This document shows positions 1 to 64,000 of a DNA stretch of 64,000 nucleotides, piece after piece. The position numbers and the translations under genes are program-made. The notes under the pieces are model-generated. The model was given only the letters and a program-made list of their open reading frames with translations. It made no database searches and had not been told where the DNA came from. The stretch spans positions 744,001 through 808,000 of the forward strand of contig NZ_CP036273.1 of NCBI RefSeq assembly GCF_007747215.1. Reading direction: 5' to 3'. The DNA comes from Urbifossiella limnaea. GTDB taxonomy: Bacteria > Planctomycetota > Planctomycetia > Gemmatales > Gemmataceae. Position 1 is the stretch's first letter; each line of letters begins with the position of its first letter.

Positions 1-202
1 CGTCGATCCACAGGTCGCGGCCGCCGCCGAGGGCCGCGGCGCGCAAGCCCACGCCGACGAGGAGCACGGCCGCGACCGCGGCGGGGCCGGTCCAGTTCGT
101 GCGGCGGACGGGTGCGGGAACGGTGACGACGACCGGGGCGCGGACGGGGTCGAGGCGGTTGTGGACGGACGACGGGGCGGGTACGGCCTCGGTGGGTCGC
201 AT
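1..202 (-). CDS. Putative membrane glycosyltransferase, N-terminus only (runs off the left edge)
   Basis: A reading frame starts at ATG (202-200) and stays open to the window edge, giving 67 visible residues. About 35 Pro/Val-rich residues precede one hydrophobic stretch (AAVAAVLLVGVGLRAAALG), and the visible part ends in RDLWID. A first transmembrane helix ending in Arg and followed by D-L-W-x-D is the pattern at the first periplasmic loop of GT-C glycosyltransferases (PMT/ArnT-like, PF13231), where the next residue is normally the catalytic-loop Glu. That family call rests on this short stretch only. It lies on the same strand as accC and 69 bases downstream of it, so it may be co-transcribed. 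It could instead be any membrane protein with a short cytoplasmic N-terminus. Confidence 0.5.
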   Translation of the reverse strand, partial: MRPTEAVPAPSSVHNRLDPVRAPVVVTVPAPVRRTNWTGPAAVAAVLLVGVGLRAAALGGGRDLWID

Positions 203-271
203 GTGCGGCGGCTCCGGGTGCGGCGGGCGGCCCGGGAGCGTATCACCGCGGCGCGCGGCCGGTCAACCCCG

Positions 272-1624
272 CTACTTGCCGCGCTTCAGGAACTCGCGCT
301 CGATGAACGTCGTGTCCACCTCGCCGGCGATGAACTCGGGGCACTCGAAGATGCGGCGGTGGATCGGCAGCGTCGTGTGGATCCCCTCCACCACGAACTC
401 CCGCAGCGCCCGCCGCATCACCGCGAACGCCTCGGCCCGCGTCGGCTGGTACACCAGCAGCTTCGCCACCATCGAGTCGTAGTTCGGCGGCACCCGGTAG
501 CCGGTCACCACGTGCGTGTCGAGCCGCACGCCGGGGCCGCCCGGCGGCCGCCACGTCGTCACCACGCCGGGGCTCGGCTGGAAGTCCTTGTCCACGTTCT
601 CGGCGTTCACCCGCACCTCGATCGCCGCCCCGCGGTGCACGATGTCCTTCTGCTCGAACGGCAGCTTCTCGCCGGCCGCGACGCGGATCTGCTCGCGGAT
701 CAGGTCCACGCCGGTGACGAGCTCCGTGACCGGGTGCTCGACCTGGATGCGGGCGTTCACCTCGATGAAGTAGAACTTGTGGTCGCGGTCCACGAGGAAC
801 TCGCAGGTGCCGGCCGAGTAGTACCCGGCGGCCTTCGCCAGCCGCACCGCCGACTCGCACATGGCGATGCGGACCTTGTCCGGCAGGTTCGGCGCCGGCG
901 ACTCCTCGACCAGCTTCTGGTGGCGGCGCTGCAGCGTGCAGTCGCGCTCGAACAGGTGGACGACGTTGCCGTGCTTGTCGCCGAGCAACTGCACCTCGAC
1001 GTGCCGCGGGCGGTCCAGGTACTTCTCCAGGAAGACGCTGCCGTCCTTGAACGCCGCCTCGGCCTCGGTGCGGGCGGCCGACAGCCCCTTCACGAGGCCG
1101 TCGTCGTCCCACGCCTGCCGCATCCCCTTGCCGCCGCCGCCGGCCGACGCCTTGATGAGGACCGGGTAGCCGACCTTGCGGGCGAAGTCGAGCGCCTCCT
1201 TCTCGGACTCGACGAGCCCGTCGCTGCCGGGCACCGTCGGCACGTTCGCGGCCTTGGCCACTTCCTTCGAGCGGGCCTTGTCGCCGAGCTTGTTCATGGC
1301 CTCGGCGGACGGGCCGATGAACTCGAAGCCGTTCTCGCGGCACATCTGCGCGAACCGGCTGTTCTCGCTGAGGAAGCCGAACCCGGGGTGGATGGCGTCG
1401 GCGTCCACGCCCTCGGCCGCGGCGATGATGCGCGGCATCTTCAGGTAGCTCTCGGTGGCGACGGCCGGGCCGATGCACACCGCCTGGTCGGCGAGCTTGA
1501 GGTAGGGGGCGTCCTTGTCGGCCTCGGAGTAGACGACGGCGACCTCGACCCCGAGGTCGCGGCAGGCGCGGATCACGCGGAGGGCGATCTCACCCCGGTT
1601 GGCGACGAGCACTTTGCGGAACAT
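272..1624 (-). CDS. accC: Acetyl-CoA carboxylase, biotin carboxylase subunit
   Basis: Cytosolic ATP-grasp enzyme that carboxylates the biotin on AccB with bicarbonate and ATP, the first half-reaction of malonyl-CoA synthesis. The 450 residues match the usual AccC length. The protein opens with [14 protein letters not shown], has the glycine-rich ATP loop GGGGKG at residues 162-167, and contains the [14 protein letters not shown] active-site strand and the LVEESPAP segment. The ATG at 1624 was chosen because family members start at MF(R/N)K; the longer open frame upstream reads through the accB-accC spacer repeat. A GAGGA lies about 10 bases upstream. The gene follows accB on the same strand, about 108 bases apart, with a perfect inverted repeat in between that may alter the AccB:AccC ratio. 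Confidence 0.97.
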
Positions 1625-1646
1625 GAAGGGGGCGTCCTCGGGGGGC

Positions 1647-1729
1647 CGGCGAGCGGCCCGCGTGAGCGGGCTGTTGCGGAGGCGCATGGTGGCGGGGAGG
1701 AACAGCCCGCTCACGCGGGCCGCTCGCCG
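1647..1729. repeat. Perfect 29-bp inverted repeat in the accB-accC spacer
   Basis: Arms at 1647-1675 and 1701-1729 are exactly complementary, with 25 bases between them. Each arm also carries its own small hairpin, CCCGC-GTGA-GCGGG (657-670 of the first thousand-block, i.e. 1657-1670), whose loop is of GNRA type. A diverged single copy of the same unit lies at 23301-23325. In accBC mRNA the two arms would form a long stem between the two cistrons. There is no following U-run, so it is not a classical terminator; mRNA stabilisation or partial attenuation is inference. Confidence 0.85.
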
Positions 1730-1732
1730 CCC

Positions 1733-2227
1733 TCACCCCGGGTCCACCCGGAACAGGACGGTGTTGAAGTCCACGAAGTCCTCGTTCTTGGCGACGACCT
1801 CGGTGACGGTGCCGCTGACGCCGGCCTTGATCTCGTTGTTCACCTTCATGGCCATGACGATGCAGACGGTGGTGTCCGGGGTGACCCGGCTGCCGACCTT
1901 CACGAACTCCGGCTTGTCCGGCGCCGGGCGGGTGTAGAACGTGCCGATCAGCTCCGACTTGATCTCCAGCCCCTTCTTGGCGGCGGGGGCGGCGTGCGGC
2001 GGCGGGCTCGCGGGGGCGTGAGCCGCCGGGGCGGGGGCCGGCGCGTGGGCGGCGTGGACCGGCGCCGCGACCATCACCGGCGCGTCGCCGCCCTTGCGGA
2101 GGCGGATGCGCTGGTCGGCTTCCTTCAGGTCGATCTCGCTGAGCTCGTGTTCCGACATCAGCTTGAGCAAGTATTCGACGGTCTTCACGTCGAACGGCCG
2201 GGGGGCGTCCCGTTTGTCGTCGGCCAC
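1733..2227 (-). CDS. accB: Acetyl-CoA carboxylase, biotin carboxyl carrier protein
   Basis: Carries the biotin that shuttles carboxyl groups from AccC to the carboxyltransferase. It has 164 residues: an N-terminal helical part (TVEYLLKLMSEHELSEIDLKE), an Ala/Pro/His-rich flexible linker at about residues 55-90, and a C-terminal biotinyl/lipoyl domain. The biotin-accepting Lys lies in VMAMKVNNEIKAG. The usual motif is E-A-M-K-M; here Glu is replaced by Met and the Met after Lys by Val. The start is GTG (2227-2225) preceded by GAGGG at a 6-base spacing. First gene of an accB-accC pair; the stop lies 3 bases from one arm of the spacer inverted repeat. Confidence 0.95.
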   Translation of the reverse strand: MADDKRDAPRPFDVKTVEYLLKLMSEHELSEIDLKEADQRIRLRKGGDAPVMVAAPVHAAHAPAPAPAAHAPASPPPHAAPAAKKGLEIKSELIGTFYTRPAPDKPEFVKVGSRVTPDTTVCIVMAMKVNNEIKAGVSGTVTEVVAKNEDFVDFNTVLFRVDPG

Positions 2228-2359
2228 AGCGGACCCTCGTCAGGCGACCCCCCGGAGGGCCGGGGGTGAGAGGGAGTGTTTTAGGTGCGGGGGTGCAGAG
2301 GTGAAGGGGCCGGGTCGTAGAACGAGCCTGGCCCGCAATTTGCCTTCGGCCCGTCACCC

Positions 2360-3844
2360 ATGACCCTCGCCCCTCCCGACCTCGCCGTCGTCGCCGCGTA
2401 CCTCGTCGGCATGACGCTCTTCGGCGTCTGGTTCACGACGGCGCAGAAAGACCTGCGCACCTACTTCGTCGGCGACCGCGACGTGGGCTGGGTGCTCGTG
2501 CTGGTGTCGATCGTGGCGACGGAGACGAGCGCCGTCACCTTTCTGAGCGTGCCGGGGCTGGCGTTCAAGCCGGACGGCGGCGACCTGACGTTCCTGCAAC
2601 TGGCGTTCGGCTACGTCGTCGGCCGGGTGCTGGTGGCGTGGCTACTGCTGCCGCAGTACATGAGCGGCGACCTGTTCAGCGCCTACGAGGTACTCAAGCA
2701 GCGCTTCGGCCCCGGCGTGCAGCGCGTGGCGAGCGGCCTGTTCCTCGTCACCCGCACCGTCGCCGACGGCCTGCGCCTGTACCTCACGGCGCTGCTGCTG
2801 CAATACGTCGATCTGGGCCGGTTCATCGGCGTGGAATGGGGCGTGGGGCCGGCGATCGTGACGGTCGGCGTGGTGACGGTGGTGTACACGTACCTCGGCG
2901 GCATGAAGGCGGTGATCTGGACCGACCTGATTCAATTCGTGGTGAAGGTGGCCGGGGCGGCGCTGGCCGGCGTCTTCGTGCTGAAGCTGCTGCCGGGCGG
3001 GTGGGACGAGTTCGTGAGCGCCGGCGCCGCGGCGGGCAAGTTCAAGCTGATCGAGCCCGCGTTCGACCGCACGGTGGCCTTCAACATCTGGGCCGGCGTC
3101 ATCGGCGGGGCCGTGTTTTCGATGGCGAGCCACGGCGCCGACCAGCTGATGGTGCAGCGCTACCTGTGCGCCCGCTCGCTGGGCCAGGCCCGGCTGGCGC
3201 TGGTGCTGAGCGGCTTCACCGTGCTGGTGCAGTTCCTCCTCTTCCTGTTGGTCGGCGTCGGGCTGTTCGTCCTGATGCGGGCCGACCTGTTCCCGGAGGC
3301 GGTGGGGCGGCGGCCGGACGAGGTGTTCGGCCTGTTCATCGTGACGCGGCTGCCGACGGGCGTGGCCGGGGTGCTGGTGGCGGCGGTTCTAGCGGCGGCG
3401 ATGAGCACGCTGTCGTCGTCGCTGAACAGCTCGGCGAACGCGGTGGTGACGGACTTCGTGCGGCCGCTGCGGCCGAACCGGTCGGAGCGCGAGAACGTGC
3501 TTCTGTCGCGGCTGCTGACGGCGGTGTGGGGCGTGGCCCAAATGGCTGTGGCGTTCGCGGCGTACCGGCTGAACGAGGACAAGAGCGTCGTCGAGCGGGT
3601 GCTGGCGGTGGCGGGCTTCACGACGGGGCTGCTGCTGGGGCTGTTCCTGTTGGGGAGCCTGAAGAAGCCGCCGCGGTCGGGTGCGGCGCTGGTCGGGATG
3701 CTGTGCGGGTTCGCCGCAGTGCTGGCCGCGTGGCTGCCGTCGGTGTGGGGGCCGCCGGTGCTGGCGTGGCCGTGGTTCGCGCCGCTCGGCGCGGGGACGA
3801 CGGTGCTCGTGGCGCTCGGGTTGGAATGGGTGACGGCGGAATGA
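2360..3844 (+). CDS. Sodium:solute symporter family (SSF) transporter
   Basis: Inner-membrane secondary transporter of the SSS/SLC5 family (PF00474), which couples Na+ entry to uptake of sugars, amino acids or similar solutes. The 494 residues contain about a dozen hydrophobic helices. Family signatures are visible: the early DYFVGDR-like segment ([12 protein letters not shown]), [15 protein letters not shown] in helix 2, [16 protein letters not shown], and [22 protein letters not shown] near the end of the core. Substrate cannot be read from sequence. It is followed after 154 bases on the same strand by the MurQ-kinase fusion and then a secreted glycosidase, so an amino sugar or cell-wall fragment is a reasonable guess. 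No clear ribosome-binding site precedes the ATG. Confidence 0.9.
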
Positions 3845-3998
3845 CGAACCCGTGACGGCCTCGCCCCGGGATTCATCCGCCCTTCATCCTCCATCCTGCA
3901 TCCTTCCCCGAGGCGGCACGTCGGTTGCTTCCCCGTGGCGGCATTCGGACCAACACGCTACCATGCCGGGAACCGACGCCCCCGGTTGCTCTCCGCCT

Positions 3999-5843
3999 AT
4001 GGACCACCTCCAGACCGAAGCCCGCAACCCCGCGTCGGCCGGGCTCGACGAGCTCTCGGCCTACCAGTTCGTGCGCCTCATGGCCGCCGAGGACGCGAAA
4101 GCCGTTGCGGCCGTGGAGTCGCAGGCCGCCGCCATCGCCCGCGCCGTCGAGGTCGTGGCCGAGCGGATGAAGGCCGGCGGGCGGCTGGTGTACGTCGGCG
4201 CCGGCACGTCGGGCCGGCTCGGCGTGCTGGACGCCAGCGAGTGCCCGCCCACGTTCAACGCCCCGCCGGGCCTCGTCGTCGGCGTCATCGCCGGCGGCCA
4301 CACGGCGCTGACCCGCGCCGTGGAAGGCGCCGAGGATCATCCCGAGGCCGCCGCGACGGACCTGACCGCGGTGCAGCTCTCCGCCGCCGACGTGCTCGTC
4401 GGCATCGCCACCAGCGGCCGCACGCCGTACGTGCTGGGCGCGGTCGAGTACGCCCGCAAGCTCGGGGCGTTCACCGTCGGCCTGTCGTGCAACCCGGACT
4501 CGGAGCTAATCCCGAGGGTCGATCTGGCGATCACGCCGGTGGTCGGGCCGGAGGTGCTCAGCGGCAGCACGCGGCTGAAGGCCGGCACGGCGACGAAGCT
4601 GGTGCTGAACATGCTCAGCACCGGGGTGATGGTGCGGCTCGGCAAGACGTTCGGCAACCTGATGGTGGACCTGCGGGCGACCAACGCCAAGCTCCGCTAC
4701 CGCACCAACCGCATCGTCCGCGAGGCGACCGGCCTCGACCCGGACGCCGCCGCCGCACTGCTGACGCGCTGCGACGGCGAGCTCAAGACGGCCCTCGTGG
4801 CCCAGCTCGCGGGGCTGTCGCCGGACGGAGCCCGCGCCCGCCTCTCCGCCGTCGGCGGGTGGGTGCGCGCGGCCGTCGCCGTGAATGGCAAGAACGGCGT
4901 ACACGCGAACGGCACCGAGGAACTGGTGCTCGGCTTCGACGGCGGCGGCACCCGCACCGTGGCCCTGCTCGCGAGCCGAAACGGCAGTGGCTGGAAGCTC
5001 CTGGGCCGCGGCGAGGCCGGCCCGAGCAACCGGCAGGCGGTCGGCACCCCCGCGGCGCTCGCGGCGCTGGACGCGGCCGCCGACGCCGCGTTCGCGTCCG
5101 CCGGTCGGCCGCGGAAGGCCGTGCGCGCCGCGGTGCTGGGCCTCGCCGGCGCCGGCCGCGCCGAGGACCGCGAGGTCATCCGCGAGTGGGCCGCGAAGGT
5201 TCACCTGGCGCCCGCCGTGGACGTGATCGAGGACGCGGCTCTGCTGCTCGCCGCGGGCACGCCCGACGGCTGGGGCGTGGCGGTGGTGGCGGGCACCGGC
5301 TCGATGGCCTACGCCCGCGCCGCCGACGGCCGCACCGCCCGCGCCGGCGGGTGGGGCTACCTCCTCGGCGACGAGGGGAGCGGCTACGCCCTGGCGCTCG
5401 CGGGGTTACGGGCCGCCGCCCGCGCCGCCGACGGCCGCGGCCCACGCACGGTGCTGACCGACAAGCTCCTGTCGGCGTTCGGGCTGACGCGGCCCGAGGA
5501 GCTGGTCGGCGTCGTGTACCGCGGCTGCGACCGGCCGGCGCTCGCGGCCCTGGCGCCGCTCGTGCTCGACGCCGCCGAACGTTGCCCCGTTGCGGCGGAG
5601 CTCGCGACCGCGGCCGTGGCCGAACTGGCGGCGGCGGCGGTGGCGGCGGCCCGACAGCTGGGCTACGGCGCGGCGTTCCCGGTCGCGCTGGCCGGCGGGT
5701 TGTTCGAGTCGCGCGCCGACTACCGCGAGCGCTTCCTGGCGGCCCTCGCGGAACAGGGCGTAACGCCGGCGCCGGTCGCCGTGGTGCGCGAACCGGCCGA
5801 AGGTGCCGTTCGACTCGCGCTGGCGCTCCGAGCGACCGCTTAA
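3999..5843 (+). CDS. murQ: Fusion: N-acetylmuramic acid 6-phosphate etherase (MurQ) + BadF-type amino-sugar kinase
   Basis: A 614-residue two-domain protein. Residues 1-300 are a full-length MurQ, which cleaves the D-lactyl ether of MurNAc-6-P to GlcNAc-6-[10 protein letters not shown] (68-76) and DASECPP, with Glu81 and Glu112 (in GAEDHPE) at the positions of the catalytic pair of characterised MurQ enzymes. Residues ~308-614 are an ASKHA kinase of the BadF/BadG family (PF01869): GFDGGGTRT phosphate loop, [21 protein letters not shown] and [12 protein letters not shown]. Kinases of this family include GlcNAc kinase and MurNAc kinase (MurK). ATG 3999 was chosen because MurQ proteins start only a few residues before the T/EARNPAS segment; ATG 3963 is possible. 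Inference: one polypeptide could phosphorylate MurNAc and then remove its lactyl group. Confidence 0.93.
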
Positions 5844-5883
5844 CTTCCCACGCCGCTTGCGGCGTTGCACACCGAGCTCACAC

Positions 5884-7338
5884 ATGCCACGCCTCGTCTC
5901 CGCGGCAGCGGTTGCCGTGTTGCTCGCGCTACCCGCAGCCGCGACTCAGAACGCGCCGCTGCCGCCGCCGCTGAAGCGCGAGTTCCGCGGTGTCTGGGTC
6001 GCCACCGTCGGCAACATCGACTGGCCGACCAAACCCGGCCTCCCCGCCGCGCAGCAGAAGGCGGAACTGATTGCCATTCTCGACAAGGCCGCCGAGCTGA
6101 AGCTGAACGCGGTGATCTTCCAGGTCCGGCCGATGGCCGACAGCCTGTACCGTTCGGAGCTGGAGCCGTGGTCCGAGTACCTGACCGGCCAACTCGGCAC
6201 CGATCCCGGCTACGACCCGCTCGCGCTCGCGGTGCAGGAGGCGCACGCCCGCGGGCTCGAACTCCACGCCTGGTTCAACCCGTACCGGGCGCGTCACCCG
6301 ACCGCCAAATCCGTCGCCCCGCCGACACACGTGACGAAGGCCCGACCCGACCTGGCGCCCGCCTACGGCAAGCACCACTGGATGAACCCGACAAACCCCG
6401 AGGTGCAGAAGCGCTCGCTCGACGTCATCCTCGACGTGGTGAAGCGCTACGACGTCGATGGCGTCCACATCGACGACTACTTCTACCCGTACAAGGAGAA
6501 GGACGCCGCGGGGAAGGTCATCCCCTTTCCGGACGACGACACCTGGGCCGCGTACCAGAAGGCCGGCGGCAAGCTGGCCCGCGACGACTGGCGGCGCGAC
6601 GCGGTGAACGCGTTCGTGCGCCGCATGTACGACGGCGTCAAGACGGCGAAGCCGACGGTGCAGGTCGGCATCAGCCCGTTCGGCATCTGGCGGCCGGGCC
6701 ACCCCGCCGGCATTGCCGGGCTCGACCAGTACGCCGAGCTGTACGCCGACGCCAGGCTGTGGCTCAACGAGGGCTGGGTGGACTACTGGACGCCGCAGCT
6801 GTACTGGCCGATCGCCCAGCAGAAGCAGAGCTTCCCCAGGCTGCTCGACTGGTGGGCGGCCGAGAACACGAAGAAGCGGCACCTGTGGCCGGGGCTGTAC
6901 ACCAGCCGCGTGACGGGCGCCGACAAGGGCTGGCCGGCGACCGAGGTCGCCGAGCAGATCGGGCTGACGCGGAAGACCGGCGCGAACGGCGCCGTCCACT
7001 TCAGCATGAAGGCGCTGATGAAGAACACCGGCGGCGTCGCGGACGAGCTGAAGCGCGTGTACGCCGAGCCGGCGCTGGTGCCGGAGACGCCGTGGGCCGC
7101 GCCGAAGGAGCCGCTGGCGGCGCCGCGGGTGGTCGTGGCCGGGGGGAACATGACGGTGACGTCCGACCCGCCGGCGCGGTTCGTGATCGTGCGGCAGGAG
7201 ACGGCCGGCGGTTGGACGACGACGGTCACAGCCGGCGGCCCGGGTGCCACGCTGCCGCGACGGGTGGGGCGGGTGCTCGTCAGCGTTCAAGACCAGGCCG
7301 GGCGGCTGAGCCCGGCGGTCGAGGCGCCGCGGCGGTAG
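5884..7338 (+). CDS. Secreted glycoside hydrolase-like protein, GHL10/DUF187 (YngK-like)
   Basis: 484 residues starting with a signal peptide (MPRLVSAAAVAVLLALPA) and then the diagnostic block REFRGVWVATVGNIDWP, followed by a TIM-barrel domain (AVIFQVRPMADSLY, LHAWFNPYRARHP, YDVDGVHIDDYFYPY, VQVGISPFGIWRPG). This is GHL10 (PF02638), a glycosidase-like family often linked to cell-wall turnover. ATG 5884 begins the signal peptide and has a GAG 12 bases upstream. The C-terminal ~100 residues look like a small beta domain. It follows the MurQ-kinase gene by 40 bases and is probably co-transcribed, which supports a role in releasing sugars from envelope polymers. The substrate is unproven. Confidence 0.88.
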   Translation: MPRLVSAAAVAVLLALPAAATQNAPLPPPLKREFRGVWVATVGNIDWPTKPGLPAAQQKAELIAILDKAAELKLNAVIFQVRPMADSLYRSELEPWSEYLTGQLGTDPGYDPLALAVQEAHARGLELHAWFNPYRARHPTAKSVAPPTHVTKARPDLAPAYGKHHWMNPTNPEVQKRSLDVILDVVKRYDVDGVHIDDYFYPYKEKDAAGKVIPFPDDDTWAAYQKAGGKLARDDWRRDAVNAFVRRMYDGVKTAKPTVQVGISPFGIWRPGHPAGIAGLDQYAELYADARLWLNEGWVDYWTPQLYWPIAQQKQSFPRLLDWWAAENTKKRHLWPGLYTSRVTGADKGWPATEVAEQIGLTRKTGANGAVHFSMKALMKNTGGVADELKRVYAEPALVPETPWAAPKEPLAAPRVVVAGGNMTVTSDPPARFVIVRQETAGGWTTTVTAGGPGATLPRRVGRVLVSVQDQAGRLSPAVEAPRR

Positions 7339-7347
7339 GGCGGGGGG

Positions 7348-7770
7348 TTACTTCGCCTTCGGCGCGGCGCGGAACTCGTCGGCCGTCATCGTCTTTACCG
7401 TCCCGTCCTGGAGCAGGACGCTCCCGCCCTCGGTCTCGGCCTTCTTCTCGTACGCCAGCACCCCGCCGGCCGCCTGCCCGGCGGCGACGGCGCCCTCCTC
7501 GGCGGGCTTCACGCCCCACACGGCGGTCACGTCGCCGGCCTTCAGCGCCCGCACCCCGACCGGGAACGTCGCCTCGTACGCGGCCAGTTCGGCGGCGGTC
7601 GGGGCGGCCTTCTTCCCCTTCGCGGCGTGGGCGGCGGCGATCCCGCCGACCTCGCGGAGTTCGTCGGCGCGGGTCGGGTTGCCGTCGCCCGCGGGTCGGT
7701 TGTCGGAGGTGCAGCCGGCGAGGCCGACGGCGAGCGCAACGAACCAGGGTGCGAAGCGGGTACGGGTCAC
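7348..7770 (-). CDS. Small lipoprotein downstream of a DUF1559 gene, function unknown
   Basis: 140 residues. GTG start (7770-7768) with GGAG 6 bases upstream. The N-terminus is a lipoprotein signal (FVALAVGLAGC, modified Cys at residue 20), and the mature part is Ala/Lys-rich with no domain I recognise; the C-terminus has GSVLLQDGTVKTMTADEF. It ends 4 bases from the converging GHL10 gene. It follows the pseudopilin-like gene by about 100 bases on the same strand, a pairing frequently seen with DUF1559 genes in planctomycetes. A strong 17-bp hairpin lies in the gap, so its expression may be lower than that of the pilin gene. Confidence 0.8.
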   Translation of the reverse strand: MTRTRFAPWFVALAVGLAGCTSDNRPAGDGNPTRADELREVGGIAAAHAAKGKKAAPTAAELAAYEATFPVGVRALKAGDVTAVWGVKPAEEGAVAAGQAAGGVLAYEKKAETEGGSVLLQDGTVKTMTADEFRAAPKAK

Positions 7771-7803
7771 GGGAAGCTCCGGGTGTGGGTCGGGGGGAAA
7801 CGG

Positions 7804-7842
7804 CCGACCCCGCCGCCGGCAGGGGGCCGGCGGCGGGGTCGG
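7804..7842. terminator. 17-bp perfect hairpin between the pilin-like and lipoprotein genes
   Basis: Arms 7804-7820 and 7826-7842 are exactly complementary with a 5-base loop. It sits 30 bases after the stop of the DUF1559 gene and 34 bases before the lipoprotein start, both on the minus strand. No U-run follows on that strand, so it may act as an attenuator or as a 3'-end stabiliser for the upstream mRNA instead of a full terminator. Confidence 0.6.
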
Positions 7843-7871
7843 GCGGGTGGCGGAGCGGGGCGGGGCGGGGG

Positions 7872-8939
7872 TCAGTTCTCCGAGAGCGGCTCGCCGCCGG
7901 CTCGGGTGCCCATCGCCCGCCACGTCTGGATGGGGATCGAGTCGCGGACGAACCGGACGCTCCCGTCGCCGAGGCAGGCGTTCACCCCGCCGGTGTGGTA
8001 GCTGCTGGCGGCGATGTGCATCGACGTGAACGCCGAGTTCCCGCAGCTGTAGTGCTGGGTGCCGCCCGGCACGAGCCGGTTCCAGTTCACGGGGAGGGTG
8101 TGGGTGAACACGAAGTTCGACGGCAGGTTCCGGTAGTACTGGTGCCCGACGTACTTGATCGAGCTGCTCCAGTTGCTCCCGTCGACGCACATCGAAATCG
8201 TCGTGCCGTCGGTCTCGTTGTACCCGGTGTTCCCGCTGTTGATGATGACGGTGATGTTGTCCCGGAGGCCCGACCCGGTAGTCGAGTTGGTGTCGCGCGA
8301 CCGCATCACCTCGGCGAACATCACCGTGTTGCTCGACCCGTCGGCGATCGACAGCACCGAGAACCCGCGCATGGTCTGGCCGTTGGCCGGGTACGGGACC
8401 GAGAAGATGCCGTCGCGGGTGCCGCTTCCGCCGCGGTAGTGGGCGTACGCGCCGAGCGAGCCGAAGTAGTTCTGCCGCCCGGCCCCGTTGTACGTCTGGC
8501 TCGACGGGTCCGACGGGCACAGGAACACCGGCACGTCGCCCGTGCGGGCGGCGGCGTTCGCACCGGTCTTGGCCGGGATCGACGCGTCGATCGGGGCGTC
8601 GCTGTTCACGTTGTAGTTCATGTCGAACTGGTTGTACTTGCTCGCCTGCTCGAAGTACGGCAGCAGCAGCGCCTGGAGCGGCGCCCCGCTCGACCGCGTG
8701 TTGCCGCCGATCACCGTCGTGTGCTGGGTCGGCGGCAGCGTGCCGTTGGTACTCTCGTAGTTGTGCGCGGCCAGCCCGAACTGCTTCAGGTTGTTGCTGC
8801 ACTTGGCCCGGGCGGCGGCCTCGCGGACCTTCTGGACCGCGGGGAGCAGCAGCCCGATCAGGATGGCGATGATCGCGATCACCACCAGCAGCTCGATCAG
8901 CGTGAACGCGGACCGGGCGGCGGCACGTCGGCGCGACAC
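7872..8939 (-). CDS. DUF1559 pseudopilin-like secreted protein
   Basis: 355 residues. A short basic leader ([10 protein letters not shown]) leads into a type IV-prepilin signal, [18 protein letters not shown], with Phe+1 and Glu+5. A helix follows ([23 protein letters not shown]), then the DUF1559 (PF07596) globular domain ending in [14 protein letters not shown]. Such proteins are expected to be cleaved by a prepilin peptidase and placed in the cell envelope; planctomycetes carry many copies. GTG 8939 was chosen because GAGGTG lies 6 bases upstream and it gives a normal leader length; the longer open frame to 9077 would put ~46 odd residues before it. Upstream is a candidate sigma-54 promoter, next to a sigma-54 activator gene. 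Confidence 0.92.
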
Positions 8940-8990
8940 GGGGCACCTCGCCGGAATGAGGAAGGACGAGAACGCGTGCGGGGTGCCGAC

Positions 8991-9005
8991 GCACAACGCG
9001 TACCA
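8991..9005 (-). promoter_or_regulatory. Candidate sigma-54 (-24/-12) promoter of the DUF1559 gene
   Basis: Read on the minus strand the sequence is TGGTACG-CGTT-GTGC. It matches the consensus TGGCACG-N4-TTGC at 9 of 11 positions, with the invariant GG (9004-9003) and GC (8992-8991) at the correct spacing. Transcription would begin near 8980, about 40 bases before the GTG start. A sigma-54 enhancer-binding protein is encoded directly upstream. Assigned by eye, not by a scored scan. Confidence 0.6.
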
Positions 9006-9070
9006 AAGTGAGATCGCGATGAGTGAGACTGCGGCACACGGGCCGCAACGCCGCGAGCCGCGTCCGGGCA

Positions 9071-9108
9071 GTGTCAACGGGGTGTCACTGATTCGACACG
9101 GGTGTCAC
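9071..9108. promoter_or_regulatory. Phased GTGTCA repeats: possible enhancer (UAS) for the sigma-54 activator
   Basis: GTGTCA occurs at 9071, 9082 and 9102, i.e. 11 and 20 bases apart (one and about two helical turns). An inverted GACAC at 9095-9099 makes GTGTC-N8-GACAC with the second copy. The array lies 67-104 bases upstream of the -24 element, where enhancer-binding proteins normally bind, and it overlaps the last codons of the activator gene. Confidence 0.5.
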
Positions 9109-10685
9109 GGCGGCGTCGGCGGATCGACACCGACCCCGAGTTTCCGCATCCGCGAGATGAGCGTCGTCCGCTTCATGCCGAGCCGCGCCGCCGCGCCCTT
9201 CGGCCCGCCGACGACACCGCCGCATTCGGCCAACGTTCGCTCGATCAGCGCCCGCTCGGCCTCGCGCAGCGTCGGCGACCGTGGCGGCGCCGGCGCCGCG
9301 GCCGGCGCGGCGGTTGGTTCCACCGCCAGCTCCCCGAGCGGCACCCGCAGCTCCGGCCCGGCCGACAGAATGACGGCCCGCTCGATGAGGTGCTGCAACT
9401 CGCGCACGTTCCCCGGCCACGGGTACGCCTGCAGCGCCGCCAGCGCGGCGTCGGGGAGCGGGTCGTAGCTGCGGCCGAGGCGGCGGGCGAACACCCCCAC
9501 GAAGTGCCGCACCAGCTCCGCGATGTCGCCGGGCCGGTCGCGCAGCGGCGGCAGGTGAACCGGGAACACGTGGAGCCGGTAGAACAGGTCGGCGCGGAAC
9601 TTCCCCTCGCCGACCAGCTTCGACAGGTTGCGGTGCGTCGCCGCCACGAGCCGCACGTTCACGCGGATCGTCTTGCCGCTCCCGAGCCGCTCGAACTCGC
9701 GCTCCTGCAGCACCCGCAGCAGCTTCGGCTGCAACTCCGGCGGGATGTCGCCCACCTCGTCGAGGAAGAGCGTGCCGCCGTCGGCCAGCTCGAACCGCCC
9801 GACGCGCCGCTCGACGGCCCCGGTGAAGGCGCCCTTCTCGTGGCCGAACAGCTCGCTCTCCAGCAGCCCGGTGGGGATGGCGGCGCAGTTCACCTTCACG
9901 AACGTGCGGTCGCGGCGGCCGCTGAGCCGGTGCACGGCGCGGGCGATGAGTTCCTTGCCGGTCCCCGTCTCGCCGGTGACGAGCACCGTGGAATCGGTCG
10001 GCGCCACGACCCCCACCTGCTCCATGACGTGCTTCATCGCCGCGCCGCCGCCGACGATCTCGTCGGTGCGGCGCTCGGTGCGGATTTCCTCTTCGAGGTA
10101 GCGCTTCTCGGCCGCGAGGCGGGCGTTGGCGCGCTGCAACTCTTGCCGCGTCAGCGCCCCCTCGACGGCGAGCGCGACGAGCCGGCCGACCTGGACCGGG
10201 AAGTCCGCGTCGCCGGGGGCGGCGGCGACGGGCTCGAAGCTGGCGAAGCCCATCGCCCCGAGGCGCCGCCGCGGCGTGGTGAGCGGGACGAAGCACGCCG
10301 CCTTCACCCCCTGCCGGGCGAACGCGGCGCGGAGCACGGGGAACCGGCCGTCGAGCGTCGACGCGTCGAGCCAGAGGGGTTCCTGCGAGTCCCACACGAC
10401 GGCGGTGGGCGACTCGCCGGCGGGGAGTTCGGTGGGCGTGTCGGCGGCGGCGGGGGGCGGGGCGCCGCCGACCGGTTCGAGGAACTGGAGGCGGCCGGCG
10501 CGGGTGTCGGGGTCGGCGAGGGCGAAGCTGACGTACCCGCGGGGGAGGTGCCCGCCGAGGGCGGCGGCGAGGTCGCGGAGGAGGTGGAGCAGGTCGGCGT
10601 GGGCGGCGACCGCCTGGGCGACGGCGAGCAGCGCCGCGGGCCGCTGGTCGGCCGGCGACCGGACGAGACCGGCGGGGCGGGGCAT
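9105..10685 (-). CDS. Sigma-54-dependent transcriptional activator (GAF-AAA+-Fis)
   Basis: 526 residues. Residues ~15-190 resemble a GAF sensor ([20 protein letters not shown] at the start). The central AAA+ domain has Walker A GETGTGKE (~237), the sigma-54 contact loop GAFTGA (~288), Walker [14 protein letters not shown] and the arginine-finger region [16 protein letters not shown]. The C-terminal Fis-type helix-turn-helix is at ~480-526 ([20 protein letters not shown]). It activates RNA polymerase carrying sigma-54 in response to a small-molecule or redox signal. ATG 10685 gives the normal length before the GAF domain. It has no receiver domain, so it is not a two-component regulator. The gene directly downstream encodes a DUF1559 protein with a candidate -24/-12 promoter. 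Confidence 0.93.
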
Positions 10686-10828
10686 GGGGCTTCCCGATGC
10701 GGGGTGGCGGTTCGTGGGATTGTACGGGCCCCGCCCGCCCGAATGCCGTTCACCCCGCCCCCCCGGTTGTGCCGATGATACCGGACGTACCGAATCGCCG
10801 CGGGGCGCCCAGAGTGCCGGAACCGGAC

Positions 10829-12145
10829 ATGCCACGTCTCGCCCTCCTGCTCCTTGTCCTGTCGGCGGTCGGGTGCGGGACCGTGCGCGACCGGCTCGGC
10901 CCGCCCACCCCGACCCGGGCCGGGCTCAACGCCCGCGACGTGATCGACCCGCCGGCCCAGGCCGAGGCCGACGCGGCCCTCCAGTCGGGCGACCTGACCC
11001 GCGTGGCCGCGGACGTTCGGACGCGGCTCGCCGCGACGGCCGACCCCGGCCGGCCGCCGCGGCACGTCCTCTGCCTGTCCGGCGGCGGGTCGTTCGGGGC
11101 GTACTCCGCCGGCGTCCTGTGCGGGTGGACCGACGCCGGTACGCGGCCCGAGTTCGACGTGGTGACCGGGATCAGCACCGGGTCGCTGATCGCCCCGCTC
11201 GCCTTCCTCGGCCCGAAGTACGACGCCGACGTGCGGCGGTTCTACACCGACATCCGCACCCGCGACATCTACGTCACCCGGGTCGTCCGCGGGCTGCTGA
11301 GCGAGTCGCTGGCGGACACCCGCCCGCTCGCCAAGAAGCTGGACGAGGTGATCACGCCGGGCCTCGTCGCCGAGATCGCGGAGGAGCACCGCAAGGGGCG
11401 GCGGCTGTACGTCGGCACCACCGAGCTCGAGGGGAAGCGGTTCGTGGTGTGGGACATCGGGGCGATCGCCTGCCGCGCCGACCACGGGGCCACGGACCTG
11501 ATCAAGCGCATCCTCCTCGGGTCGTCGGCCATCCCCGGATTCTTTCCGCCGAGCAAGATCGCGGTGACGGTGGACGGCCGGCCGTTCGTCGAGAAGCACG
11601 GCGACGGCGGGGTGTCGCAGGCCATCTTCTTCCGCCCGCCGCTCCCGGACGCCGGCCCGGCCGCGGCCGCGCCGCTGGCCGGCACGACCGTGTGGTGCGT
11701 GGTGGCCGGGAAGCTGTACGCCGACCCGGAGCCGATCAAGCCGCGGGCGCTGGCGATCGCCGGGGGCAGCGTCGGGGCCGTCATCTACGCCCAGACCCGC
11801 GGCGACCTCCAGCGCATCTTCACCCTCTGCACCCTCACCGGGATGAACTACCGGCTGACCGCCATCCCGGAGGACTTCGACGCCCCGAAGTCGTCGGCCG
11901 AGTTCGAGCGCGGGCCGATGACGCGGATGTTCGACGAGGGCTACCGGCTGGCGCGGACCGGCGAGGCGTGGCGGCTCGCCCCGCCGGGGCTCGGCCCGCG
12001 GGAGTCGCCGCTCACCCGGTCCGGCACCGCCCTGACCGCCCTGCCGCCGCTTGGCGGGTCGGTGCCGACGGTGCCGGGGCCGCCCGGCGTGCTCGCCCCC
12101 GGCCCGCTTGCGATCCCCGCCCCGCCCGGCGTGCTGATGAAGTGA
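10829..12145 (+). CDS. Patatin-like phospholipase, lipoprotein
   Basis: 438 residues. The signal MPRLALLLLVLSAVGC has a lipobox, so the protein should be lipid-anchored. The patatin domain shows LSGGGSFGAYSAGVL (oxyanion loop), GISTGS (nucleophile Ser in GxSxG) and the catalytic Asp in HGDGG. Patatin enzymes are Ser/Asp dyad lipid acyl hydrolases acting on phospholipids or lysophospholipids. The C-terminal ~60 residues are Pro/Gly-rich and probably disordered. ATG 10829 was chosen because it begins the signal peptide. It is transcribed divergently from the sigma-54 activator, with 143 bases between the starts. A second patatin gene lies 3.3 kb downstream. Confidence 0.9.
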   Translation: MPRLALLLLVLSAVGCGTVRDRLGPPTPTRAGLNARDVIDPPAQAEADAALQSGDLTRVAADVRTRLAATADPGRPPRHVLCLSGGGSFGAYSAGVLCGWTDAGTRPEFDVVTGISTGSLIAPLAFLGPKYDADVRRFYTDIRTRDIYVTRVVRGLLSESLADTRPLAKKLDEVITPGLVAEIAEEHRKGRRLYVGTTELEGKRFVVWDIGAIACRADHGATDLIKRILLGSSAIPGFFPPSKIAVTVDGRPFVEKHGDGGVSQAIFFRPPLPDAGPAAAAPLAGTTVWCVVAGKLYADPEPIKPRALAIAGGSVGAVIYAQTRGDLQRIFTLCTLTGMNYRLTAIPEDFDAPKSSAEFERGPMTRMFDEGYRLARTGEAWRLAPPGLGPRESPLTRSGTALTALPPLGGSVPTVPGPPGVLAPGPLAIPAPPGVLMK

Positions 12146-12182
12146 CGCGGCCCCGGCCGGGGCCACCAGTCGGGGTTGCGTC

Positions 12183-12214
12183 GGTGGGCGGATTCAGACC
12201 AAAATCCGCCCACC
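12183..12214. terminator. 12-bp hairpin between the patatin and TIGR03067 genes
   Basis: Arms 12183-12194 and 12203-12214 are exactly complementary (GGTGGGCGGATT) with an 8-base loop. It lies 37 bases after the patatin stop and 26 bases before the next ATG. No U-run follows, so it may be a weak terminator or a 5'-leader structure for the downstream gene. Confidence 0.5.
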
Positions 12215-12240
12215 TTCCCAATCTCACGGGTGACACACGC

Positions 12241-13065
12241 ATGCTCCGCTCCGCGCTCGCCGTCGGTTCGCTCCTGCTCGCCGGCGCCGTCCCCGGTCAC
12301 AGCCGCCAGCCGGCCGCCCCCGACAACCTCGACGGCACCTGGGAACTGGTGAGCGTGATCGAGGGCGGCAAGCTGATGTCGGTTGACACGGTGAAGCAGA
12401 CGACCATCAAGGACGGCCGGGTGACGTTCAGCGGCAACGTGATGCAGTTCACGCGCCCCAACGGGGCGGCCCGGGTGGTGGCGTTCGTGACCGACCCGAA
12501 GGCCAGCCCGCGGACGATCGACCTGGCCGGGGCGACGGCGGTCGGCGGGAAGGGCATTTACCAGCGTGACGGCGACAATCTGCTGATCTGCGTGCCCGGC
12601 GCGGACACCGACCCCCGGCCGACCACGTTCGCGTCCCCCACCGGCCGCGGTGACGTGCTGATGACGTTTCGCAAGGCCGCCGCCCCGGCCGTCCTCGGCC
12701 CGCCGCAGCCCGCGCCGCCGGCCCCCGCGAAGACGACCGACGCGGACATCCGGGCCGCCCTCGTCGGCACCTGGGGCCACCAGTCCGACGACCGGATCGT
12801 CCGCCTGACGCTCAACTCGGACGGGTCGTTCGCCACCCTCCTGACCTGGAAGAAGGGCTTCAAAAAACTCTTCGACAGCGAGGAGCGCACGAGCGGGACG
12901 TGGCAGGTGCGCGACGGGGTCGTGGTGATGACGACCACGGCCGCCCCGGAGCGGGCGCAGGTCGGGCAGGTCATGTCCTACCGGGTGGTGTCGGTCGCCG
13001 CCGGCGAGGTGATCTACGTCAACAACCAGACCGGCGAGCGGCGGATCGAGTGGAAGCTCCGCTGA
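12241..13065 (+). CDS. Secreted TIGR03067-type protein, two beta domains
   Basis: 274 residues with a signal peptide (MLRSALAVGSLLLAGAVPG). The first domain (~residues 20-145) has the planctomycete TIGR03067 pattern: NLDGTWELVSVIEGGK at its start, then DGRVTFSG, DPKASPRTIDL, KGIYQRDGDNLLICV and RPTTFASP. A Pro/Ala linker (~155-165) leads to a second lipocalin-like domain beginning ALVGTWGHQSDD and ending in YVNNQTGERRIEWKL. The function of TIGR03067 proteins is unknown. The ATG directly begins the signal peptide. It is flanked by lipoprotein and lipase genes, which suggests an envelope location. Confidence 0.85.
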   Translation: MLRSALAVGSLLLAGAVPGHSRQPAAPDNLDGTWELVSVIEGGKLMSVDTVKQTTIKDGRVTFSGNVMQFTRPNGAARVVAFVTDPKASPRTIDLAGATAVGGKGIYQRDGDNLLICVPGADTDPRPTTFASPTGRGDVLMTFRKAAAPAVLGPPQPAPPAPAKTTDADIRAALVGTWGHQSDDRIVRLTLNSDGSFATLLTWKKGFKKLFDSEERTSGTWQVRDGVVVMTTTAAPERAQVGQVMSYRVVSVAAGEVIYVNNQTGERRIEWKLR

Positions 13066-13088
13066 CCGGCCGGCGCGGCCCGGGCCGG

Positions 13089-14183
13089 TCAGTTCGCCTG
13101 AATGGTGATGACCGGCAGGCTCTCCCGCGCCCCGGTGTCCGACAGCGCCAGCAGGACCAGCAGGTAGGCCAGGGTCCGCTTCGACTCGAAGTCGGTCTTC
13201 TCGACCCAGAACCAGTACCCCTCGTAGCACACGGCGACGAACGGGTCGCACGGCCGCGTCCGGCTGCTGCGGACGTGGAACCGCGGGGTGCCGCGGTCGC
13301 CGCCCGGGTCGCCGACCGCGGGGGCGATCCCGGCCGCCTGGTGCTCGACCGGCACGTCCACGCACGTGCCCAGCTCCGACAGGATGCGGAGGACGGACCG
13401 GGACAGGATGGCGATCTCGTTCGGCCGCTCCGCCGTCGCCCCGAACGTCACCCGGAAGTCCTTCCGCCCGGGGTCCAACCGGAGCGACCGGCGCACGTCG
13501 GTCAGCTCGGCGGCGAGTTCGGGGTCGATGTTCTCGTCCCGGAAGAAGAAGCTGACGGCGTCCTTCTTGTCCTTGTCTTGCTCGACCCGGATGCCGGCGT
13601 GCCCCGAGATCTGGGCCTTGCGCATCGCCCGCGTCATCTGGGTGAACGCGGGGTCGGCCGGCCGGAGCTGGCCGCCGGACACGGACCGGTTGCGGACCCC
13701 GTTGATCGACTCCACCGTCAGGTCGAACACCAGGTCGGCCGGGTACCCCGACTGGAGCAGGAACAGGACCGACCCCGGGTTGATTGGGGACGTGATGTTC
13801 CGGATGAACTGCGAGCCGGTCTGGGGCTGGTAGGAGATCGTCGGGCGGTCCTGGTAGGCGCCCTGGAAGTTCAGCCCCGCCCCGAGCTGCTGGGCGAACG
13901 TGGCCGCCGGGTTGGTCGGCGGGCTGATCGCCCCGGTGGCCACGGCCTGGCCCTGGAGGGTGTACCCGCTGGTGATCTGCGGGACGTCCAGGAAGAACGG
14001 GGTGTCGGCGTACCGCAGCTTGACCACGTTCAGGAGCGTCTGCTCCTTCCACGACACGGCGACCGCCTCGTTGTACGCCGCCCGGTCGGCGACGACCGTC
14101 CGCGGGCCGATGTGCTTGCACCCGCCGCCCCCGGCGAGGAGCGCGGCCGCGAGGAGGACCGGGACGGGCGCTCGCGGCGGCAT
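13089..14183 (-). CDS. Lipoprotein of unknown function
   Basis: 364 residues. The N-terminus ([17 protein letters not shown]) is a lipoprotein signal with the modified Cys at about residue 22. The mature part begins RTVVADRAAYNEAVAVSWKEQTLLNVVKLRYADTPFFLDV. A similar opening and a similar ending (tyrosine/tryptophan-rich FVAVCYEGYWFWVEKTDF, then LAYLLVLLALSDTGA…LPVITIQA) recur in uncharacterised lipoproteins of several Gram-negative groups, as far as I recall; I know no assigned function. It converges on the TIGR03067 gene with 23 bases between stops and diverges from the DUF4105 gene. Its place among lipid-modification genes is the only functional hint. Confidence 0.8.
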   Translation of the reverse strand: MPPRAPVPVLLAAALLAGGGGCKHIGPRTVVADRAAYNEAVAVSWKEQTLLNVVKLRYADTPFFLDVPQITSGYTLQGQAVATGAISPPTNPAATFAQQLGAGLNFQGAYQDRPTISYQPQTGSQFIRNITSPINPGSVLFLLQSGYPADLVFDLTVESINGVRNRSVSGGQLRPADPAFTQMTRAMRKAQISGHAGIRVEQDKDKKDAVSFFFRDENIDPELAAELTDVRRSLRLDPGRKDFRVTFGATAERPNEIAILSRSVLRILSELGTCVDVPVEHQAAGIAPAVGDPGGDRGTPRFHVRSSRTRPCDPFVAVCYEGYWFWVEKTDFESKRTLAYLLVLLALSDTGARESLPVITIQAN

Positions 14184-14284
14184 GCGGACCCCGTGGGACC
14201 GGCAACCCCGCGCCGCGTTCGGGGCGGGAGGGGTCGGTTGTCGTCAGTAATCGGATTGGGCGAGTTGTTCGGATGAGCGGAAAT

Positions 14285-14327
14285 GTGCCGGGGGCGCTGC
14301 CGCCCCGGCCGGGCTTTCGCCCGGCAC
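14285..14327. repeat. Compound hairpin in the divergent spacer 14184-14424
   Basis: Outer arms GTGCCGG (14285-14291) and CCGGCAC (14321-14327) enclose two smaller hairpins, GGGGCG-CTGC-CGCCCC and GCCGGGC-TTTC-GCCCGGC. The structure sits ~100 bases before the DUF4105 start. No other feature is visible in this spacer. Confidence 0.4.
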
Positions 14328-14424
14328 CGGCCGGGTGGCCTCCCGCTACCGGGGGTTCGAGGTTGATGATAATGAGGATGACCGGCACGACCGGCCGACC
14401 AGATCGCCGCCTGGGAGTCGTGCG

Positions 14425-15420
14425 ATGGGCCTCTTCCCGGAGTGGGTCGGTTCCGCCCTCATGCTCGCGGCCGCCGCCGGGGTCACCCTCTGGACGGCCG
14501 GGGCGGTCTACTACGACGTGTGCGGCGGGGCGCGGTGGGGCCGCGCGGTCGCGGCCGCATGGGTCGTCGCGGTCGTCGTCGCGGTCCTCGTGTGGCAGCC
14601 GCTCTGGCAGCCGGTCGCCGCCCTGCTCGGGGTGGTCGCGGTGTTCCTGGTGTGGTGGTTCGGGCAGCGGCCGCGGCACGACCGCGACTGGGACCCGGCC
14701 GTGGCCGTGCTGCCGCGGGCGGTGCGCGACGGCGACACGGTCACGGTCGAGCACGTCCGCAACTTCGAGTACCGCTCGCCGACCGACTTCGACGCCCGGT
14801 ACGAGACGCGCACGTACCGCCTCGCCAACCTGCGAGGCGTGGACATCGTGTTCTTCAACTGGGGCTCGCCGTGGATGAGCCACCCGGTCATGGTGTTCGA
14901 CTGCGGCCCGGACGGCCGGCTGTGCTTCTCGATCGAGGTGCGGTACCGGCGGGGGCAGGACTACTCGGTCGTCCGCAGCCTGTTTCGGCAACAGGAGATG
15001 ATCGTCGTCGCCGCGGACGAGCGGGACGTGATCCTGCGCCGGACGAAGTTCGAGCCGCGGCAGGCGGCCCACCTGTACCGGCTCACCACCACCCCCGACG
15101 AGGTGCGGACGGCGTTCCTGGACTACGTCGGGATGGTCAACCGCATCCACGCCCGGCCGCGGTGGTATCATGGGGTGTGCGCGAACTGCACCACCACGTA
15201 CTACCGGCTCCCGAACAGCCGGTGGCGGCTCGACTGGCGGGTGATCGCCAACGGCCGGCTGGACGAGGCCCTGTACGCGGACGGGCGGCTCGACCGCGGC
15301 GTGCCGTTCGCCGACCTCCGCCGGGCCGCGTACCTCACCGACGTCACCAACGTCACCCCCGAGGCCGGGTTCGGGGACCACCTCCGCCGCGAGCTCGAAA
15401 GGCGCCGTCATGGACACTGA
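14425..15420 (+). CDS. DUF4105 (Lnb N-terminal-like) membrane protein
   Basis: 331 residues. Three hydrophobic segments in the first ~85 residues (ALMLAAAAGVTLWTAGAVY; AVAAAWVVAVVVAVLVW; VAALLGVVAVFLVWWFG) are followed by a DUF4105 domain (PF13387). The domain carries the family landmarks SHPVMVFDC, DYSVVRSLFRQQEMIVV-ADERD and YHGVCANCTTTYY. PF13387 is the N-terminal periplasmic domain of Lnb, a lipoprotein N-acyltransferase family described in other Gram-negative bacteria; the conserved His and the Cys of NCTT are the likely active residues (inference). ATG 14425 was chosen as the start just before the first helix; the upstream frame is charged and non-conserved in appearance. The 3' end overlaps the next gene by 11 bases, indicating coupled translation with a phospholipase. 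Confidence 0.85.
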   Translation: MGLFPEWVGSALMLAAAAGVTLWTAGAVYYDVCGGARWGRAVAAAWVVAVVVAVLVWQPLWQPVAALLGVVAVFLVWWFGQRPRHDRDWDPAVAVLPRAVRDGDTVTVEHVRNFEYRSPTDFDARYETRTYRLANLRGVDIVFFNWGSPWMSHPVMVFDCGPDGRLCFSIEVRYRRGQDYSVVRSLFRQQEMIVVAADERDVILRRTKFEPRQAAHLYRLTTTPDEVRTAFLDYVGMVNRIHARPRWYHGVCANCTTTYYRLPNSRWRLDWRVIANGRLDEALYADGRLDRGVPFADLRRAAYLTDVTNVTPEAGFGDHLRRELERRRHGH

Positions 15421-17251
15421 CATCCTCGCCCTGGTGAGGATCCACGAGTACTTCCGCGGGATCTCCGAGGAGGCGATGGCCGACGTGCTCGCCGCCGCCC
15501 GGGTGCGGACGTTCGCGGCCGGCGACGTGGTCCACCAGCCGGACGACCCGTTGGTGACGGTCGGGTTCATCCTGCGGGGCCGGCTCAAGTCGGTGAAGGT
15601 GGACGCGGCGGGGCGGGAGTCGCTGTTGCGGGTGTTCAACCGCGGCGAGCAGTACGGGATGATGCTCGGGGTGCTGGCCGAGCCGGTCCCGGTCCGGGTG
15701 TTCGCGCTCGAGCCGGCCACGGTACTGGAGGTGGACTACGAAACGGCGATGGAACTCACCCTTCGCCACCCGGACCTGCGCCAGTTGTGGCTGAAGACGT
15801 ACGCCGGGACCCTACGCAACCAACTCTTCGGGAGCACCCGCTCGAAGGCCCCGATGATGCTCGGGCTCGTCCACGACTCCCCGGCGACCGCGGCGGCCGC
15901 CCGCCGGCTGGTGGACCGCCTCCGGGGGATCGGCGAGACGCTCGGGGTGTTCAGCGACTCGGACGAGTGGCGGGGGGTGGCGGGGATTCGGTTCCGGTCG
16001 ATGGTCGAAGACGGCCGGATGCTGGAGCCGGAGGAGATCCGCCGGCAGACGGTCGAGTGGAAGGACGTCAACCGGATCGTGTTCGACCTCCGGCTGGACC
16101 AGCCGTCGGAGCGTGTGACGCGGCTGTTCGAGATGGCGGACCGGCTGGTGTACTTCGTCCCGGCGGCCGCCGGCGCGGCGGCGGTCGCCCGGCTCCGAGC
16201 GCTGGGGGTGCCGGCCCGCGGGTGGCGGGACAAGGTGTGCATCGCGTGGCTGCTGGACGCCGCCCCGCCGGTGGCCCCGGCCGTGCCCGGGCTCGCCGAG
16301 GTGGTGCGGCGCACCTTCACCCTCGTCGGCCCGGCCCTTCAACTCCCCTGGGGGCGGGCCGCGGCGGGCGGGCTGGAGCGGCTCGTCCACGACCTCCGCG
16401 GGGTCCGCATCGGGGTGGCCCTCGGCGGCGGGGCGGCCCGCGGCATGACCCACCTCGGGGTGCTCAAGGCGCTGGAACAGAGCGGCATCGTGGTGGACAT
16501 GATCGCCGGCACCAGCGCCGGGGCGATGACCGGCATCATGTACGCCTCCGGCATCGACCCGGACCACAACGCCGCCAGCTTCGCCGCCGACCTGCGGCCG
16601 TCGTGGCTGTTCCGCCGGCTCCCCGCCGGCGACCAGTGGTACCTCCTCTACAAGTACCGCCGCGGGCACTTCGACCCGATGCTCCGCCCCTACCTCCACG
16701 ACTGGACGCTGGAGCAGCTGGCCGTGCCGTGCCTGTCGGTGACGGTGGACCTGGTGGGCGGGAACTCGGTCGTCCGCGACCACGGGGACGCCGTCCACGC
16801 GATCCTGGAGAGTATCAACCTGCCCGTCCTGTCGGTCCCGATCCTGCGGAACGGCCAGGCCCTCATCGACGGCGGGCTGGTGAACAACATCCCCGCCGAC
16901 GTGCTGGTCGCGGCCGGGTGCAACCTCGTGATCGCGGTGAGCGTGACGGCCAAGATGGAAAAGGCGTTCGGCGACATCACCCCGGACCGCCCGGCCGCTG
17001 CGGCGCGGAAGCCGTCGGCCGTGAAGACGATCCTCCGCAGCCTGCTGGTCCAGAACCACAGCCTGAACGCTATCGGGGTGCAGCCGGCCGACGTGGTGAT
17101 TGAGCCGGACGTGACCGGGTTCGAGCTGACGGCGTTCACCCGGGCGACGGAGATGGCCGCGATCGGCGAGGCCGCCGCGCTCGAACAGGTGCCGCGGATC
17201 CGCCAGCTGCTGACCCGCCTCGACCCCCAGCTGTTCCCGCCGGCCGGCTGA
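15410..17251 (+). CDS. Cyclic-nucleotide-binding-domain patatin phospholipase (NTE-like)
   Basis: 613 residues. Residues ~1-130 form a cNMP-binding-type beta barrel (FAAGDVVHQPDDPLVTVGFILRGRLKSV… LLRVFNRGEQYGMM). Residues ~135-300 form a middle domain with a P-loop-like fold, and ~325-600 are the patatin domain: GVALGGGAARGMTHLGVL, nucleophile GTSAG and catalytic Asp in IDGGLVNNIP. This is the layout of neuropathy-target-esterase-type lysophospholipases. The barrel lacks an obvious canonical cAMP-phosphate loop, so ligand binding is uncertain. The start overlaps the DUF4105 gene by 11 bases. If that gene N-acylates lipoproteins from phospholipid, this enzyme could dispose of the resulting lysophospholipid; that link is inference. 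Confidence 0.92.
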   Translation: MDTDILALVRIHEYFRGISEEAMADVLAAARVRTFAAGDVVHQPDDPLVTVGFILRGRLKSVKVDAAGRESLLRVFNRGEQYGMMLGVLAEPVPVRVFALEPATVLEVDYETAMELTLRHPDLRQLWLKTYAGTLRNQLFGSTRSKAPMMLGLVHDSPATAAAARRLVDRLRGIGETLGVFSDSDEWRGVAGIRFRSMVEDGRMLEPEEIRRQTVEWKDVNRIVFDLRLDQPSERVTRLFEMADRLVYFVPAAAGAAAVARLRALGVPARGWRDKVCIAWLLDAAPPVAPAVPGLAEVVRRTFTLVGPALQLPWGRAAAGGLERLVHDLRGVRIGVALGGGAARGMTHLGVLKALEQSGIVVDMIAGTSAGAMTGIMYASGIDPDHNAASFAADLRPSWLFRRLPAGDQWYLLYKYRRGHFDPMLRPYLHDWTLEQLAVPCLSVTVDLVGGNSVVRDHGDAVHAILESINLPVLSVPILRNGQALIDGGLVNNIPADVLVAAGCNLVIAVSVTAKMEKAFGDITPDRPAAAARKPSAVKTILRSLLVQNHSLNAIGVQPADVVIEPDVTGFELTAFTRATEMAAIGEAAALEQVPRIRQLLTRLDPQLFPPAG

Positions 17252-17282
17252 CGCGGCCCCCGCCGCCCGGCCCGCTACCATA

Positions 17283-17317
17283 GTCGCACCGGCCCCGCGG
17301 TCCGAACCCGGTGCGAC
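17283..17317 (+). promoter_or_regulatory. Hairpin ending exactly at the DUF58 start codon
   Basis: GTCGCACCGG (17283-17292) pairs perfectly with CCGGTGCGAC (17308-17317); the ATG begins at 17318. The 10-bp stem occupies the place where a ribosome-binding site should be, and no Shine-Dalgarno sequence is visible. A translational on/off role is inference. Confidence 0.5.
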
Positions 17318-18205
17318 ATGCTCCCGGCCGACGTGCTCCGACAGGTCCGACGACTCCACCTGCGGGCGCGGCGCGCCGTCCAGACCGTCCTCGGCGGCGA
17401 GTACCGCTCCGCGTTCAAGGGCGCCGGCCTGTCGTTCGAGGAGGTGCGGGCGTATCAGCCCGGCGACGACGTCCGTGCCATCGACTGGAACGTCACCGCC
17501 CGCACCGGCCAGCCGTTCATCAAGCGGTTCGTCGAGGAGCGCGAGCTGACGCTGCTGCTGGTCGTGGACGTGTCGGGGAGCCAGCGGTTCGGCACCGGGC
17601 CGACCACCAAGCGCGCCGCCGCCGCCGAGCTGGCGGCGCTGCTGTCGCTGGCCGCGGCCGGGAACAACGACCGCGTCGGGCTCGTCGCCTTCAGCACGCA
17701 GGTCGAGCGGTTCGTGCGGCCGGACAAGGGGCCGCGGCACGTCCTCCGGCTGCTCCGCGACATCCTGGCGTTCGAGCCCGAGCACAAGGGGACCGACCTG
17801 GCCGCGGCGCTCGACTTCCTCAACAAGGTGCAGCGGCGGCGGGCGGTGGTGTTCCTGCTGAGCGACTTCCTCGGCGGCGGGTACGAGCGCGCCTTCCGCC
17901 GCACCGCCCGCAAGCACGACCTCGTGGCGGTGCGCACGTCCGACCCGCGCGAACGCACCTGGCCGGCGGCGGGGCTGGTGCGGCTCGAAGACGCCGAGAC
18001 GCGCGAGCAACTGGTGATCGACACGGGCAGCCGGCGGTTCCGGGAGGGGTTCGCGGCGCGGGCGGCGGCGCGGGACGCGGCGTTCCTGAAGCTCGCCCGC
18101 GGGGCCGGGGCCGACGTGATCGAGGCCGGCACCGACGGCCGGCACTTCGACGCGCTCCTGGGCTTCTTCCGCGCCCGCGACCGCCGCCGCCGCGGGGGGC
18201 ACTGA
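17318..18205 (+). CDS. DUF58 domain protein (vWA-like)
   Basis: 295 residues. The N-terminal half has the DUF58 (PF01882) signature GEYRSAFKGAGLSFEEVRAYQPGDDVRAIDWNVTAR. The C-terminal half is a von Willebrand A-like fold with the metal site LLVVDVSGS and a later FLLSDFLGGG. Such proteins normally partner MoxR-type AAA+ ATPases and BatA/BatD-like membrane proteins, probably in cofactor insertion or envelope assembly. Here the next gene is a membrane protein of the right type, but no MoxR gene is present in the flanks. A stem-loop abuts the start codon. Confidence 0.92.
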   Translation: MLPADVLRQVRRLHLRARRAVQTVLGGEYRSAFKGAGLSFEEVRAYQPGDDVRAIDWNVTARTGQPFIKRFVEERELTLLLVVDVSGSQRFGTGPTTKRAAAAELAALLSLAAAGNNDRVGLVAFSTQVERFVRPDKGPRHVLRLLRDILAFEPEHKGTDLAAALDFLNKVQRRRAVVFLLSDFLGGGYERAFRRTARKHDLVAVRTSDPRERTWPAAGLVRLEDAETREQLVIDTGSRRFREGFAARAAARDAAFLKLARGAGADVIEAGTDGRHFDALLGFFRARDRRRRGGH

Positions 18206-18209
18206 CGTG

Positions 18210-19112
18210 ATGCCGCGGCCCGCCGGCCTGCCCCTCCTGCTCCTCCCGCTCCTCCTCGCGGCGCAGCCGGCCGGCGTCGTGCCGCAGGCGGCCGTCGCCC
18301 CCGACGCCCTCTGGCTCGCCGACACCGCCCGCCTCACCGTCACCGTCGAGGGGCCGGCCCCGCTCCGCGTCGAGCTGCCCGAGAAGGCCGACGAGTTGCT
18401 CGACGACGCCAGCCGCCGCGTCTGGAAGATCGACCAGCCCGGCCCGCCCGCCGTCACCCCCCTCGACGGCGGCCGCGAGCGCTGGTCGCGCACGTACCGC
18501 CTGTCGCCGTTCGTCCCCGGCGACTCCGTGCCGGTCGGCTTCGACCCGGTGAAGGTCCGCGCCGGCGGCGCCGCCTTCGACACCACCTTCCCGACCGTTG
18601 CCGTCGTGGTGAAGGCCAGCGGCACGCCGCCGACGCTCGAGGGCGTCGAGGTGCGCGGCATCGAGGACTTGCCGCCGGTCACGCCGCCGCCGCCCGGGCC
18701 GGTCGGGTGGGTGCTGGCGGGCGTGCTCGGGGCGGTGTTCGCGGCGGGAATCGTCGCGGGGCTGGTGCGGAAGTGGCGGGCGAAGCCGCCGGCCCCGCCG
18801 CCGGTCGTGCGGGCGTGGGCCGAACTCGACCGCGCCGCCGCCGCGCCGCCCGGCCCGGCCGCCGAGCGCGTCGCGGCGGCGCTGCGCGAGTACGCGGCCC
18901 GGCGGTTCGGCGTGCCGGCGTTGCACCTGACCACCGCCGAACTCGCCGCCGCCCCGTGGCCCGAGCACTTCCCGGCCGACGTCGTGGCCGCCCTCGCCGA
19001 CATTCTCGCGGCGTGCGACCGGGCCAAGTTCGCCGCCGAGGCGCCGGCCGCCGACCTGATCGGGCCGGCCCGCAGCTGGGTCACGGCGGCGGAGGCGCAG
19101 GTCCGGCCGTGA
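18210..19112 (+). CDS. Membrane protein partner of DUF58 (BatD/DUF4381-like)
   Basis: About 300 residues: signal peptide (GLPLLLLPLLLAAQPAG), an extracytoplasmic beta-rich domain (ALWLADTARLTVTVEGPAPL… FVPGDSVPVGF), a Pro linker (PPVTPPPPGPVG), one transmembrane helix (~170-195, VLAGVLGAVFAAGIVAGLV) and a cytoplasmic helical tail. This layout fits the BatD/DUF4381 proteins found beside DUF58 genes; the family call is by architecture only. A GTG at 18207 directly precedes the ATG at 18210 and either may be used; G-rich sequence lies 7-10 bases upstream. It starts 4 bases after the DUF58 stop, so the two form an operon. Its 3' end overlaps the converging PH-domain gene by 32 bases. Confidence 0.82.
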   Translation: MPRPAGLPLLLLPLLLAAQPAGVVPQAAVAPDALWLADTARLTVTVEGPAPLRVELPEKADELLDDASRRVWKIDQPGPPAVTPLDGGRERWSRTYRLSPFVPGDSVPVGFDPVKVRAGGAAFDTTFPTVAVVVKASGTPPTLEGVEVRGIEDLPPVTPPPPGPVGWVLAGVLGAVFAAGIVAGLVRKWRAKPPAPPPVVRAWAELDRAAAAPPGPAAERVAAALREYAARRFGVPALHLTTAELAAAPWPEHFPADVVAALADILAACDRAKFAAEAPAADLIGPARSWVTAAEAQVRP

Positions 19113-19566
19113 CCAGCGCCTGAATTGCAGCGGCGAACCCGGCCGGGTCGCGGACGCCGGTCAGCCGCAGCACGCGGCCCGAGGTCTCGCTCAGTTCCAC
19201 CCAGCCGACGCCGAGCCGACGCCCCAGCCAGCCCGCGCCGGAGCGGACGGCGCGGAGGTTCGACAGCCACACCGGCGACTCCGGACAGACGAACGGACCC
19301 CAATCAACGAGAATCGCCCTGTCCGTGAGCCGGTACGTCCGTACTACTACCCGATAAGCCGCCCGGCCGAGGGCGAGCGGCCACACGGCCAGGACGGACC
19401 CGTAGAAGGCCAGCGGCGTCGGCTGGTCGGGATGGTGGCCGGCGAGCAGGACGCGGCCGATCACCAGCGCGGCACTGGCGACGACGGCCGCGGCCAGCGC
19501 GGGCACGGCGGCTCGGGGGTGGTAGCCGCGCCACGCCCGGTCCTCGAGATTCCGCCCCGGCCGCAT
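19081..19566 (-). CDS. Membrane protein with bacterial PH domain
   Basis: 161 residues. After a short charged N-terminus there are two hydrophobic helices (VPALAAAVVASAALVIGRVL; FYGSVLAVWPLALGRAAYRV) and then a bacterial PH-like domain (PF03703 type): TYRLTDRAILVDWGPF… VWLSNLRAV… VELSETSGRVLRLTGVRDPAGF. ATG 19566 gives the usual short cytoplasmic start; the frame upstream reads through intergenic sequence. It converges on and overlaps the DUF58-partner gene and diverges from the Xaa-Pro peptidase gene. Function unknown. Confidence 0.8.
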   Translation of the reverse strand: MRPGRNLEDRAWRGYHPRAAVPALAAAVVASAALVIGRVLLAGHHPDQPTPLAFYGSVLAVWPLALGRAAYRVVVRTYRLTDRAILVDWGPFVCPESPVWLSNLRAVRSGAGWLGRRLGVGWVELSETSGRVLRLTGVRDPAGFAAAIQALVTAGPAPPPP

Positions 19567-19746
19567 GACGCCTCCCGGTGATTCCTCGCCGGTCCGATAC
19601 TCTTCACCGGGCGCGAACCCGAATCGCGGCGGACCAAAATTCGCCCGGGTCGGCCGGCCACCGACCGGCGCGTAACCTACAAAGCGTTTAACGGCCGCAC
19701 GAACCCGACTGTCTCGTTCTATCACCCACCCCCAAAGGGGCACGTC

Positions 19747-20898
19747 ATGAACTACCTTGCCCTCCGCCGTCAGGCCTTGCTCCGCGCGTTAAAGACCGGC
19801 GGCCAGCCGGCCGACTCGGTCCTCGTCACCCACCCGGCGAACGTGACGTACCTCACCGGGTACACCGGCGACGGCGCCTACCTCGTGCTCGGCGCCAAGC
19901 ACGCCGTCGTCGTCACCGACACCCGCACCGAGGAGCAGGTCAAGGACGAGTGCCCCGAACTCGGCAAGGACGGCGGGCTCGACCTCCACGTCCGCGGGCA
20001 CGACGCCAGCACCCCGCAGGCCGCCGCCGCGGTTCTGACGAAGGCGGGGGCGAAGGCCGTGGCCGTCGAGGCCGCCCGGATGACGATCGCCGAACTGGAC
20101 GCCTTCCGCGCCCTGGCCCCGAAGGCCGAGTTCGTGCCGGTCAACGGCGCCATCGAGGCGCTCCGCGCGTCGAAGGACCCCGGCGAGGTGGAGAAGATCA
20201 AGGACGCCATCCGGGTCGCCGAGCGGGCGTTCAAGATGTTCGTGGCCACGATCGCCGAGACGGACACCGAGAAGGAGATGGTGGACGCGCTCGAGCACTA
20301 CGTCCGCCGGTGCGGGGCCAGGTGCTCGTCGTTCCCGCCGATCGTGGCCGTGGGCGAGCGCGGGGCGCTGCCGCACGCCGTGCCGACGGCCCGCCCGCTG
20401 TCGGAGGGGAGCAAGCTGCTCGTGGACTGGGGCGCCGACCTGACGTACAAGGCCGACATCACGCGGGTGATTCGCAACCCCTACGGCACGCTCCTGACGC
20501 GCCGCAACAAGGCCGAGCGGACGGCGCACAACCTGGACAAGGTGTATATGACGGTGCTGGCCGCGCAGGACGCGGCGATCGCGCAGCTGCGGCACGGCGC
20601 CGCGGCGAAGGCCGTGGACGCGGCCGCCCGCAAGGTGCTGGCCGCCGCCGGGTACGGCGACTACTTCACGCACGGCCTCGGCCACGGCATCGGCCTGGAG
20701 ATTCACGAGGCGCCGCGCATCCGGTCCAACTCGGACGACGTGCTGGAAGCCGGCATGGTGGTGACGCTGGAGCCGGGCGTGTACATCCCCGGCTGGGGCG
20801 GCGTGCGGATCGAGGACGACTTCCTGATCACCCGCGACGGCTGCCAGAGGCTGACGACGCTGTCGCGCGAGCTGGAGCCGGCCCCGCCGACCGCGTAA
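19747..20898 (+). CDS. M24 family Xaa-Pro aminopeptidase
   Basis: 383 residues. Creatinase-type N-terminal domain (~1-135; [21 protein letters not shown]) and a pita-bread metallopeptidase domain. The five metal ligands are visible: Asp in LLVDWGAD, Asp in YKADITR, His in [14 protein letters not shown], Glu in VTLEPGVY and Glu in VRIEDDF. It removes N-terminal residues before proline from peptides; cytosolic, no signal peptide. The gene ends in a strong bidirectional hairpin shared with the converging DPP-IV-like peptidase gene. Confidence 0.94.
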
Positions 20899-20904
20899 GG
20901 CGGT

Positions 20905-20956
20905 GCGGTAAACACGGTAGGCCGGGGCGCGAGCCCCGGCCTACCGTGTTTACCGC
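20905..20956. terminator. 24-bp hairpin, bidirectional terminator between convergent peptidase genes
   Basis: Perfect arms 20905-20928 and 20933-20956 with a GCGA loop, beginning 7 bases after the Xaa-Pro peptidase stop. The stop codon of the opposite-strand peptidase gene (TAA, 20952-20950) lies inside the right arm. There is no U-run, but length and location suit a shared terminator. Confidence 0.75.
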
Positions 20957-23178
20957 GGCCCCGCCGGCAGGTGCGCCGTCAGGTAGCGCGTCAGCAGCGC
21001 GTACAGGTGGCGCGACGTGTTCGCCCCCTCGTTGATCGAGTGACTCCGCCCCGGGTACGGCATCAGCGTGAACGGCTTGTTCAGCTCGATCAGTCGGTCC
21101 GCCAGCAGTTCCACCCCCTGGTAGTGGCAGTTGTCGTCCCCCGTGCCGTGGACGAGCAGCAGGTTCCCCTTCAGCCCCGCGGCGTGCGTGATCGGCGAGC
21201 CGTGCTTGTAGTCGGCGGCGTTGTCCGCCGGCAGGCCCATGTACCGCTCCTGGTAGATGGTGTCGTACAGCCGCATGTCCGGCACCGGGGCCACGGCCAT
21301 GCCGGTGTGGTACACGTCCGGGTGGCGGAACAGCTGGTTCAGCGTCATCGACCCGCCGCCACTCCAGCCCCACACGCCCACGCGACTCGCGTCCAGGTAC
21401 GGCCGCTGCTTCAGCAGGTCGCGCGCGGCCGCGGCCTGGTCGGCGGACGCCAGCGTGCCGACCTTGCGGTACGCCGCCTTCCGCCAGTCGCGGCCGCGCG
21501 GGCACGGCGTGCCGCGGTTGTCGAAGCACGCCACCGCGTAGCCCTGCTGGGTGAGCATGAGGTGCCACAGGTAGTTGCGGCCACCCCACCGGTCGGTCGC
21601 CGACTGGCCCGCCGGCTCGCCGTAGACGTGGAACACGACCGGGTACTTCTTCGCCGGGTCGAACCCCGCCGGCGGCATCAGCCAGCCGTCGAGCCGCACC
21701 CCGCCGCCGACGTCGGCGCGGACGAACTCGGCCGGCGCCCGCGCCAGCTTCGCCACGGTCTCGCGCAGCTTGTCGTTCGCGGCGAGCACGCGGACGGTCT
21801 TGTGGTCGGGGAGCGACACCAGCTCCGTGCGCGGCGGCAGGCCGAACGCCGAGTGCGTGTGAACCGCGACCTTGCCGCCGGGGGCGATGTCGTAGTCGTG
21901 CCAGCCGGGGCGGTCCGGCGTGAGCCGCTTCGGGGTGCCGCTGCCGTCGATCGCCGTGCGGTAGAGGTACTGCTGCGTCGCGTTCTCGGGCGACGCCAGG
22001 AAGTCCACGGTGCCGGCGGCCTCGTCCACGTGAACGACGCGGATCACGTCGAAGTTCCCGCCGGTGACGCGGCGGAAGAACGAGCCGTCGCGCGCCGCAA
22101 CGTACAGGTGCCGCCAGCCGTCGCGCTCGCTAATCCACGTGAACGCGGCCCCCTTGCCGATCCACTCGATCGGCTCGTCTTGCACGTCGAGCCACGCCCC
22201 GTCGCGCTCCGTCAGCACCGTCCGCACCTTCCCCGTGGCGGCGTCGGCGAGCATCACGTCGACGGCGTTCTGAAGGCGGTTGACGCGCTGCACCACGAGT
22301 TCCGTGGAGTTGCCGGCCCACTCCACCCGCGGCACGTAGTAGTCGGTGCGGGTGTCGCCGGGGATGTCGAGCCAGCGCGGCGGGCCGCCGACCGCGGGGA
22401 CCACGCCGACGCGGCAGAGCGCGTTCCGCTCGCCGGTCCGCGGGTAGGCGAACGTCTTGAGCTTCGGGTACGTGCCGTCGGTGCCGTCGGGGATGGTGAA
22501 GGTCTTCATGCCGCGGGTGTCGAGCTGCCAGAACGCGACCGCCTTGCCGTCCGGGCTCCAGCGCCAGCCGTCGCGGCAGGCGAACTCCTCCTCGTACACC
22601 CAGTCGAAGGTGCCGTTGATGACGTGCTCGGAGCCGCCGGCGGTGAGCCGCACCGCGGCGCCGCCGGCGGCGGGTTCGACGTACAGGTCGTTGCCGCGGA
22701 CGTAGCCGACGCGCGTGCCGTCGGGCGACGGCTTGGCGAACATCAGCGTGGCCGGCGCGGCGTCGCCGCCGAGCTTGGCGAGTTGGCCCGTGGAGCGGCG
22801 GTACGTCCAGTAGTCGCCGCGGGTGTTGCGCCGCCACACGCGGGCGGAGTTCGTGTAGACGACGACGAGGTCGAGGCCGGGGGCGAACTCGTAGCCGTGG
22901 ATCGCCAGCGGCTCCGTCTTCCCGGGCGGGATGAGCTTCGCGGCGGGGACGAGGACTTCTTCGGCGCCGGCGGCGTCCACGCGCACGATGTCGCGGGCGC
23001 CCTTGTGGGTCTTGGCGGGGCGGGTGGTGGTGTAGGCGCCGCCGTCGAGCCAGTGGATCGACGGCGGGGCGTCGCCGCGGAAGTCGTCGGACGCGAAGAC
23101 GCGGTCGAGGGTGAGCTTGTCGGGCTGGGCCGCGGCGGGCGCGGCGGCGAGGAGGACGACGAGCAGCGCGCGGCACAT
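20950..23178 (-). CDS. Secreted S9 family peptidase (dipeptidyl peptidase IV-like)
   Basis: 742 residues with signal peptide [18 protein letters not shown]. An N-terminal beta-propeller (DPPIV_N, PF00930; ~30-480) precedes a C-terminal alpha/beta hydrolase (PF00326). Catalytic residues: Ser in GWSGGG, Asp in GTGDDNCHY and His in GRSHSINEG. It cleaves dipeptides, preferentially after proline, outside the cytoplasm. ATG 23178 was chosen because it starts the signal peptide; the longer frame upstream runs through palindromic intergenic DNA. It faces the Xaa-Pro peptidase gene tail to tail, so two proline-directed peptidases are adjacent. Confidence 0.94.
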
Positions 23179-23300
23179 CGGCGGGCTCCGGGGGTGCGGA
23201 GTCCAGCGTGCCGCGGGAGGCGGTGCGCGACAAGGGCGCTGGCGCGGGTGGGGGCGGATTTGCGGGTCGGGCGGGCCGCAGAATCGGACTCGGGGGCGCC

Positions 23301-23385
23301 GAGCGGCCCACGTCAGTGGGCTGTTGGCTCGGGGCTTGAGCCCCGGAGGGGCGGCCGTGCTTAGCCCGGGGTGGGAACCCCGGGC
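23301..23385. repeat. Cluster of three small palindromes upstream of the S9 peptidase gene
   Basis: Three hairpins in a row: CCCAC-GTCA-GTGGG (23307-23320), GGGGC-TTGA-GCCCC (23331-23344) and GCCCGGGGT-GGGA-ACCCCGGGC (23364-23385). The first is a diverged copy of the accBC spacer unit, with paired (compensatory) changes in the stem. The third matches the hairpin at 43335. They fill much of the 314-base gap 23179-23492, which holds no gene I can support. Confidence 0.75.
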
Positions 23386-23492
23386 GGCGTTCGCGGTGTC
23401 ACTACGATCTGGTGACGCTTCGGGTTTCGCGCCGTTCGTTGTCCGCGCCGCGGCTGTGATCGGCACGCATTATCCGCGACGGCCCGGGTCGG

Positions 23493-24749
23493 TCACGCCG
23501 CCCGGGTCGCGCCGAAAAAAGACGGCGGCGGCGCCTCCCGCAGCGGCGCGCGGCCCAACTCCGCCAGCGCCAGGTTCGCCACCGACCGGCCGATGCTGAT
23601 CGACGCCGTCGCCGCGGGTGAAGGCGCGTTCAGCACATGAACCATCCGCTCCGCCCGGCGGATGAAGAAGTCGTCCTCCAGCTTCCCGTCCGGCCGCACC
23701 GCCTGCGCCCGCACGCCGGCGCCCGCCGGCACCAGGTCGCCGAACTTCACCGCGGGGATCAGCTTCCGCAGCGCGTGCCAGAACGCCCGCCTGCTCGCCG
23801 AGCGGTACATCTCGCCGAGGCCCGTCCACCAGAACGCCTTCGCCATCTTCCAGAACGCCGGGTCGCGGGCGTACTCCAGCAGGTCGCGCACGCTCACGTC
23901 GCGCAGCCGGTACCCCTCGCGCTTGAACGCCAGCACGGCGTTCGGCCCGCACTCGACGCCGCCGCCGATCATCCGCGTGTAGTGGACGCCGAGGAACGGC
24001 AGCCGCGCGTCCGGCACCGGGTAGATGAGGTGCTTGCACAGCCCGGCGGCTTGCGGCGTCAGCTCGTAGTACTCGCCGCGGAACGGGATGATCCGCACGC
24101 CGGGGTCCACGCCGCACGCCTTCGCCACGCGGTCCGAGTGGAGCCCGCCGCAGTTCACCAGCAGCTTCGCGCCGATCGTGCCGGCCGTCGTCTCGACCAC
24201 GAGGCCGTCCGATTCGCGCTTGCAGCCCAGGAACTTCGTGCCGGTGCGGACCGTGCCGCCTGCGGCGGCGATCTTCGCGGCGTACACCTTCGACACCGCG
24301 GTGTAGTTGACGATGCCCGTCTCGCTGACGCGCAGCCCGGCGACCCCGGCGACGTGCGGCTCGACCTCGCGCATCTCGGCGACGCTCAGCCGCTTCAGCC
24401 CGACGAGCCCGTTCGCGGTGCCGCGCCGCTCCAACTCCGCGAGCGCCGGCAGCTCCGATTCGCTGGTGGCGACGACGAGCTTGCCGCAGCGGTCGTGGGG
24501 GACGCCGTTGTCGGCGCAGAAGCGGTACATCCGCTCGCGGCCGTCGGCGCAGTTGCGGGCCTTCGCCGAGCCGGGCTTGTAGTACAGGCCGCTGTGGATG
24601 ACGCCGCTGTTGTGCCCTGTCTGGTGGCGCGCGACCTCGGCCTCGGTCTCGACCACGGTGACGGCGAGCCCGGCCTCCTCGGCCAGCGCCATCCCGGTGG
24701 CGAGCCCGACGATGCCGCCGCCGACCACGAGTACGTCCGTCCGTTCCAC
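23493..24749 (-). CDS. lhgO: L-2-hydroxyglutarate oxidase family FAD enzyme
   Basis: 418 residues. FAD-dependent oxidoreductase of the DAO fold: dinucleotide loop VLVVGGGIVGLATGMALAE at the N-terminus, TGHNSGVIHSGLYY (LhgO hallmark), GIVNYTAVSKVYA, RGEYYEL and SIGRSVANLALAELG near the C-terminus. The family oxidises L-2-hydroxyglutarate to 2-oxoglutarate, passing electrons to the membrane quinone pool or oxygen. The start is GTG (24749-24747), with GGAG 8 bases upstream. A 125-bp palindromic element lies immediately upstream, between it and the GmhB-like gene on the same strand. Confidence 0.9.
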   Translation of the reverse strand: MERTDVLVVGGGIVGLATGMALAEEAGLAVTVVETEAEVARHQTGHNSGVIHSGLYYKPGSAKARNCADGRERMYRFCADNGVPHDRCGKLVVATSESELPALAELERRGTANGLVGLKRLSVAEMREVEPHVAGVAGLRVSETGIVNYTAVSKVYAAKIAAAGGTVRTGTKFLGCKRESDGLVVETTAGTIGAKLLVNCGGLHSDRVAKACGVDPGVRIIPFRGEYYELTPQAAGLCKHLIYPVPDARLPFLGVHYTRMIGGGVECGPNAVLAFKREGYRLRDVSVRDLLEYARDPAFWKMAKAFWWTGLGEMYRSASRRAFWHALRKLIPAVKFGDLVPAGAGVRAQAVRPDGKLEDDFFIRRAERMVHVLNAPSPAATASISIGRSVANLALAELGRAPLREAPPPSFFGATRAA

Positions 24750-24769
24750 GCGAATCGCTCCGAAGAATG

Positions 24770-24894
24770 AAGACCGGATTGCCACAAAAAGGCACGAAAA
24801 GACACAAAAAGAAACCAAATCCAAGACAGAGTTTGATCTCGGCTCTGTCTTCCTTTTGTGTCTTTTCGTGCCCTTTTTGTGGCAATCCGGTCTT
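24770..24894. repeat. AT-rich palindromic element, copy 1 (CACAAAAAGG family)
   Basis: Left arm 24770-24809 (40 nt) and right arm 24854-24894 (41 nt) are complementary apart from one extra G in the right arm. Between them, AAGACAGAG (24823-24831) and CTCTGTCTT (24843-24851) form a second stem. Each arm is a tandem of CAC-A/G-AAAA units about 10 nt apart. Base composition (A/T-rich, poly-A on one arm) is unlike the surrounding genes. It lies between lhgO and the GmhB-like gene. Confidence 0.9.
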
Positions 24895-24904
24895 GGTCTG
24901 CTTC

Positions 24905-25498
24905 CTACGCCGCGCGGCGGGCCGCAGCGCCGAGGCCGAGCTTGGCCACCGCGTCGGCCAGGTCGGTCGCCACGAGCTCCAGGTTCAGCCCGTCGCGGTC
25001 GAGGGCGGTGGCGTCCACGCCGGCCCCATAGCCGGTGCGCACCAGCACCGTGCGACAGCCGACCGCGGCGCCGGCCGCCAGGTCCGTCTCGCGGTCGCCG
25101 ACCATCCAGGATTGCGTGGGGTCGAGGCCCAGGTCGGCGGCCGCGGCGCGGAGCATCCCCGCCCCCGGCTTGCGACACTCGCACCGGGTGCGGTACGCGG
25201 CCACTTCGCCGTCGGGGTGGTGCGGGCAGTAGTAGAAGGCGTCGATGCGGGCGCCGTAGCCGGCGATCTGCTCGGCGAGGAAGGCGTGGACGGCCTCGAC
25301 CGCGGCCTCGGTGAACATCCCCTTCGCCACGCCGGCCTGGTTGGTGACGACCACGACCGCCCGGCCGGCGCGGTTCAGCGCCGCGACGGCCTCGGCGGCG
25401 CCGGGGATCAGCCGCACGCGGGACGTGCAGCCGACGTAGTGGGCGTCCTCGATGAGGACGCCGTCGCGGTCGAGGAAGACGGCGGGTCGGAGGTTCAT
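24905..25498 (-). CDS. gmhB: HAD phosphatase, D,D-heptose 1,7-bisphosphate phosphatase-like
   Basis: 197 residues. HAD IIIA phosphatase: nucleophile motif FLDRDGVL (residues 8-15), VVVTNQAGVAKG, the zinc loop CPHHP … C.C.KP (CECRKPGAGM) and the terminal acidic motif VGDRETDLAAG. In lipopolysaccharide heptose synthesis GmhB removes the 7-phosphate from D-glycero-D-manno-heptose 1,7-bisphosphate; related enzymes act on histidinol phosphate, so substrate is inferred from motif order. Cytosolic. The same-strand gene downstream is lhgO, separated by a palindromic element. Confidence 0.87.
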   Translation of the reverse strand: MNLRPAVFLDRDGVLIEDAHYVGCTSRVRLIPGAAEAVAALNRAGRAVVVVTNQAGVAKGMFTEAAVEAVHAFLAEQIAGYGARIDAFYYCPHHPDGEVAAYRTRCECRKPGAGMLRAAAADLGLDPTQSWMVGDRETDLAAGAAVGCRTVLVRTGYGAGVDATALDRDGLNLELVATDLADAVAKLGLGAAARRAA

Positions 25499-25546
25499 GG
25501 CCGCGGATTGTGGCGGACCGGCGGCCGCGCGGTCAAGCCGAACCGG

Positions 25547-26905
25547 TCAGCGCGCCGCCTCCGCGCTCGGCGGCGACGACAGGCTCGCCGTGTTCACCGC
25601 AATCACCCGGTACACGTGCCGCCGGCCGGGCTCTGCGGTCGCGTCGGTGAACTGCATCACGCCCAGCGGCTGCGGCGGCGTGTCGCTGTACTGCAACCCC
25701 TGGAACAGCGGCCGGCCGAACGGGTTCTTCCCCGCCACCTCGGCCAGCGCCTTGCCGTCGCGCTCGATCACGAACTTCGCCAGCCCGCTCTCCACGTCCG
25801 CCTCGGCGTCCCACGTCAGTCGGTTGCCCGTCAGCCGCACGTTCGTCGGCGCCGGCGGGGCGGTCGTGTCGGGCACCTTCGTGTCGCCAACGTAGCGCTC
25901 CCAGAGCTTCGCCGTCGCCTCGTCCGGCAGCCAGCCCGCCTTGAGCGCGTCGCCGCTGAAGCCGGCGGCCGCTGAAGCCGTGGTGCCGGTCGGCGGCGCG
26001 AGCCAGGCCTTGTCCGCGGGCATCGGCCGCAGCGGGTCGCCGGCCTTCGCGGGGAGGCGCGCCGTCAGGCAGGCGTCGAGCCACGGAATCGCCAGGTACC
26101 GCTGGTTGCCGCACTCGTGACTCGTGAGCGGGTCCACCGACACGCCGACGAGCCCGCCGCGGCCGCGGACCGTGGTGAAGAACGCCTCGTTCGCCACCCA
26201 CACGCCCGCGAACCGGTCGCCCTTCACGGTCACGCCCTCCTTCGTGCCGAGGTTGCACATCAGCGGCACGGCCAGCGCCGCGGCGGGAAGGGTGTGCGCC
26301 TTGATGCCGGCGCGCGCCGGGTCGGCGGCCAGCACCGGCACGCCGGAGCGGAGCCACGCCGCGGCGACGCGCTCCGGGTGGAGCATCACCATGCCGCCGG
26401 CCCAGTGGCCGCCGCCGCTGTGGCCCCACAGCGCCCACGGCACCGCCGCCAGCTCCGGGTGCCCGGCCTTGACGCCGAGGTCGGCCAGCGCCTTGCGGAA
26501 GGCGGCGTCGGAGCCGTTGCGCGGGTCGCACCACAGCTGGCAGTCGGCCTTCTCGGGCTGCTCGTAGGCGGGGCTCAGCAGCGCGCAGCCGTGCTTCTTG
26601 GCGAGCGCCTGCCAGTGCAGGTCGTAGGCGCCGGTGAGGCCCGACCGGCACGAGCCCTCGCCGCACCCGTGCTGGTGGACGACGACGCCGCGCAGCGTCT
26701 TTACGCCGGGCGGGAGCCACACGGTGTAGTTGACGGCGAAGGCCAGGCCCCCGGGCTCGGCGGGGGCGGCGTAGCGGACGCGGTAGTACGGCGGGTCGGC
26801 GGGCGGGAAGGCGTCGTAGGGCGGCTGCTGGGCGGGGGCGGCGGGCGCCAGCAGGGCGGCAGCCAGGAGCGCGAGCGCGGGGCGGGTCACGGGGTGAGTC
26901 CTCAT
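25547..26905 (-). CDS. Secreted alpha/beta-hydrolase (esterase-like)
   Basis: 452 residues with a signal peptide ([18 protein letters not shown]). The hydrolase domain has [15 protein letters not shown] (oxyanion region), nucleophile Ser in [12 protein letters not shown] and a conserved-looking [21 protein letters not shown]. Five or more Cys suggest disulfides. Residues ~345-450 resemble a fibronectin III domain ([18 protein letters not shown]… [15 protein letters not shown]). The substrate is unknown. It lies 11 bases downstream of the giant repeat protein on the same strand and may be co-expressed with it. Confidence 0.82.
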
Positions 26906-26916
26906 TCAGGTTGGCG

Positions 26917-29900
26917 TCAGTTCCGCTGCTCCGGCGTGTCCAGTTCCAGGTCGGCGCCGCCGACCCAGAACCAGTCGGTGCCGGCGTCGCCCCGCAGCCG
27001 GTCGGCCGCGCCGTCGTCGGTGATCCGCAGCCGGCTGCGGATGTTGGCGTACCCGCCGGTGCCGGTGGCTGCGGGGTTCCAGTCGGTGAGGACCTTGCGG
27101 AGCGAATCGGACCCCGACCGCACGGCCGCGGTGCCGCCGACGAGGATGTCGTTGCCGAGGCCGCCGTACAGGTCGTCGACGCCGGGGCCGCCGATGACGA
27201 AGTCGTCGCCGTCGCCGCCGTAGAGGTCGTCGTCGCCGGCCCCGCCCTGGATCAGGTCTTCGCCCGTGCCGCCGGCGACCAGGTCGTTGCCGCCGCCGCC
27301 GTCGGCCGTGTCGTTGCCGTCGCCCAGGTAAATCTGGTCGGCCCCGCTGCCGCCGGTCACGGTGTCGTTGCCGGCGCCGGCGTCGACCCACGTCGGCAGC
27401 GCGAGCGCCGACAGGTTGATGCTGTCGTTGCCGCCCTCGGCGTCCACCCGGACCGCGGTCACGCCGGTGAACGTCTGGTTCACGCTCGACCCGTTCAGCG
27501 ACCCCTGCACCCGCACCCGGTTATTCGACTGCGGCGACACGGTGATGCTGTCGTTCGTGTTCGCGCCGGTGATGACCAGCCCGGTGCCGACCAGCCGCAC
27601 GCCGGGCGTCGTCGGCAGGCCGTTCGACGTGAGCGTGATCGTGAACGTCCGCGTCGCCGACGTGTCGGCGCCGCCGTCGGCGGTGCCGCCGGTGTCCTTC
27701 AGCACCACCGTCACGGTCGCGGTGCCGGTCGCGTTCGCCTCGGGGACGAAGCTCAGCGCCCCGGCCGCGTCGATGGTCGGCGCCGCCACGAACAGCGCCG
27801 CGTTCGTGGTAGTGACGGTGAACGCCAGCCCCTGACCCGCCTCGTCGGCCGGGCCGCGCGAGATGCCGGTCGCCCAGCCGCTGACCGTCCGCGGGCCGCT
27901 CCCGGCGGCGACGGACTGGCTCGCCCCCGCGGTGAAGTTCGGGGCGTCGTTCACCGGCGTCACGGTCACGGTGAACTGCCGCGACACCGTCAGCGCCCCG
28001 TCGCCGACCGTCACCGTGATGGTGGCTGTGCCGCTGGCGTTGGCCGCGGGGGTGAACCGCAGGGTGCCCGTCGCGCCCGGGCTCGTGTACGTCACCGCCG
28101 GCGTCGGGATCAGCGCCGGGTTGCTGGACGTGGCCGTGACCGTCAGCGCCTGCGACTCGTTCGGCCCGGCGCCGATGCCGCTCAGGCTCACCGCCTGCTG
28201 CGCCGCGTCCTCCAGGATCGACACGTTGCCCAGGGCGTTGAGCGTCGGCGCGTCGTTGACCGGGGTGACGGTGACGGTGAACGTCCGCGTCGTCGTCAGC
28301 GACCCGTCGCCGACGACGACGGTGATCGTCGCCGAGCCGAAGGCGTCGGCGGCGGGCGTGAACGTCAGCGTGCCGGTGGCGTTCGGACTCGCGTAGCTGA
28401 TCGTCGGCGTCGGGAGCAGCGCCGGGTTGCTGGACGTGGCCGTGACGGTCAGCGGCTGCGACTCGCCGCCGCCGGCGCCGATGCCGCCCAGGCTCACCGT
28501 CTGCGGGCCGGCGTCCTCGGCGACGGTGACGGCGGCGATCGTGTCGAGCGTCGGCGCGTCGTCCACCGGGCTCACGGTCACGCTCACCGTGCCGGTCGCG
28601 GTGCCGCCGTTGCCGTCGGACGCGGTGTAGGTGAACGAGTCGGTGCCGAAGAAGTCCGCGGCGGGGGTGTACGTCACGCCGGTCGGGGTGACCGTCACCG
28701 TGCCGTTCGCCCCGTTCGTGGCCCCGGTCACGGTCAGGGCGTCGCCGTCCGCGTCGGTGTCGTTCGCCAGCACGGCCACGGTGATGACGCCGTCCTCGGT
28801 CACGGTGCCGTTGTCGGCGGCGGCCGCGGGCGCGTCGTTCACCGGCCGCACGTCGATCGTCACCGTCACCGGGTCGCCGGCGAGCTGGCCGTCGAACGGG
28901 CGGTAGGTGAAGGTGTCGGTGCCGTTCCAGTCGGCGTTCGGCGTGTAGGTGAAGGTGCCGTTCGGGTTCAGCGCCAGCGTGCCGTTCGTCGGGTTGCTCG
29001 CCAGCTGGGCCGTCACCGGGTCGCCGTCGATGTCGCCGTCGTTGCCGAGGACGTTGCCGGTCGCGGCGGTGTCCTCGTTCGTCGTGACCGAGTCGGGGAG
29101 GCCGGCCGGGGCGTCGTTCACCGGCGACACGATCACCTCGAACGACACCGACCGGCTCAGCGCCCCGTCGTTCACGATGACCGTGATGTTCGCGGTGCCG
29201 CCGGCGTTGGCCGCGGGCGCGAACGTGACCGTGCCCGTGCCGCCCGGGCTCGTGTAGCCGAGCGTCGGCGTCGGGATCAGTGCCGGGTTGCTCGACGCGA
29301 CCTGCACCGTCAGCGGCTGCGACTCGCCGGGGCCGGCGCCGATGCCGGTCAGCGTCACCGTCACCGGGCCGGCGTCCTCGGGGATCGTCAGCGTGGGGAC
29401 GTCCGCGATCGTCGGCGCGTCGTTCACCGGCGTCACGGTGAGGCTCACCGTGGTGGTGTTGCTGTCGAGGGCGCCGTCGCTCGCCTTGTAGGTGAAGCTG
29501 TCCGGGCCGAAGTAGTTGGCGGCCGGGGTGTAGGTGAAGCCGCCGTCGGCGCCGAGGCTCAGGGTGCCGTGCGCCGGGCCGGTCACGAGCACCGCGGCCA
29601 GCGGGTTGTTCTCGGGGTCGGTGTCGTTCCCGAGGACGCCGCCGACGCCGGCGAGGCGGGTGCGGAACGCCAGGTCTTGGTTGTACGCGCTGCCGGTGCC
29701 GAGGGCCGAGCCGTTGTACCACAGCCGCCCCGGGGCGTAGGACTCGCCGTTGGCCGAGAACGAGCCGAGGATGCCGACCGTCGGGCCGGAGCCGTTGCGG
29801 GTGCCGATGGTGAACGTCTCGCCGGCCGCCAGCGCGATGCCGGCGGCGGTCGTGTCGAACGTCACCCACTGGTTCAGCATCGCGGCGGTGACCGTGAGGC

Positions 29901-32900
29901 GGAAGGTGTACAGCGGCGTACTCGTCTGCCACGGGGCGCCGCGGTAGACGACCGCGTCGAACGCCGCGCCGACGGTGCTGGCCGAGTAGATGAACAGGTC
30001 GAACGACGCCAGCGTGCCGGCGCGGCCGGCGACCACCGACTGCTGCCAGTTCGTGCCGCTGAGGCCGGCGTTGTAGAACTGGCCGGTCAGGAGGCTCTGC
30101 TGGTCCAGCGCCACCGCCGTGCCGGACACCGTCAGCACGCCGTCCTCGGCCACGGTGTAGGCGTCGGGGTTGGCCGTCGGGGGGTCGTTCACCGCCGTCA
30201 CGGTCAGCGTCACGGTGGTGATCGCGCCCTGCAGCGTGCCCTCGACGGGGCGGTAGGTGAACGCGTCGGTGCCGACGAAGTTGGCGTTCGGCGTGTAGGT
30301 GAAGCTGCCGTCGGCGGCGAGGCTCAGCGAGCCGTTTGCCGGCCCTGTCACGAGCTGCGCCGTGAACGGGCTTCCCTCCACGTCGGTGTCGTTGGCCAGC
30401 ACGCCGGCCGCGGGGACGGACAGGACGCCGTCCTCGGCGACGGTGTAGCTGTCGGGCCGGCCGGTCGGCGCGTCGTTGACCGGGTTCACCGTGATGGTCA
30501 CCGTTGTCCAGTTCCCCAGCAGCTGGCCGCGGTCCATCGGCCGGTACTGGAACGTGTCGGTGCCCGACCAGTTGGCCCGCGGCCGGTAGATCAGCCCGCC
30601 GAACGTCACGCCCGGCTCCAGGGTGCCGTTCGCCGGCTGCGTGTACGCGCCGATGGTGAGTAGGCTGCTGGCGTCATCGGCGTCGGTGTCGTTGGCGGTC
30701 ACCGCGCCGGCCGCCGCGCCGTACGGGATGGCGAGCGGCGTGTCCTCGGTCGTCGTCAGGAAGTCGGGGTTGCCGACCGGCACGTCGTTCACCGGCGTCA
30801 CGGACAGGGTCACCAGCGCCACGTTGCCCTGCGCCTGGCCGTCGGAGGCGCGGTAGTAGAACTGGTCGGTCCCGCTGAAGTTCGGGGCCGGCGTGTAGGT
30901 GAAGCTGCCGTCGGCGTTCAGCGTCAACGTCCCGCTCGTCGGCCCGGCCACGACCGTCGCGGTGAGCGCGGTCCCCTCCACGTCGGTGTCGTTCCACAGT
31001 ACCCCGAGCGGCCGGTTCGGCTCTACGAGCGTGACCGTGCGCGGCGTGTCCTCGGTCACCTGGAAGAAGTCGTTGAACGCCACGGGGGCGTCGTTCACCG
31101 GCAGCACCGTGACCGTGACCGTGGCCGGGTCGCTGTACGCCCGGCCGTCGTAGGCGCGGTACGTGAACGTGTCGGTGCCCGACCAGTTGGCCCGCGGCAG
31201 GTAGTAGATGCGGCCGTCGTTCGGGCTGTACGCCGCGGTGCCGTTCGCCGGCTGCGTGTACATCACGGCCACGATGGCGTCGCCGTTCGGGTCGGAGTCG
31301 TTGGCGATGACGGCGATGCCGACCTGCACGTCCTCGGTCGTCGTCGCGCCGTCGTCCTGCGCCACCGGGGGGTCGTTGGTCCGCAGCACGGTCAGGGTGA
31401 CCGTCGCGGTCGCGCTCAGGCCGGTGCCGTCGGCCGCGGCGTAGGTGAACGAGTCGGTGCCGTAGAACGCCGGGTCCGGGGCGTAGGTGAAGCTGCCGTC
31501 GGCGTTCAGCGTCAGCACGCCGTTCGCCGGGCCGGTCACGACGGCCGCCGCGAGCGCGTCGCCGTCCGCGTCGGCGTCGTTGCCGAGGACGCCGGGGGCA
31601 CTCACGGACAGCGTAACGCCCTGGTCGGTGGTGTAGCTGTTGGCGCCGGCGACGGGCGCGTCGGGCGCCGGCGTCACGGTCACGGTCACGGTGGTGACGT
31701 TGCCGTTCGGCCCGGCGCCGACCACGTCGCTCGGGCGGTACGTGAACGACGTGGTGCCGTTCCAGTTCGCCGGCGGCGTGTACAGCACCCGGCCGTTCTG
31801 CACCGCCACCGAGCCGAACTGCGGCTGCGTCAGGGCGCCGATGGTCAGTGCGTTGTTCTCGATGTCGGTGTCGTTGGCCAGCACGTCGATGACGACGGCC
31901 GTGTCTTCGGCCGTGGTGGCGGAGTCGGCCGCGCCGACGGGTGCGTCGTTCACCGCCGTCACCGTCAGGTTCACGGTGGCGACGTTGCTCGTCAGCTGGC
32001 CGTCGGAGGCGACGTAGGTGAAGCTGTCGGCGCCGCTGTAGTTCGCGTCCGGGGTGTAGGTGAAGGTGCCGTTCGGGTTCAGGGCCAGCTGCCCGTGCGC
32101 GGGGCCGGTCACGACCGCGGCCGTGAGCACGTCGGCGTCGGGGTCGGTGTCGTTGAACAGCACCCCGATCGCGGCCGGCGAGTAGTTGAACCGGACCGAA
32201 CCGCGCAAGGCCGGGGTGCCACCCTCGGAGTGCTGCTCGAAGTCGGCCGAGAACCGCGTCACCTGCCCGGTCGGGCTCACCTCGATCTGCAGGACGGTGA
32301 AGAAGCCGGTGAGCGTGTTCGAGCCGCGGTGCTGGCCGGTGATGTCCATGCCGGGGGTGCCCGGCGTGCGGAACGCGGCGCGGGTGGCGCCGAGGTACTG
32401 CCCCACGGCCAGCGGCTCGGTGTCGAACCGCGAGCGGAACTGTAGCGTCCAGTAGTCGGAGCCGTTGTTCGGGTTCTGGTAGTTCACCGTCAGGTAGCTG
32501 GCGCTGCCGCTGACGCTGAAGTTCCCCGTGCTCGGCGACAGGTTGTACGTCCGCCCCTGGCCGATCCAGTCGCCGGCGTCGCTGACCATGGTCAGCGACG
32601 TGGTGCCGGTCGTGCCCGCCACCGTGAGGACGGTGTCCTCGGCGACCGTGTAGGCGTCGGTGGCCGCGACCGGGGCGTCGTTCACGTTCGTGACGGTGAG
32701 CGTGACGGTGGCGACGTTGCTGACGCCGGCGCCGTCGCGGAGGCGGTAAGTGAACGTGTCGGTGCCGGCGAAGTCGGCCTGCGGCGTGTAGGTGAAGCTG
32801 CCGTCGGCGTTGAACGCCAGTGTGCCGCGGGTGGGGCCGGTCACCACCTCCGCCGTCACGCTCGTGGCGCTCAGCGGCGCCGCGACGGTGTCGTTGCCCC

Positions 32901-35900
32901 GGACGCCCGAGCCGCCCACGGTCAGCGGCGTCTCCTCGGCGGTTGTGAAGCTGTCGGGGGCGGCGGCGAACGGCTCGTTGTCCAACACGCTCAGCCCGGC
33001 CGCGCCGGACACCGCCACGCCGGCCGACTTGTACCGATCTACGTACCCGCTGGTGCCGCCCGAGCCGTAGTTGTAGGCCAGGTAAATGTTCCCCGCGGCG
33101 TCCTGGGCCAGCCCCTCGGTGCTGGACGCGCTCCAGGCGCCGTTGGCGGTGTTCTCGACGCCGCCGTCCGCGGTGAGCCGCACGAAGCGGACGTAGAAGG
33201 AGCCGGCCGTGCCCGCGAGGAGGACGCGGCCGTCCGCCTGGTGTACGAGCCGCGCCGGGCCGCCGACGGCGCTCGCGGTCGGCTCGACGTACGCGCCGCC
33301 GGTGCCGAAGCCGTTGTCCGGCGAGCCGTCGGCGTTGAAACGCATAACGGCGTAGTCGTAGGTGCCGTTCGAGGTGTTCCGCAGCCGCACGCCGACGAGG
33401 ACCTTCCCGTCCGCGCGCACGGCCACGTCGGTGCCGCGCTGGTCGTAGCCGCTGGACGCCACGGTCGAGACGCCGCTGTTGCCGAACGAGCCGTCGGGCA
33501 CGCCGGCCGCGCTGTACCGGGCGACGACGAGCACCGACGAGGCGGTTCCCTCGCCGTCCACCCCGACGGCGACGATCTTCCCGTCCGGCGCGACCGCCAC
33601 GCCGTGGGCCTTGGCGCCGGCCGCGCTCAGCGCGGCCGTCCGCACCACGCCGCCGGTGCCGAACGTGGCGTCGGGGCTGCCGTCCGCGTTGAGCCGGACG
33701 ACGGCGAAGTCGGTGCCGATGAACCCGGACAAGACGACCTTCCCGTCGGCCTGCAGCGCGGCGTCGAGGACGCCCGCGGCGACGCCGGAGCCGAACGTCA
33801 GCCGCACCACGCCGCCGGTGCCGAAGCCGGTGGCGTCGAGCGTGCCGTTCGCGCGCAGCCGCACCACCACCATCTCGCCGGTCGTGGTCCCGGTCGTGAC
33901 GCCCGAGCCGGCGACGACCACCATGCCGTCCGGCTGAACCAGCACCGCCTCCACCTGGTCGGACGCGCCGACCGGGTTCAGTTGCACGTACCCGGACGAG
34001 CCGAACGTCGTGTCCGTCGTGCCGTTGGGGTTGAACCGGCGGACGCTGAAGTCTGCGTTCGACCCGACCGTACCCGCGGTGCCGGCCACGACCAGCTTGC
34101 CGTCCGCCCCCACCGCCACGCGGCCGCGCACGTACCCCGACACCCAGCCGCCACTCCCCCACGACGTGTCGTAGCTGATCGCCCCCGACAGCCCCGCGGC
34201 CGTCGCCGTGGCCGTGATCGTCACCGCCTGCGTGCCGTCCGTGAGCGCGTCGTCGACTGTGACGACGGCGAACGTCGCCGAGGTCGCGCCGGCCGGAATC
34301 GTCACCGTGCCGGGCACCGTGGCCTCCGTCGTGTCGCTGCTCGTGAGCGTGACGACTAGCGGCTGGTCCAGCGGGAAGCCGTAGCGCGTCACGGTGCCGG
34401 TCGCGGCGGCGGCGCCGGTCTGCTCCAGCACACCGGCCGGCGAGATCGTCACCACCAGCGACGGGCCGGCGGGCTCGTCGTCGGTCACGGTCACGCCGGC
34501 CGTCGCGGTCAGCCCGCCGGCCGCGGCGGTAATCGTCACCGCCCGCGTGCCGTCCGGCTCGGCGTCGTCCACGCCGGTCACCAGGAACGTCGCCGACGCC
34601 TGCCCCGCCGCGAGCGAAATCGTCACCGGCACGTCCGCTTCCGTGGCGTCGCTGCTCGTCAGCGTCACCACCAGCTCCGAGTCCATGTCCAGGTTCGACC
34701 GCGTCACCGTCGCCGTCGCCGAGCCGCCGTTCTCGCCGAACGTCGCCGGCGAAATCGTCAGCGTCAGCGACGGGTCGTCGTCGGCCACGGTGAGACTCGC
34801 GGTGGCGGTCAGCGCCTCGCCGGTGGCCATGTCGAAGCGGCCGAGCCACTGCTTGTACACGGACGTGGTGACGTTCCCGTTCGTGACCGAGACCGACCCG
34901 CCGGCCTGGGCCACGAGCCGGCCGTCGGCCTGGAGCGCGACGGCGTTCAGCTGCTCGAACGAGGCCTGCTGCGGGTAGTCGGCGGCGACGTAGAAGCCGG
35001 TGCCGTTGAAGTTCGCGTCCGGCGTGCCGTCGGCGGCGAAGCGGGCCAGCGCCTGGTTCGTGCCGTTGCCCGTCCGCCACGAGTAGCCGGCCACCACGAG
35101 CTTGCCGTCGGCCTGCACCGCCAGGTCGAACGCCTCGGCGTTGTCGAGGTCGCCGGCGGCACCCAGGCTCAGCGTCGTGGTGCCGTCGCCGGCGAACGAC
35201 GTGTCCAGCGTGCCGTCGGCGGTGAAGCGGGCGACGGCGAACCGGCCGTTGGTCTGGTTCGCTCCCCACGCCGTGCCGCCGACCACGACGTTGGTGCCGA
35301 CCGCCTCCACGGCCACCACGTCGGCGCGGTCGAAGGTGCCGAAGCTGCTGCCGGTGAGGGTGCGGACGCCGCCGGGGCCGAACGTCGCGTCCGGCGTCAG
35401 GTTCGCGTCCAGCCGCACGACGGCGCTGAGCCGCTCCTTCTCGGCCCCGGTGCTGGCGGTGTACACCGTCGCGGTGCCGGCGAGGATCAGCCGGCCGCTC
35501 GCGTCCAGGGCCATGTCGGCCACGGAGCCGTAGGCGCGCTCGTCGACCTGGGCGGCGCGCACGGGCACGCTCGCCGAGCCGATCACGGCGCCGTCGGCGG
35601 TGAGCCGGGTGACGCGGAAGTCGGGCGAGTCGGCCCAGTAGCCGCCGACGAGGAGGGTGCCGTCGGCGGCGACCTCCAGGTCGTAGATGCTGTCGTAGCC
35701 GAGGTGCGGGATGACGAGCGTGCCGTTGTTGCCGAACGTGAAGTCGAGGGTGCCGTTGGCGTTCAGCCGGGCCACGGCCCAGTCGGTGACGCCGTTGTTG
35801 CGGGCGTCGCCGGCGACGAGGATTTTGTTCCCCTGGGGCACGACGGCGTAGGCCGTGCCCGGATCGGCGTAGCCGGGGAAGAACACGTAGCTGGTGAGGG

Positions 35901-36450
35901 CGCCGCTGCCGTCGGCGTTCTGGAACTGGACGGCCCAGCCCTGGCCGCCGTCGGCCACGGACGCGGCAGCGACGATGCTGCCGTCGGGCCGCACGAGCAC
36001 GCCCCCGGGGTTGAGCGAACTGCCGCCGCGGAGGGCCGGCGTGTCGGCGAACCCGCCTGCGCCGAACGTCGGGTCCGGCCGCACCACCAGCGAGCCGGTC
36101 TGGGCCGTGGCGGTCAGCGTGACGCCCTGCGTGCCGTCCACGATCGTGTCGTCCACCGGGCTGACGGCGAACGTGGCACTGGCCTGCCCCGCGGCGATGG
36201 TCACGGCGGCGGGGGCGCTGGCCTCGGTGGCGTCGCTGTTGGCGACGGCGACGGCCAGCGCCTGCGACAGGTCGCCGGTGCGGGTGACGGTGCCGGTGGC
36301 GGCGGGGCCGTTCTCGACGAGCGCCGCGGTGTCCAGCGCCAGCGTCAGGGTGGCGGGGACGTCGCGGCCTTCGAGGAATTCGAGACCGAGGTGCGGGCGG
36401 CGCAACCGGGGGAGCGGACGACGAGCCGGGGGAGGCGGCTGGCGACGCAT
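26917..36450 (-). CDS. Giant extracellular adhesin-like protein (Calx-beta, delta-60, cadherin-like, RTX)
   Basis: 3177 residues. Residues 21-33, LGLEFLEGRDVPA, are the planctomycete LExLExRxxPA N-terminal export motif; there is no classical signal peptide. Approximate order: Calx-beta (35-125); about six delta-60 units ending in 'DxTFGxxG' (130-540); two Calx-beta (560-750); about five more delta-60 units (755-1140); eleven cadherin-like/Big_9 repeats with the signature GVLxNDTD…GSFTYTP…GTDSFTY…VNDAP, mixed with four tandem-95-like repeats (1165-2950); then RTX calcium-binding nonapeptides (GNDTVTGGSG, GGDGDDFVIGGPG; ~3000-3105). Two of the cadherin-like repeats are split by ~150-residue insertions (~1267-1427, ~2113-2267). 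ATG 36450 was chosen because the export motif follows at the usual distance. Probably a calcium-stabilised cell-surface or matrix protein. Confidence 0.93.
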   Translation of the reverse strand: MRRQPPPPARRPLPRLRRPHLGLEFLEGRDVPATLTLALDTAALVENGPAATGTVTRTGDLSQALAVAVANSDATEASAPAAVTIAAGQASATFAVSPVDDTIVDGTQGVTLTATAQTGSLVVRPDPTFGAGGFADTPALRGGSSLNPGGVLVRPDGSIVAAASVADGGQGWAVQFQNADGSGALTSYVFFPGYADPGTAYAVVPQGNKILVAGDARNNGVTDWAVARLNANGTLDFTFGNNGTLVIPHLGYDSIYDLEVAADGTLLVGGYWADSPDFRVTRLTADGAVIGSASVPVRAAQVDERAYGSVADMALDASGRLILAGTATVYTASTGAEKERLSAVVRLDANLTPDATFGPGGVRTLTGSSFGTFDRADVVAVEAVGTNVVVGGTAWGANQTNGRFAVARFTADGTLDTSFAGDGTTTLSLGAAGDLDNAEAFDLAVQADGKLVVAGYSWRTGNGTNQALARFAADGTPDANFNGTGFYVAADYPQQASFEQLNAVALQADGRLVAQAGGSVSVTNGNVTTSVYKQWLGRFDMATGEALTATASLTVADDDPSLTLTISPATFGENGGSATATVTRSNLDMDSELVVTLTSSDATEADVPVTISLAAGQASATFLVTGVDDAEPDGTRAVTITAAAGGLTATAGVTVTDDEPAGPSLVVTISPAGVLEQTGAAAATGTVTRYGFPLDQPLVVTLTSSDTTEATVPGTVTIPAGATSATFAVVTVDDALTDGTQAVTITATATAAGLSGAISYDTSWGSGGWVSGYVRGRVAVGADGKLVVAGTAGTVGSNADFSVRRFNPNGTTDTTFGSSGYVQLNPVGASDQVEAVLVQPDGMVVVAGSGVTTGTTTGEMVVVRLRANGTLDATGFGTGGVVRLTFGSGVAAGVLDAALQADGKVVLSGFIGTDFAVVRLNADGSPDATFGTGGVVRTAALSAAGAKAHGVAVAPDGKIVAVGVDGEGTASSVLVVARYSAAGVPDGSFGNSGVSTVASSGYDQRGTDVAVRADGKVLVGVRLRNTSNGTYDYAVMRFNADGSPDNGFGTGGAYVEPTASAVGGPARLVHQADGRVLLAGTAGSFYVRFVRLTADGGVENTANGAWSASSTEGLAQDAAGNIYLAYNYGSGGTSGYVDRYKSAGVAVSGAAGLSVLDNEPFAAAPDSFTTAEETPLTVGGSGVRGNDTVAAPLSATSVTAEVVTGPTRGTLAFNADGSFTYTPQADFAGTDTFTYRLRDGAGVSNVATVTLTVTNVNDAPVAATDAYTVAEDTVLTVAGTTGTTSLTMVSDAGDWIGQGRTYNLSPSTGNFSVSGSASYLTVNYQNPNNGSDYWTLQFRSRFDTEPLAVGQYLGATRAAFRTPGTPGMDITGQHRGSNTLTGFFTVLQIEVSPTGQVTRFSADFEQHSEGGTPALRGSVRFNYSPAAIGVLFNDTDPDADVLTAAVVTGPAHGQLALNPNGTFTYTPDANYSGADSFTYVASDGQLTSNVATVNLTVTAVNDAPVGAADSATTAEDTAVVIDVLANDTDIENNALTIGALTQPQFGSVAVQNGRVLYTPPANWNGTTSFTYRPSDVVGAGPNGNVTTVTVTVTPAPDAPVAGANSYTTDQGVTLSVSAPGVLGNDADADGDALAAAVVTGPANGVLTLNADGSFTYAPDPAFYGTDSFTYAAADGTGLSATATVTLTVLRTNDPPVAQDDGATTTEDVQVGIAVIANDSDPNGDAIVAVMYTQPANGTAAYSPNDGRIYYLPRANWSGTDTFTYRAYDGRAYSDPATVTVTVLPVNDAPVAFNDFFQVTEDTPRTVTLVEPNRPLGVLWNDTDVEGTALTATVVAGPTSGTLTLNADGSFTYTPAPNFSGTDQFYYRASDGQAQGNVALVTLSVTPVNDVPVGNPDFLTTTEDTPLAIPYGAAAGAVTANDTDADDASSLLTIGAYTQPANGTLEPGVTFGGLIYRPRANWSGTDTFQYRPMDRGQLLGNWTTVTITVNPVNDAPTGRPDSYTVAEDGVLSVPAAGVLANDTDVEGSPFTAQLVTGPANGSLSLAADGSFTYTPNANFVGTDAFTYRPVEGTLQGAITTVTLTVTAVNDPPTANPDAYTVAEDGVLTVSGTAVALDQQSLLTGQFYNAGLSGTNWQQSVVAGRAGTLASFDLFIYSASTVGAAFDAVVYRGAPWQTSTPLYTFRLTVTAAMLNQWVTFDTTAAGIALAAGETFTIGTRNGSGPTVGILGSFSANGESYAPGRLWYNGSALGTGSAYNQDLAFRTRLAGVGGVLGNDTDPENNPLAAVLVTGPAHGTLSLGADGGFTYTPAANYFGPDSFTYKASDGALDSNTTTVSLTVTPVNDAPTIADVPTLTIPEDAGPVTVTLTGIGAGPGESQPLTVQVASSNPALIPTPTLGYTSPGGTGTVTFAPAANAGGTANITVIVNDGALSRSVSFEVIVSPVNDAPAGLPDSVTTNEDTAATGNVLGNDGDIDGDPVTAQLASNPTNGTLALNPNGTFTYTPNADWNGTDTFTYRPFDGQLAGDPVTVTIDVRPVNDAPAAAADNGTVTEDGVITVAVLANDTDADGDALTVTGATNGANGTVTVTPTGVTYTPAADFFGTDSFTYTASDGNGGTATGTVSVTVSPVDDAPTLDTIAAVTVAEDAGPQTVSLGGIGAGGGESQPLTVTATSSNPALLPTPTISYASPNATGTLTFTPAADAFGSATITVVVGDGSLTTTRTFTVTVTPVNDAPTLNALGNVSILEDAAQQAVSLSGIGAGPNESQALTVTATSSNPALIPTPAVTYTSPGATGTLRFTPAANASGTATITVTVGDGALTVSRQFTVTVTPVNDAPNFTAGASQSVAAGSGPRTVSGWATGISRGPADEAGQGLAFTVTTTNAALFVAAPTIDAAGALSFVPEANATGTATVTVVLKDTGGTADGGADTSATRTFTITLTSNGLPTTPGVRLVGTGLVITGANTNDSITVSPQSNNRVRVQGSLNGSSVNQTFTGVTAVRVDAEGGNDSINLSALALPTWVDAGAGNDTVTGGSGADQIYLGDGNDTADGGGGNDLVAGGTGEDLIQGGAGDDDLYGGDGDDFVIGGPGVDDLYGGLGNDILVGGTAAVRSGSDSLRKVLTDWNPAATGTGGYANIRSRLRITDDGAADRLRGDAGTDWFWVGGADLELDTPEQRN

Positions 36451-37063
36451 GGGCGGTTCTCGTCGGTAGCGGGGGCCGACATTGTCGAGGCGGGGGGCAC
36501 GTTCGGGGCGACCCCCGGACCGTGAACCTCGAACTGCGGCGAGTATAACCACGGGCACCGGGAGGCGACAATCTCGGCAACCGGAATTTCACATCGGGCA
36601 GCCGGGGGGGATGCTGGTGAACGTGCGTGGGGGCGATGCCCACGCCGTGTCGAGGCGTGGGCGGCGCCGCCGAACCCGCGGCAACCCGGCCGGGCGCGGC
36701 GGAAAGTGGAGCCGGAGGCGCTGCCGGATTCCGGCCCGTCGACCCGCTCGTCCGGTTGTAGGGGCTGTCCCGGTTCTGCCCGCTGCTCCGAGCGTCCGGC
36801 CGCGGCGGCGCGGAATTCGCTCCGCATTCCGCCCGCCTTGTTGACCCTCCCCAAGTTATCCAGTCCAGTGACAGTACCCAGGCGGAGCAACCGGACACCG
36901 GAGCCCGGAATCTCGCTGGTTCGGCTCAAGTCGCGGGCGCGGCCGGCTTGAAAGGCCCCGCCCACGAACGTAGAGTTGTCGCGGATTCGACCCGCTCGCC
37001 GTCGATCCCCGACCCCCCGCCCGACCCCGGGCCGCCGCACCAACCGGACCACACGGGTTGCTC
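36451..37063. other. 613-base divergent intergenic region
   Basis: No gene I can support lies here. It separates the start of the giant protein gene (minus) from the hydrolase-fold gene (plus), so it must hold both promoters. The one clear structure is a 9-bp hairpin, GCCCACGCC/GGCGTGGGC, at 36638-36662 with a 7-base loop. Short reading frames are present, but they have no ribosome-binding site or recognisable product. Confidence 0.6.
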
Positions 37064-37792
37064 ATGACGGACGCCACCTCGCAAACCCACTGGCGGCTCG
37101 ACCGGCCGGCCGAAGGCATGTACGCCTCCGAGCTGCCGGCCCGCCCGGACCGCCCCGTCCGCACGTTCCTGCCGACCGACTACCAGCCGCGCTACCCGTA
37201 CCCGCTCGTCGTCACCTTCCACGCCGCCGGCGGGACGGAAGAGAGCGGGTCGAAGCTGCTGCCGCGGGTCAGCCGCCGCAACTACATCGGCCTGACCCTC
37301 CGCGGTCTCCACCCCGACGGCCGCGGCTTCGGCTGGGCCGACGCCAGCACCGACGACGTCACCGACTACCTGCTCGCCGCCGTGGAGCAGACGCGCCGCA
37401 CGTACCACGTCCACTCGGAGCGTGTGTTCCTGCTCGGCGTCGGCGACGGGGCCACGGCCGCGTACCGGGCCGGGCTGCAACTGGCCGACCGGGTGGCGGG
37501 CGTCGTCGCGCTGAACGGGCTGATGCCGAAGCCGGCGGGGAAGCCGCTGTTCGACCTCCGGACGGTGCGCGGCCTGCCGGTGTTCATCGGCCACGGCGTC
37601 GCCAACCCGGTGGTGCCGTACTCGACCGCCGAGCGCGACTTCCGGCTGCTGTACGCGGCCGGCGCGGACGTGCGGCTGACCGGCTACCCGACGACGCAGA
37701 AGCTCCACGCCCACATGCTGCGCGACGTGAACCGGTGGGTGATGGGCGGCGTAACCGCCGGCCGCGGGCTGATGCTCCGCGCCGGGGTGTGA
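37064..37792 (+). CDS. Phospholipase/carboxylesterase-fold protein lacking catalytic Ser and Asp
   Basis: 242 residues, no signal peptide. The fold is that of small alpha/beta-hydrolases: YPYPLVVTFHAAGGTEE, then VFLLGVGDGATAAYRAGLQL, then VVALNG, then PVFIGHGVANPVVPY, then a C-terminal HAHMLRDVNRWV. At the nucleophile elbow the expected GxSxG reads GVGDG, so Ser is replaced by Gly. The expected Asp in HGxxDPVVP is Asn. Only the His remains. It is therefore likely a non-catalytic relative, perhaps a binding protein. ATG 37064 is preferred to the TTG at 37058. An intrinsic terminator follows 22 bases after the stop. Confidence 0.82.
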   Translation: MTDATSQTHWRLDRPAEGMYASELPARPDRPVRTFLPTDYQPRYPYPLVVTFHAAGGTEESGSKLLPRVSRRNYIGLTLRGLHPDGRGFGWADASTDDVTDYLLAAVEQTRRTYHVHSERVFLLGVGDGATAAYRAGLQLADRVAGVVALNGLMPKPAGKPLFDLRTVRGLPVFIGHGVANPVVPYSTAERDFRLLYAAGADVRLTGYPTTQKLHAHMLRDVNRWVMGGVTAGRGLMLRAGV

Positions 37793-37813
37793 GTGTTGGT
37801 GTGGGTGTGCGTG

Positions 37814-37844
37814 AAAGCCCGGGGACGACAGCCCCGGGCTTTTT
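37814..37844 (+). terminator. Intrinsic terminator
   Basis: AAAGCCCGGGG (37814-37824) pairs with CCCCGGGCTTT (37832-37842), loop of 7, followed by a T-run (37840-37844). It is the only classical GC-stem plus T-run seen in the window and ends the hydrolase-fold gene. Confidence 0.85.
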
Positions 37845-37922
37845 CGTTGCACGCGCCGCCCCGCGCCGCGACATGATGGGGGAACCACGCCGCGTCCCGG
37901 ACGGGATCCCACGGAGTCCGCC

Positions 37923-38681
37923 ATGCCCCGGATGATGTCGCTGTTCGCTGTGGCTGCCGCCCTCGCGTTCGGCGGCAGGTTCGGGTCCGCGGACGAGCCG
38001 CCGGCGAAGAAGGGGGCCGGGCGCGACTTCGATCAGCAGGCCCGGATTTCGGCCGCCCGCGCGGCTCAAGACCTCGCCCAACTCCAACAGGCCGAGGCGG
38101 TGCTGAGGCGCGCCGCCACGGATCGGGAGCGGGCCGACGCGCTGTTCGCGCAGGGGGCGCTCTCGGCCGCCGACCGCGACGCCACGCGCGCCAACGAAGA
38201 CCTCGCCCGCATCGGCGTGACCCAGTCCCGCCGGCTGTCCGACAAGTCCGCGGCGGAGAACCGCACCGCGCAGGAAGCGTTCGCGTTCGCCGCCCGCCGC
38301 AACGGCGCCGACGTGACCGGCCTCCTCGCCGTCGAGGTGACGTTCCCCGACGCCGACCGGCCGAAGGTCGCCGCCGCCGCCCGCGGGCTGATCGAGGCGG
38401 CCACGTTCAGCGATACCAGCACCCCGGCGGCGTGGGACGCGGGGCGTCGGCTGCCCCACGTCCACGTCCGCTTCCCGACGCCGCACCAGGCCGTGAAGGG
38501 GATCGGCGTGCGGGAGGTCACGCTGGCGGAGGCGCTGGTGCTGCTGCCGCTGACGCGCGAGCCGGGCGGAGCGGTTCTGGTCCGCGACGGCGAACGCGTC
38601 GTGCGCTTCGCCAAGTACCCGCACGCCGCCTGCGTGACGTTCCAGGAGGCGCTCGCGACGGCGACGCCGGCAGCGCGGTAG
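37923..38681 (+). CDS. Secreted coiled-coil protein of unknown function
   Basis: 252 residues with a signal peptide (MSLFAVAAALAFGGRFGSA). Residues ~40-100 are strongly helical and heptad-like (AAQDLAQLQQAEAVLRRAATDRERADALFAQGALSAADRDATRANEDL). The phrase LFAQGALSAADRDATRA resembles the alpha-hairpin of HlyD/RND adaptor proteins, but no lipoyl or beta-barrel domain accompanies it. The C-terminal half is alpha/beta with LPHVHVRFPTPHQAVKGIGVREVTL. It converges on the D-threonine-aldolase-like gene with 4 bases between stops. No function is assigned. Confidence 0.75.
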   Translation: MPRMMSLFAVAAALAFGGRFGSADEPPAKKGAGRDFDQQARISAARAAQDLAQLQQAEAVLRRAATDRERADALFAQGALSAADRDATRANEDLARIGVTQSRRLSDKSAAENRTAQEAFAFAARRNGADVTGLLAVEVTFPDADRPKVAAAARGLIEAATFSDTSTPAAWDAGRRLPHVHVRFPTPHQAVKGIGVREVTLAEALVLLPLTREPGGAVLVRDGERVVRFAKYPHAACVTFQEALATATPAAR

Positions 38682-38685
38682 CGGG

Positions 38686-39807
38686 TCACACCGTCAGCAC
38701 CCGGTCGCGCGCCGCCACCGCCCACCGGCCCACGACGCGGTTCCCCTCGGCCACCAGCACCTCGCGGTGCAGCGCCACCGTCGGGCAGACGTGCCCCGGC
38801 AGCGCGTACACCACGTCGCCCGGGGCGTACTTCGCCGCCCCCGCCGTCTCCACGATCAGGTGCTCCTCGTTGTGCCCCACCGTGCGGTACTCGGGGAAGT
38901 CCAGCAGGTGAACCCGCCGCTCCATCGGCGGGTCCGCGGCCACCGCCTTGTTGCCGAGGTCGAACGTCACCCGGTCCGCCGTCGGCCGGCTGATCACGCG
39001 CGTCACCAGCACCGCGGCCGGGGTGATGCCGGCCAGGTCGGCGAACTTCCCGCCGTAGCCGGCGTCGTGCAGCACGAACGTGCCGGGCGAACACTCCACG
39101 CCGGGCACGTCCGTCATGCCGGCGAAGATGGGGAACGTCGGCGTGCCGCCGCACACCAGCCGCGGCACCGGAACGCCGGCCTTCTCCGCGGCGGCGCGCA
39201 GTTCCAGCACCGGCGCCAGGAACCCCCGCACGGCCGCCTCGCGGTCGGCCCGGTCGGGCTGGTGGTTGTGGCCGTCGTAGGCCTGGAACCCGTCCGGCCG
39301 CAGGCCCGGCAGCTTCGCGGCGGCGAGGTAGAGTGACAACGCCCCGTCACCGACCGCGATGCCGGTGCGGTGTTGGCCCACGTCCAAATCGAGTACGACG
39401 CCGACGGTGTGGCCCGCGGCCGCCATCCCGGCCGACAGCGCCTTGGCGCTATCCGGGTGGTCGATGAGCACGGAGAAGGTGGTGCCGGGGAATGCGGTCA
39501 TGAGCGCCGCAAGGCGCTTGATGTTCGGGCCGACCAGCGGGTAGGCGATGAGCACGTCCGGGGCGCCGGCCGACGCCAGCATCTCGGCCTCGGCGATGGT
39601 GGCGCACTTGTGCTTCGTCACGCCGGCGTCCAGCAGCATCCGGGCGATCTCGCGCGTCTTGTGCGTCTTGACGTGCGGCCGCAGCCGGCCGGGGCCGCCG
39701 GCCAGCTCGACGACGCGGGCGATGTTGGCGCGGATGAGTTCCGGGTACAGCACGAGCGCCGGGGTGAACACGTCGGCCGCATCGGCGAGGGCGTAGGCGG
39801 GGTGCAT
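38686..39807 (-). CDS. D-threonine aldolase / D-serine dehydratase-like PLP enzyme
   Basis: 373 residues. Fold-type III PLP barrel (alanine-racemase-like N-terminal domain, PF01168): the PLP Lys lies in RPHVKTHKT (~48), followed by CATIAEAEML, VLLDLDVGQHRTGI and LVCGGTPTF. The C-terminal D-ser_dehydrat domain (PF14031) carries the metal-binding pair HNEEH … PGHVCPTV. Enzymes of this type cleave D-threonine to glycine and acetaldehyde or deaminate D-serine; sequence alone does not decide between them. Cytosolic. It is transcribed away from the PSD1 gene, with a perfect 50-bp palindrome between them. Confidence 0.88.
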   Translation of the reverse strand: MHPAYALADAADVFTPALVLYPELIRANIARVVELAGGPGRLRPHVKTHKTREIARMLLDAGVTKHKCATIAEAEMLASAGAPDVLIAYPLVGPNIKRLAALMTAFPGTTFSVLIDHPDSAKALSAGMAAAGHTVGVVLDLDVGQHRTGIAVGDGALSLYLAAAKLPGLRPDGFQAYDGHNHQPDRADREAAVRGFLAPVLELRAAAEKAGVPVPRLVCGGTPTFPIFAGMTDVPGVECSPGTFVLHDAGYGGKFADLAGITPAAVLVTRVISRPTADRVTFDLGNKAVAADPPMERRVHLLDFPEYRTVGHNEEHLIVETAGAAKYAPGDVVYALPGHVCPTVALHREVLVAEGNRVVGRWAVAARDRVLTV

Positions 39808-39849
39808 GAGGCGCCCGGGGGGTTGGGGGGTGGTGTCAGGATATTCGGA

Positions 39850-39899
39850 TTCCGCCGCCCGCGGCGTAGCGCCGCGGCGCTACGCCGCGGGCGGCGGAA
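39850..39899. repeat. Perfect 50-bp palindrome (GTAGCG family, copy 1)
   Basis: The 25-nt left half (39850-39874) is exactly complementary to the right half (39875-39899), with no spacer. It contains CCGCGGCGTAGCG, the core shared with copies at 53815, 57767 and 61616. It lies in the divergent spacer between the aldolase-like gene and PSD1. Confidence 0.9.
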
Positions 39900-39918
39900 C
39901 CCACGCCCCCGCGCGGTG

Positions 39919-39945
39919 TTGTATCCCCGGCCGGTGTGGCATAAT
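39919..39945 (+). promoter_or_regulatory. Possible sigma-70-type promoter of the PSD1 gene
   Basis: TTGTAT (39919-39924) and CATAAT (39940-39945) are 15 bases apart, a little short. The AT-rich CATAATAC stands out in GC-rich DNA and lies 42 bases before the PSD1 start codon. Confidence 0.35.
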
Positions 39946-39987
39946 ACTACCACGTTCGGCCCGTCGCCCTCCCGCGGGTTCCTGCCG

Positions 39988-42822
39988 ATGCCGCGTGCCC
40001 TCCTCGCCCTCGCCGCCGTGCTCGCCGCCGCCCCCGCCGCGGCCCAGACTCCGACGGCTGACGCCGCCGGCTCGGGCGTCGACTTCTTCGAGAAGAAGAT
40101 CCGCCCCGCGCTCGCCGAGCACTGCTACAGCTGCCACTCGGCCGACGCCGCCGCGAAGAACAAGCTCAAGGGCGGCCTCGCCCTCGACACCCGCGACGCC
40201 GTCCGCGCCGGCGGCGACAGCGGCCCCGCGCTCGTCGCCGGTGACCCGGCCAAGAGCCTGATCGTCGAATCGCTCCGCTACACCGGCGACCTGCGGATGC
40301 CGCCGAAGGGGAAGCTGCCGCCGGCCGTCGTCGCCGACTTCGAGAAGTGGGTGAAGATGGGCGCCCCGGACCCGCGCACCGCCGCGACCGGCGTCAAGCA
40401 GCAGGTCGGGCTGTCGATCGACGAAGGGCGGAAATTCTGGTCGTACCGGCCGGTGGCGGCGCCGGCCGCGCCGGCCGTGAAGAACGCCGCCTGGCCCGCG
40501 ACCGACATCGACCGCTACGTCCTCGCCGCGCTCGAAGCGAAGGGGCTGAACCCCGCCGCGGACGCCGACCGCGCCACGCTGGCGCGCCGCGTCTACTTCG
40601 ACCTGCACGGCCTGCCGCCGACGCCGGAGGAGATCGACGCCTTCGTCCGCGACGCCGACCCGAAGGCGTTCGAGAAGCTGGTGGACACGCTGCTCGCGTC
40701 GCCGCGGTTCGGCGAGCGGTGGGGCCGGCACTGGCTCGACACCGCCCGCTTCGCCGAGTCGGTGACGCTGCGCGGGCTCGTGTTCAAGGAGGCGTGGCGG
40801 TACCGCGACTACGTCATCGACGCCTTCAACCGGGACGTGCCGCTCGACCAGTTCATCCGCGAACAACTCGCCGGCGACCTGCTGGCCGCGGCCACGCCCG
40901 AGGAGCGCGCCCGCCTCATCATCGCCACCACGTACCTGCAGCTCGGCAACACCAACCTCGAAGAACAGGACAAGCGCCAGCTCCGCATGGACGTGGTGGA
41001 CGAGCAGCTCGACGTGATCGGCAAGGGGCTGCTGGGGCAGACCATCAGCTGCGCCCGCTGCCACGACCACAAGTTCGACCCGATCCCGACCGCCGACTAC
41101 TACGCCCTCGCCGGCATCTTGCGGAACGTGAAGGCGCTGAAGGACGCGAACGTGTCCAACTGGGTCGAGGTGCCGCTGCCCGCAGCACCCGAGGTGGAAG
41201 CCGCGGTGAAGCAGCACGAGGCCGCCGTCGCCGACCTGCAAAGCCGCATCAAGGTGGCGAAGGCCAAGGCGCCGAAGGACGCGGCGGCCGAGCGCACGGT
41301 CAAGGGCGTGCTCGCCGTCAAGGACGTGCCCGGCGTCGTGGTGGACGACGCGGCCGCGAAGAAGGTGGGCACCTGGAAGGACTCGACGTTCTCCGGCACG
41401 TACATCGGCGCCGGCTACACCCACGACGACGCCAAGGGGGCCGGCGAGAAGACGATCACGTTCGACCCCGACCTGCCGGCCACCGGCCGGTACGAGGTGT
41501 GGTTCGCGTACTCGCCGGGCGGCAGCCGGGCGAAGGACGTGCCGGTGACGGTGTTCAGCGCCGACGGCGAGAAGACGCTCCACCTCGACCTGACGCCGAA
41601 CCCGCCGATCCGCGGTCGGTTCGTGTCGCTCGGGCAGTACCGCTTCGAGAAGGACGGCCAGAGCTTCGTCCTCATCTCGAACGAGGGCGCGAAGGGGCAC
41701 GTCACCGCCGACGCGGTGGCGTTCATCCCCGTGGATCAGGTGCCGAAGGACAAGGCGGCGCCCGCCGGAAAGGTCGCCGCGGCCGACCAGGCGGCGGCGC
41801 TGGAGGCCGAGCTGAAGAAGCTGCAAGCCGCGGCGCCGAAGCGGCCGATGGCCATGAGCGTGGTCGAGGAGGCGAAGATCGAGGACGCCAAGATCAACGT
41901 CCGCGGCATCGTCCACAATCAAGGGGCGGTGGCGCCGCGCGGCTTCCTCAAGGTGGCGACCGCCGGCCCGGTCCCGCCGATGCCCGCGAACCAGAGCGGC
42001 CGGGTGCAGCTGGCCGACTGGGTGGCGTCGAAGGACAACCCGCTGACGGCCCGGGTGTACGCCAACCGGGCGTGGCACTGGCTGTTCGGCAGCGGCCTCG
42101 TTCGCACCGCCGACAACTTCGGCACCACGGGGGAGGCGCCCTCGAACCCCGAGTTGCTCGACCACCTGGCGACGCGCCTCGTGCAGGACGGCTGGAGCGT
42201 GAAGAAGCTGGTGCGGGCGATCGTGCTGAGCCGCACCTACCGGCAGAGCAGCCGGGCGGACGCGCGCACGATCGCGGCCGACCCCGAGAACCGCCTGTTC
42301 GGCCACGCCAACCGCCGGCGGCTCGAAGCGGAGGCGATCCGCGACACGATGCTGACCGTCAGCGGCAAGCTGGAGGCGTTCGCCGGCGGGCCGAACTTCA
42401 AGGACAACGTCGCAGCCGACTACGGCTACCGGCACACGTCGGCGGCGCGGAGCGTGTACCTGCCGGTGTTCCGCAACGCGCTGCCCGAGGTGTTCGAGGC
42501 GTTCGACTTCGCCGACCCCAGCATGGTGGTCGGGAAGCGGAGCACGAGCACGGTGGCGCCGCAGGCGCTGTTCATGATGAACAACTCGTTCCCGGCCGAG
42601 CAGGCGAAGGCCGCCGCGGCGCGGGTGCTGGCCGAGAACCTGCCCACGGATGGTGCGCGGCTCGACCGCGCGTACCGGCTGGCGCTGGGCCGGCTGCCGA
42701 CCGACGGCGAGCGGGCGGCGATGCGGCGCTACCTGGCGAACCAGTCGGGGAGCCCGCCGGCCGCGTGGGCGGCGGTGTTCCAGGCGCTGTTCGCGTCGGC
42801 CGACTTCCGGTACGTGGAGTGA
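39988..42822 (+). CDS. PSD1 family protein with planctomycete cytochrome c and DUF1549/DUF1553 domains
   Basis: 944 residues, secreted ([20 protein letters not shown]). A PSCyt1 domain binds one haem through CYSCH (44-48). A DUF1549 domain (~165-370; DIDRYVLAALEAKGLNP, RFGERWGRHWLDTARF) includes a second CARCH-type site (ISCARCHDHKFDP), so a second haem is possible. A beta-sandwich at ~450-580 (TGRYEVWFAYSPGGSRAKDV… FVLISNEGAKGHVTADAVAF) looks like a golvesin-type domain. DUF1553 (~670-935; NPLTARVYANRAWHWLFGSGLVRTADNFG) ends the protein. These proteins are planctomycete-enriched and thought to be extracytoplasmic redox or polysaccharide-processing factors. It is followed by a small gene and then a DUF1501 gene. 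Confidence 0.94.
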   Translation: MPRALLALAAVLAAAPAAAQTPTADAAGSGVDFFEKKIRPALAEHCYSCHSADAAAKNKLKGGLALDTRDAVRAGGDSGPALVAGDPAKSLIVESLRYTGDLRMPPKGKLPPAVVADFEKWVKMGAPDPRTAATGVKQQVGLSIDEGRKFWSYRPVAAPAAPAVKNAAWPATDIDRYVLAALEAKGLNPAADADRATLARRVYFDLHGLPPTPEEIDAFVRDADPKAFEKLVDTLLASPRFGERWGRHWLDTARFAESVTLRGLVFKEAWRYRDYVIDAFNRDVPLDQFIREQLAGDLLAAATPEERARLIIATTYLQLGNTNLEEQDKRQLRMDVVDEQLDVIGKGLLGQTISCARCHDHKFDPIPTADYYALAGILRNVKALKDANVSNWVEVPLPAAPEVEAAVKQHEAAVADLQSRIKVAKAKAPKDAAAERTVKGVLAVKDVPGVVVDDAAAKKVGTWKDSTFSGTYIGAGYTHDDAKGAGEKTITFDPDLPATGRYEVWFAYSPGGSRAKDVPVTVFSADGEKTLHLDLTPNPPIRGRFVSLGQYRFEKDGQSFVLISNEGAKGHVTADAVAFIPVDQVPKDKAAPAGKVAAADQAAALEAELKKLQAAAPKRPMAMSVVEEAKIEDAKINVRGIVHNQGAVAPRGFLKVATAGPVPPMPANQSGRVQLADWVASKDNPLTARVYANRAWHWLFGSGLVRTADNFGTTGEAPSNPELLDHLATRLVQDGWSVKKLVRAIVLSRTYRQSSRADARTIAADPENRLFGHANRRRLEAEAIRDTMLTVSGKLEAFAGGPNFKDNVAADYGYRHTSAARSVYLPVFRNALPEVFEAFDFADPSMVVGKRSTSTVAPQALFMMNNSFPAEQAKAAAARVLAENLPTDGARLDRAYRLALGRLPTDGERAAMRRYLANQSGSPPAAWAAVFQALFASADFRYVE

Positions 42823-42829
42823 CGCCGCG

Positions 42830-43318
42830 ATGCCGTGGGAGGTCGCGATCGTGAACTACGCCGGCAGCCCGCCCGCGTCGTACCACGCCCCGGGCCGTCC
42901 CGACCCGCAGCCACTCGGCGCCCGCGACGACGTGATCGCGGCGATCCGGCAGGCGGTGCCGGAGTTTCAATGGGGCATGGTCGGCGGCTTCCCGCCCGAG
43001 ATCCTGGCGAAGTTCTCGCCGGAAGTCGCGGCGATACTGTCGAAACAGAAACTGAACGCGCGCTACGACACCGACGACCTGTACCTCCTGCTGTACGGGT
43101 TCGAGCAGGAACCGATCGGATACCTGCACGCCGAGGTACGCGGGACCGGGAACCCGGTTCCCTTGCTCGCCCGTGTATGTGCCGGCCGGAACTGGTCGGT
43201 GGCGTCCGACGCCGACGGCTCGTTCGTGGACCTGACCGCCGCCGCCGCACCGCAGTGGGACGGCTTCCAGGCGTACCGCGACCGGGCGAACTCCGATGTT
43301 CGTGACGCGGGCGGCTGA
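42830..43318 (+). CDS. Hypothetical protein between PSD1 and DUF1501
   Basis: 162 residues, soluble, no signal peptide and no domain I recognise. It contains a compact alpha/beta pattern (PWEVAIVNYAGSPPASYHAPG… FQWGMVGGFPPEILAKFSP… DLYLLLYGFEQEPIGYLHAEVRGTGNPVPLLARV). It starts 8 bases after the PSD1 stop, so it is probably co-transcribed. PSD1 and DUF1501 genes are usually directly adjacent; here this gene separates them. A short GC hairpin follows its stop. Confidence 0.7.
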   Translation: MPWEVAIVNYAGSPPASYHAPGRPDPQPLGARDDVIAAIRQAVPEFQWGMVGGFPPEILAKFSPEVAAILSKQKLNARYDTDDLYLLLYGFEQEPIGYLHAEVRGTGNPVPLLARVCAGRNWSVASDADGSFVDLTAAAAPQWDGFQAYRDRANSDVRDAGG

Positions 43319-43334
43319 CCGTGATACCGCCGCC

Positions 43335-43362
43335 GCCGCCCGGGGTGGAAACCCCGGGCGGC
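43335..43362. repeat. 12-bp hairpin with GGAA loop
   Basis: GCCGCCCGGGGT (43335-43346) pairs with ACCCCGGGCGGC (43351-43362) around a GGAA loop. The same unit, with a GGGA loop, is at 23364-23385. It lies 46 bases before the DUF1501 start. Confidence 0.75.
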
Positions 43363-43407
43363 CTACGGCGAAGTTCGTTAACCGATGACCCAACCCGAGG
43401 CGCCGGT

Positions 43408-44808
43408 ATGCTCACCCCCGTCACCCGCCGCGAGTGGCTGTCCCGCACCGCCTGCGGGTTCGGCGCCCTCGCCCTCGCCGACCTGGCGCACGCCCAGGCG
43501 CCGAACCCCCTCGCGCCGCGCCCGCCGCACCACCCGGCGAAGGCCAAGCGCGTCATCTTCCTGTTCATGCAGGGCGGCGTCAGCCACGTCGATTCCTACG
43601 ACTACAAGCCGCGCCTCGTCGCCGACGACGGCCGGCAGATGCCCTTCGACGACGCCCGCGCCATCGCCAACACCGGCGCCCGCGGCACCAACCGCCGCGT
43701 CATGAAGCCGCTGTGGGAGTTCAAGCAGCGCGGCCAGAGCGGCCTGTGGGCGTCCGAGCTGTTCCCGCACGTCGCCCAGCACATGGACGAGCTGTGCGTC
43801 GTGCGCTCGCTCCACACCGAGGGCGTCGCCCACGGCCCGGCCACGCTCTTCCTCCACTGCGGCAGCACCAACTTCGTCCGCCCCAGCATGGGGAGCTGGG
43901 TGCTGTACGGCCTCGGCAGTGAGAACGCCAACCTGCCCGGGTTCATGAGCATCGCGCCGTCGGCCGGCAACGGCGGGCCGCGCAACTACGGCACCGCCTT
44001 CCTCCCGGCCATCTTCCAGGGAACGGCGCTCGGCCGCGCCGGCGGCACCGCCGCGGAGGCGACCATCCGCAACCTCACGAGCCCCGCCGGGCAGCGGCCG
44101 CCGTTTGAGCTGTTGCGCGACCTCCACGCCGAGCAACTGCGCCGCAGCCCCGGCGACGCCGAGCTCGAAGCCGTCGCCGCGTCGTACGAGCTGGCCCACC
44201 GGATGCAGCAGAACGCCCCCGACGTGCTGGACCTGTCGAAGGAGACGGCCGAGACGCTGGCGCTGTACGGCGTCAACGACCGCGCCACCGACACGTTCGG
44301 CCGGCAGTGCCTGATGGCGCGCCGGCTGTGCGAGGCGGGCGTCCGCTACGTGCAAGTGACCTACGGCGACAACAGCGCCAACCCGGCGTGGGACCAGCAC
44401 TCGAACATGCCGAAGCACGCCGACCACGCGAAGGCGTGCGACAAGCCGATCGCCGGGCTGCTGGCCGACCTGAAGCGGCGCGGGCTGCTGGAAGACACGA
44501 TCGTGTGGTGGGGCGGCGAGTTCGGGCGGACGCCGTTCGCCCAGGACAACGGCACCGGCCGCGACCACAACCCGGCGGGGTTCACAGTGTGGATGGCGGG
44601 CGGCGGCCTCAAGAAGGGCGTGGCGTTCGGCGCGACGGACGAGTACGGCAGTCAGGCCGTCGAGAACAAGGTCCACATGCACGACCTGCACGCGACCATC
44701 CTGCACCAGCTGGGCCTCGACCACGAGAAGCTGACGTTCCGCTACAGCGGCCGGAACTTCCGATTGACTGACGTTCACGGCCGCGTCGTGCGCGAGGTGA
44801 TCGCGTAA
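43408..44808 (+). CDS. DUF1501 family secreted protein
   Basis: 466 residues. The N-terminus TRREWLSRTACGFGALALADLAHAQ is a twin-arginine-like export signal (R-R-E-W-L plus hydrophobic stretch). The DUF1501 (PF07394) sulfatase-like fold shows KRVIFLFMQGGVSHVDSYDYKP, VVRSLHTEGVAHGPATLFLHCGS, DTIVWWGGEFGRTPF and GRDHNPAGFTVWMAGGGLKKG. ATG 43408 was chosen because it begins the export signal. DUF1501 proteins regularly accompany PSD1 proteins in planctomycetes and are presumed to act with them outside the cytoplasm; the reaction is unknown. Confidence 0.93.
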   Translation: MLTPVTRREWLSRTACGFGALALADLAHAQAPNPLAPRPPHHPAKAKRVIFLFMQGGVSHVDSYDYKPRLVADDGRQMPFDDARAIANTGARGTNRRVMKPLWEFKQRGQSGLWASELFPHVAQHMDELCVVRSLHTEGVAHGPATLFLHCGSTNFVRPSMGSWVLYGLGSENANLPGFMSIAPSAGNGGPRNYGTAFLPAIFQGTALGRAGGTAAEATIRNLTSPAGQRPPFELLRDLHAEQLRRSPGDAELEAVAASYELAHRMQQNAPDVLDLSKETAETLALYGVNDRATDTFGRQCLMARRLCEAGVRYVQVTYGDNSANPAWDQHSNMPKHADHAKACDKPIAGLLADLKRRGLLEDTIVWWGGEFGRTPFAQDNGTGRDHNPAGFTVWMAGGGLKKGVAFGATDEYGSQAVENKVHMHDLHATILHQLGLDHEKLTFRYSGRNFRLTDVHGRVVREVIA

Positions 44809-44921
44809 CGCCTTCCTGGCACTGGAGTTCACGCCGGAAGAATCGCCCGCCCCATGGTCGATCTGACGGCGTGACATGTTGCCGCGACCCGACCCCTCCC
44901 ACGCGGCAGAATCATTTCCGG

Positions 44922-46148
44922 CTACCGCCCCGCCCACACGCCGCACAGCTCGACGACCACGCGCACGGCCGCCTCCATCTCTTCGAGACACGTCCACTCC
45001 AGCGGCGAGTGCGGGTTGTGCTCGCCGGTCGAGAGGTTCGGCGTCGGCAGCCCCTTCTCCGTCAGCATCGCGCCGTCGGTGCCGCCGCGGATGATCTTGA
45101 ACTTCGGCTCCATGCCGGCGCGCTTCACGGCCTCCGCCGCGTAGGCGATCGCCCGCGGCTCCTTGGCGATGCCGTCGCGCATGTTGCGGTACTGCTTCCG
45201 CACCTCGACCGTCACCTTCGCCTCGGGGTACTCGCGCTCCACCTGCCGGCCGATCTCGCGCAGCAGCTCCGCCTGCACGGCGAGCTGTGGCGTGTCGAAG
45301 TCGCGCAGGAGGAAGCCGATCTTCACCTCGCCGACGCCGCCGTCGATGGTGAGCGGGTGGAGGAAGCCGTCGCGGCCGGCGGTCGTCTCGGGGCTGAGGC
45401 GGCGCTTCGGCAGGCGGTCCAGGAACATCCCCGCGAGGCGGATGGCGTTCGTCATCCGGCCCTTCGCGATCGACGGGTGGATGTTCACGCCGGTGATGGT
45501 GACCGTCGCCGCGTCCGCGCTGAACGTCTCGTCCTCGATCTCGGCGGTGCCGGCGCCGTCGAGCGTGTACGCGGCGACGGCGCCGCCGAGCATGGCGGGC
45601 TCCAGGTGGAGCACGCCGCGGCCGATTTCCTCGTCGCAGGTGAAGACGACCGCCACCGGGCCGTGCGGCAGGCCCGGGTTCTCGACGAGCGTCCGCACCG
45701 CCTCCATGATGACGGCCAGCCCCGCCTTGTCGTCGGCGCCCAGCAACGTGGTGCCGTCGGTGGTGATGATCGTCTTGCCGACGAGCGCCGTCAGCTCGGG
45801 GTTGTCGGCGACGCGGATCACCTTCGACGGGTCCTTCGGGAGCGTGATGTCGCCGCCGGCGTAGGCGCGGATTACCTGCGGGTTCACGTCCTTACCCGAG
45901 TTCTCGGGGTTGGTGTCCACGTGGGCGTTGAACGCGATGGTGGGGGCGCCGGGTACGTTCCCCGGCACGGTGGCGAAGACGAGGCCGTGCTCGTCCTGGC
46001 GGGCGTCGAGGCCGAGGGCGCGGAGTTCGTCGCGGAGCATCGCGCCGAGCACCAGCTGCCCCGGCGAGCTGGGGTAGGCGGTGGTGCGGTCGTCGGCCTG
46101 GGTGTCGATCCGAGCGTAGCGGAGGAAGCGGTCGAGCAGGGCGGACAT
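44922..46148 (-). CDS. pepT: Peptidase T (tripeptide aminopeptidase)
   Basis: 408 residues, the usual PepT length; cytosolic M20B metallopeptidase that removes the N-terminal residue of tripeptides. Two-zinc site residues are visible: His/Asp in NAHVDTNPE, Asp in LLGADDKAG, catalytic Glu pair in CDEEIGRG, Asp in YTLDGAG and the final His in STGEHNPHSPLEW. The dimerisation domain starts at FSADAATVTITGVNIHPS. ATG 46148 matches the family N-terminus (LLDRFLRYARIDTQAD). It is divergent from the MaoC-type gene with a 90-base spacer. Confidence 0.95.
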   Translation of the reverse strand: MSALLDRFLRYARIDTQADDRTTAYPSSPGQLVLGAMLRDELRALGLDARQDEHGLVFATVPGNVPGAPTIAFNAHVDTNPENSGKDVNPQVIRAYAGGDITLPKDPSKVIRVADNPELTALVGKTIITTDGTTLLGADDKAGLAVIMEAVRTLVENPGLPHGPVAVVFTCDEEIGRGVLHLEPAMLGGAVAAYTLDGAGTAEIEDETFSADAATVTITGVNIHPSIAKGRMTNAIRLAGMFLDRLPKRRLSPETTAGRDGFLHPLTIDGGVGEVKIGFLLRDFDTPQLAVQAELLREIGRQVEREYPEAKVTVEVRKQYRNMRDGIAKEPRAIAYAAEAVKRAGMEPKFKIIRGGTDGAMLTEKGLPTPNLSTGEHNPHSPLEWTCLEEMEAAVRVVVELCGVWAGR

Positions 46149-46238
46149 GGCGGCTCCGGGGCGCGGTGGGGGTATGGTATTCGCCCCCGCGGCGCCGTAA
46201 AACGATTGCTTCGCCCGCCGCGCCTCCGCGAGTCCGAC

Positions 46239-46748
46239 ATGAGCTTTTCGTCCCACCACCTGTACTTCGACGACCTGGAGGTCGGCCAGGAGTGGGACTC
46301 GATCGGGCGGACGGTGACGGAGACGGACATCGTCAACTTCGCGGGGTTCAGCGGCGACTTCAACCCGATCCACATCGACCACGAGTTCGCCCGCGGCACC
46401 CCGTTCCGCCGGCCGATCGCGCACGGGTTCGGCGTGTTCAGCATCGCCAGCGGCCTGGGCGTGATGACGCCGCCGGTGCGGACGATCGCGCTGCTGCGGG
46501 TGCGGTTCTGGAACTTCCTGCTGCCGGTGTTCGCCGGCGACACGATCCGCTGCCACACCCGGGTGGTGGAGAAGACGGTGAAGGGCCGCGGCAAGCGCGG
46601 CGAGGTGGTGTGGTACCGCGGCATCGTCAACCAGGACGGCAAGACCGTGCAGGAGGGCGAGGTGGTGACGCTGCTGGAGTGCCGGCCGCTGGTGCGCGTG
46701 GGCGACCCCGTGGCCGTGGGCGAGCCGAGCGCCAACGGCACCGACTGA
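46239..46748 (+). CDS. MaoC-like (R)-specific enoyl-CoA hydratase family protein
   Basis: 169 residues, hot-dog fold. Opens YFDDLEVGQEWDSIGRTVTETDIVNFAGFSGDFNPIHIDHEFA, the MaoC dehydratase signature with the catalytic Asp (GDFNP) and His (HIDHE), and continues FRRPIAHGFGVFSI. Such enzymes hydrate trans-2-enoyl-CoA in fatty-acid or polyhydroxyalkanoate metabolism, or act as thioester hydratases in other pathways. The specific substrate is not visible. It is followed by a palindromic element and gltX. Confidence 0.9.
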   Translation: MSFSSHHLYFDDLEVGQEWDSIGRTVTETDIVNFAGFSGDFNPIHIDHEFARGTPFRRPIAHGFGVFSIASGLGVMTPPVRTIALLRVRFWNFLLPVFAGDTIRCHTRVVEKTVKGRGKRGEVVWYRGIVNQDGKTVQEGEVVTLLECRPLVRVGDPVAVGEPSANGTD

Positions 46749-46766
46749 GCTAAGGCGAAAACCGGA

Positions 46767-46894
46767 TTAACCACAGAGTCACAGAGGCCACAGAGCGAAG
46801 ACGCAAAGCCGAGACGAAACCGAGTTCGAAGCCACGATTGGTTTGCACTCGGTCTTTTGTCTTCTCCCTGTGCCCTCTGTGACTCTGTGGTGAA
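46767..46894. repeat. Palindromic element of the CACAGAG type
   Basis: Left arm 46767-46812 and right arm 46849-46894 (46 nt each) are complementary with scattered mismatches. The left arm is a tandem of CACAGAG units 9-10 nt apart (ccaCAGAGTcaCAGAGGccaCAGAG). A second possible stem pairs ACCGAGT (46819-46825) with ACTCGGT (46847-46853). ACCGGATT precedes it, as it does the element at 24770. It ends 23 bases before the gltX start, so it would lie in the gltX leader. Confidence 0.85.
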
Positions 46895-46917
46895 CTCTCT
46901 TCCTGACTCCGCCAACC

Positions 46918-48477
46918 ATGACCATTCGTACCCGCTTCGCCCCGAGCCCGACCGGCTACCTCCACATCGGCGGCGTCCGCACGGCGCTGTTCAACTGGCT
47001 GTACGCCCGCCGGCACGGCGGCCAGTTCGTCCTCCGCATCGACGACACCGACGCCGCCCGCAACCGCGCCGAGGCCGTGAAGCCGATCCTCGACGGGTTC
47101 GACTGGCTCGGCCTCGACTGGGACGAAGGCCCGACCAAGGACGCCAGCGGTAACAGCGTCGGCCCGCACGCGCCGTACTTCCAGAGCCAGCGGAACGACC
47201 GGTACGTCGCCGCGGCGCTACAACTGATCGAGACCGGCCACGCCTACCCCGACTACACCACGCCCGACGAGCAGGACGCCCGCCGCAAGGCCGCGGAGAA
47301 GGCCAAGCGCGCCTACGTCCACCGCGGCAGCAACCGCGACGTGGACCCGGCCGAGAACCTGCGGTTGTACCGCGAGAAGCCGGCGGCGGTGCTGCTGAAG
47401 GTGCCGGAGGGGCGGGCGGTCGTGTTCAAGGACCACGTCCGCGGCGAGGTGAAGGTCGAGACGAGCACGATCCGCGACCCGGCGCTGCTCCGCGCCCCGG
47501 ACGCCGCCGGCGTGTGCCGGGCGCTGTACTCGTTCGCCACCGTCGTGGACGAGGTGGCGTTCGGCATCACGCACGTCGTGCGGGCCGAGGAGCACCTCAC
47601 CAACACGCCGACGCAGCTGCTCATCTTCGAGGCGCTGGGTGCGACGCCGCCGGAGTTCGCGCACATCCCGCTCGTGAATTACAACAACAAGAAGATGAGC
47701 AAGCGCGACCTGCCGCCGCTGTCGGCGCAGGAGACGGCCGCGCTCAAGGCGTGCGGGTGGACCGACGAAGCGCTGAAGGGCCGCGACGACCTGAACATCG
47801 CCACCGTCGCCTACTACCGCGAGCTGGGCTACCTGCCCGAAGCAGTCATCAACTACCTCGTCCGGCTCGGCTGGTCGCTGGACGCGACGAGCGAGTTCAT
47901 CCCGCTCGACACCATCCTCAAGAACTTCGACCTGGACCGGATCACGAAGGCGGCGGCGAACTTCGACACGAAGAAGCTGTACTGGCTGCAGGGCGAGTAC
48001 ATGAAGCTCGTGCCGGTCGCCGACAAGGTGGAGCGCTGCCTGCCGTACCTCCGCCGCGCCGGGCTGGTCGGCGAGACGGTCCCGGACGCCGTGCGGGCGC
48101 GGCTGACGCAAGTGGCCGAGGCCGCGGGCGACCGGGTAAAGCTGTTCTCCGACATGGTGCAGTTCGCCGGCCCGCTGCTGCGGACGGACCCGGTGTACGA
48201 CCCCGCCGCGGTCGAGAAGGCGATGAAGCCGAACGCCGAGTTGCTGCGGGCGTACCGCGACGCGCTCGCCGCCGCGGAGCCGTTCGACGCCGTCACCACG
48301 GCCGCGGCGTTGCAGGCGGTGGCGCCGGAGAAGGACAAGCACAAGGCGCTCGTCGCCGCGACGCGGGTGGCCGTCACCGGCGTGACGGTCGGGTTCGGGC
48401 TGTACGAGACGCTGGCGATCCTCGGCAAGGCCGAGGCGCTGCGGCGGGTCGATCTGGGTCTGAAGCAAGTGAGCTAA
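46918..48477 (+). CDS. gltX: Glutamyl-tRNA synthetase
   Basis: 519 residues. Class I synthetase charging tRNA-Glu: FAPSPTGYLHIGG (HIGH motif) at residues 7-19, RIDDTDAARN where most family members have RIEDTD, the ITHVVRAEEHLTNTPTQ segment, and NNKKMSKRD (KMSKS loop). The C-terminal anticodon-binding domain is complete. It has 4 bases to the following pfkB-type gene, so the two are co-transcribed. A large palindrome occupies its leader. Confidence 0.96.
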   Translation: MTIRTRFAPSPTGYLHIGGVRTALFNWLYARRHGGQFVLRIDDTDAARNRAEAVKPILDGFDWLGLDWDEGPTKDASGNSVGPHAPYFQSQRNDRYVAAALQLIETGHAYPDYTTPDEQDARRKAAEKAKRAYVHRGSNRDVDPAENLRLYREKPAAVLLKVPEGRAVVFKDHVRGEVKVETSTIRDPALLRAPDAAGVCRALYSFATVVDEVAFGITHVVRAEEHLTNTPTQLLIFEALGATPPEFAHIPLVNYNNKKMSKRDLPPLSAQETAALKACGWTDEALKGRDDLNIATVAYYRELGYLPEAVINYLVRLGWSLDATSEFIPLDTILKNFDLDRITKAAANFDTKKLYWLQGEYMKLVPVADKVERCLPYLRRAGLVGETVPDAVRARLTQVAEAAGDRVKLFSDMVQFAGPLLRTDPVYDPAAVEKAMKPNAELLRAYRDALAAAEPFDAVTTAAALQAVAPEKDKHKALVAATRVAVTGVTVGFGLYETLAILGKAEALRRVDLGLKQVS

Positions 48478-48481
48478 CGCG

Positions 48482-49471
48482 ATGCCCAAGGAATTCGACG
48501 TGTGCGGCCTGGGGAACTCCCTGGTCGACATCCTGCTGGAACTCACCGCCGAGGAGTTCGGCCCGCTCGCGTTCGAGAAGGGGACGATGCGCCTCGTCGA
48601 GCCCGGCGAGCAGAAGCAGCTCCTGAGCGCGTTCCGCGACCACGAGCCGCGGCTCGTCAGCGGCGGCAGCGTCGCCAACTCCGTCATCGCGTGCAGCCAG
48701 CTCGGCGGCCGCGGCGCCTTCATCGGCTGCGTCGGCGACGACCGGTACGGGCTCCACTACGTCGAGGAGTTCGAGCAGCTCGGCATCGACTTCGTGAACG
48801 ACCCGCTGGTCGGCGAGACGACCGGGACGTGCGTCAGCATCATCACCCCGGACGCCGAGCGGACGATGCGGACGAGCCTGGCCGTGTCCAGCCACCTGGC
48901 GGCGCGGCACGTCCCCGCCGAGCGGATCGCGGCGAGCGAGTGGCTGTTCGTGGAAGGCTACGTGTTCGCCAACCCGAGCACCGGCCAGCACGCCATCCGC
49001 GAGGCGCTGAAGGCCGCCAAGGCGAACCGCGTGAAGGTCGCGCTGACGTGCTCGGAGGCGTTCGTGCCGCACGCCTTCGGCGACGCCTTCCGCGAGGCGC
49101 TGGCCCAGTCCGACCTGCTGTTCTGCAACGCGGTCGAGGCGACGGCCGTGACCGGCGCCGCGACCGCGGCCGACGCCTTCGCGGCACTAAAGGGACTGGT
49201 GCCGAACTGCGTCGTGACGGACGGCCCGAACGGCGCGTTCGTGCGGTTCGGCGGCGCGGAGCACCACGTGCCGGCGTTCCCGTGCGAGCCGAAGGACCTG
49301 ACCGGCGCCGGCGACATGTTCGCGGGGGCGTTCCTGTACGGCGTCACGCACGGCGTCGCGCCCGAGAAGGCGGCGCGGGCGGCGAACCTGCTGGCGATGA
49401 AGGTGATCACGCAGATCGGCGCCCGCCTCCACCACGGGGCGAAGGACGGCTGGGCCGAGGGGCTAAAGTAG
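48482..49471 (+). CDS. PfkB family carbohydrate/nucleoside kinase
   Basis: 329 residues. Ribokinase fold with the two PfkB signatures: GGSVANSVIACSQLGGRGAFIGCVGDDRYG (glycine-rich N-terminal) and DLTGAGDMFAGAFLYG (C-terminal, catalytic Asp in GAGD). The overall layout, including the N-terminal CGLGNSLVDILLEL and the lid region, is closest to adenosine-kinase-like members, but the substrate is not certain. It follows gltX by 4 bases; a palindromic element begins 12 bases after its stop. Confidence 0.92.
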   Translation: MPKEFDVCGLGNSLVDILLELTAEEFGPLAFEKGTMRLVEPGEQKQLLSAFRDHEPRLVSGGSVANSVIACSQLGGRGAFIGCVGDDRYGLHYVEEFEQLGIDFVNDPLVGETTGTCVSIITPDAERTMRTSLAVSSHLAARHVPAERIAASEWLFVEGYVFANPSTGQHAIREALKAAKANRVKVALTCSEAFVPHAFGDAFREALAQSDLLFCNAVEATAVTGAATAADAFAALKGLVPNCVVTDGPNGAFVRFGGAEHHVPAFPCEPKDLTGAGDMFAGAFLYGVTHGVAPEKAARAANLLAMKVITQIGARLHHGAKDGWAEGLK

Positions 49472-49482
49472 GACTCCGAGAT

Positions 49483-49594
49483 TGGCCACAAAAAGGCACG
49501 AAAAGACACAAAAAGTAAGACACAAATCAAGAATAAGGTCTTGGTCCTGGTCTTAGTTCTTCTTTTTGTGTCTTTTCGTGCCTTTTTGTGGCCA
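49483..49594. repeat. AT-rich palindromic element, copy 2 (CACAAAAAGG family)
   Basis: Arms 49483-49515 and 49562-49594 are exactly complementary over 33 nt. The core CACAAAAAGGCACGAAAAG is the same as in the copy at 24770, again as ~10-nt units. The 46-nt centre contains a repeated GGTCTT. It lies between the pfkB-type gene and thpR, ending 25 bases before the thpR start. Confidence 0.92.
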
Positions 49595-49619
49595 TCGTCT
49601 TTCTTCTGGAACCCCGCTC

Positions 49620-50192
49620 ATGGGTCGCGTCCGCTCCTTCATCGGCGTCGGGGTCGGGGCCGAGGTGCGCCGCAAGGCGGTCGCGCTGCAACAGCAACTC
49701 GCCCGCACCGGCGCCGGCGTGAAGTGGGCCGCCGAGGACGGCATGCACGTCACGCTGCTGTTCCTCGGGGAACTCGACGACCGCGACATCCTGCCGGTGT
49801 GCCGCGCCGTCAAGGCCGCGGCCGCGACCGAGCCGCCGTTCCCCCTGCGCGTGTCGGGCGTCGGCGCCTTCCCGACGACCCGCCGGCCGAAGGTGCTGTG
49901 GGGCGGCGTCACCGACGGGGCCGAGCCGCTCCGCCGCCTCTACACCGCGATCGAGGCGAAGCTCCTGGATTTGGGCCTGTACGTCAAGGAGGAGCGCGAC
50001 TACACCCCGCACCTGACGCTGGGCCGCGTGAAGGGCGAGGCCGACGGGTTCACGCTCGCGTCGGAGCTGCCGAAGCTGCTGGCGTGGGACGGCGGCCGCA
50101 CCACGGTGGATGAGGTGTGCGTGTACAGCAGCGAGCTGCGCCGCGGCGGCCCCGAGTACGCCGTCCTCGGCCGGGCCGAACTGACCGGCTGA
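49620..50192 (+). CDS. thpR: RNA 2',3'-cyclic phosphodiesterase (2'-5' RNA ligase family)
   Basis: 190 residues. 2H phosphoesterase with the two catalytic HxT motifs, HVTLLFLG (~41) and HLTLGRVK (~130), and the usual N-terminal RSFIGVGVG. The family opens 2',3'-cyclic phosphates or forms 2'-5' linkages in tRNA fragments; its physiological role is unclear. ATG 49620 was chosen because it gives the standard N-terminus; the longer frame runs into the palindromic element. Confidence 0.92.
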   Translation: MGRVRSFIGVGVGAEVRRKAVALQQQLARTGAGVKWAAEDGMHVTLLFLGELDDRDILPVCRAVKAAAATEPPFPLRVSGVGAFPTTRRPKVLWGGVTDGAEPLRRLYTAIEAKLLDLGLYVKEERDYTPHLTLGRVKGEADGFTLASELPKLLAWDGGRTTVDEVCVYSSELRRGGPEYAVLGRAELTG

Positions 50193-50210
50193 CCCGCACG
50201 GGAGGCGGCT

Positions 50211-50543
50211 GTGCACTACCTCCTCTTCTACGACGTGGTCGCGGACTACGTGGAGCGCCGCGCCCCGCTGCGGGCCGAGCACCTGGCCCTGGCGCGGGCG
50301 GCGCACGCCCGCGGCGAACTCGTCCTCGGTGGCGCCCTCGCCGACCCCGCCGATGGGGCCGTGCTCCTCTTTCGCGGCGACTCGCCGGCCGCCGCCGAGG
50401 CCTTCGCCCGCGCCGACCCCTACGTCCGCAACGGCCTCGTCACCGCGTGGCGCGTCCGCGCCTGGGCCACCGTCGTCGGCGACGGCGCGGCCGTGACCCT
50501 GCCCCCCGATCTGGTCGTTGCGGGGCCGGCGGACGGCCGGTAG
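50211..50543 (+). CDS. YCII-related domain protein
   Basis: 110 residues. GTG start with GGAGG at a 5-base spacing. YCII fold (PF03795): MHYLLFYDVVADYVERRAPLRAEHLALA with the conserved His of R..HL, then LVLGGALADPADGAVLLFRGDSPAAAEAFARADPYV. Small ferredoxin-like proteins of this family are putative hydrolases or dehalogenase-like enzymes. It lies 18 bases after thpR and 9 bases before the next gene, in an operon. Confidence 0.88.
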   Translation: MHYLLFYDVVADYVERRAPLRAEHLALARAAHARGELVLGGALADPADGAVLLFRGDSPAAAEAFARADPYVRNGLVTAWRVRAWATVVGDGAAVTLPPDLVVAGPADGR

Positions 50544-50552
50544 GTTGAGGCC

Positions 50553-50909
50553 ATGACCGGACGCGAGTACCTGAACCGGCGGAAGCGCTGGGTCTTCGGC
50601 GGCGTCGCCGTCGGGATCGTGCTGCTCGTGGGCGGCCTGGTGGGGCTGCCGCTGCTGGTCGGGGCGGGGCTGGACACGCCGGCGGTCTCGGCCGTGGTGG
50701 TGCCTGGCGTGGTGGTGTTCGTGGCCACGGTCGTTGCCGGCCAGAAGTTCCTGTTCCGCTGCCCGTGGTGCCGCGGCAACCTGGGGGCGCTGCTGACGCA
50801 GAAGGGCGTGTGGCGGACGGACCCGAGGGTGCGCTTCTGCCCGTACTGCGGCACCGACCTGGACGACCCCGTGGGCGGCGGCGGCGACTGGGACGCCCCC
50901 GTCGAGTGA
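50553..50909 (+). CDS. Small membrane protein with C-terminal zinc ribbon
   Basis: 118 residues. Two hydrophobic helices (~14-38 and ~44-62) are followed by a zinc ribbon made of CPWC (~70) and CPYC (~99), then an acidic Gly-rich tail. GAGG lies 4-5 bases before the ATG. The ribbon would be cytoplasmic if both termini are inside. No family or function recognised; it follows the YCII gene by 9 bases. Confidence 0.8.
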   Translation: MTGREYLNRRKRWVFGGVAVGIVLLVGGLVGLPLLVGAGLDTPAVSAVVVPGVVVFVATVVAGQKFLFRCPWCRGNLGALLTQKGVWRTDPRVRFCPYCGTDLDDPVGGGGDWDAPVE

Positions 50910-50981
50910 CGGGGTTCGCGCTTGCCCGCCGGCCCCGCGGCGGGGTACGCTTTAACACTTCGTTCCCTCCCGGAAGCCGAC

Positions 50982-52040
50982 ATGAAGCGCGTCCTGCCGC
51001 TGGCCCTCGTCCCGGCGATCCTCGCCGCCGTGCTGTACTTACACGGCGACCGCCCCGCCCCCGCCGCGCAGGGGCCGCTCCCCATCCCCGAGATGCAGTT
51101 CAACGACGTGAAGGAGATCGCCCCCGGCGTCTTCTTCCGGCTGTCGTCCATCAGCGCCGCCGACCCGAAAATCCCGTTCGGCGGGTCGAACCACACGTGG
51201 GTCGTGTTCAAGGACTACGTGGTGGTGATCGACGCCAACTTCCCGAAGGAGGCGGCCGACGTGGTGGCGGCGATCAAGAAGACGACGGACAAGCCGATCC
51301 GCTACGTGCTGGACACGCACCACCACGGCGACCACGCCTACGGGAACAGCGTGTGGGCGAAGGAGGGGGCGAAGATCGTGGCGCACAAGAACGCGGCCCG
51401 GCTGCTGGCGGTGAACGGCCCGAAGCAGTGGGAGGAGGCGAGCAAGGCCACCGGGAAGGACGCCCGCGACGACCTCAAGACGACGACGCTGAAGCAGGTG
51501 GACATCCCGTTCGACGACCGGTACGTGCTCGACGACGGCACCCAGCGGGTGGAGTTCCTCCACTTCGGCCACTGCCACACGATCGGCGACGCGGTGGCGT
51601 ACCTGCCGAAGCACAAGATCCTGTGCACCGGCGATGCGTGCGTGAACGGGGCGTACAACTTCATGGGCCACAGCAACTCGGCGAGCTGGATCCGCTGCCT
51701 GAACGAGATGCACAAGCTCGACGTGGACGTGATCTGCCCCGGCCACGGCAAGCTGGCGCGGAAGGACCTGTTGAAGACGGAGGTGCGCTACTTCACGGAG
51801 CTGCGGGCGGGCGTGCAGGCCGGCATCGACGCGAAGAAGAGCCTGGAGGACATCACCGCGGGGCTGCACTTCCCGTGGTACAAGGAGTGGACCGGCGTGG
51901 ACGTGGCCGGCCCGCAGATGAACAAGGACAGCGTGAAGCACGTGTACAACGAACTCCAGGGGAAGGTCGAACACGAGCGGCTGGGCTGGGTGCCGAGCCC
52001 GCTCGAGACGCGGCCGGTGGCGGTGACGCGGGGGGACTGA
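50982..52040 (+). CDS. Secreted MBL-fold metallo-hydrolase
   Basis: 352 residues. N-terminal signal (VLPLALVPAILAAVLYL). Metallo-beta-lactamase fold with the zinc motif THHHGDHAYGN, further ligands in LHFGHCHTIGD (His) and CTGDACVNG (Asp), and the final His in CPGHGK. All ligands for two metals are present, so it should be active. MBL proteins of this exported type act on small esters, lactams, thioesters or sulfates; the substrate is not evident. ATG 50982 starts the signal peptide. Confidence 0.9.
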   Translation: MKRVLPLALVPAILAAVLYLHGDRPAPAAQGPLPIPEMQFNDVKEIAPGVFFRLSSISAADPKIPFGGSNHTWVVFKDYVVVIDANFPKEAADVVAAIKKTTDKPIRYVLDTHHHGDHAYGNSVWAKEGAKIVAHKNAARLLAVNGPKQWEEASKATGKDARDDLKTTTLKQVDIPFDDRYVLDDGTQRVEFLHFGHCHTIGDAVAYLPKHKILCTGDACVNGAYNFMGHSNSASWIRCLNEMHKLDVDVICPGHGKLARKDLLKTEVRYFTELRAGVQAGIDAKKSLEDITAGLHFPWYKEWTGVDVAGPQMNKDSVKHVYNELQGKVEHERLGWVPSPLETRPVAVTRGD

Positions 52041-52050
52041 GGACCGATTT

Positions 52051-52094
52051 CGGCCCGCGGCCTTCGTCCCTCCGGGGGCTCAAGCCGCGGGCCG
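52051..52094. terminator. 11-bp hairpin after the MBL gene
   Basis: CGGCCCGCGGC (52051-52061) pairs with GCCGCGGGCCG (52084-52094). The loop contains GGGGGCTCAAGCC, the reverse of the GGGGC-TTGA unit seen at 23331. It is 10 bases after the MBL stop and 60 before the DUF1559 start. Confidence 0.5.
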
Positions 52095-52154
52095 CGCCAA
52101 CGCACTCCCCGGGCCCGTGTTGTGTGCACACCGGCGCCCGCCCCGAGGTCGGCC

Positions 52155-53027
52155 ATGTCCCGGCGCGCGTTCACGCTCATCGAGCTGCTCGTCGTCATCG
52201 CCATCGTCGCGGTGTTGATCGGCCTGTTGCTCCCCGCCGTGCAGAAGGTGCGCGAGGCGGCGGCGCGGCTGAAGTGTCAGAACAACCTGAAGCAGATCGG
52301 CCTCGGCCTGCACGGCTACGAGTCGGCGCACGGCCGCTTCCCGCCCGGCTACCGCGACACCCGGCCCGACAGCGCACCGGGGCCGGGCTGGGGCTGGGCC
52401 GTGTTCCTCCTGCCGTTCGTCGAGCAGCCCGCGCTGCACGCCCGCCTCGACCCGCACAACACGCTCCCCGGCGGCGGCTCCGACACGCCCGCGCCGACGC
52501 CGGACACGCTAACGGCGCTACCGGTCTACCGCTGCCCGTCGGACCCGGGGCCGGCGACGAACGCGAACTACGACGGCCACGCCACCGCGAACTACCGCGG
52601 CGTCGGCTGGGGCCGGCCGAAGACGGCGCCGGGCCCGAAGGGGCTCATGATCACCGACCTGGCCGACCCCACCGGCGTGCTGTTCCGCAACAGCAAGGTG
52701 CGCGTCGCCGACGTGGCCGACGGCCTTTCCGGCACGCTGTTCGTCACCGAGGTGTGTTTGACCGAGCCGCGCTGGGGCGGCGTGTGGGCCGGGGCGACGC
52801 GGAAGGACGGCTACGGCCTGTGGATCAGCGGCGCGTTCTGGGCCGTGGACGAGGGGCCGTTCCGGCTGAACGGGCCGGACAAGTGGGCGGCGTGTAGCCC
52901 GCACCCCGGCGGCGTCGGCGTGCTGCTCGGCGACGGCTCGGCCCGCTTCGTCCGCGACACGGTCGAGCCGCGCGTGCCGGCGGACCTGGCGACGCGGGCG
53001 GGGGGCGAGGTGGCGGCGGTGGAGTGA
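52155..53027 (+). CDS. DUF1559 pseudopilin-like secreted protein (second copy)
   Basis: 290 residues. Very short leader (MSRRA) then [18 protein letters not shown] and [25 protein letters not shown], a type III/IV pilin-like signal with Phe+1 and Glu+5. The DUF1559 domain follows and ends VGVLLGDGSARFVRDTV. GAGGT lies 6 bases before the ATG. Unlike the copy at 7872 it has no adjacent sigma-54 regulator, and I see no -24/-12 element upstream. Its stop is 1 base from the stop of the converging aldolase gene. Confidence 0.92.
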   Translation: MSRRAFTLIELLVVIAIVAVLIGLLLPAVQKVREAAARLKCQNNLKQIGLGLHGYESAHGRFPPGYRDTRPDSAPGPGWGWAVFLLPFVEQPALHARLDPHNTLPGGGSDTPAPTPDTLTALPVYRCPSDPGPATNANYDGHATANYRGVGWGRPKTAPGPKGLMITDLADPTGVLFRNSKVRVADVADGLSGTLFVTEVCLTEPRWGGVWAGATRKDGYGLWISGAFWAVDEGPFRLNGPDKWAACSPHPGGVGVLLGDGSARFVRDTVEPRVPADLATRAGGEVAAVE

Positions 53028-53028
53028 G

Positions 53029-53799
53029 TCAGCCCCGCCGCAGGTCCGCGAACGCGGCCGCCATCGCGTCGCGCATCATGCTGCTATCGTTCGAGTACAC
53101 CACCAGCCGCGCCCCCTGGCGGATCGTCCGCAGCATCTGGTCCGTCCGCCCGAACCAGCACCCGGCCGCGACGTGCCGGCGGTCGGCGGTGTCGATCACC
53201 TTCTTCAGCAGCGCCACCAGCTCCGGGTGGTCGTACTGGTTGGGGATGCCCATCGCCGTGGTCAGGTCGTTCGGCCCCACGAACACGGCGTGCACGCCGG
53301 GGATGGAGCAGATCGCGTCCAGGTTCTCGATTCCGGCCGGCGACTCGATCATCGGGATGAACACCGTGTCGGCGCAGCGCACGGTCGTGACGTACTGCTT
53401 CGTCGCCTCGCTCGGCCACTCGTCGCGGTCGAGGACGCGCTTCAGCGCGCGGCCCTTCAGCGGCCGGTACACGGCCGCGGCCGCGAGCGCCTTCGCGTGC
53501 GCCACTTCCTCAACATAAGGCACCACGACGCCGTCGAACGAGTCGCACACCTTCGACACGTCGTCCGGGTCGCGGCTGTGGGTGCGGGCGAGGCAGGCGA
53601 TGCCCTTCGAGTTCAGGGCGTACTTCACCGGCAGGAAGTCGGCAACGTCGAGGGCGTTGTGCTCAGCGGTAACGACGACGAAGTCGAGCGCCCCCGGCGG
53701 GAGGAAGTCCACGACGGCCGGGCAGACGGCGTGCTGGAAGAAGGTGCCGAACACCCGCTCGCCGCGGGTGAGTTTGTCCTTCAGCGCCTTGCCGCTCAT
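53029..53799 (-). CDS. HpcH/HpaI family aldolase (2-oxo-3-deoxy acid type)
   Basis: 256 residues, TIM barrel (PF03328). Motifs: GTFFQHAVCPAVVDFLPPGALDFVVVTAEHNALD, the metal-binding Glu in FIPMIESPAGIENLDAI, and VFVGPNDLTTAMG with the Asp ligand. Class II pyruvate aldolases of this group (HpaI, RhmA, GarL) cleave 2-oxo-3-deoxy sugar acids or 2,4-dihydroxyhept-2-enedioate. ATG 53799 agrees with the family N-terminus. It is probably co-oriented with the oxidoreductase gene upstream, separated by a perfect palindrome. Confidence 0.9.
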   Translation of the reverse strand: MSGKALKDKLTRGERVFGTFFQHAVCPAVVDFLPPGALDFVVVTAEHNALDVADFLPVKYALNSKGIACLARTHSRDPDDVSKVCDSFDGVVVPYVEEVAHAKALAAAAVYRPLKGRALKRVLDRDEWPSEATKQYVTTVRCADTVFIPMIESPAGIENLDAICSIPGVHAVFVGPNDLTTAMGIPNQYDHPELVALLKKVIDTADRRHVAAGCWFGRTDQMLRTIRQGARLVVYSNDSSMMRDAMAAAFADLRRG

Positions 53800-53814
53800 C
53801 GGGGGCTCCTGTGT

Positions 53815-53868
53815 TTCCGCCGCTTGCGGCGTAGCGGCGTCCACGTCGCTACGCCGCAAGCGGCGGAA
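53815..53868. repeat. Palindrome (GTAGCG family, copy 2)
   Basis: Perfect 22-bp arms 53815-53836 and 53847-53868, loop of 10. Core GCTTGCGGCGTAGCG is shared with the other family members; a half-unit (CGCCGCTTGCGGCG) is at 5851-5864. It fills the gap between the aldolase start and the oxidoreductase stop. Confidence 0.9.
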
Positions 53869-53871
53869 GAA

Positions 53872-54981
53872 TCACGTCAGCAGCGTCAGCGGGTTGGCCC
53901 GGCTCCGCAGTGGCAGTTCGGCGGGGCGGCCGAGCCGGTGCGACTCGAACGCCGCCGCAATCATCTCGATGATCGCCGCCGCGTCGCGGCAGCCGCACTT
54001 CGTGTCGCGGTCCTTCTCGATCGCGTCGAGCAGGTCGGTTATCGCCGCGACGTGGCCGCCCTCGTAGTTACCGTCGGTACGCGGTTCCGGCCGGCCGATC
54101 CCCGCCGAGGTGATGACCTCCCACGTCTTCTTGCTGCGGCCCGGCGACCAGCTGCTGTCGCGCAGCAGGTCCGCCTTCACGCCGTAGCCGCTCTCCAACT
54201 CGATGACGCCCTTCGAGCCGAACACCTGCACCGCGAACCGCGTCGGCTGACCGGCCATGCCCTTGCGGCTGGCGAAGTAGCCGGTGACGCCGCGCGGGAA
54301 GCTGTACTGCGCCTGCACGTGATCGCCGGCCAGCGGGCCGATCCCCTCGGCGCCGTCGCGGACGTGCCGCTTCGCCACCGGCTCGCCGCCCTGCGTCACG
54401 GTGGCGTAGCAGCTGGCGGCGTTCCCGCCGGCGATACTGCGCATCAGGCCGAAGACGTGCGACCCGAGCACCCACAGGTCTTCGCCGCCGCCGCGGGCGT
54501 CCTCCTTGCCGCGGCCGCGGATCTCCAGCAGGTCGCCGATGGCGCCGTCGGCGACGGCGGCCTTCACGGCGGCGAGCACGGGCGAGTACTGGCTGATGTG
54601 GGCGATGCCGAGCTTGAGGTGGCGCATCTCGAACGCCCGGACGACGGCGTCGGCCTCGGCGGGCGTGCGGCAGAACGGCTTCTCCATGTAGACGTGGCAC
54701 CCGGCCTCGGCCGCGGCGAGGAGCATGTCGTGGTGCTGGTCGATGTGGCGCGGGCAGATCGCCACGATGTCGAGCTTCTCCTTCGCCAGCATGTCGCGGT
54801 ACGCGGCGTAGGCGTTGCGGGCGCCGGTGCGCTGCTGCGCCTGCCGGCGGCCGGCCTCGACGGGGTCGGCGACGGCGACGATCTCGACGTTCGGGGCGCG
54901 GCGGCAGGCGACGTCGACGGCGTGGCCGTAGTCGCCGCGGCCGGTGTGGCCGATGACGCCGACGCGAAACGTGCGGGGCAC
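53872..54981 (-). CDS. Gfo/Idh/MocA family oxidoreductase
   Basis: 369 residues. N-terminal Rossmann domain (FRVGVIGHTGRGDYGHAVDVA, VEIVAVADPVEAG) and the catalytic signature EKPFC (usually EKPx) with its Lys, then a C-terminal beta-sheet domain (LGSHVFGLMRSIAGG). These NAD(P)-dependent enzymes oxidise sugars or cyclitols. GTG start (54981-54979) with GGAGG 7 bases upstream. No signal peptide. It lies upstream of a 2-oxo-acid aldolase gene, so a sugar-acid pathway is possible but unproven. Confidence 0.9.
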   Translation of the reverse strand: MPRTFRVGVIGHTGRGDYGHAVDVACRRAPNVEIVAVADPVEAGRRQAQQRTGARNAYAAYRDMLAKEKLDIVAICPRHIDQHHDMLLAAAEAGCHVYMEKPFCRTPAEADAVVRAFEMRHLKLGIAHISQYSPVLAAVKAAVADGAIGDLLEIRGRGKEDARGGGEDLWVLGSHVFGLMRSIAGGNAASCYATVTQGGEPVAKRHVRDGAEGIGPLAGDHVQAQYSFPRGVTGYFASRKGMAGQPTRFAVQVFGSKGVIELESGYGVKADLLRDSSWSPGRSKKTWEVITSAGIGRPEPRTDGNYEGGHVAAITDLLDAIEKDRDTKCGCRDAAAIIEMIAAAFESHRLGRPAELPLRSRANPLTLLT

Positions 54982-55137
54982 GGGAGAGCCTCCGGCGGGG
55001 GGAGCCCTGACTGTGCCGCGCGCGGGGCGGCGGGGCAAGGAAAAAGCGCGGCGGCTGCGGTACGATACGCCCTGCGGAATCCGCGGAGGGTTTCCGCCCG
55101 CCGGCCGTCTTACTGTCGGACCTCCGGAGGCCGACCG

Positions 55138-57762
55138 ATGCTCCCCGCGCTGGCCCGGCAGTTCGCCGCCGACGCCGCCGTCCCCGACGCCGAGTTGCTG
55201 CTCCGCTACGCCCGCGCCGCCGACCCGGCCGCGTTCGAGCTGCTGGTGTGGCGGCACGGCGCGATGGTGTGGGCCGCGTGCCGCCGCGTCCTCGGCGCCG
55301 ACACGGCCGCGGCCGAGGACGCCTCGCAGGCCGCCTTCGCGGCGCTGGCGCGGCACGCCGGCCGCGTCCGCGCCGTCGGCCCGTGGCTGCACCGCGTCGC
55401 CGTCCGTGCCGCGATCGACCTCCGCGCCGCCGGTCGCGGCCGACGTGAACTCCCGGCCGCCCTCCCCGACCCGCACCCCGGCCCGGAGCGCGTCGCGGCC
55501 GGCCGGGAGGACGCCGCCGCCATCGACGCCGCGGTCAACGCCCTGCCGGAGAAGCTGCGCACGGCGTTCGTGCTCTGCGAGCTCGAAGGCCGGTCGAACG
55601 CCGACGCCGCGGCCGCGCTCGGCTGCCCGGTCGGCACCGTCGAGTCGCGGCTGACGCGCGCCCGCCAGCGGCTCCGCGCCCGCCTCGCGGCCGGCGGCGT
55701 GGCGCCGGCGGTCGCCGTGCTGCCGGCAACCGTCCGCGCCGCGCTGCTACGGCCGCCCTCGGCGACCGTGCGGGCGCTGGCGGCGCGGGCGGCCGGCGGG
55801 CCGGGGAACCTCCGGCTTGTGGTCGCGGCCGGGCTCGTGCTCGCGGCCAGTGCTGTCGGCTTCGGCCTGTCCGCGTCCGAGCCGCCGCCAGCGCCCCCGC
55901 CGCCCGCCGCTCCGGCGCCGACTGTCGATCCGCCGGCGGCGGCGAAGGTGGTGGCGCGGTTCGGCGCACCCGGGATGCGGCACGCCGGCCCCGTCGCCGA
56001 CGTGGCCTTCGCCCCGGACGGCGCCCGCCTCGCGTCCGTCGGCCCCGACGCCGTCCGCGTGTGGACCGCCGACAGCGGCGCGGCCGTGTTCGCCGTGACG
56101 CACCCCGGCGGCACCATCCAGCGCGTCCGCTACACCGCCGACGGGAAGGAACTACGGGCCGTCGCCCTCAACGCCCCCGGCAAGGGCGGCGAGGTGTGGC
56201 ACATCCACCCGGCCACCGGCGCGGTCACGAAGAAGGTGCCGCTCCCGGCCGCCGGCGGCGGCCCGTTCGACGCGCAGTTCAGCGACGACGGTAAGCTGCT
56301 CGCCGTCCACACGCCGGGCGACCGCACCGTCGCGGTCGCCGACGCCGCCACCGGCGAGTCGCGGTGGGCCTTCGAGCTGCCGCGCGGCGACACCCCCACG
56401 GCCGTTGCCTTCTCGCGCGACAACCAGCTCCTGCTCGTCGGCACACGCGGCGGCGCGGTGACGACGCTGGACGCCGCCACCGGCGGGAGCCCGAAGACCA
56501 TCTACGGCCCGATCACCCCGGTGACCGCGGTCGCGATGTCGCCGTCCGCCCGCACCGTGGTCGCGGCGTTCGGCAAGACGGGCGTCACGGCCTGGGACCG
56601 CGCCACCGGCGACTGGAAGTGGGGCACCGGCGCCCGCGGCGACGGCGGCCTCCGCTTCTCCCGCGACGGCAAGCTCCTGTTCCGCGCCGCCGTCGGCGTC
56701 CACGCGTCCACCATCGACCCCGACGACGGCCGGCTGCCGAACACGTGCGGCGTGCTCGGCACGTTCTTCGACGGCATGGTGCAGGGGACGTGCGTCGCGC
56801 TCCACACCGCCCCGCACTACCACGGCGACGACCGCGTGGCGTTCGGCACCGCCGGCGGCGCGGTCGTGATCTACGGCGTGACGGAGAACGCGGGGAAGCC
56901 GACGACGGCGTCGCCGGAGCCCGCGGGGGCGCCGGAACTGCTGTCGTTCACGCCGGACGGCAAGACGCTCCGCGGCTGGGCCGGCGACTGGTTCGCGTGG
57001 GACGTGGCGAGCGGCAAGCAGTCGCGGCTGACGAGCATGGGGTGGAAGCGCGTCCCGCTGTCGCCGGACGGCCGGGTCATTGCCGAGCAGACGGAATCGA
57101 GCTGGCTCCGCGACCGGAACGACCCGCACGGCGGCGTCCGCCTCGTGCTGAGCGACGCGATGATGAACCGCCCGACAGTTTTCCTGGCGGGCGTGAAGTA
57201 CCGGGTGGCGTGGCTCGACTACACGCCCGACGGCCACCTGCTCGGCGCGGCCCCCGACGGCTCGCTGCGGGTGTGGGACGCGGCCACCGGCGACGAGCGG
57301 CTGATGCTGGCCGGGCACGCGGCGCCGCCGACGGCCCAGGCCGTCTCACGCGACGCACAGGTGTTGGTGACGGCCGCGGCCGACGGCGTGCGGGTGTGGA
57401 GCCTGACCACGGGCAAGAAGACGGCACAGTTCGCGCTCGACGCGCCGGCGACCCATGCGGCGGCGTCGGCGGACGGGTCGCGGGTGGCGGTGGCGGGCGG
57501 CGGCCGGGTGGTACTGTGGGACGCGGCCGGCCGAAAGGAACTGGCCCGGGTGACGGGGTTCGGGCCGGTGGCGCTGAGCCCGGACGGGTCGCGGCTGGCC
57601 GCGGTGTCGGGCGCTGAGGTGCGGGTGTGGTCGGCGGACGGGGCGGCTCGGGCGGTGCTGCGGCACGCCGGACCGGTAACGGGGCTGGCCTTCGCCCCGG
57701 ACGGCCGGACGCTCGCGGTGGCGACGAGCGACGTGCCGGTGACACTATGGGCGGTGAACTGA
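55138..57762 (+). CDS. ECF sigma factor fused through a transmembrane helix to WD40 repeats
   Basis: 874 residues. Residues ~15-90 are sigma region 2 (AAFELLVWRHGAMVWAACRRVLG… AAEDASQAAFAALARHAG). Residues ~130-190 are region 4 (LPEKLRTAFVLCELEGRSNADAAAALGCPVGTVESRLTRARQRLRARL). One hydrophobic helix follows at ~225-245 (LVVAAGLVLAASAVGFGLS), then a Pro-rich linker, then WD40-type repeats (~270-874) with recurring VAFxPDGxxLA and VRVWxxxxG units. GGAGG lies 7 bases before the ATG. The sigma part would be cytoplasmic and the propeller outside, suggesting a one-piece membrane-bound sensor/sigma factor. Fusions of this kind are known in planctomycetes; their signals are not. Confidence 0.9.
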   Translation: MLPALARQFAADAAVPDAELLLRYARAADPAAFELLVWRHGAMVWAACRRVLGADTAAAEDASQAAFAALARHAGRVRAVGPWLHRVAVRAAIDLRAAGRGRRELPAALPDPHPGPERVAAGREDAAAIDAAVNALPEKLRTAFVLCELEGRSNADAAAALGCPVGTVESRLTRARQRLRARLAAGGVAPAVAVLPATVRAALLRPPSATVRALAARAAGGPGNLRLVVAAGLVLAASAVGFGLSASEPPPAPPPPAAPAPTVDPPAAAKVVARFGAPGMRHAGPVADVAFAPDGARLASVGPDAVRVWTADSGAAVFAVTHPGGTIQRVRYTADGKELRAVALNAPGKGGEVWHIHPATGAVTKKVPLPAAGGGPFDAQFSDDGKLLAVHTPGDRTVAVADAATGESRWAFELPRGDTPTAVAFSRDNQLLLVGTRGGAVTTLDAATGGSPKTIYGPITPVTAVAMSPSARTVVAAFGKTGVTAWDRATGDWKWGTGARGDGGLRFSRDGKLLFRAAVGVHASTIDPDDGRLPNTCGVLGTFFDGMVQGTCVALHTAPHYHGDDRVAFGTAGGAVVIYGVTENAGKPTTASPEPAGAPELLSFTPDGKTLRGWAGDWFAWDVASGKQSRLTSMGWKRVPLSPDGRVIAEQTESSWLRDRNDPHGGVRLVLSDAMMNRPTVFLAGVKYRVAWLDYTPDGHLLGAAPDGSLRVWDAATGDERLMLAGHAAPPTAQAVSRDAQVLVTAAADGVRVWSLTTGKKTAQFALDAPATHAAASADGSRVAVAGGGRVVLWDAAGRKELARVTGFGPVALSPDGSRLAAVSGAEVRVWSADGAARAVLRHAGPVTGLAFAPDGRTLAVATSDVPVTLWAVN

Positions 57763-57766
57763 AAGA

Positions 57767-57816
57767 CCGCCGCTGGCGGCGTAGCGGGGTATGCCTCGCT
57801 AATCCGCAAGCGGCGG
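57767..57816. repeat. Palindrome (GTAGCG family, copy 3, diverged)
   Basis: Arms 57767-57786 and 57797-57816 pair at 17 of 20 positions; loop of 10. It lies between the convergent stops of the ECF-WD40 gene and the DUF4139 gene. Confidence 0.8.
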
Positions 57817-57825
57817 CAGAACCGA

Positions 57826-60057
57826 TCAATCCGTCAGGTTCGCCAGGAAGTCCTCGAACGTCTTGCGCGACTGGAACTCGCTCGCCATCAGCGTCTTCTC
57901 GCGGGCCGTCAGGCCGTCGATCTCGCGCTCCTGCGTCGCCAGCCGCGTCAGGTACGTCTGGTACACCTCCGCCTCCCGCGGCGTCGCCGCCAGGTTCTTG
58001 CGGATGCGGTCCTGGTCGGTCCCCACCCGCGCCAGGTCGGCCTTCACCTGCGTCAGGTCGCGCAGCTGGCCGTCCCACGCGGCCTTCAGCTTCATTGCCT
58101 CGGCCAGCTTCTGCTTCAGCGCCGGCGTCGCCTCGTTCAGGCTCAGGAAGAAGCGTATCTGCTGGTCCGGGTTGTTCGACAGCGCCACCTGCGTGGACAC
58201 GTCGCGCTCCTCGGTCACCGGGAACGTCTTCTCCTCGCCGGCCTTCACCGCCACCTGGAACCGGTACACCTCCTTGGTGTCCTCCACCGGCGCGGCCGTC
58301 TCCACCAGCTTCACCTGCTGGTTCGTCCGGTTCGGGTGCTCGATGACGAGCGTGCGGTCGGTCTGGCTGCGGTTGGCGATCCGGTACTTCTTCTCCTCCC
58401 GAATCTTCGTCGTGGTGGTGACGATCCCCTTGACCGCCCGCACGTTCGTGATGCGGCTCGTGCCGGGGCCGTTCTGCGGGTCGACTTCGGTGCCCAGGTC
58501 GATGGCGTAGGACACGAGCCGCTCCTCGCCCGGCTGCACGTCCAGGATGCGCGTGTCGCCAGCGTAGGTGCTCCCCTCGAAAACGGTGATCGGGCCTTGC
58601 GACAGGTGGACGCCGGAGGTGTTCTTGAACCGCAACCCGAGGAGCGGGTGCTTCGGCTGCACAGCCGGGTTGTAGATGCTGACGCGGGTGCCTTCCACTT
58701 CCTTGCCGACGATTGGCAGCAGGGCGCTCTTCTGCCGCGCGAGCGAGACGGGGTGGTCGATGGCGTACTGGAAGAAGTCGCCGAGCTTGCCCGCGGTGGC
58801 GGCGCTGCCGACGGCGGTGCGGCCGAGCTGGCTCACGAGATCGCGCTCGAGCTGGCGGGCTTCTCCGGCCTGGCCGTCGTTGGCCCGCACCGACTGGCGG
58901 AAGGCGGCGTCCATCTTCGGTTGGGGCGCGGCGCCGAACCCGGCCGGCCCGCCGCCGGGCCGCCCGGCGCCCTTCGCCGCCCCGGCCCGCCCGGGGGCCG
59001 CCGCACCGGCCTCGGCCCGGTCCGCGTCCGCGAGGTTGAGGGCGACGCCGTTCACGTCCCGCGCCTTGCCGAACCCGCCGTCGTAGGTCGGCGGCCGCAG
59101 CGACGCGAACAGCTCCGGCTCGACCGTCGGCCGCGGCACGTACAGCGGGTTGTACAGGTCCATCTTGAACGAGATCGGGCGGCCGCTGATGAGCGCCATC
59201 CGCACGCCGCTCCAATCCTCGTCCGTCGGGTTCTCCACCACCGCCCAGCCCTGCAGGTACGGCTTCGCCCCCTTCCCTTCCGCGTCCAGCATGAGCCGGT
59301 AGCTGGTCTTCCACACCGGCGCTTCCACCACGTACCCGACCTGCACGCGCCGCTTGCCGTCGCCGGCGAAGTGCAGGCTCACGGCCTTCTTCGCGGCGTC
59401 GTGGTTCAGCGCCAGCACCTCCAGCGCTCGGCGGAACTCCGACTCGATAACCGGGTTCAGGAACCGCAGCTGCTGCACCTCGGTGAGCTTCACCGCCCGC
59501 ATCCCCTCGGCGCACCACATGTTCAGTACCGCGACCGGCACCGCCGGCTGGTTCGGCCCGCCGGCCACCACCTGCGGCTCGATGCCGACGATGGAACCGG
59601 TCAACTTGCCGGGCTGATTCTGGGCCGTCGGCGTGGTCGTGACTTCGATCCGCTCGCCGCGGGCCTGGTGCAGGATGCCGGCGAACGTGGTCTCGCCGTT
59701 CAGGTTGATCGAGAAGCTGGCCAGCGTGCGGGCGATCGGCTCGCGGCTGTCGTAGCTCACCGCGGCGACGCGGCCGCCGCCGAAGTCTTCCAGGACCATC
59801 GACTTGATCAGGTCGTTGATGTCCGCTTCCTGGAACGTCAGGTCGACGCGGGCGTCGCCGTCCACCTCGCCGCTGCGGCTCAGGTAGCTGACGCCGCTGT
59901 TGAACATGACGACGCGGCTGATCGGCAGCGTGACGGCGGGCTTCAGGTCTTGCTTCCCGTCCGCGAGCGCCTCGGCGGCGAGCCAGCGGTCGGCGACGAC
60001 GCCGGAGCCGATGGCCCCGGCCAGCGGCACGCTCCACAGCAGCTTCCGTCGCAACAT
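57826..60057 (-). CDS. DUF4139 domain exported protein
   Basis: 743 residues. N-terminal membrane/signal segment (LLWSVPLAGAIGSGVVADRWLA), then an N-terminal region (VTLPISRVVMFNSGVSYLSRSGEVDGDARVDLTF) and a DUF4139 domain (VGYVVEAPVWKTSYRLML, QGWAVVENPTDEDWSGVRMALISGRPISF). An insert at ~390-420 is Gly/Ala/Pro-rich. The last ~130 residues are helical and coiled-coil-like (ALKQKLAEAMKLKAAWDGQLRDLTQVKADLARV). ATG 60057 begins the signal segment; the frame upstream runs through the GGGATGA palindrome. No function is established for the family; an envelope location is likely. Confidence 0.85.
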   Translation of the reverse strand: MLRRKLLWSVPLAGAIGSGVVADRWLAAEALADGKQDLKPAVTLPISRVVMFNSGVSYLSRSGEVDGDARVDLTFQEADINDLIKSMVLEDFGGGRVAAVSYDSREPIARTLASFSINLNGETTFAGILHQARGERIEVTTTPTAQNQPGKLTGSIVGIEPQVVAGGPNQPAVPVAVLNMWCAEGMRAVKLTEVQQLRFLNPVIESEFRRALEVLALNHDAAKKAVSLHFAGDGKRRVQVGYVVEAPVWKTSYRLMLDAEGKGAKPYLQGWAVVENPTDEDWSGVRMALISGRPISFKMDLYNPLYVPRPTVEPELFASLRPPTYDGGFGKARDVNGVALNLADADRAEAGAAAPGRAGAAKGAGRPGGGPAGFGAAPQPKMDAAFRQSVRANDGQAGEARQLERDLVSQLGRTAVGSAATAGKLGDFFQYAIDHPVSLARQKSALLPIVGKEVEGTRVSIYNPAVQPKHPLLGLRFKNTSGVHLSQGPITVFEGSTYAGDTRILDVQPGEERLVSYAIDLGTEVDPQNGPGTSRITNVRAVKGIVTTTTKIREEKKYRIANRSQTDRTLVIEHPNRTNQQVKLVETAAPVEDTKEVYRFQVAVKAGEEKTFPVTEERDVSTQVALSNNPDQQIRFFLSLNEATPALKQKLAEAMKLKAAWDGQLRDLTQVKADLARVGTDQDRIRKNLAATPREAEVYQTYLTRLATQEREIDGLTAREKTLMASEFQSRKTFEDFLANLTD

Positions 60058-60172
60058 GGCAGACCCTCGGGGGAGGAACGGGGCAACAGAGACGATCATA
60101 CCCCGATTGCGCGGCGGCGTAAGCCCCCACGCGGGCGTCGTTACCGGGGCGTTACGCTTCGAGAAGGGATGA

Positions 60173-60257
60173 GGGATGAGGGAGGAGGGATGAGGGATGA
60201 AGACGGCGGGCGGCATCCTTGTCTTCGTTTCATCCCTCATCCCTCCTCCCTCATCCC
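60173..60257. repeat. GGGATGA-repeat palindrome upstream of metK
   Basis: Arms 60173-60201 and 60229-60257 (29 nt) are exactly complementary. Each is a purine-only or pyrimidine-only tandem of GGGATGA/GGGAGGA units of about 7 nt. A single unpaired run of the same flavour (TTCATCC…CATCC) occurs at 3871-3903 before the MurQ-fusion gene. It lies in the 286-base spacer between the DUF4139 gene and metK. Confidence 0.9.
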
Positions 60258-60284
60258 TCTCTTCCCCGCCCCCGCCCCCGTGGG

Positions 60285-60290
60285 TATAAC
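60285..60290 (+). promoter_or_regulatory. Possible -10 element of metK (TATAAC)
   Basis: TATAAC stands out in GC-rich sequence 54 bases before the metK start, just downstream of the GGGATGA palindrome. No convincing -35 hexamer is visible. Confidence 0.35.
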
Positions 60291-60343
60291 ACCCGTCACT
60301 CCCTTCCCCGCGCAGGAAGGCCCACCCCCGGAGAGGATTCCTC

Positions 60344-61609
60344 GTGTCCGCCGACCGCTACCTGTTCACCAGCGAATCCGTCTCGATGGGGCACCCGGAT
60401 AAGGTGTCCGACCAGATTTCCGACGCGGTTCTCGACTTCTGCCTGAAGTCCGACCCGATGAGCCGCGTCGCCTGCGAGACGCTTGTCACCACCGACCTGG
60501 CCGTCGTCGCCGGCGAGATCACGACGAAGGCGAACCTCACCCGCCAGGCCGTGGACGCCCTCGTCCGCGAGGTCATCACCGAGATCGGCTACGTCGCCAA
60601 GGACCAGGCCGAGCGCGACGAGATCGGCTTCACCGCCGACAACTGCCAGGTGGACTGCCGCGTCCACGCCCAGAGCCCGCACATCAGCCAGGGCGTGGAC
60701 ACCGGCGGTGCCGGCGACCAGGGGATGATGTTCGGCTTCGCCTGCGACGAAACCGCCACCCTGATGCCGCTGCCGATCGACCTGTCGCACAAGCTGGTGG
60801 CGCACCACGCCGAGCTGCGCAAGAGCGGCAAGCTGAAGTGGCTGCGGCCCGACGCCAAGAGCCAGGTCACGGTCGAGTACAATGCCGACGGCACCCCGGC
60901 CCGCATCCACACCGTCGTGCTCAGCACCCAGCACACCCGCGAGGTGATGACCACCAAGGACGGCGGCGACTACTTCACCGACGACGCCCGCCAGCAGGTC
61001 ATCGACCAGATCGTCAAGCCGGTGCTGATGGCCGACCGCGCCGACCTGGTGAAGGGGAAGCTGGTGATGGTGGTGCCCGGCGCCAAGGGGCTGAAGCTCG
61101 GCGCCGACGACATCGCCGTCCACGTGAACCCGACGGGCTGCTTCCTGTGCGGGGGCCCGCACGGCGACAGCGGGCTGACCGGCCGCAAGATCATCGTGGA
61201 CACGTACGGCGGCCGCGGCCGGCACGGCGGCGGGGCGTTCAGCGGCAAGGACCCGACGAAGGTGGACCGCAGCGCCGCGTACATCTGCCGGTACATCGCC
61301 AAGAACATCGTGGCGGCGAAGCTGGCGCGGGAGTGCGAGGTGCAGCTGAGCTACGCCATCGGCTACCCCGACCCGCTGAACATCTGGGTGAACACGCGGG
61401 GCACGGGGAAGGTGGCGGAGGCGAAGCTGGTGGACCTGATCCGCCAGCACTTCGAGCTGACGCCGAAGGGGATCATCGGCACGCTGGACCTGCGCCGGCC
61501 GATCTACCGCGAGACGGCGCGGCACGGGCACTTCGGCCGCGAGTTGCCGCAGTTCACGTGGGAGAAGACCGACAAGGCCGACGCCCTCCGCAAGGCCGCG
61601 GGGGTGTAG
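60344..61609 (+). CDS. metK: S-adenosylmethionine synthetase
   Basis: 421 residues; makes SAM from methionine and ATP. Signatures: [20 protein letters not shown] at the N-terminus, the hexapeptide GAGDQG, and [19 protein letters not shown] (P-loop-like nonapeptide GGGAFSGKD). GTG start with GGAGAGGA at a 6-base spacing. It is slightly longer than the E. coli enzyme (384) through small insertions in the middle domain. The leader has a palindrome but nothing I recognise as a SAM riboswitch. Confidence 0.97.
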
Positions 61610-61615
61610 TGTCTT

Positions 61616-61659
61616 CGCCGGTTGCGGCGTAGCGAGCGCTCGCTACGCCGCAACCGGCG
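61616..61659. repeat. Perfect 44-bp palindrome (GTAGCG family, copy 4)
   Basis: 22-nt halves 61616-61637 and 61638-61659 are exactly complementary with no spacer. Core GGTTGCGGCGTAGCGAGC. It starts 6 bases after the metK stop and may end that transcript; the next start codon is 22 bases downstream. Confidence 0.92.
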
Positions 61660-61681
61660 TCACATCTTCCCGAGCGCACCC

Positions 61682-62851
61682 GTGCCCGACGTGACGCCCC
61701 ACGCGGACATCACCGCGTCCGACCTCCACGGCCGCTCCTACCTACTACGCTTCCTGTACGGGCCGGCGGGGCGGACGCTGACCGTCCCCGTCGTCTGCCT
61801 CCTCTGGGCCGGGGTGCAGCTCGGCTTCTTCGTTGCCCTCGCCGCGTGGGAGAAGGCCCTCACCCCCGACCAGGTGCCCGGCGGGACGAGCCTCGTCGAG
61901 GACACCACCGCCCTCGGCTGGTACGCCCTCCTCCCCGGCTGCTTCCTCCTCCTCCACTACAGCCGCGTGCCGCTCCGCGGCTTCCTCAACCGCCTCCCGG
62001 ATCTGCTGGAGCCGACGGCCCCGCCCGGAGCTCACGCCGAACTGCTGGCGGTCGCCCGCGGCGCCTTCAGCCGCGAGCAACTCACGCGGCCGCGCCTCGT
62101 CTTCACGGCGATCGGCCTGGCGCTGTTCGCGTACAACGCCGTCACCAACTTCTTCCCCGACACCTTCTACCACCGGTCCCCGAAGTGGGACTCGGTGCGG
62201 TTCCCGGTGAGCTACGCCGCGGCCCGGCTGTGGGTGCTGTTCGTGTGGGGCTACGCGGTGCCCGTGTGGGCGACGGAGGTGTGGGCGCAGTTGTCGGCGC
62301 TGGTGCGGATCACGCGGACGATGAGCGGGCGCGGCTGGCTCCGCATTGCGCCGTACGCGGCGGACGGCTTCGGCGGCCTGGCCCGGCTGAAGTCGGCGTC
62401 GGCGTGGGTCAGCTCGCTGGTGCTGGTGGCGGGCCTGTTCTTCCTGGCGCCGATGCTGCGGCTGGTGATCTGGCACCGGCCGCTGCACCTGGGGAACTAC
62501 GTCGGCCTGGGCCTGTACGCGCTGTGCGCCGCGGCGAGCGCGGTCGGGCCGGTGTACCTGCTGCACCGCGCCCTGGCCCGGAAGAAGGTGCAGATGCTCG
62601 GCCTGCTGGCGGTGGCGTTCGACCGGATCAACGGCCGGGCGGCGCCGCTGGTGGAGCGGGGCGGAGTGGCGGAGCTGGCGGACGCGGAGCTCGGCCGGGC
62701 GCTCGACACGGCGGACCGGCTGCGGGCGCAGTGGGCGTCGCTGCCGGTGTGGCCGCTGGGCGTGGGGTTCTTCCTGAAGGCGCTGGCGACGGTGGCCCCG
62801 CCGCTGGTGGCCTTCCTGTGGCAGCAGTACGCCGCCCGGCTGGTGCCGTGA
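61682..62851 (+). CDS. Multi-pass membrane protein of unknown function
   Basis: 389 residues from GTG 61682. Hydrophobic helices are visible at ~35-55 (TLTVPVVCLLWAGVQLGFFVALAAW), ~75-95, ~150-165, ~190-215, ~250-280, ~290-310 and near the C-terminus (~360-380). A charged loop after the sixth helix is Leu/Ala-rich. I recognise no domain. Short GAG 8-10 bases upstream of the GTG. It follows metK across a palindrome, so co-transcription is uncertain. Confidence 0.78.
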   Translation: MPDVTPHADITASDLHGRSYLLRFLYGPAGRTLTVPVVCLLWAGVQLGFFVALAAWEKALTPDQVPGGTSLVEDTTALGWYALLPGCFLLLHYSRVPLRGFLNRLPDLLEPTAPPGAHAELLAVARGAFSREQLTRPRLVFTAIGLALFAYNAVTNFFPDTFYHRSPKWDSVRFPVSYAAARLWVLFVWGYAVPVWATEVWAQLSALVRITRTMSGRGWLRIAPYAADGFGGLARLKSASAWVSSLVLVAGLFFLAPMLRLVIWHRPLHLGNYVGLGLYALCAAASAVGPVYLLHRALARKKVQMLGLLAVAFDRINGRAAPLVERGGVAELADAELGRALDTADRLRAQWASLPVWPLGVGFFLKALATVAPPLVAFLWQQYAARLVP

Positions 62852-63082
62852 CGGAGGCACGCCATTCGACGGTTTCGGCGGCGTTCGTGGTCCCGGCAGG
62901 GGAAACCCATTCAAAGCCTCCCGGTATGAGCGGCCATGCCTCCGACCCCCGCCGACCTCCACCACCGCCCGCGGGGTGTGACGGCGCCCGTGCGCACGGC
63001 ACATCCGCCCCGCTCGACGCCCCCGCCGGGCGGCGGGCGGGGCTTCGCGGGAAGATTTCCTGAATCTTGGCCGGCCCGACAC

Positions 63083-63088
63083 TAGTAT
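63083..63088 (+). promoter_or_regulatory. Weak -10-like element (TAGTAT) before the WD40 gene
   Basis: TAGTAT lies 32 bases before the WD40 start in a 268-base GC-rich spacer (62852-63119) that otherwise shows nothing clear. No -35 is evident. Confidence 0.25.
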
Positions 63089-63119
63089 GGCGTGAACGTT
63101 CCGGGCCGGAGACAAGTCC

Positions 63120-64000
63120 ATGCGGGTGCTGCGGACGGGAGCCGGCTGGGTGCTCGGGCTGCAGTTCAGCCCCGACGCCCGCGCACTCGCCGCCTACGTC
63201 CGCGGGCAGGGCGTGTTCCTCTGGAACCTCGACGCCGCCGGCCCGCCCGTGTGCATCAGCCCGCGCGCGTCCGACCGGGCCGAGGGCGTCTACTTCACCC
63301 CGGACGGCCGCGGCGTCGGCTGGCTCGACTACGACGGCTGGAACGTCTACGACCGCGACGCCCGCCGCCTGTCCCGGGTGCGACTGTCCGGCCCCGGCCA
63401 GATCTTCCGCCTCCTACCCGGCCCCGCCGGCGACCGCGTCTACACGCAACACACCTTCCCGCAGCACGCCCTCGTCGGCTGGCGCGCCACCCCCGCCGGC
63501 TGGGAGCGCGACTGGGAGGTCACCACCCGCCACCTGAACGTCGAGCAGCTCACCGTCTCGCCGGCCGGCGACCAGCTCGCCGTCCTCACCCGCCCCACGA
63601 CCGGCCCCAAGTGGGTGGACAAGCACTTCGTTCTGGAGCTACGGTCGGCCGCGAGCGGGCGGGTGCTCTCCAGCGCCCCGTACCCGTGGAAGGTGACCGG
63701 CCCGCTGGTCGTGGCACCGGACGGGCGGCACGTCGTCGGCCTCCACGGCATGACGGTCGTGGTGTGGGCGGCCGGCGACCGCGGCGACCCCGCGCTGGTC
63801 CGCGACGCCTCCCGCAATCCGTTTTATGCCGGCGCCTTCGACCCGCTCAGCCGCCACCTGTTCGCTGCCCGCTCCGACGGCACCGTCCACGTGTTTGACG
63901 CCGCCGGGTGGGGCTGTCGCGTCCGCTTCGACTGGGGCGTCGGCCCGCTGCGGACGGTGGCCGTGTCGCCCGACGGCACGCTCGCCGCCGCCGGCAACGA
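63120..64000 (+). CDS. WD40-repeat protein, C-terminus beyond the right edge
   Basis: The frame is open from ATG 63120 to the window end, 293 codons with no stop. It carries beta-propeller-type units: VLGLQFSPDARALAAYVRGQGVFLWNL, GVYFTPDGRGVGWLDYDGWNVYD, LTVSPAGDQLAVLTR, LVVAPDGRHVVGLHGMTVVVW, and TVAVSPDGTLAAAGN at the edge. There is no signal peptide or sigma domain, so it is unlike the ECF-WD40 gene at 55138 and more likely a cytoplasmic propeller. The role is unknown and the true length cannot be seen. A GGAG (GCCGGAGAC) lies 8-11 bases before the ATG. Confidence 0.85.
   Translation, partial: MRVLRTGAGWVLGLQFSPDARALAAYVRGQGVFLWNLDAAGPPVCISPRASDRAEGVYFTPDGRGVGWLDYDGWNVYDRDARRLSRVRLSGPGQIFRLLPGPAGDRVYTQHTFPQHALVGWRATPAGWERDWEVTTRHLNVEQLTVSPAGDQLAVLTRPTTGPKWVDKHFVLELRSAASGRVLSSAPYPWKVTGPLVVAPDGRHVVGLHGMTVVVWAAGDRGDPALVRDASRNPFYAGAFDPLSRHLFAARSDGTVHVFDAAGWGCRVRFDWGVGPLRTVAVSPDGTLAAAGN

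Follow-up and report, generated by a model that had tools for sequence, protein, structure and literature searches.

A conserved overlapping DUF4105–patatin gene pair in planctomycetes: a possible accessory module for envelope phospholipid remodelling

The gene pair and its neighbourhood

The window, a stretch of 64,000 nucleotides from the 7.8-Mb, single-contig genome of Urbifossiella limnaea, carries two overlapping plus-strand genes, both of which are borne out as real genes by the ORF calls and by matches to Pfam profiles. The upstream gene (14425..15420) codes for a membrane-anchored protein of 331 residues belonging to the Lnb_N/DUF4105 family, in which three N-terminal helices are followed by the predicted catalytic domain. 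The downstream gene (15410..17251) codes for a protein of 613 residues without a signal peptide, which combines a cyclic-nucleotide-binding-like (CNB) domain, a middle alpha/beta domain and a patatin lipase domain. The 11-nt overlap between them (ATGGACACTGA; 15410..15420, plus strand), already claimed in an earlier sequence-only reading of this locus, is indeed present, and an SD-like GAAAGG for the patatin gene (15397..15402, plus strand) lies within the DUF4105 coding sequence, placed 7 nt ahead of the patatin start codon, ATG. Each of the ten intact junctions that were read from Gemmataceae and Isosphaeraceae (the window, L048–L053, L055, L056 and G012) has an overlap of exactly 11 nt, as does one decayed locus (L054), and the protein identity among the loci sharing it is 56–70%. 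Most relatives also display GA(A/G)AGG or a near variant at the same place in the junction. Departures are seen at L059, where the overlap is 4 nt, and at L058, where the two genes are instead separated by a 59-nt gap. A scan for promoters and terminators found nothing. The overlap itself points to translational coupling of the two genes.

Upstream of the pair in the window lie a gene for a second patatin (10697-12145), which has a probable lipoprotein signal (LSAVGC) and is likely to be an envelope-anchored lipase, a gene for a TIGR03067 protein (12241-13065), and a minus-strand gene with a weak lipobox, GGGGC (13089-14183). Directly downstream, on the same strand as the pair, is a DUF58/vWA gene and, after it, a weak match to DUF4381 (17318-19112), an order which we take to be a Bat-like arrangement. 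The sequence-only reading had seen two lipoprotein genes and another patatin within 4 kb, which is only partly right, the second patatin being itself a probable lipoprotein. No other locus with the pair shares the flanking genes found in the window, and neither the second patatin nor the TIGR03067 or weak-lipobox gene recurs beside the pair in relatives. A larger conserved locus, taking in the lipoproteins of the window, the second patatin, a sigma-54 activator and the DUF58 genes, was rejected.

Domain architecture and predicted active sites

The DUF4105 protein scores 83.5 bits on the Pfam Lnb_N profile, for which the cut-off is 22.2. Its AlphaFold model (pLDDT 86) has three helices followed by a mixed domain and, along with hydropathy, predicts transmembrane segments at residues 3-32, 37-56 and 61-79 (14431..14661, plus strand). 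The catalytic domain is hence C-terminal to the helices, as against the N-terminal periplasmic domain implied by the Pfam naming of Lnb_N. The putative catalytic residues, His153 in an MSHP motif (codon 14881..14883) and Cys255 in an NCTT motif (codon 15187..15189, both plus strand), do not vary among 18 homologs with identities as low as 33%, and their proposed role rests on analogy (PMC12994826). His precedes Cys, the order that the same source describes for permuted NlpC/P60 enzymes; there, DUF4105 and its permuted NlpC/P60 relatives are said to act on lipids, and a lipid-acyltransferase role is proposed (PMC12994826). A plain Foldseek search of the model against the PDB and viral models gave no significant match. 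In a second structure comparison the top chain was 3kw0, a cysteine peptidase of B. cereus, with a Z of 6.5 that is below the tool's safe level (rmsd 3.9 over 133 residues) yet well ahead of the following row, which had a Z of 4.1. The protein resembles the permuted NlpC/P60 lipid enzymes (YiiX-like, LRAT/HRASLS and Tox-Act1) in its His-before-Cys order and, tentatively, in the match to 3kw0; unlike them, it is membrane-anchored, has no toxin or secretion context, and is far apart in sequence.

The patatin protein scores 91 bits against the Pfam Patatin profile and 43 bits against cNMP_binding. Its single CNB domain (15506..15760, plus strand) is Crp/Fnr-like and N-terminal to the patatin domain, and the phosphate-binding Arg of the PBC motif is not seen in any of the 11 sequences compared. 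In the patatin domain (16418..16906, plus strand) the GGGAARG oxyanion loop, Ser369 of the GTSAG motif (codon 16514-16516) and Asp487 of the DGG motif (codon 16868-16870, both plus strand) are invariant across the 11 sequences. Structure searches recovered 5fya/5fqu and Crp-like chains; the closest solved patatin is PlpD, at about 30% identity, and not NTE. The succession of CNB, middle domain and patatin domain with a Ser-Asp dyad is shared with bacterial CNB-patatins and with NTE (PNPLA6/7). Animal NTE carries more than one CNB domain and is anchored to the membrane at its N-terminus; by contrast, the protein described here has one CNB domain, no membrane anchor and no discernible phosphate-binding Arg. 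While both protein families are already known, a full-text search of the DUF4105 literature, with a coverage that leaves most subscription journals outside, returned no description of their fixed pairing.

Distribution and evolution of the pair

We surveyed 95 genomes of the host's family, counting strong matches, and found DUF4105 in nine of them and the patatin in the same nine; the remaining 86 are without any Lnb_N protein. The two genes are adjacent at nine loci in eight of the nine carriers. In the ninth carrier (G089), each gene is intact only on a different contig: one contig (C741 and C223 being the two; loci L046 and L047) has an intact DUF4105 gene followed by merely 99 codons of the patatin, while on the other the patatin is intact and all that remains of DUF4105 ahead of it is its C-terminal part. 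These two loci have 445 bp around the junction in common, at 94% identity, with a tag of 30 bp close to each break point, and may represent a reciprocal decay of the pair, although in such a fragmented MAG an assembly effect is also possible. Four further adjacent pairs were recovered from an Isosphaeraceae MAG, Singulisphaera and two other planctomycete MAGs. The co-occurrence in the same nine genomes and the constant overlap rule out chance adjacency, and the pairing is far beyond what chance would give; that the same 11-base overlap is kept across two planctomycete families means that the two products very likely work together.

In a tree of 32 DUF4105 proteins the paired ones fall in a single, well-supported clade of 16 (100/97), which also holds three unpaired members: a protein designated L057, the host's second copy and the decayed copy of G089. 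This is compatible with a single origin of the pairing followed by a few losses. The host's second DUF4105 gene (C1:7196796-7197785; L017, L037), which has a Pfam Lnb_N score of 92.4 bits and is 67% identical to the window copy, has no patatin; it is followed by a gene for a coiled-coil-like membrane protein of 267 residues, a relative of which sits near the pair in three genomes of the genus g7. L057 itself is encoded on a Gammaproteobacteria-labelled contig beside a cytochrome d1-type gene, and its place within the planctomycete clade may reflect transfer or mis-binning.

No patatin was found next to DUF4105 in the rhizobial, Chelatococcus, Acinetobacter and Roseobacter homologs, nor in most of the planctomycete ones, including those of Pirellulaceae, nor on proteobacterial plasmids; a general linkage of the two families in bacteria was rejected on account of these distant homologs. 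Conversely, among 392 genomes sampled across the phylum there is just one other good ortholog of the patatin (45%), in a genome lacking DUF4105 (G475; locus L143, 7062-8882, downstream of a DUF389 membrane protein), and it was not accepted as a clean unpaired ortholog because of an in-frame TAG within its CNB region. A separation of the pair in relatives, which the sequence-only reading had named as evidence against itself, is encountered only at the edges, in the host's own second copy, in L057, in the distant homologs and in the G475 patatin. The pair is accessory and sporadically inherited.

Membrane sidedness and possible functions

The evidence as to the membrane face of the DUF4105 domain is mixed. 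Three homologs (L062-L064) have a lipoprotein signal peptide at their start, yet retain the PSHDRDW segment that follows helix 3 in the window protein, and the rhizobial homologs have an N-in/C-out charge pattern; together these indicate that the domain is probably extracytoplasmic. In 11 homologs from the paired clade K/R residues are nearly absent ahead of helix 1 and in the loop joining helices 2 and 3 but occur in loop 1 and after helix 3, a pattern that, taken alone, would favour a cytoplasmic catalytic domain. As the patatin has neither an export signal nor a hydrophobic N-terminus, the two catalytic domains are, to judge from these lipoprotein-type homologs, probably on opposite faces of the membrane. 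A model search of the host genome found neither an LplT-type flippase nor Aas above cut-off, so that lysophospholipid, if made outside, would have no recognised route to a cytoplasmic patatin.

According to the proposal made in the sequence-only reading, lipoproteins would be N-acylated by the DUF4105 protein and the patatin would dispose of the lysophospholipid left over, the whole being an undescribed lipoprotein-maturation locus. It draws on the membership of the protein in the same Pfam family as the Bacteroides Lnb, a DUF4105 protein reported as the lipoprotein N-acyltransferase of that genus and as one that Lnt has displaced in three genomic contexts (cited in PMC12994826), and on the lysophospholipid left by N-acylation of the Lnt type (PMC10404611). 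The likeness to Lnb (PF13387) extends to a Pfam domain well above the gathering score and to the conserved His and then Cys; the differences are that here the helices precede the domain, the partner is a patatin, the pair is sporadic and accessory, and Lnt is present. Indeed, the host genome codes for a canonical Lnt (254 bits, with the E/K/C motif residues), and Lnt is above its curated cut-off in all nine carriers, so that DUF4105 as a substitute for Lnt was rejected for these genomes. With 86 of 95 relatives lacking Lnb_N altogether, the pair is rather an accessory than a replacement. Since, moreover, the nearby lipoprotein genes and the second patatin are not conserved and the patatin probably acts on the other membrane face, we regard this proposal as unlikely, and the notion of a maturation locus is not supported. 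What does find support in it is that the coupling is conserved and that both proteins come from families acting on phospholipid acyl chains.

We instead favour, at a probability of roughly 45%, the tentative view that the pair forms one co-translated, sporadically inherited module for envelope phospholipid remodelling, which would run beside Lnt and not instead of it. Here the DUF4105 protein, anchored by its three N-terminal helices with its permuted NlpC/P60-type Cys/His domain exposed, most likely outside the cytoplasm, would draw an acyl chain from a phospholipid, hold it in thioester linkage to its Cys and hand it over to an acceptor or to water, so that a lysophospholipid remains. The 11-nt overlap would keep the CNB-patatin in a fixed ratio to it, and the patatin would serve as a Ser/Asp lysophospholipase or phospholipase A at the cytoplasmic face, deacylating the lysophospholipid or damaged phospholipid. 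This is supported by the co-occurrence in 9 of 95 genomes, the four outside pairs, the constant overlap amid unshared flanks and the reciprocal decay in G089, as well as by the invariant His153/Cys255 and Ser369/Asp487, the 3kw0 match and the precedents in PMC12994826 and PMC10404611. Against it count the charge pattern of the clade, the possibly different membrane faces, the want of an LplT, the 3kw0 score below the safe level and the second DUF4105 gene with no patatin. It is conceivable, if rather improbable, that the pair is more specifically a second, Lnt-independent lipid N-acylation system, wherein a subset of lipoproteins or an aminolipid serves as a dedicated amine acceptor that DUF4105 acylates, with the patatin coupled to it disposing of the by-product in fixed stoichiometry.

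Two other explanations compete with the remodelling module. In several genomes of the genus g7 (L040-L045) the pair lies near an island of phosphoketolase, lactate dehydrogenase, phosphoglucomutase or acetate kinase genes, in some cases along with a sensor kinase and a response regulator, which suggests an energy- or oxygen-stress regulon. Both genes might be needed in a single condition, such as oxygen limitation, with no substrate in common, and the Crp/Fnr-like CNB domain of the patatin would suit such a role. The island is, however, found neither in the window nor around the Isosphaeraceae and other pairs, where the exact overlap is nonetheless kept, and a coupling conserved across families suggests that stoichiometry matters; hence we consider a mere stress cassette somewhat unlikely. 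The K/R distribution around the helices in the 11 homologs would accord with a DUF4105 domain that faces the cytoplasm and acts there as an LRAT/HRASLS-like phospholipase A/acyltransferase on the same lipids as the patatin. With PSHDRDW being common to the homologs with lipoprotein signals and the rhizobial homologs showing the opposite charges, this alternative appears very improbable.

A functional parallel to the proposed remodelling module is offered by the E. coli Lnt and its LplT/Aas recycling route, in which acyl transfer outside the cytoplasm likewise yields a lysophospholipid for another protein to handle, as is predicted here; unlike that route, the partner is a hydrolase-type patatin in place of a flippase and a re-acylating enzyme, and LplT is not found. 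The pair bears on the question of whether, in the absence of LplT, the lysophospholipid produced by acyl transfer in the envelope has to be disposed of by an enzyme of its own. DUF4105 proteins occur in Lnt-containing bacteria on both chromosomes and plasmids, where to our knowledge no role has been established; the constant partner and the conserved overlap in planctomycetes provide a testable clue, namely phospholipid deacylation, to the function of the members outside Bacteroides. Among the plasmid-borne copies, that of the Acinetobacter lwoffii plasmid pH7-250 (L147, 3713-4762) has a predicted trimethoprim-resistance gene (dfrA41) directly upstream and IS elements nearby; this may be compared with PMC10318531, where a "resistance transporters" context is suggested for DUF4105.
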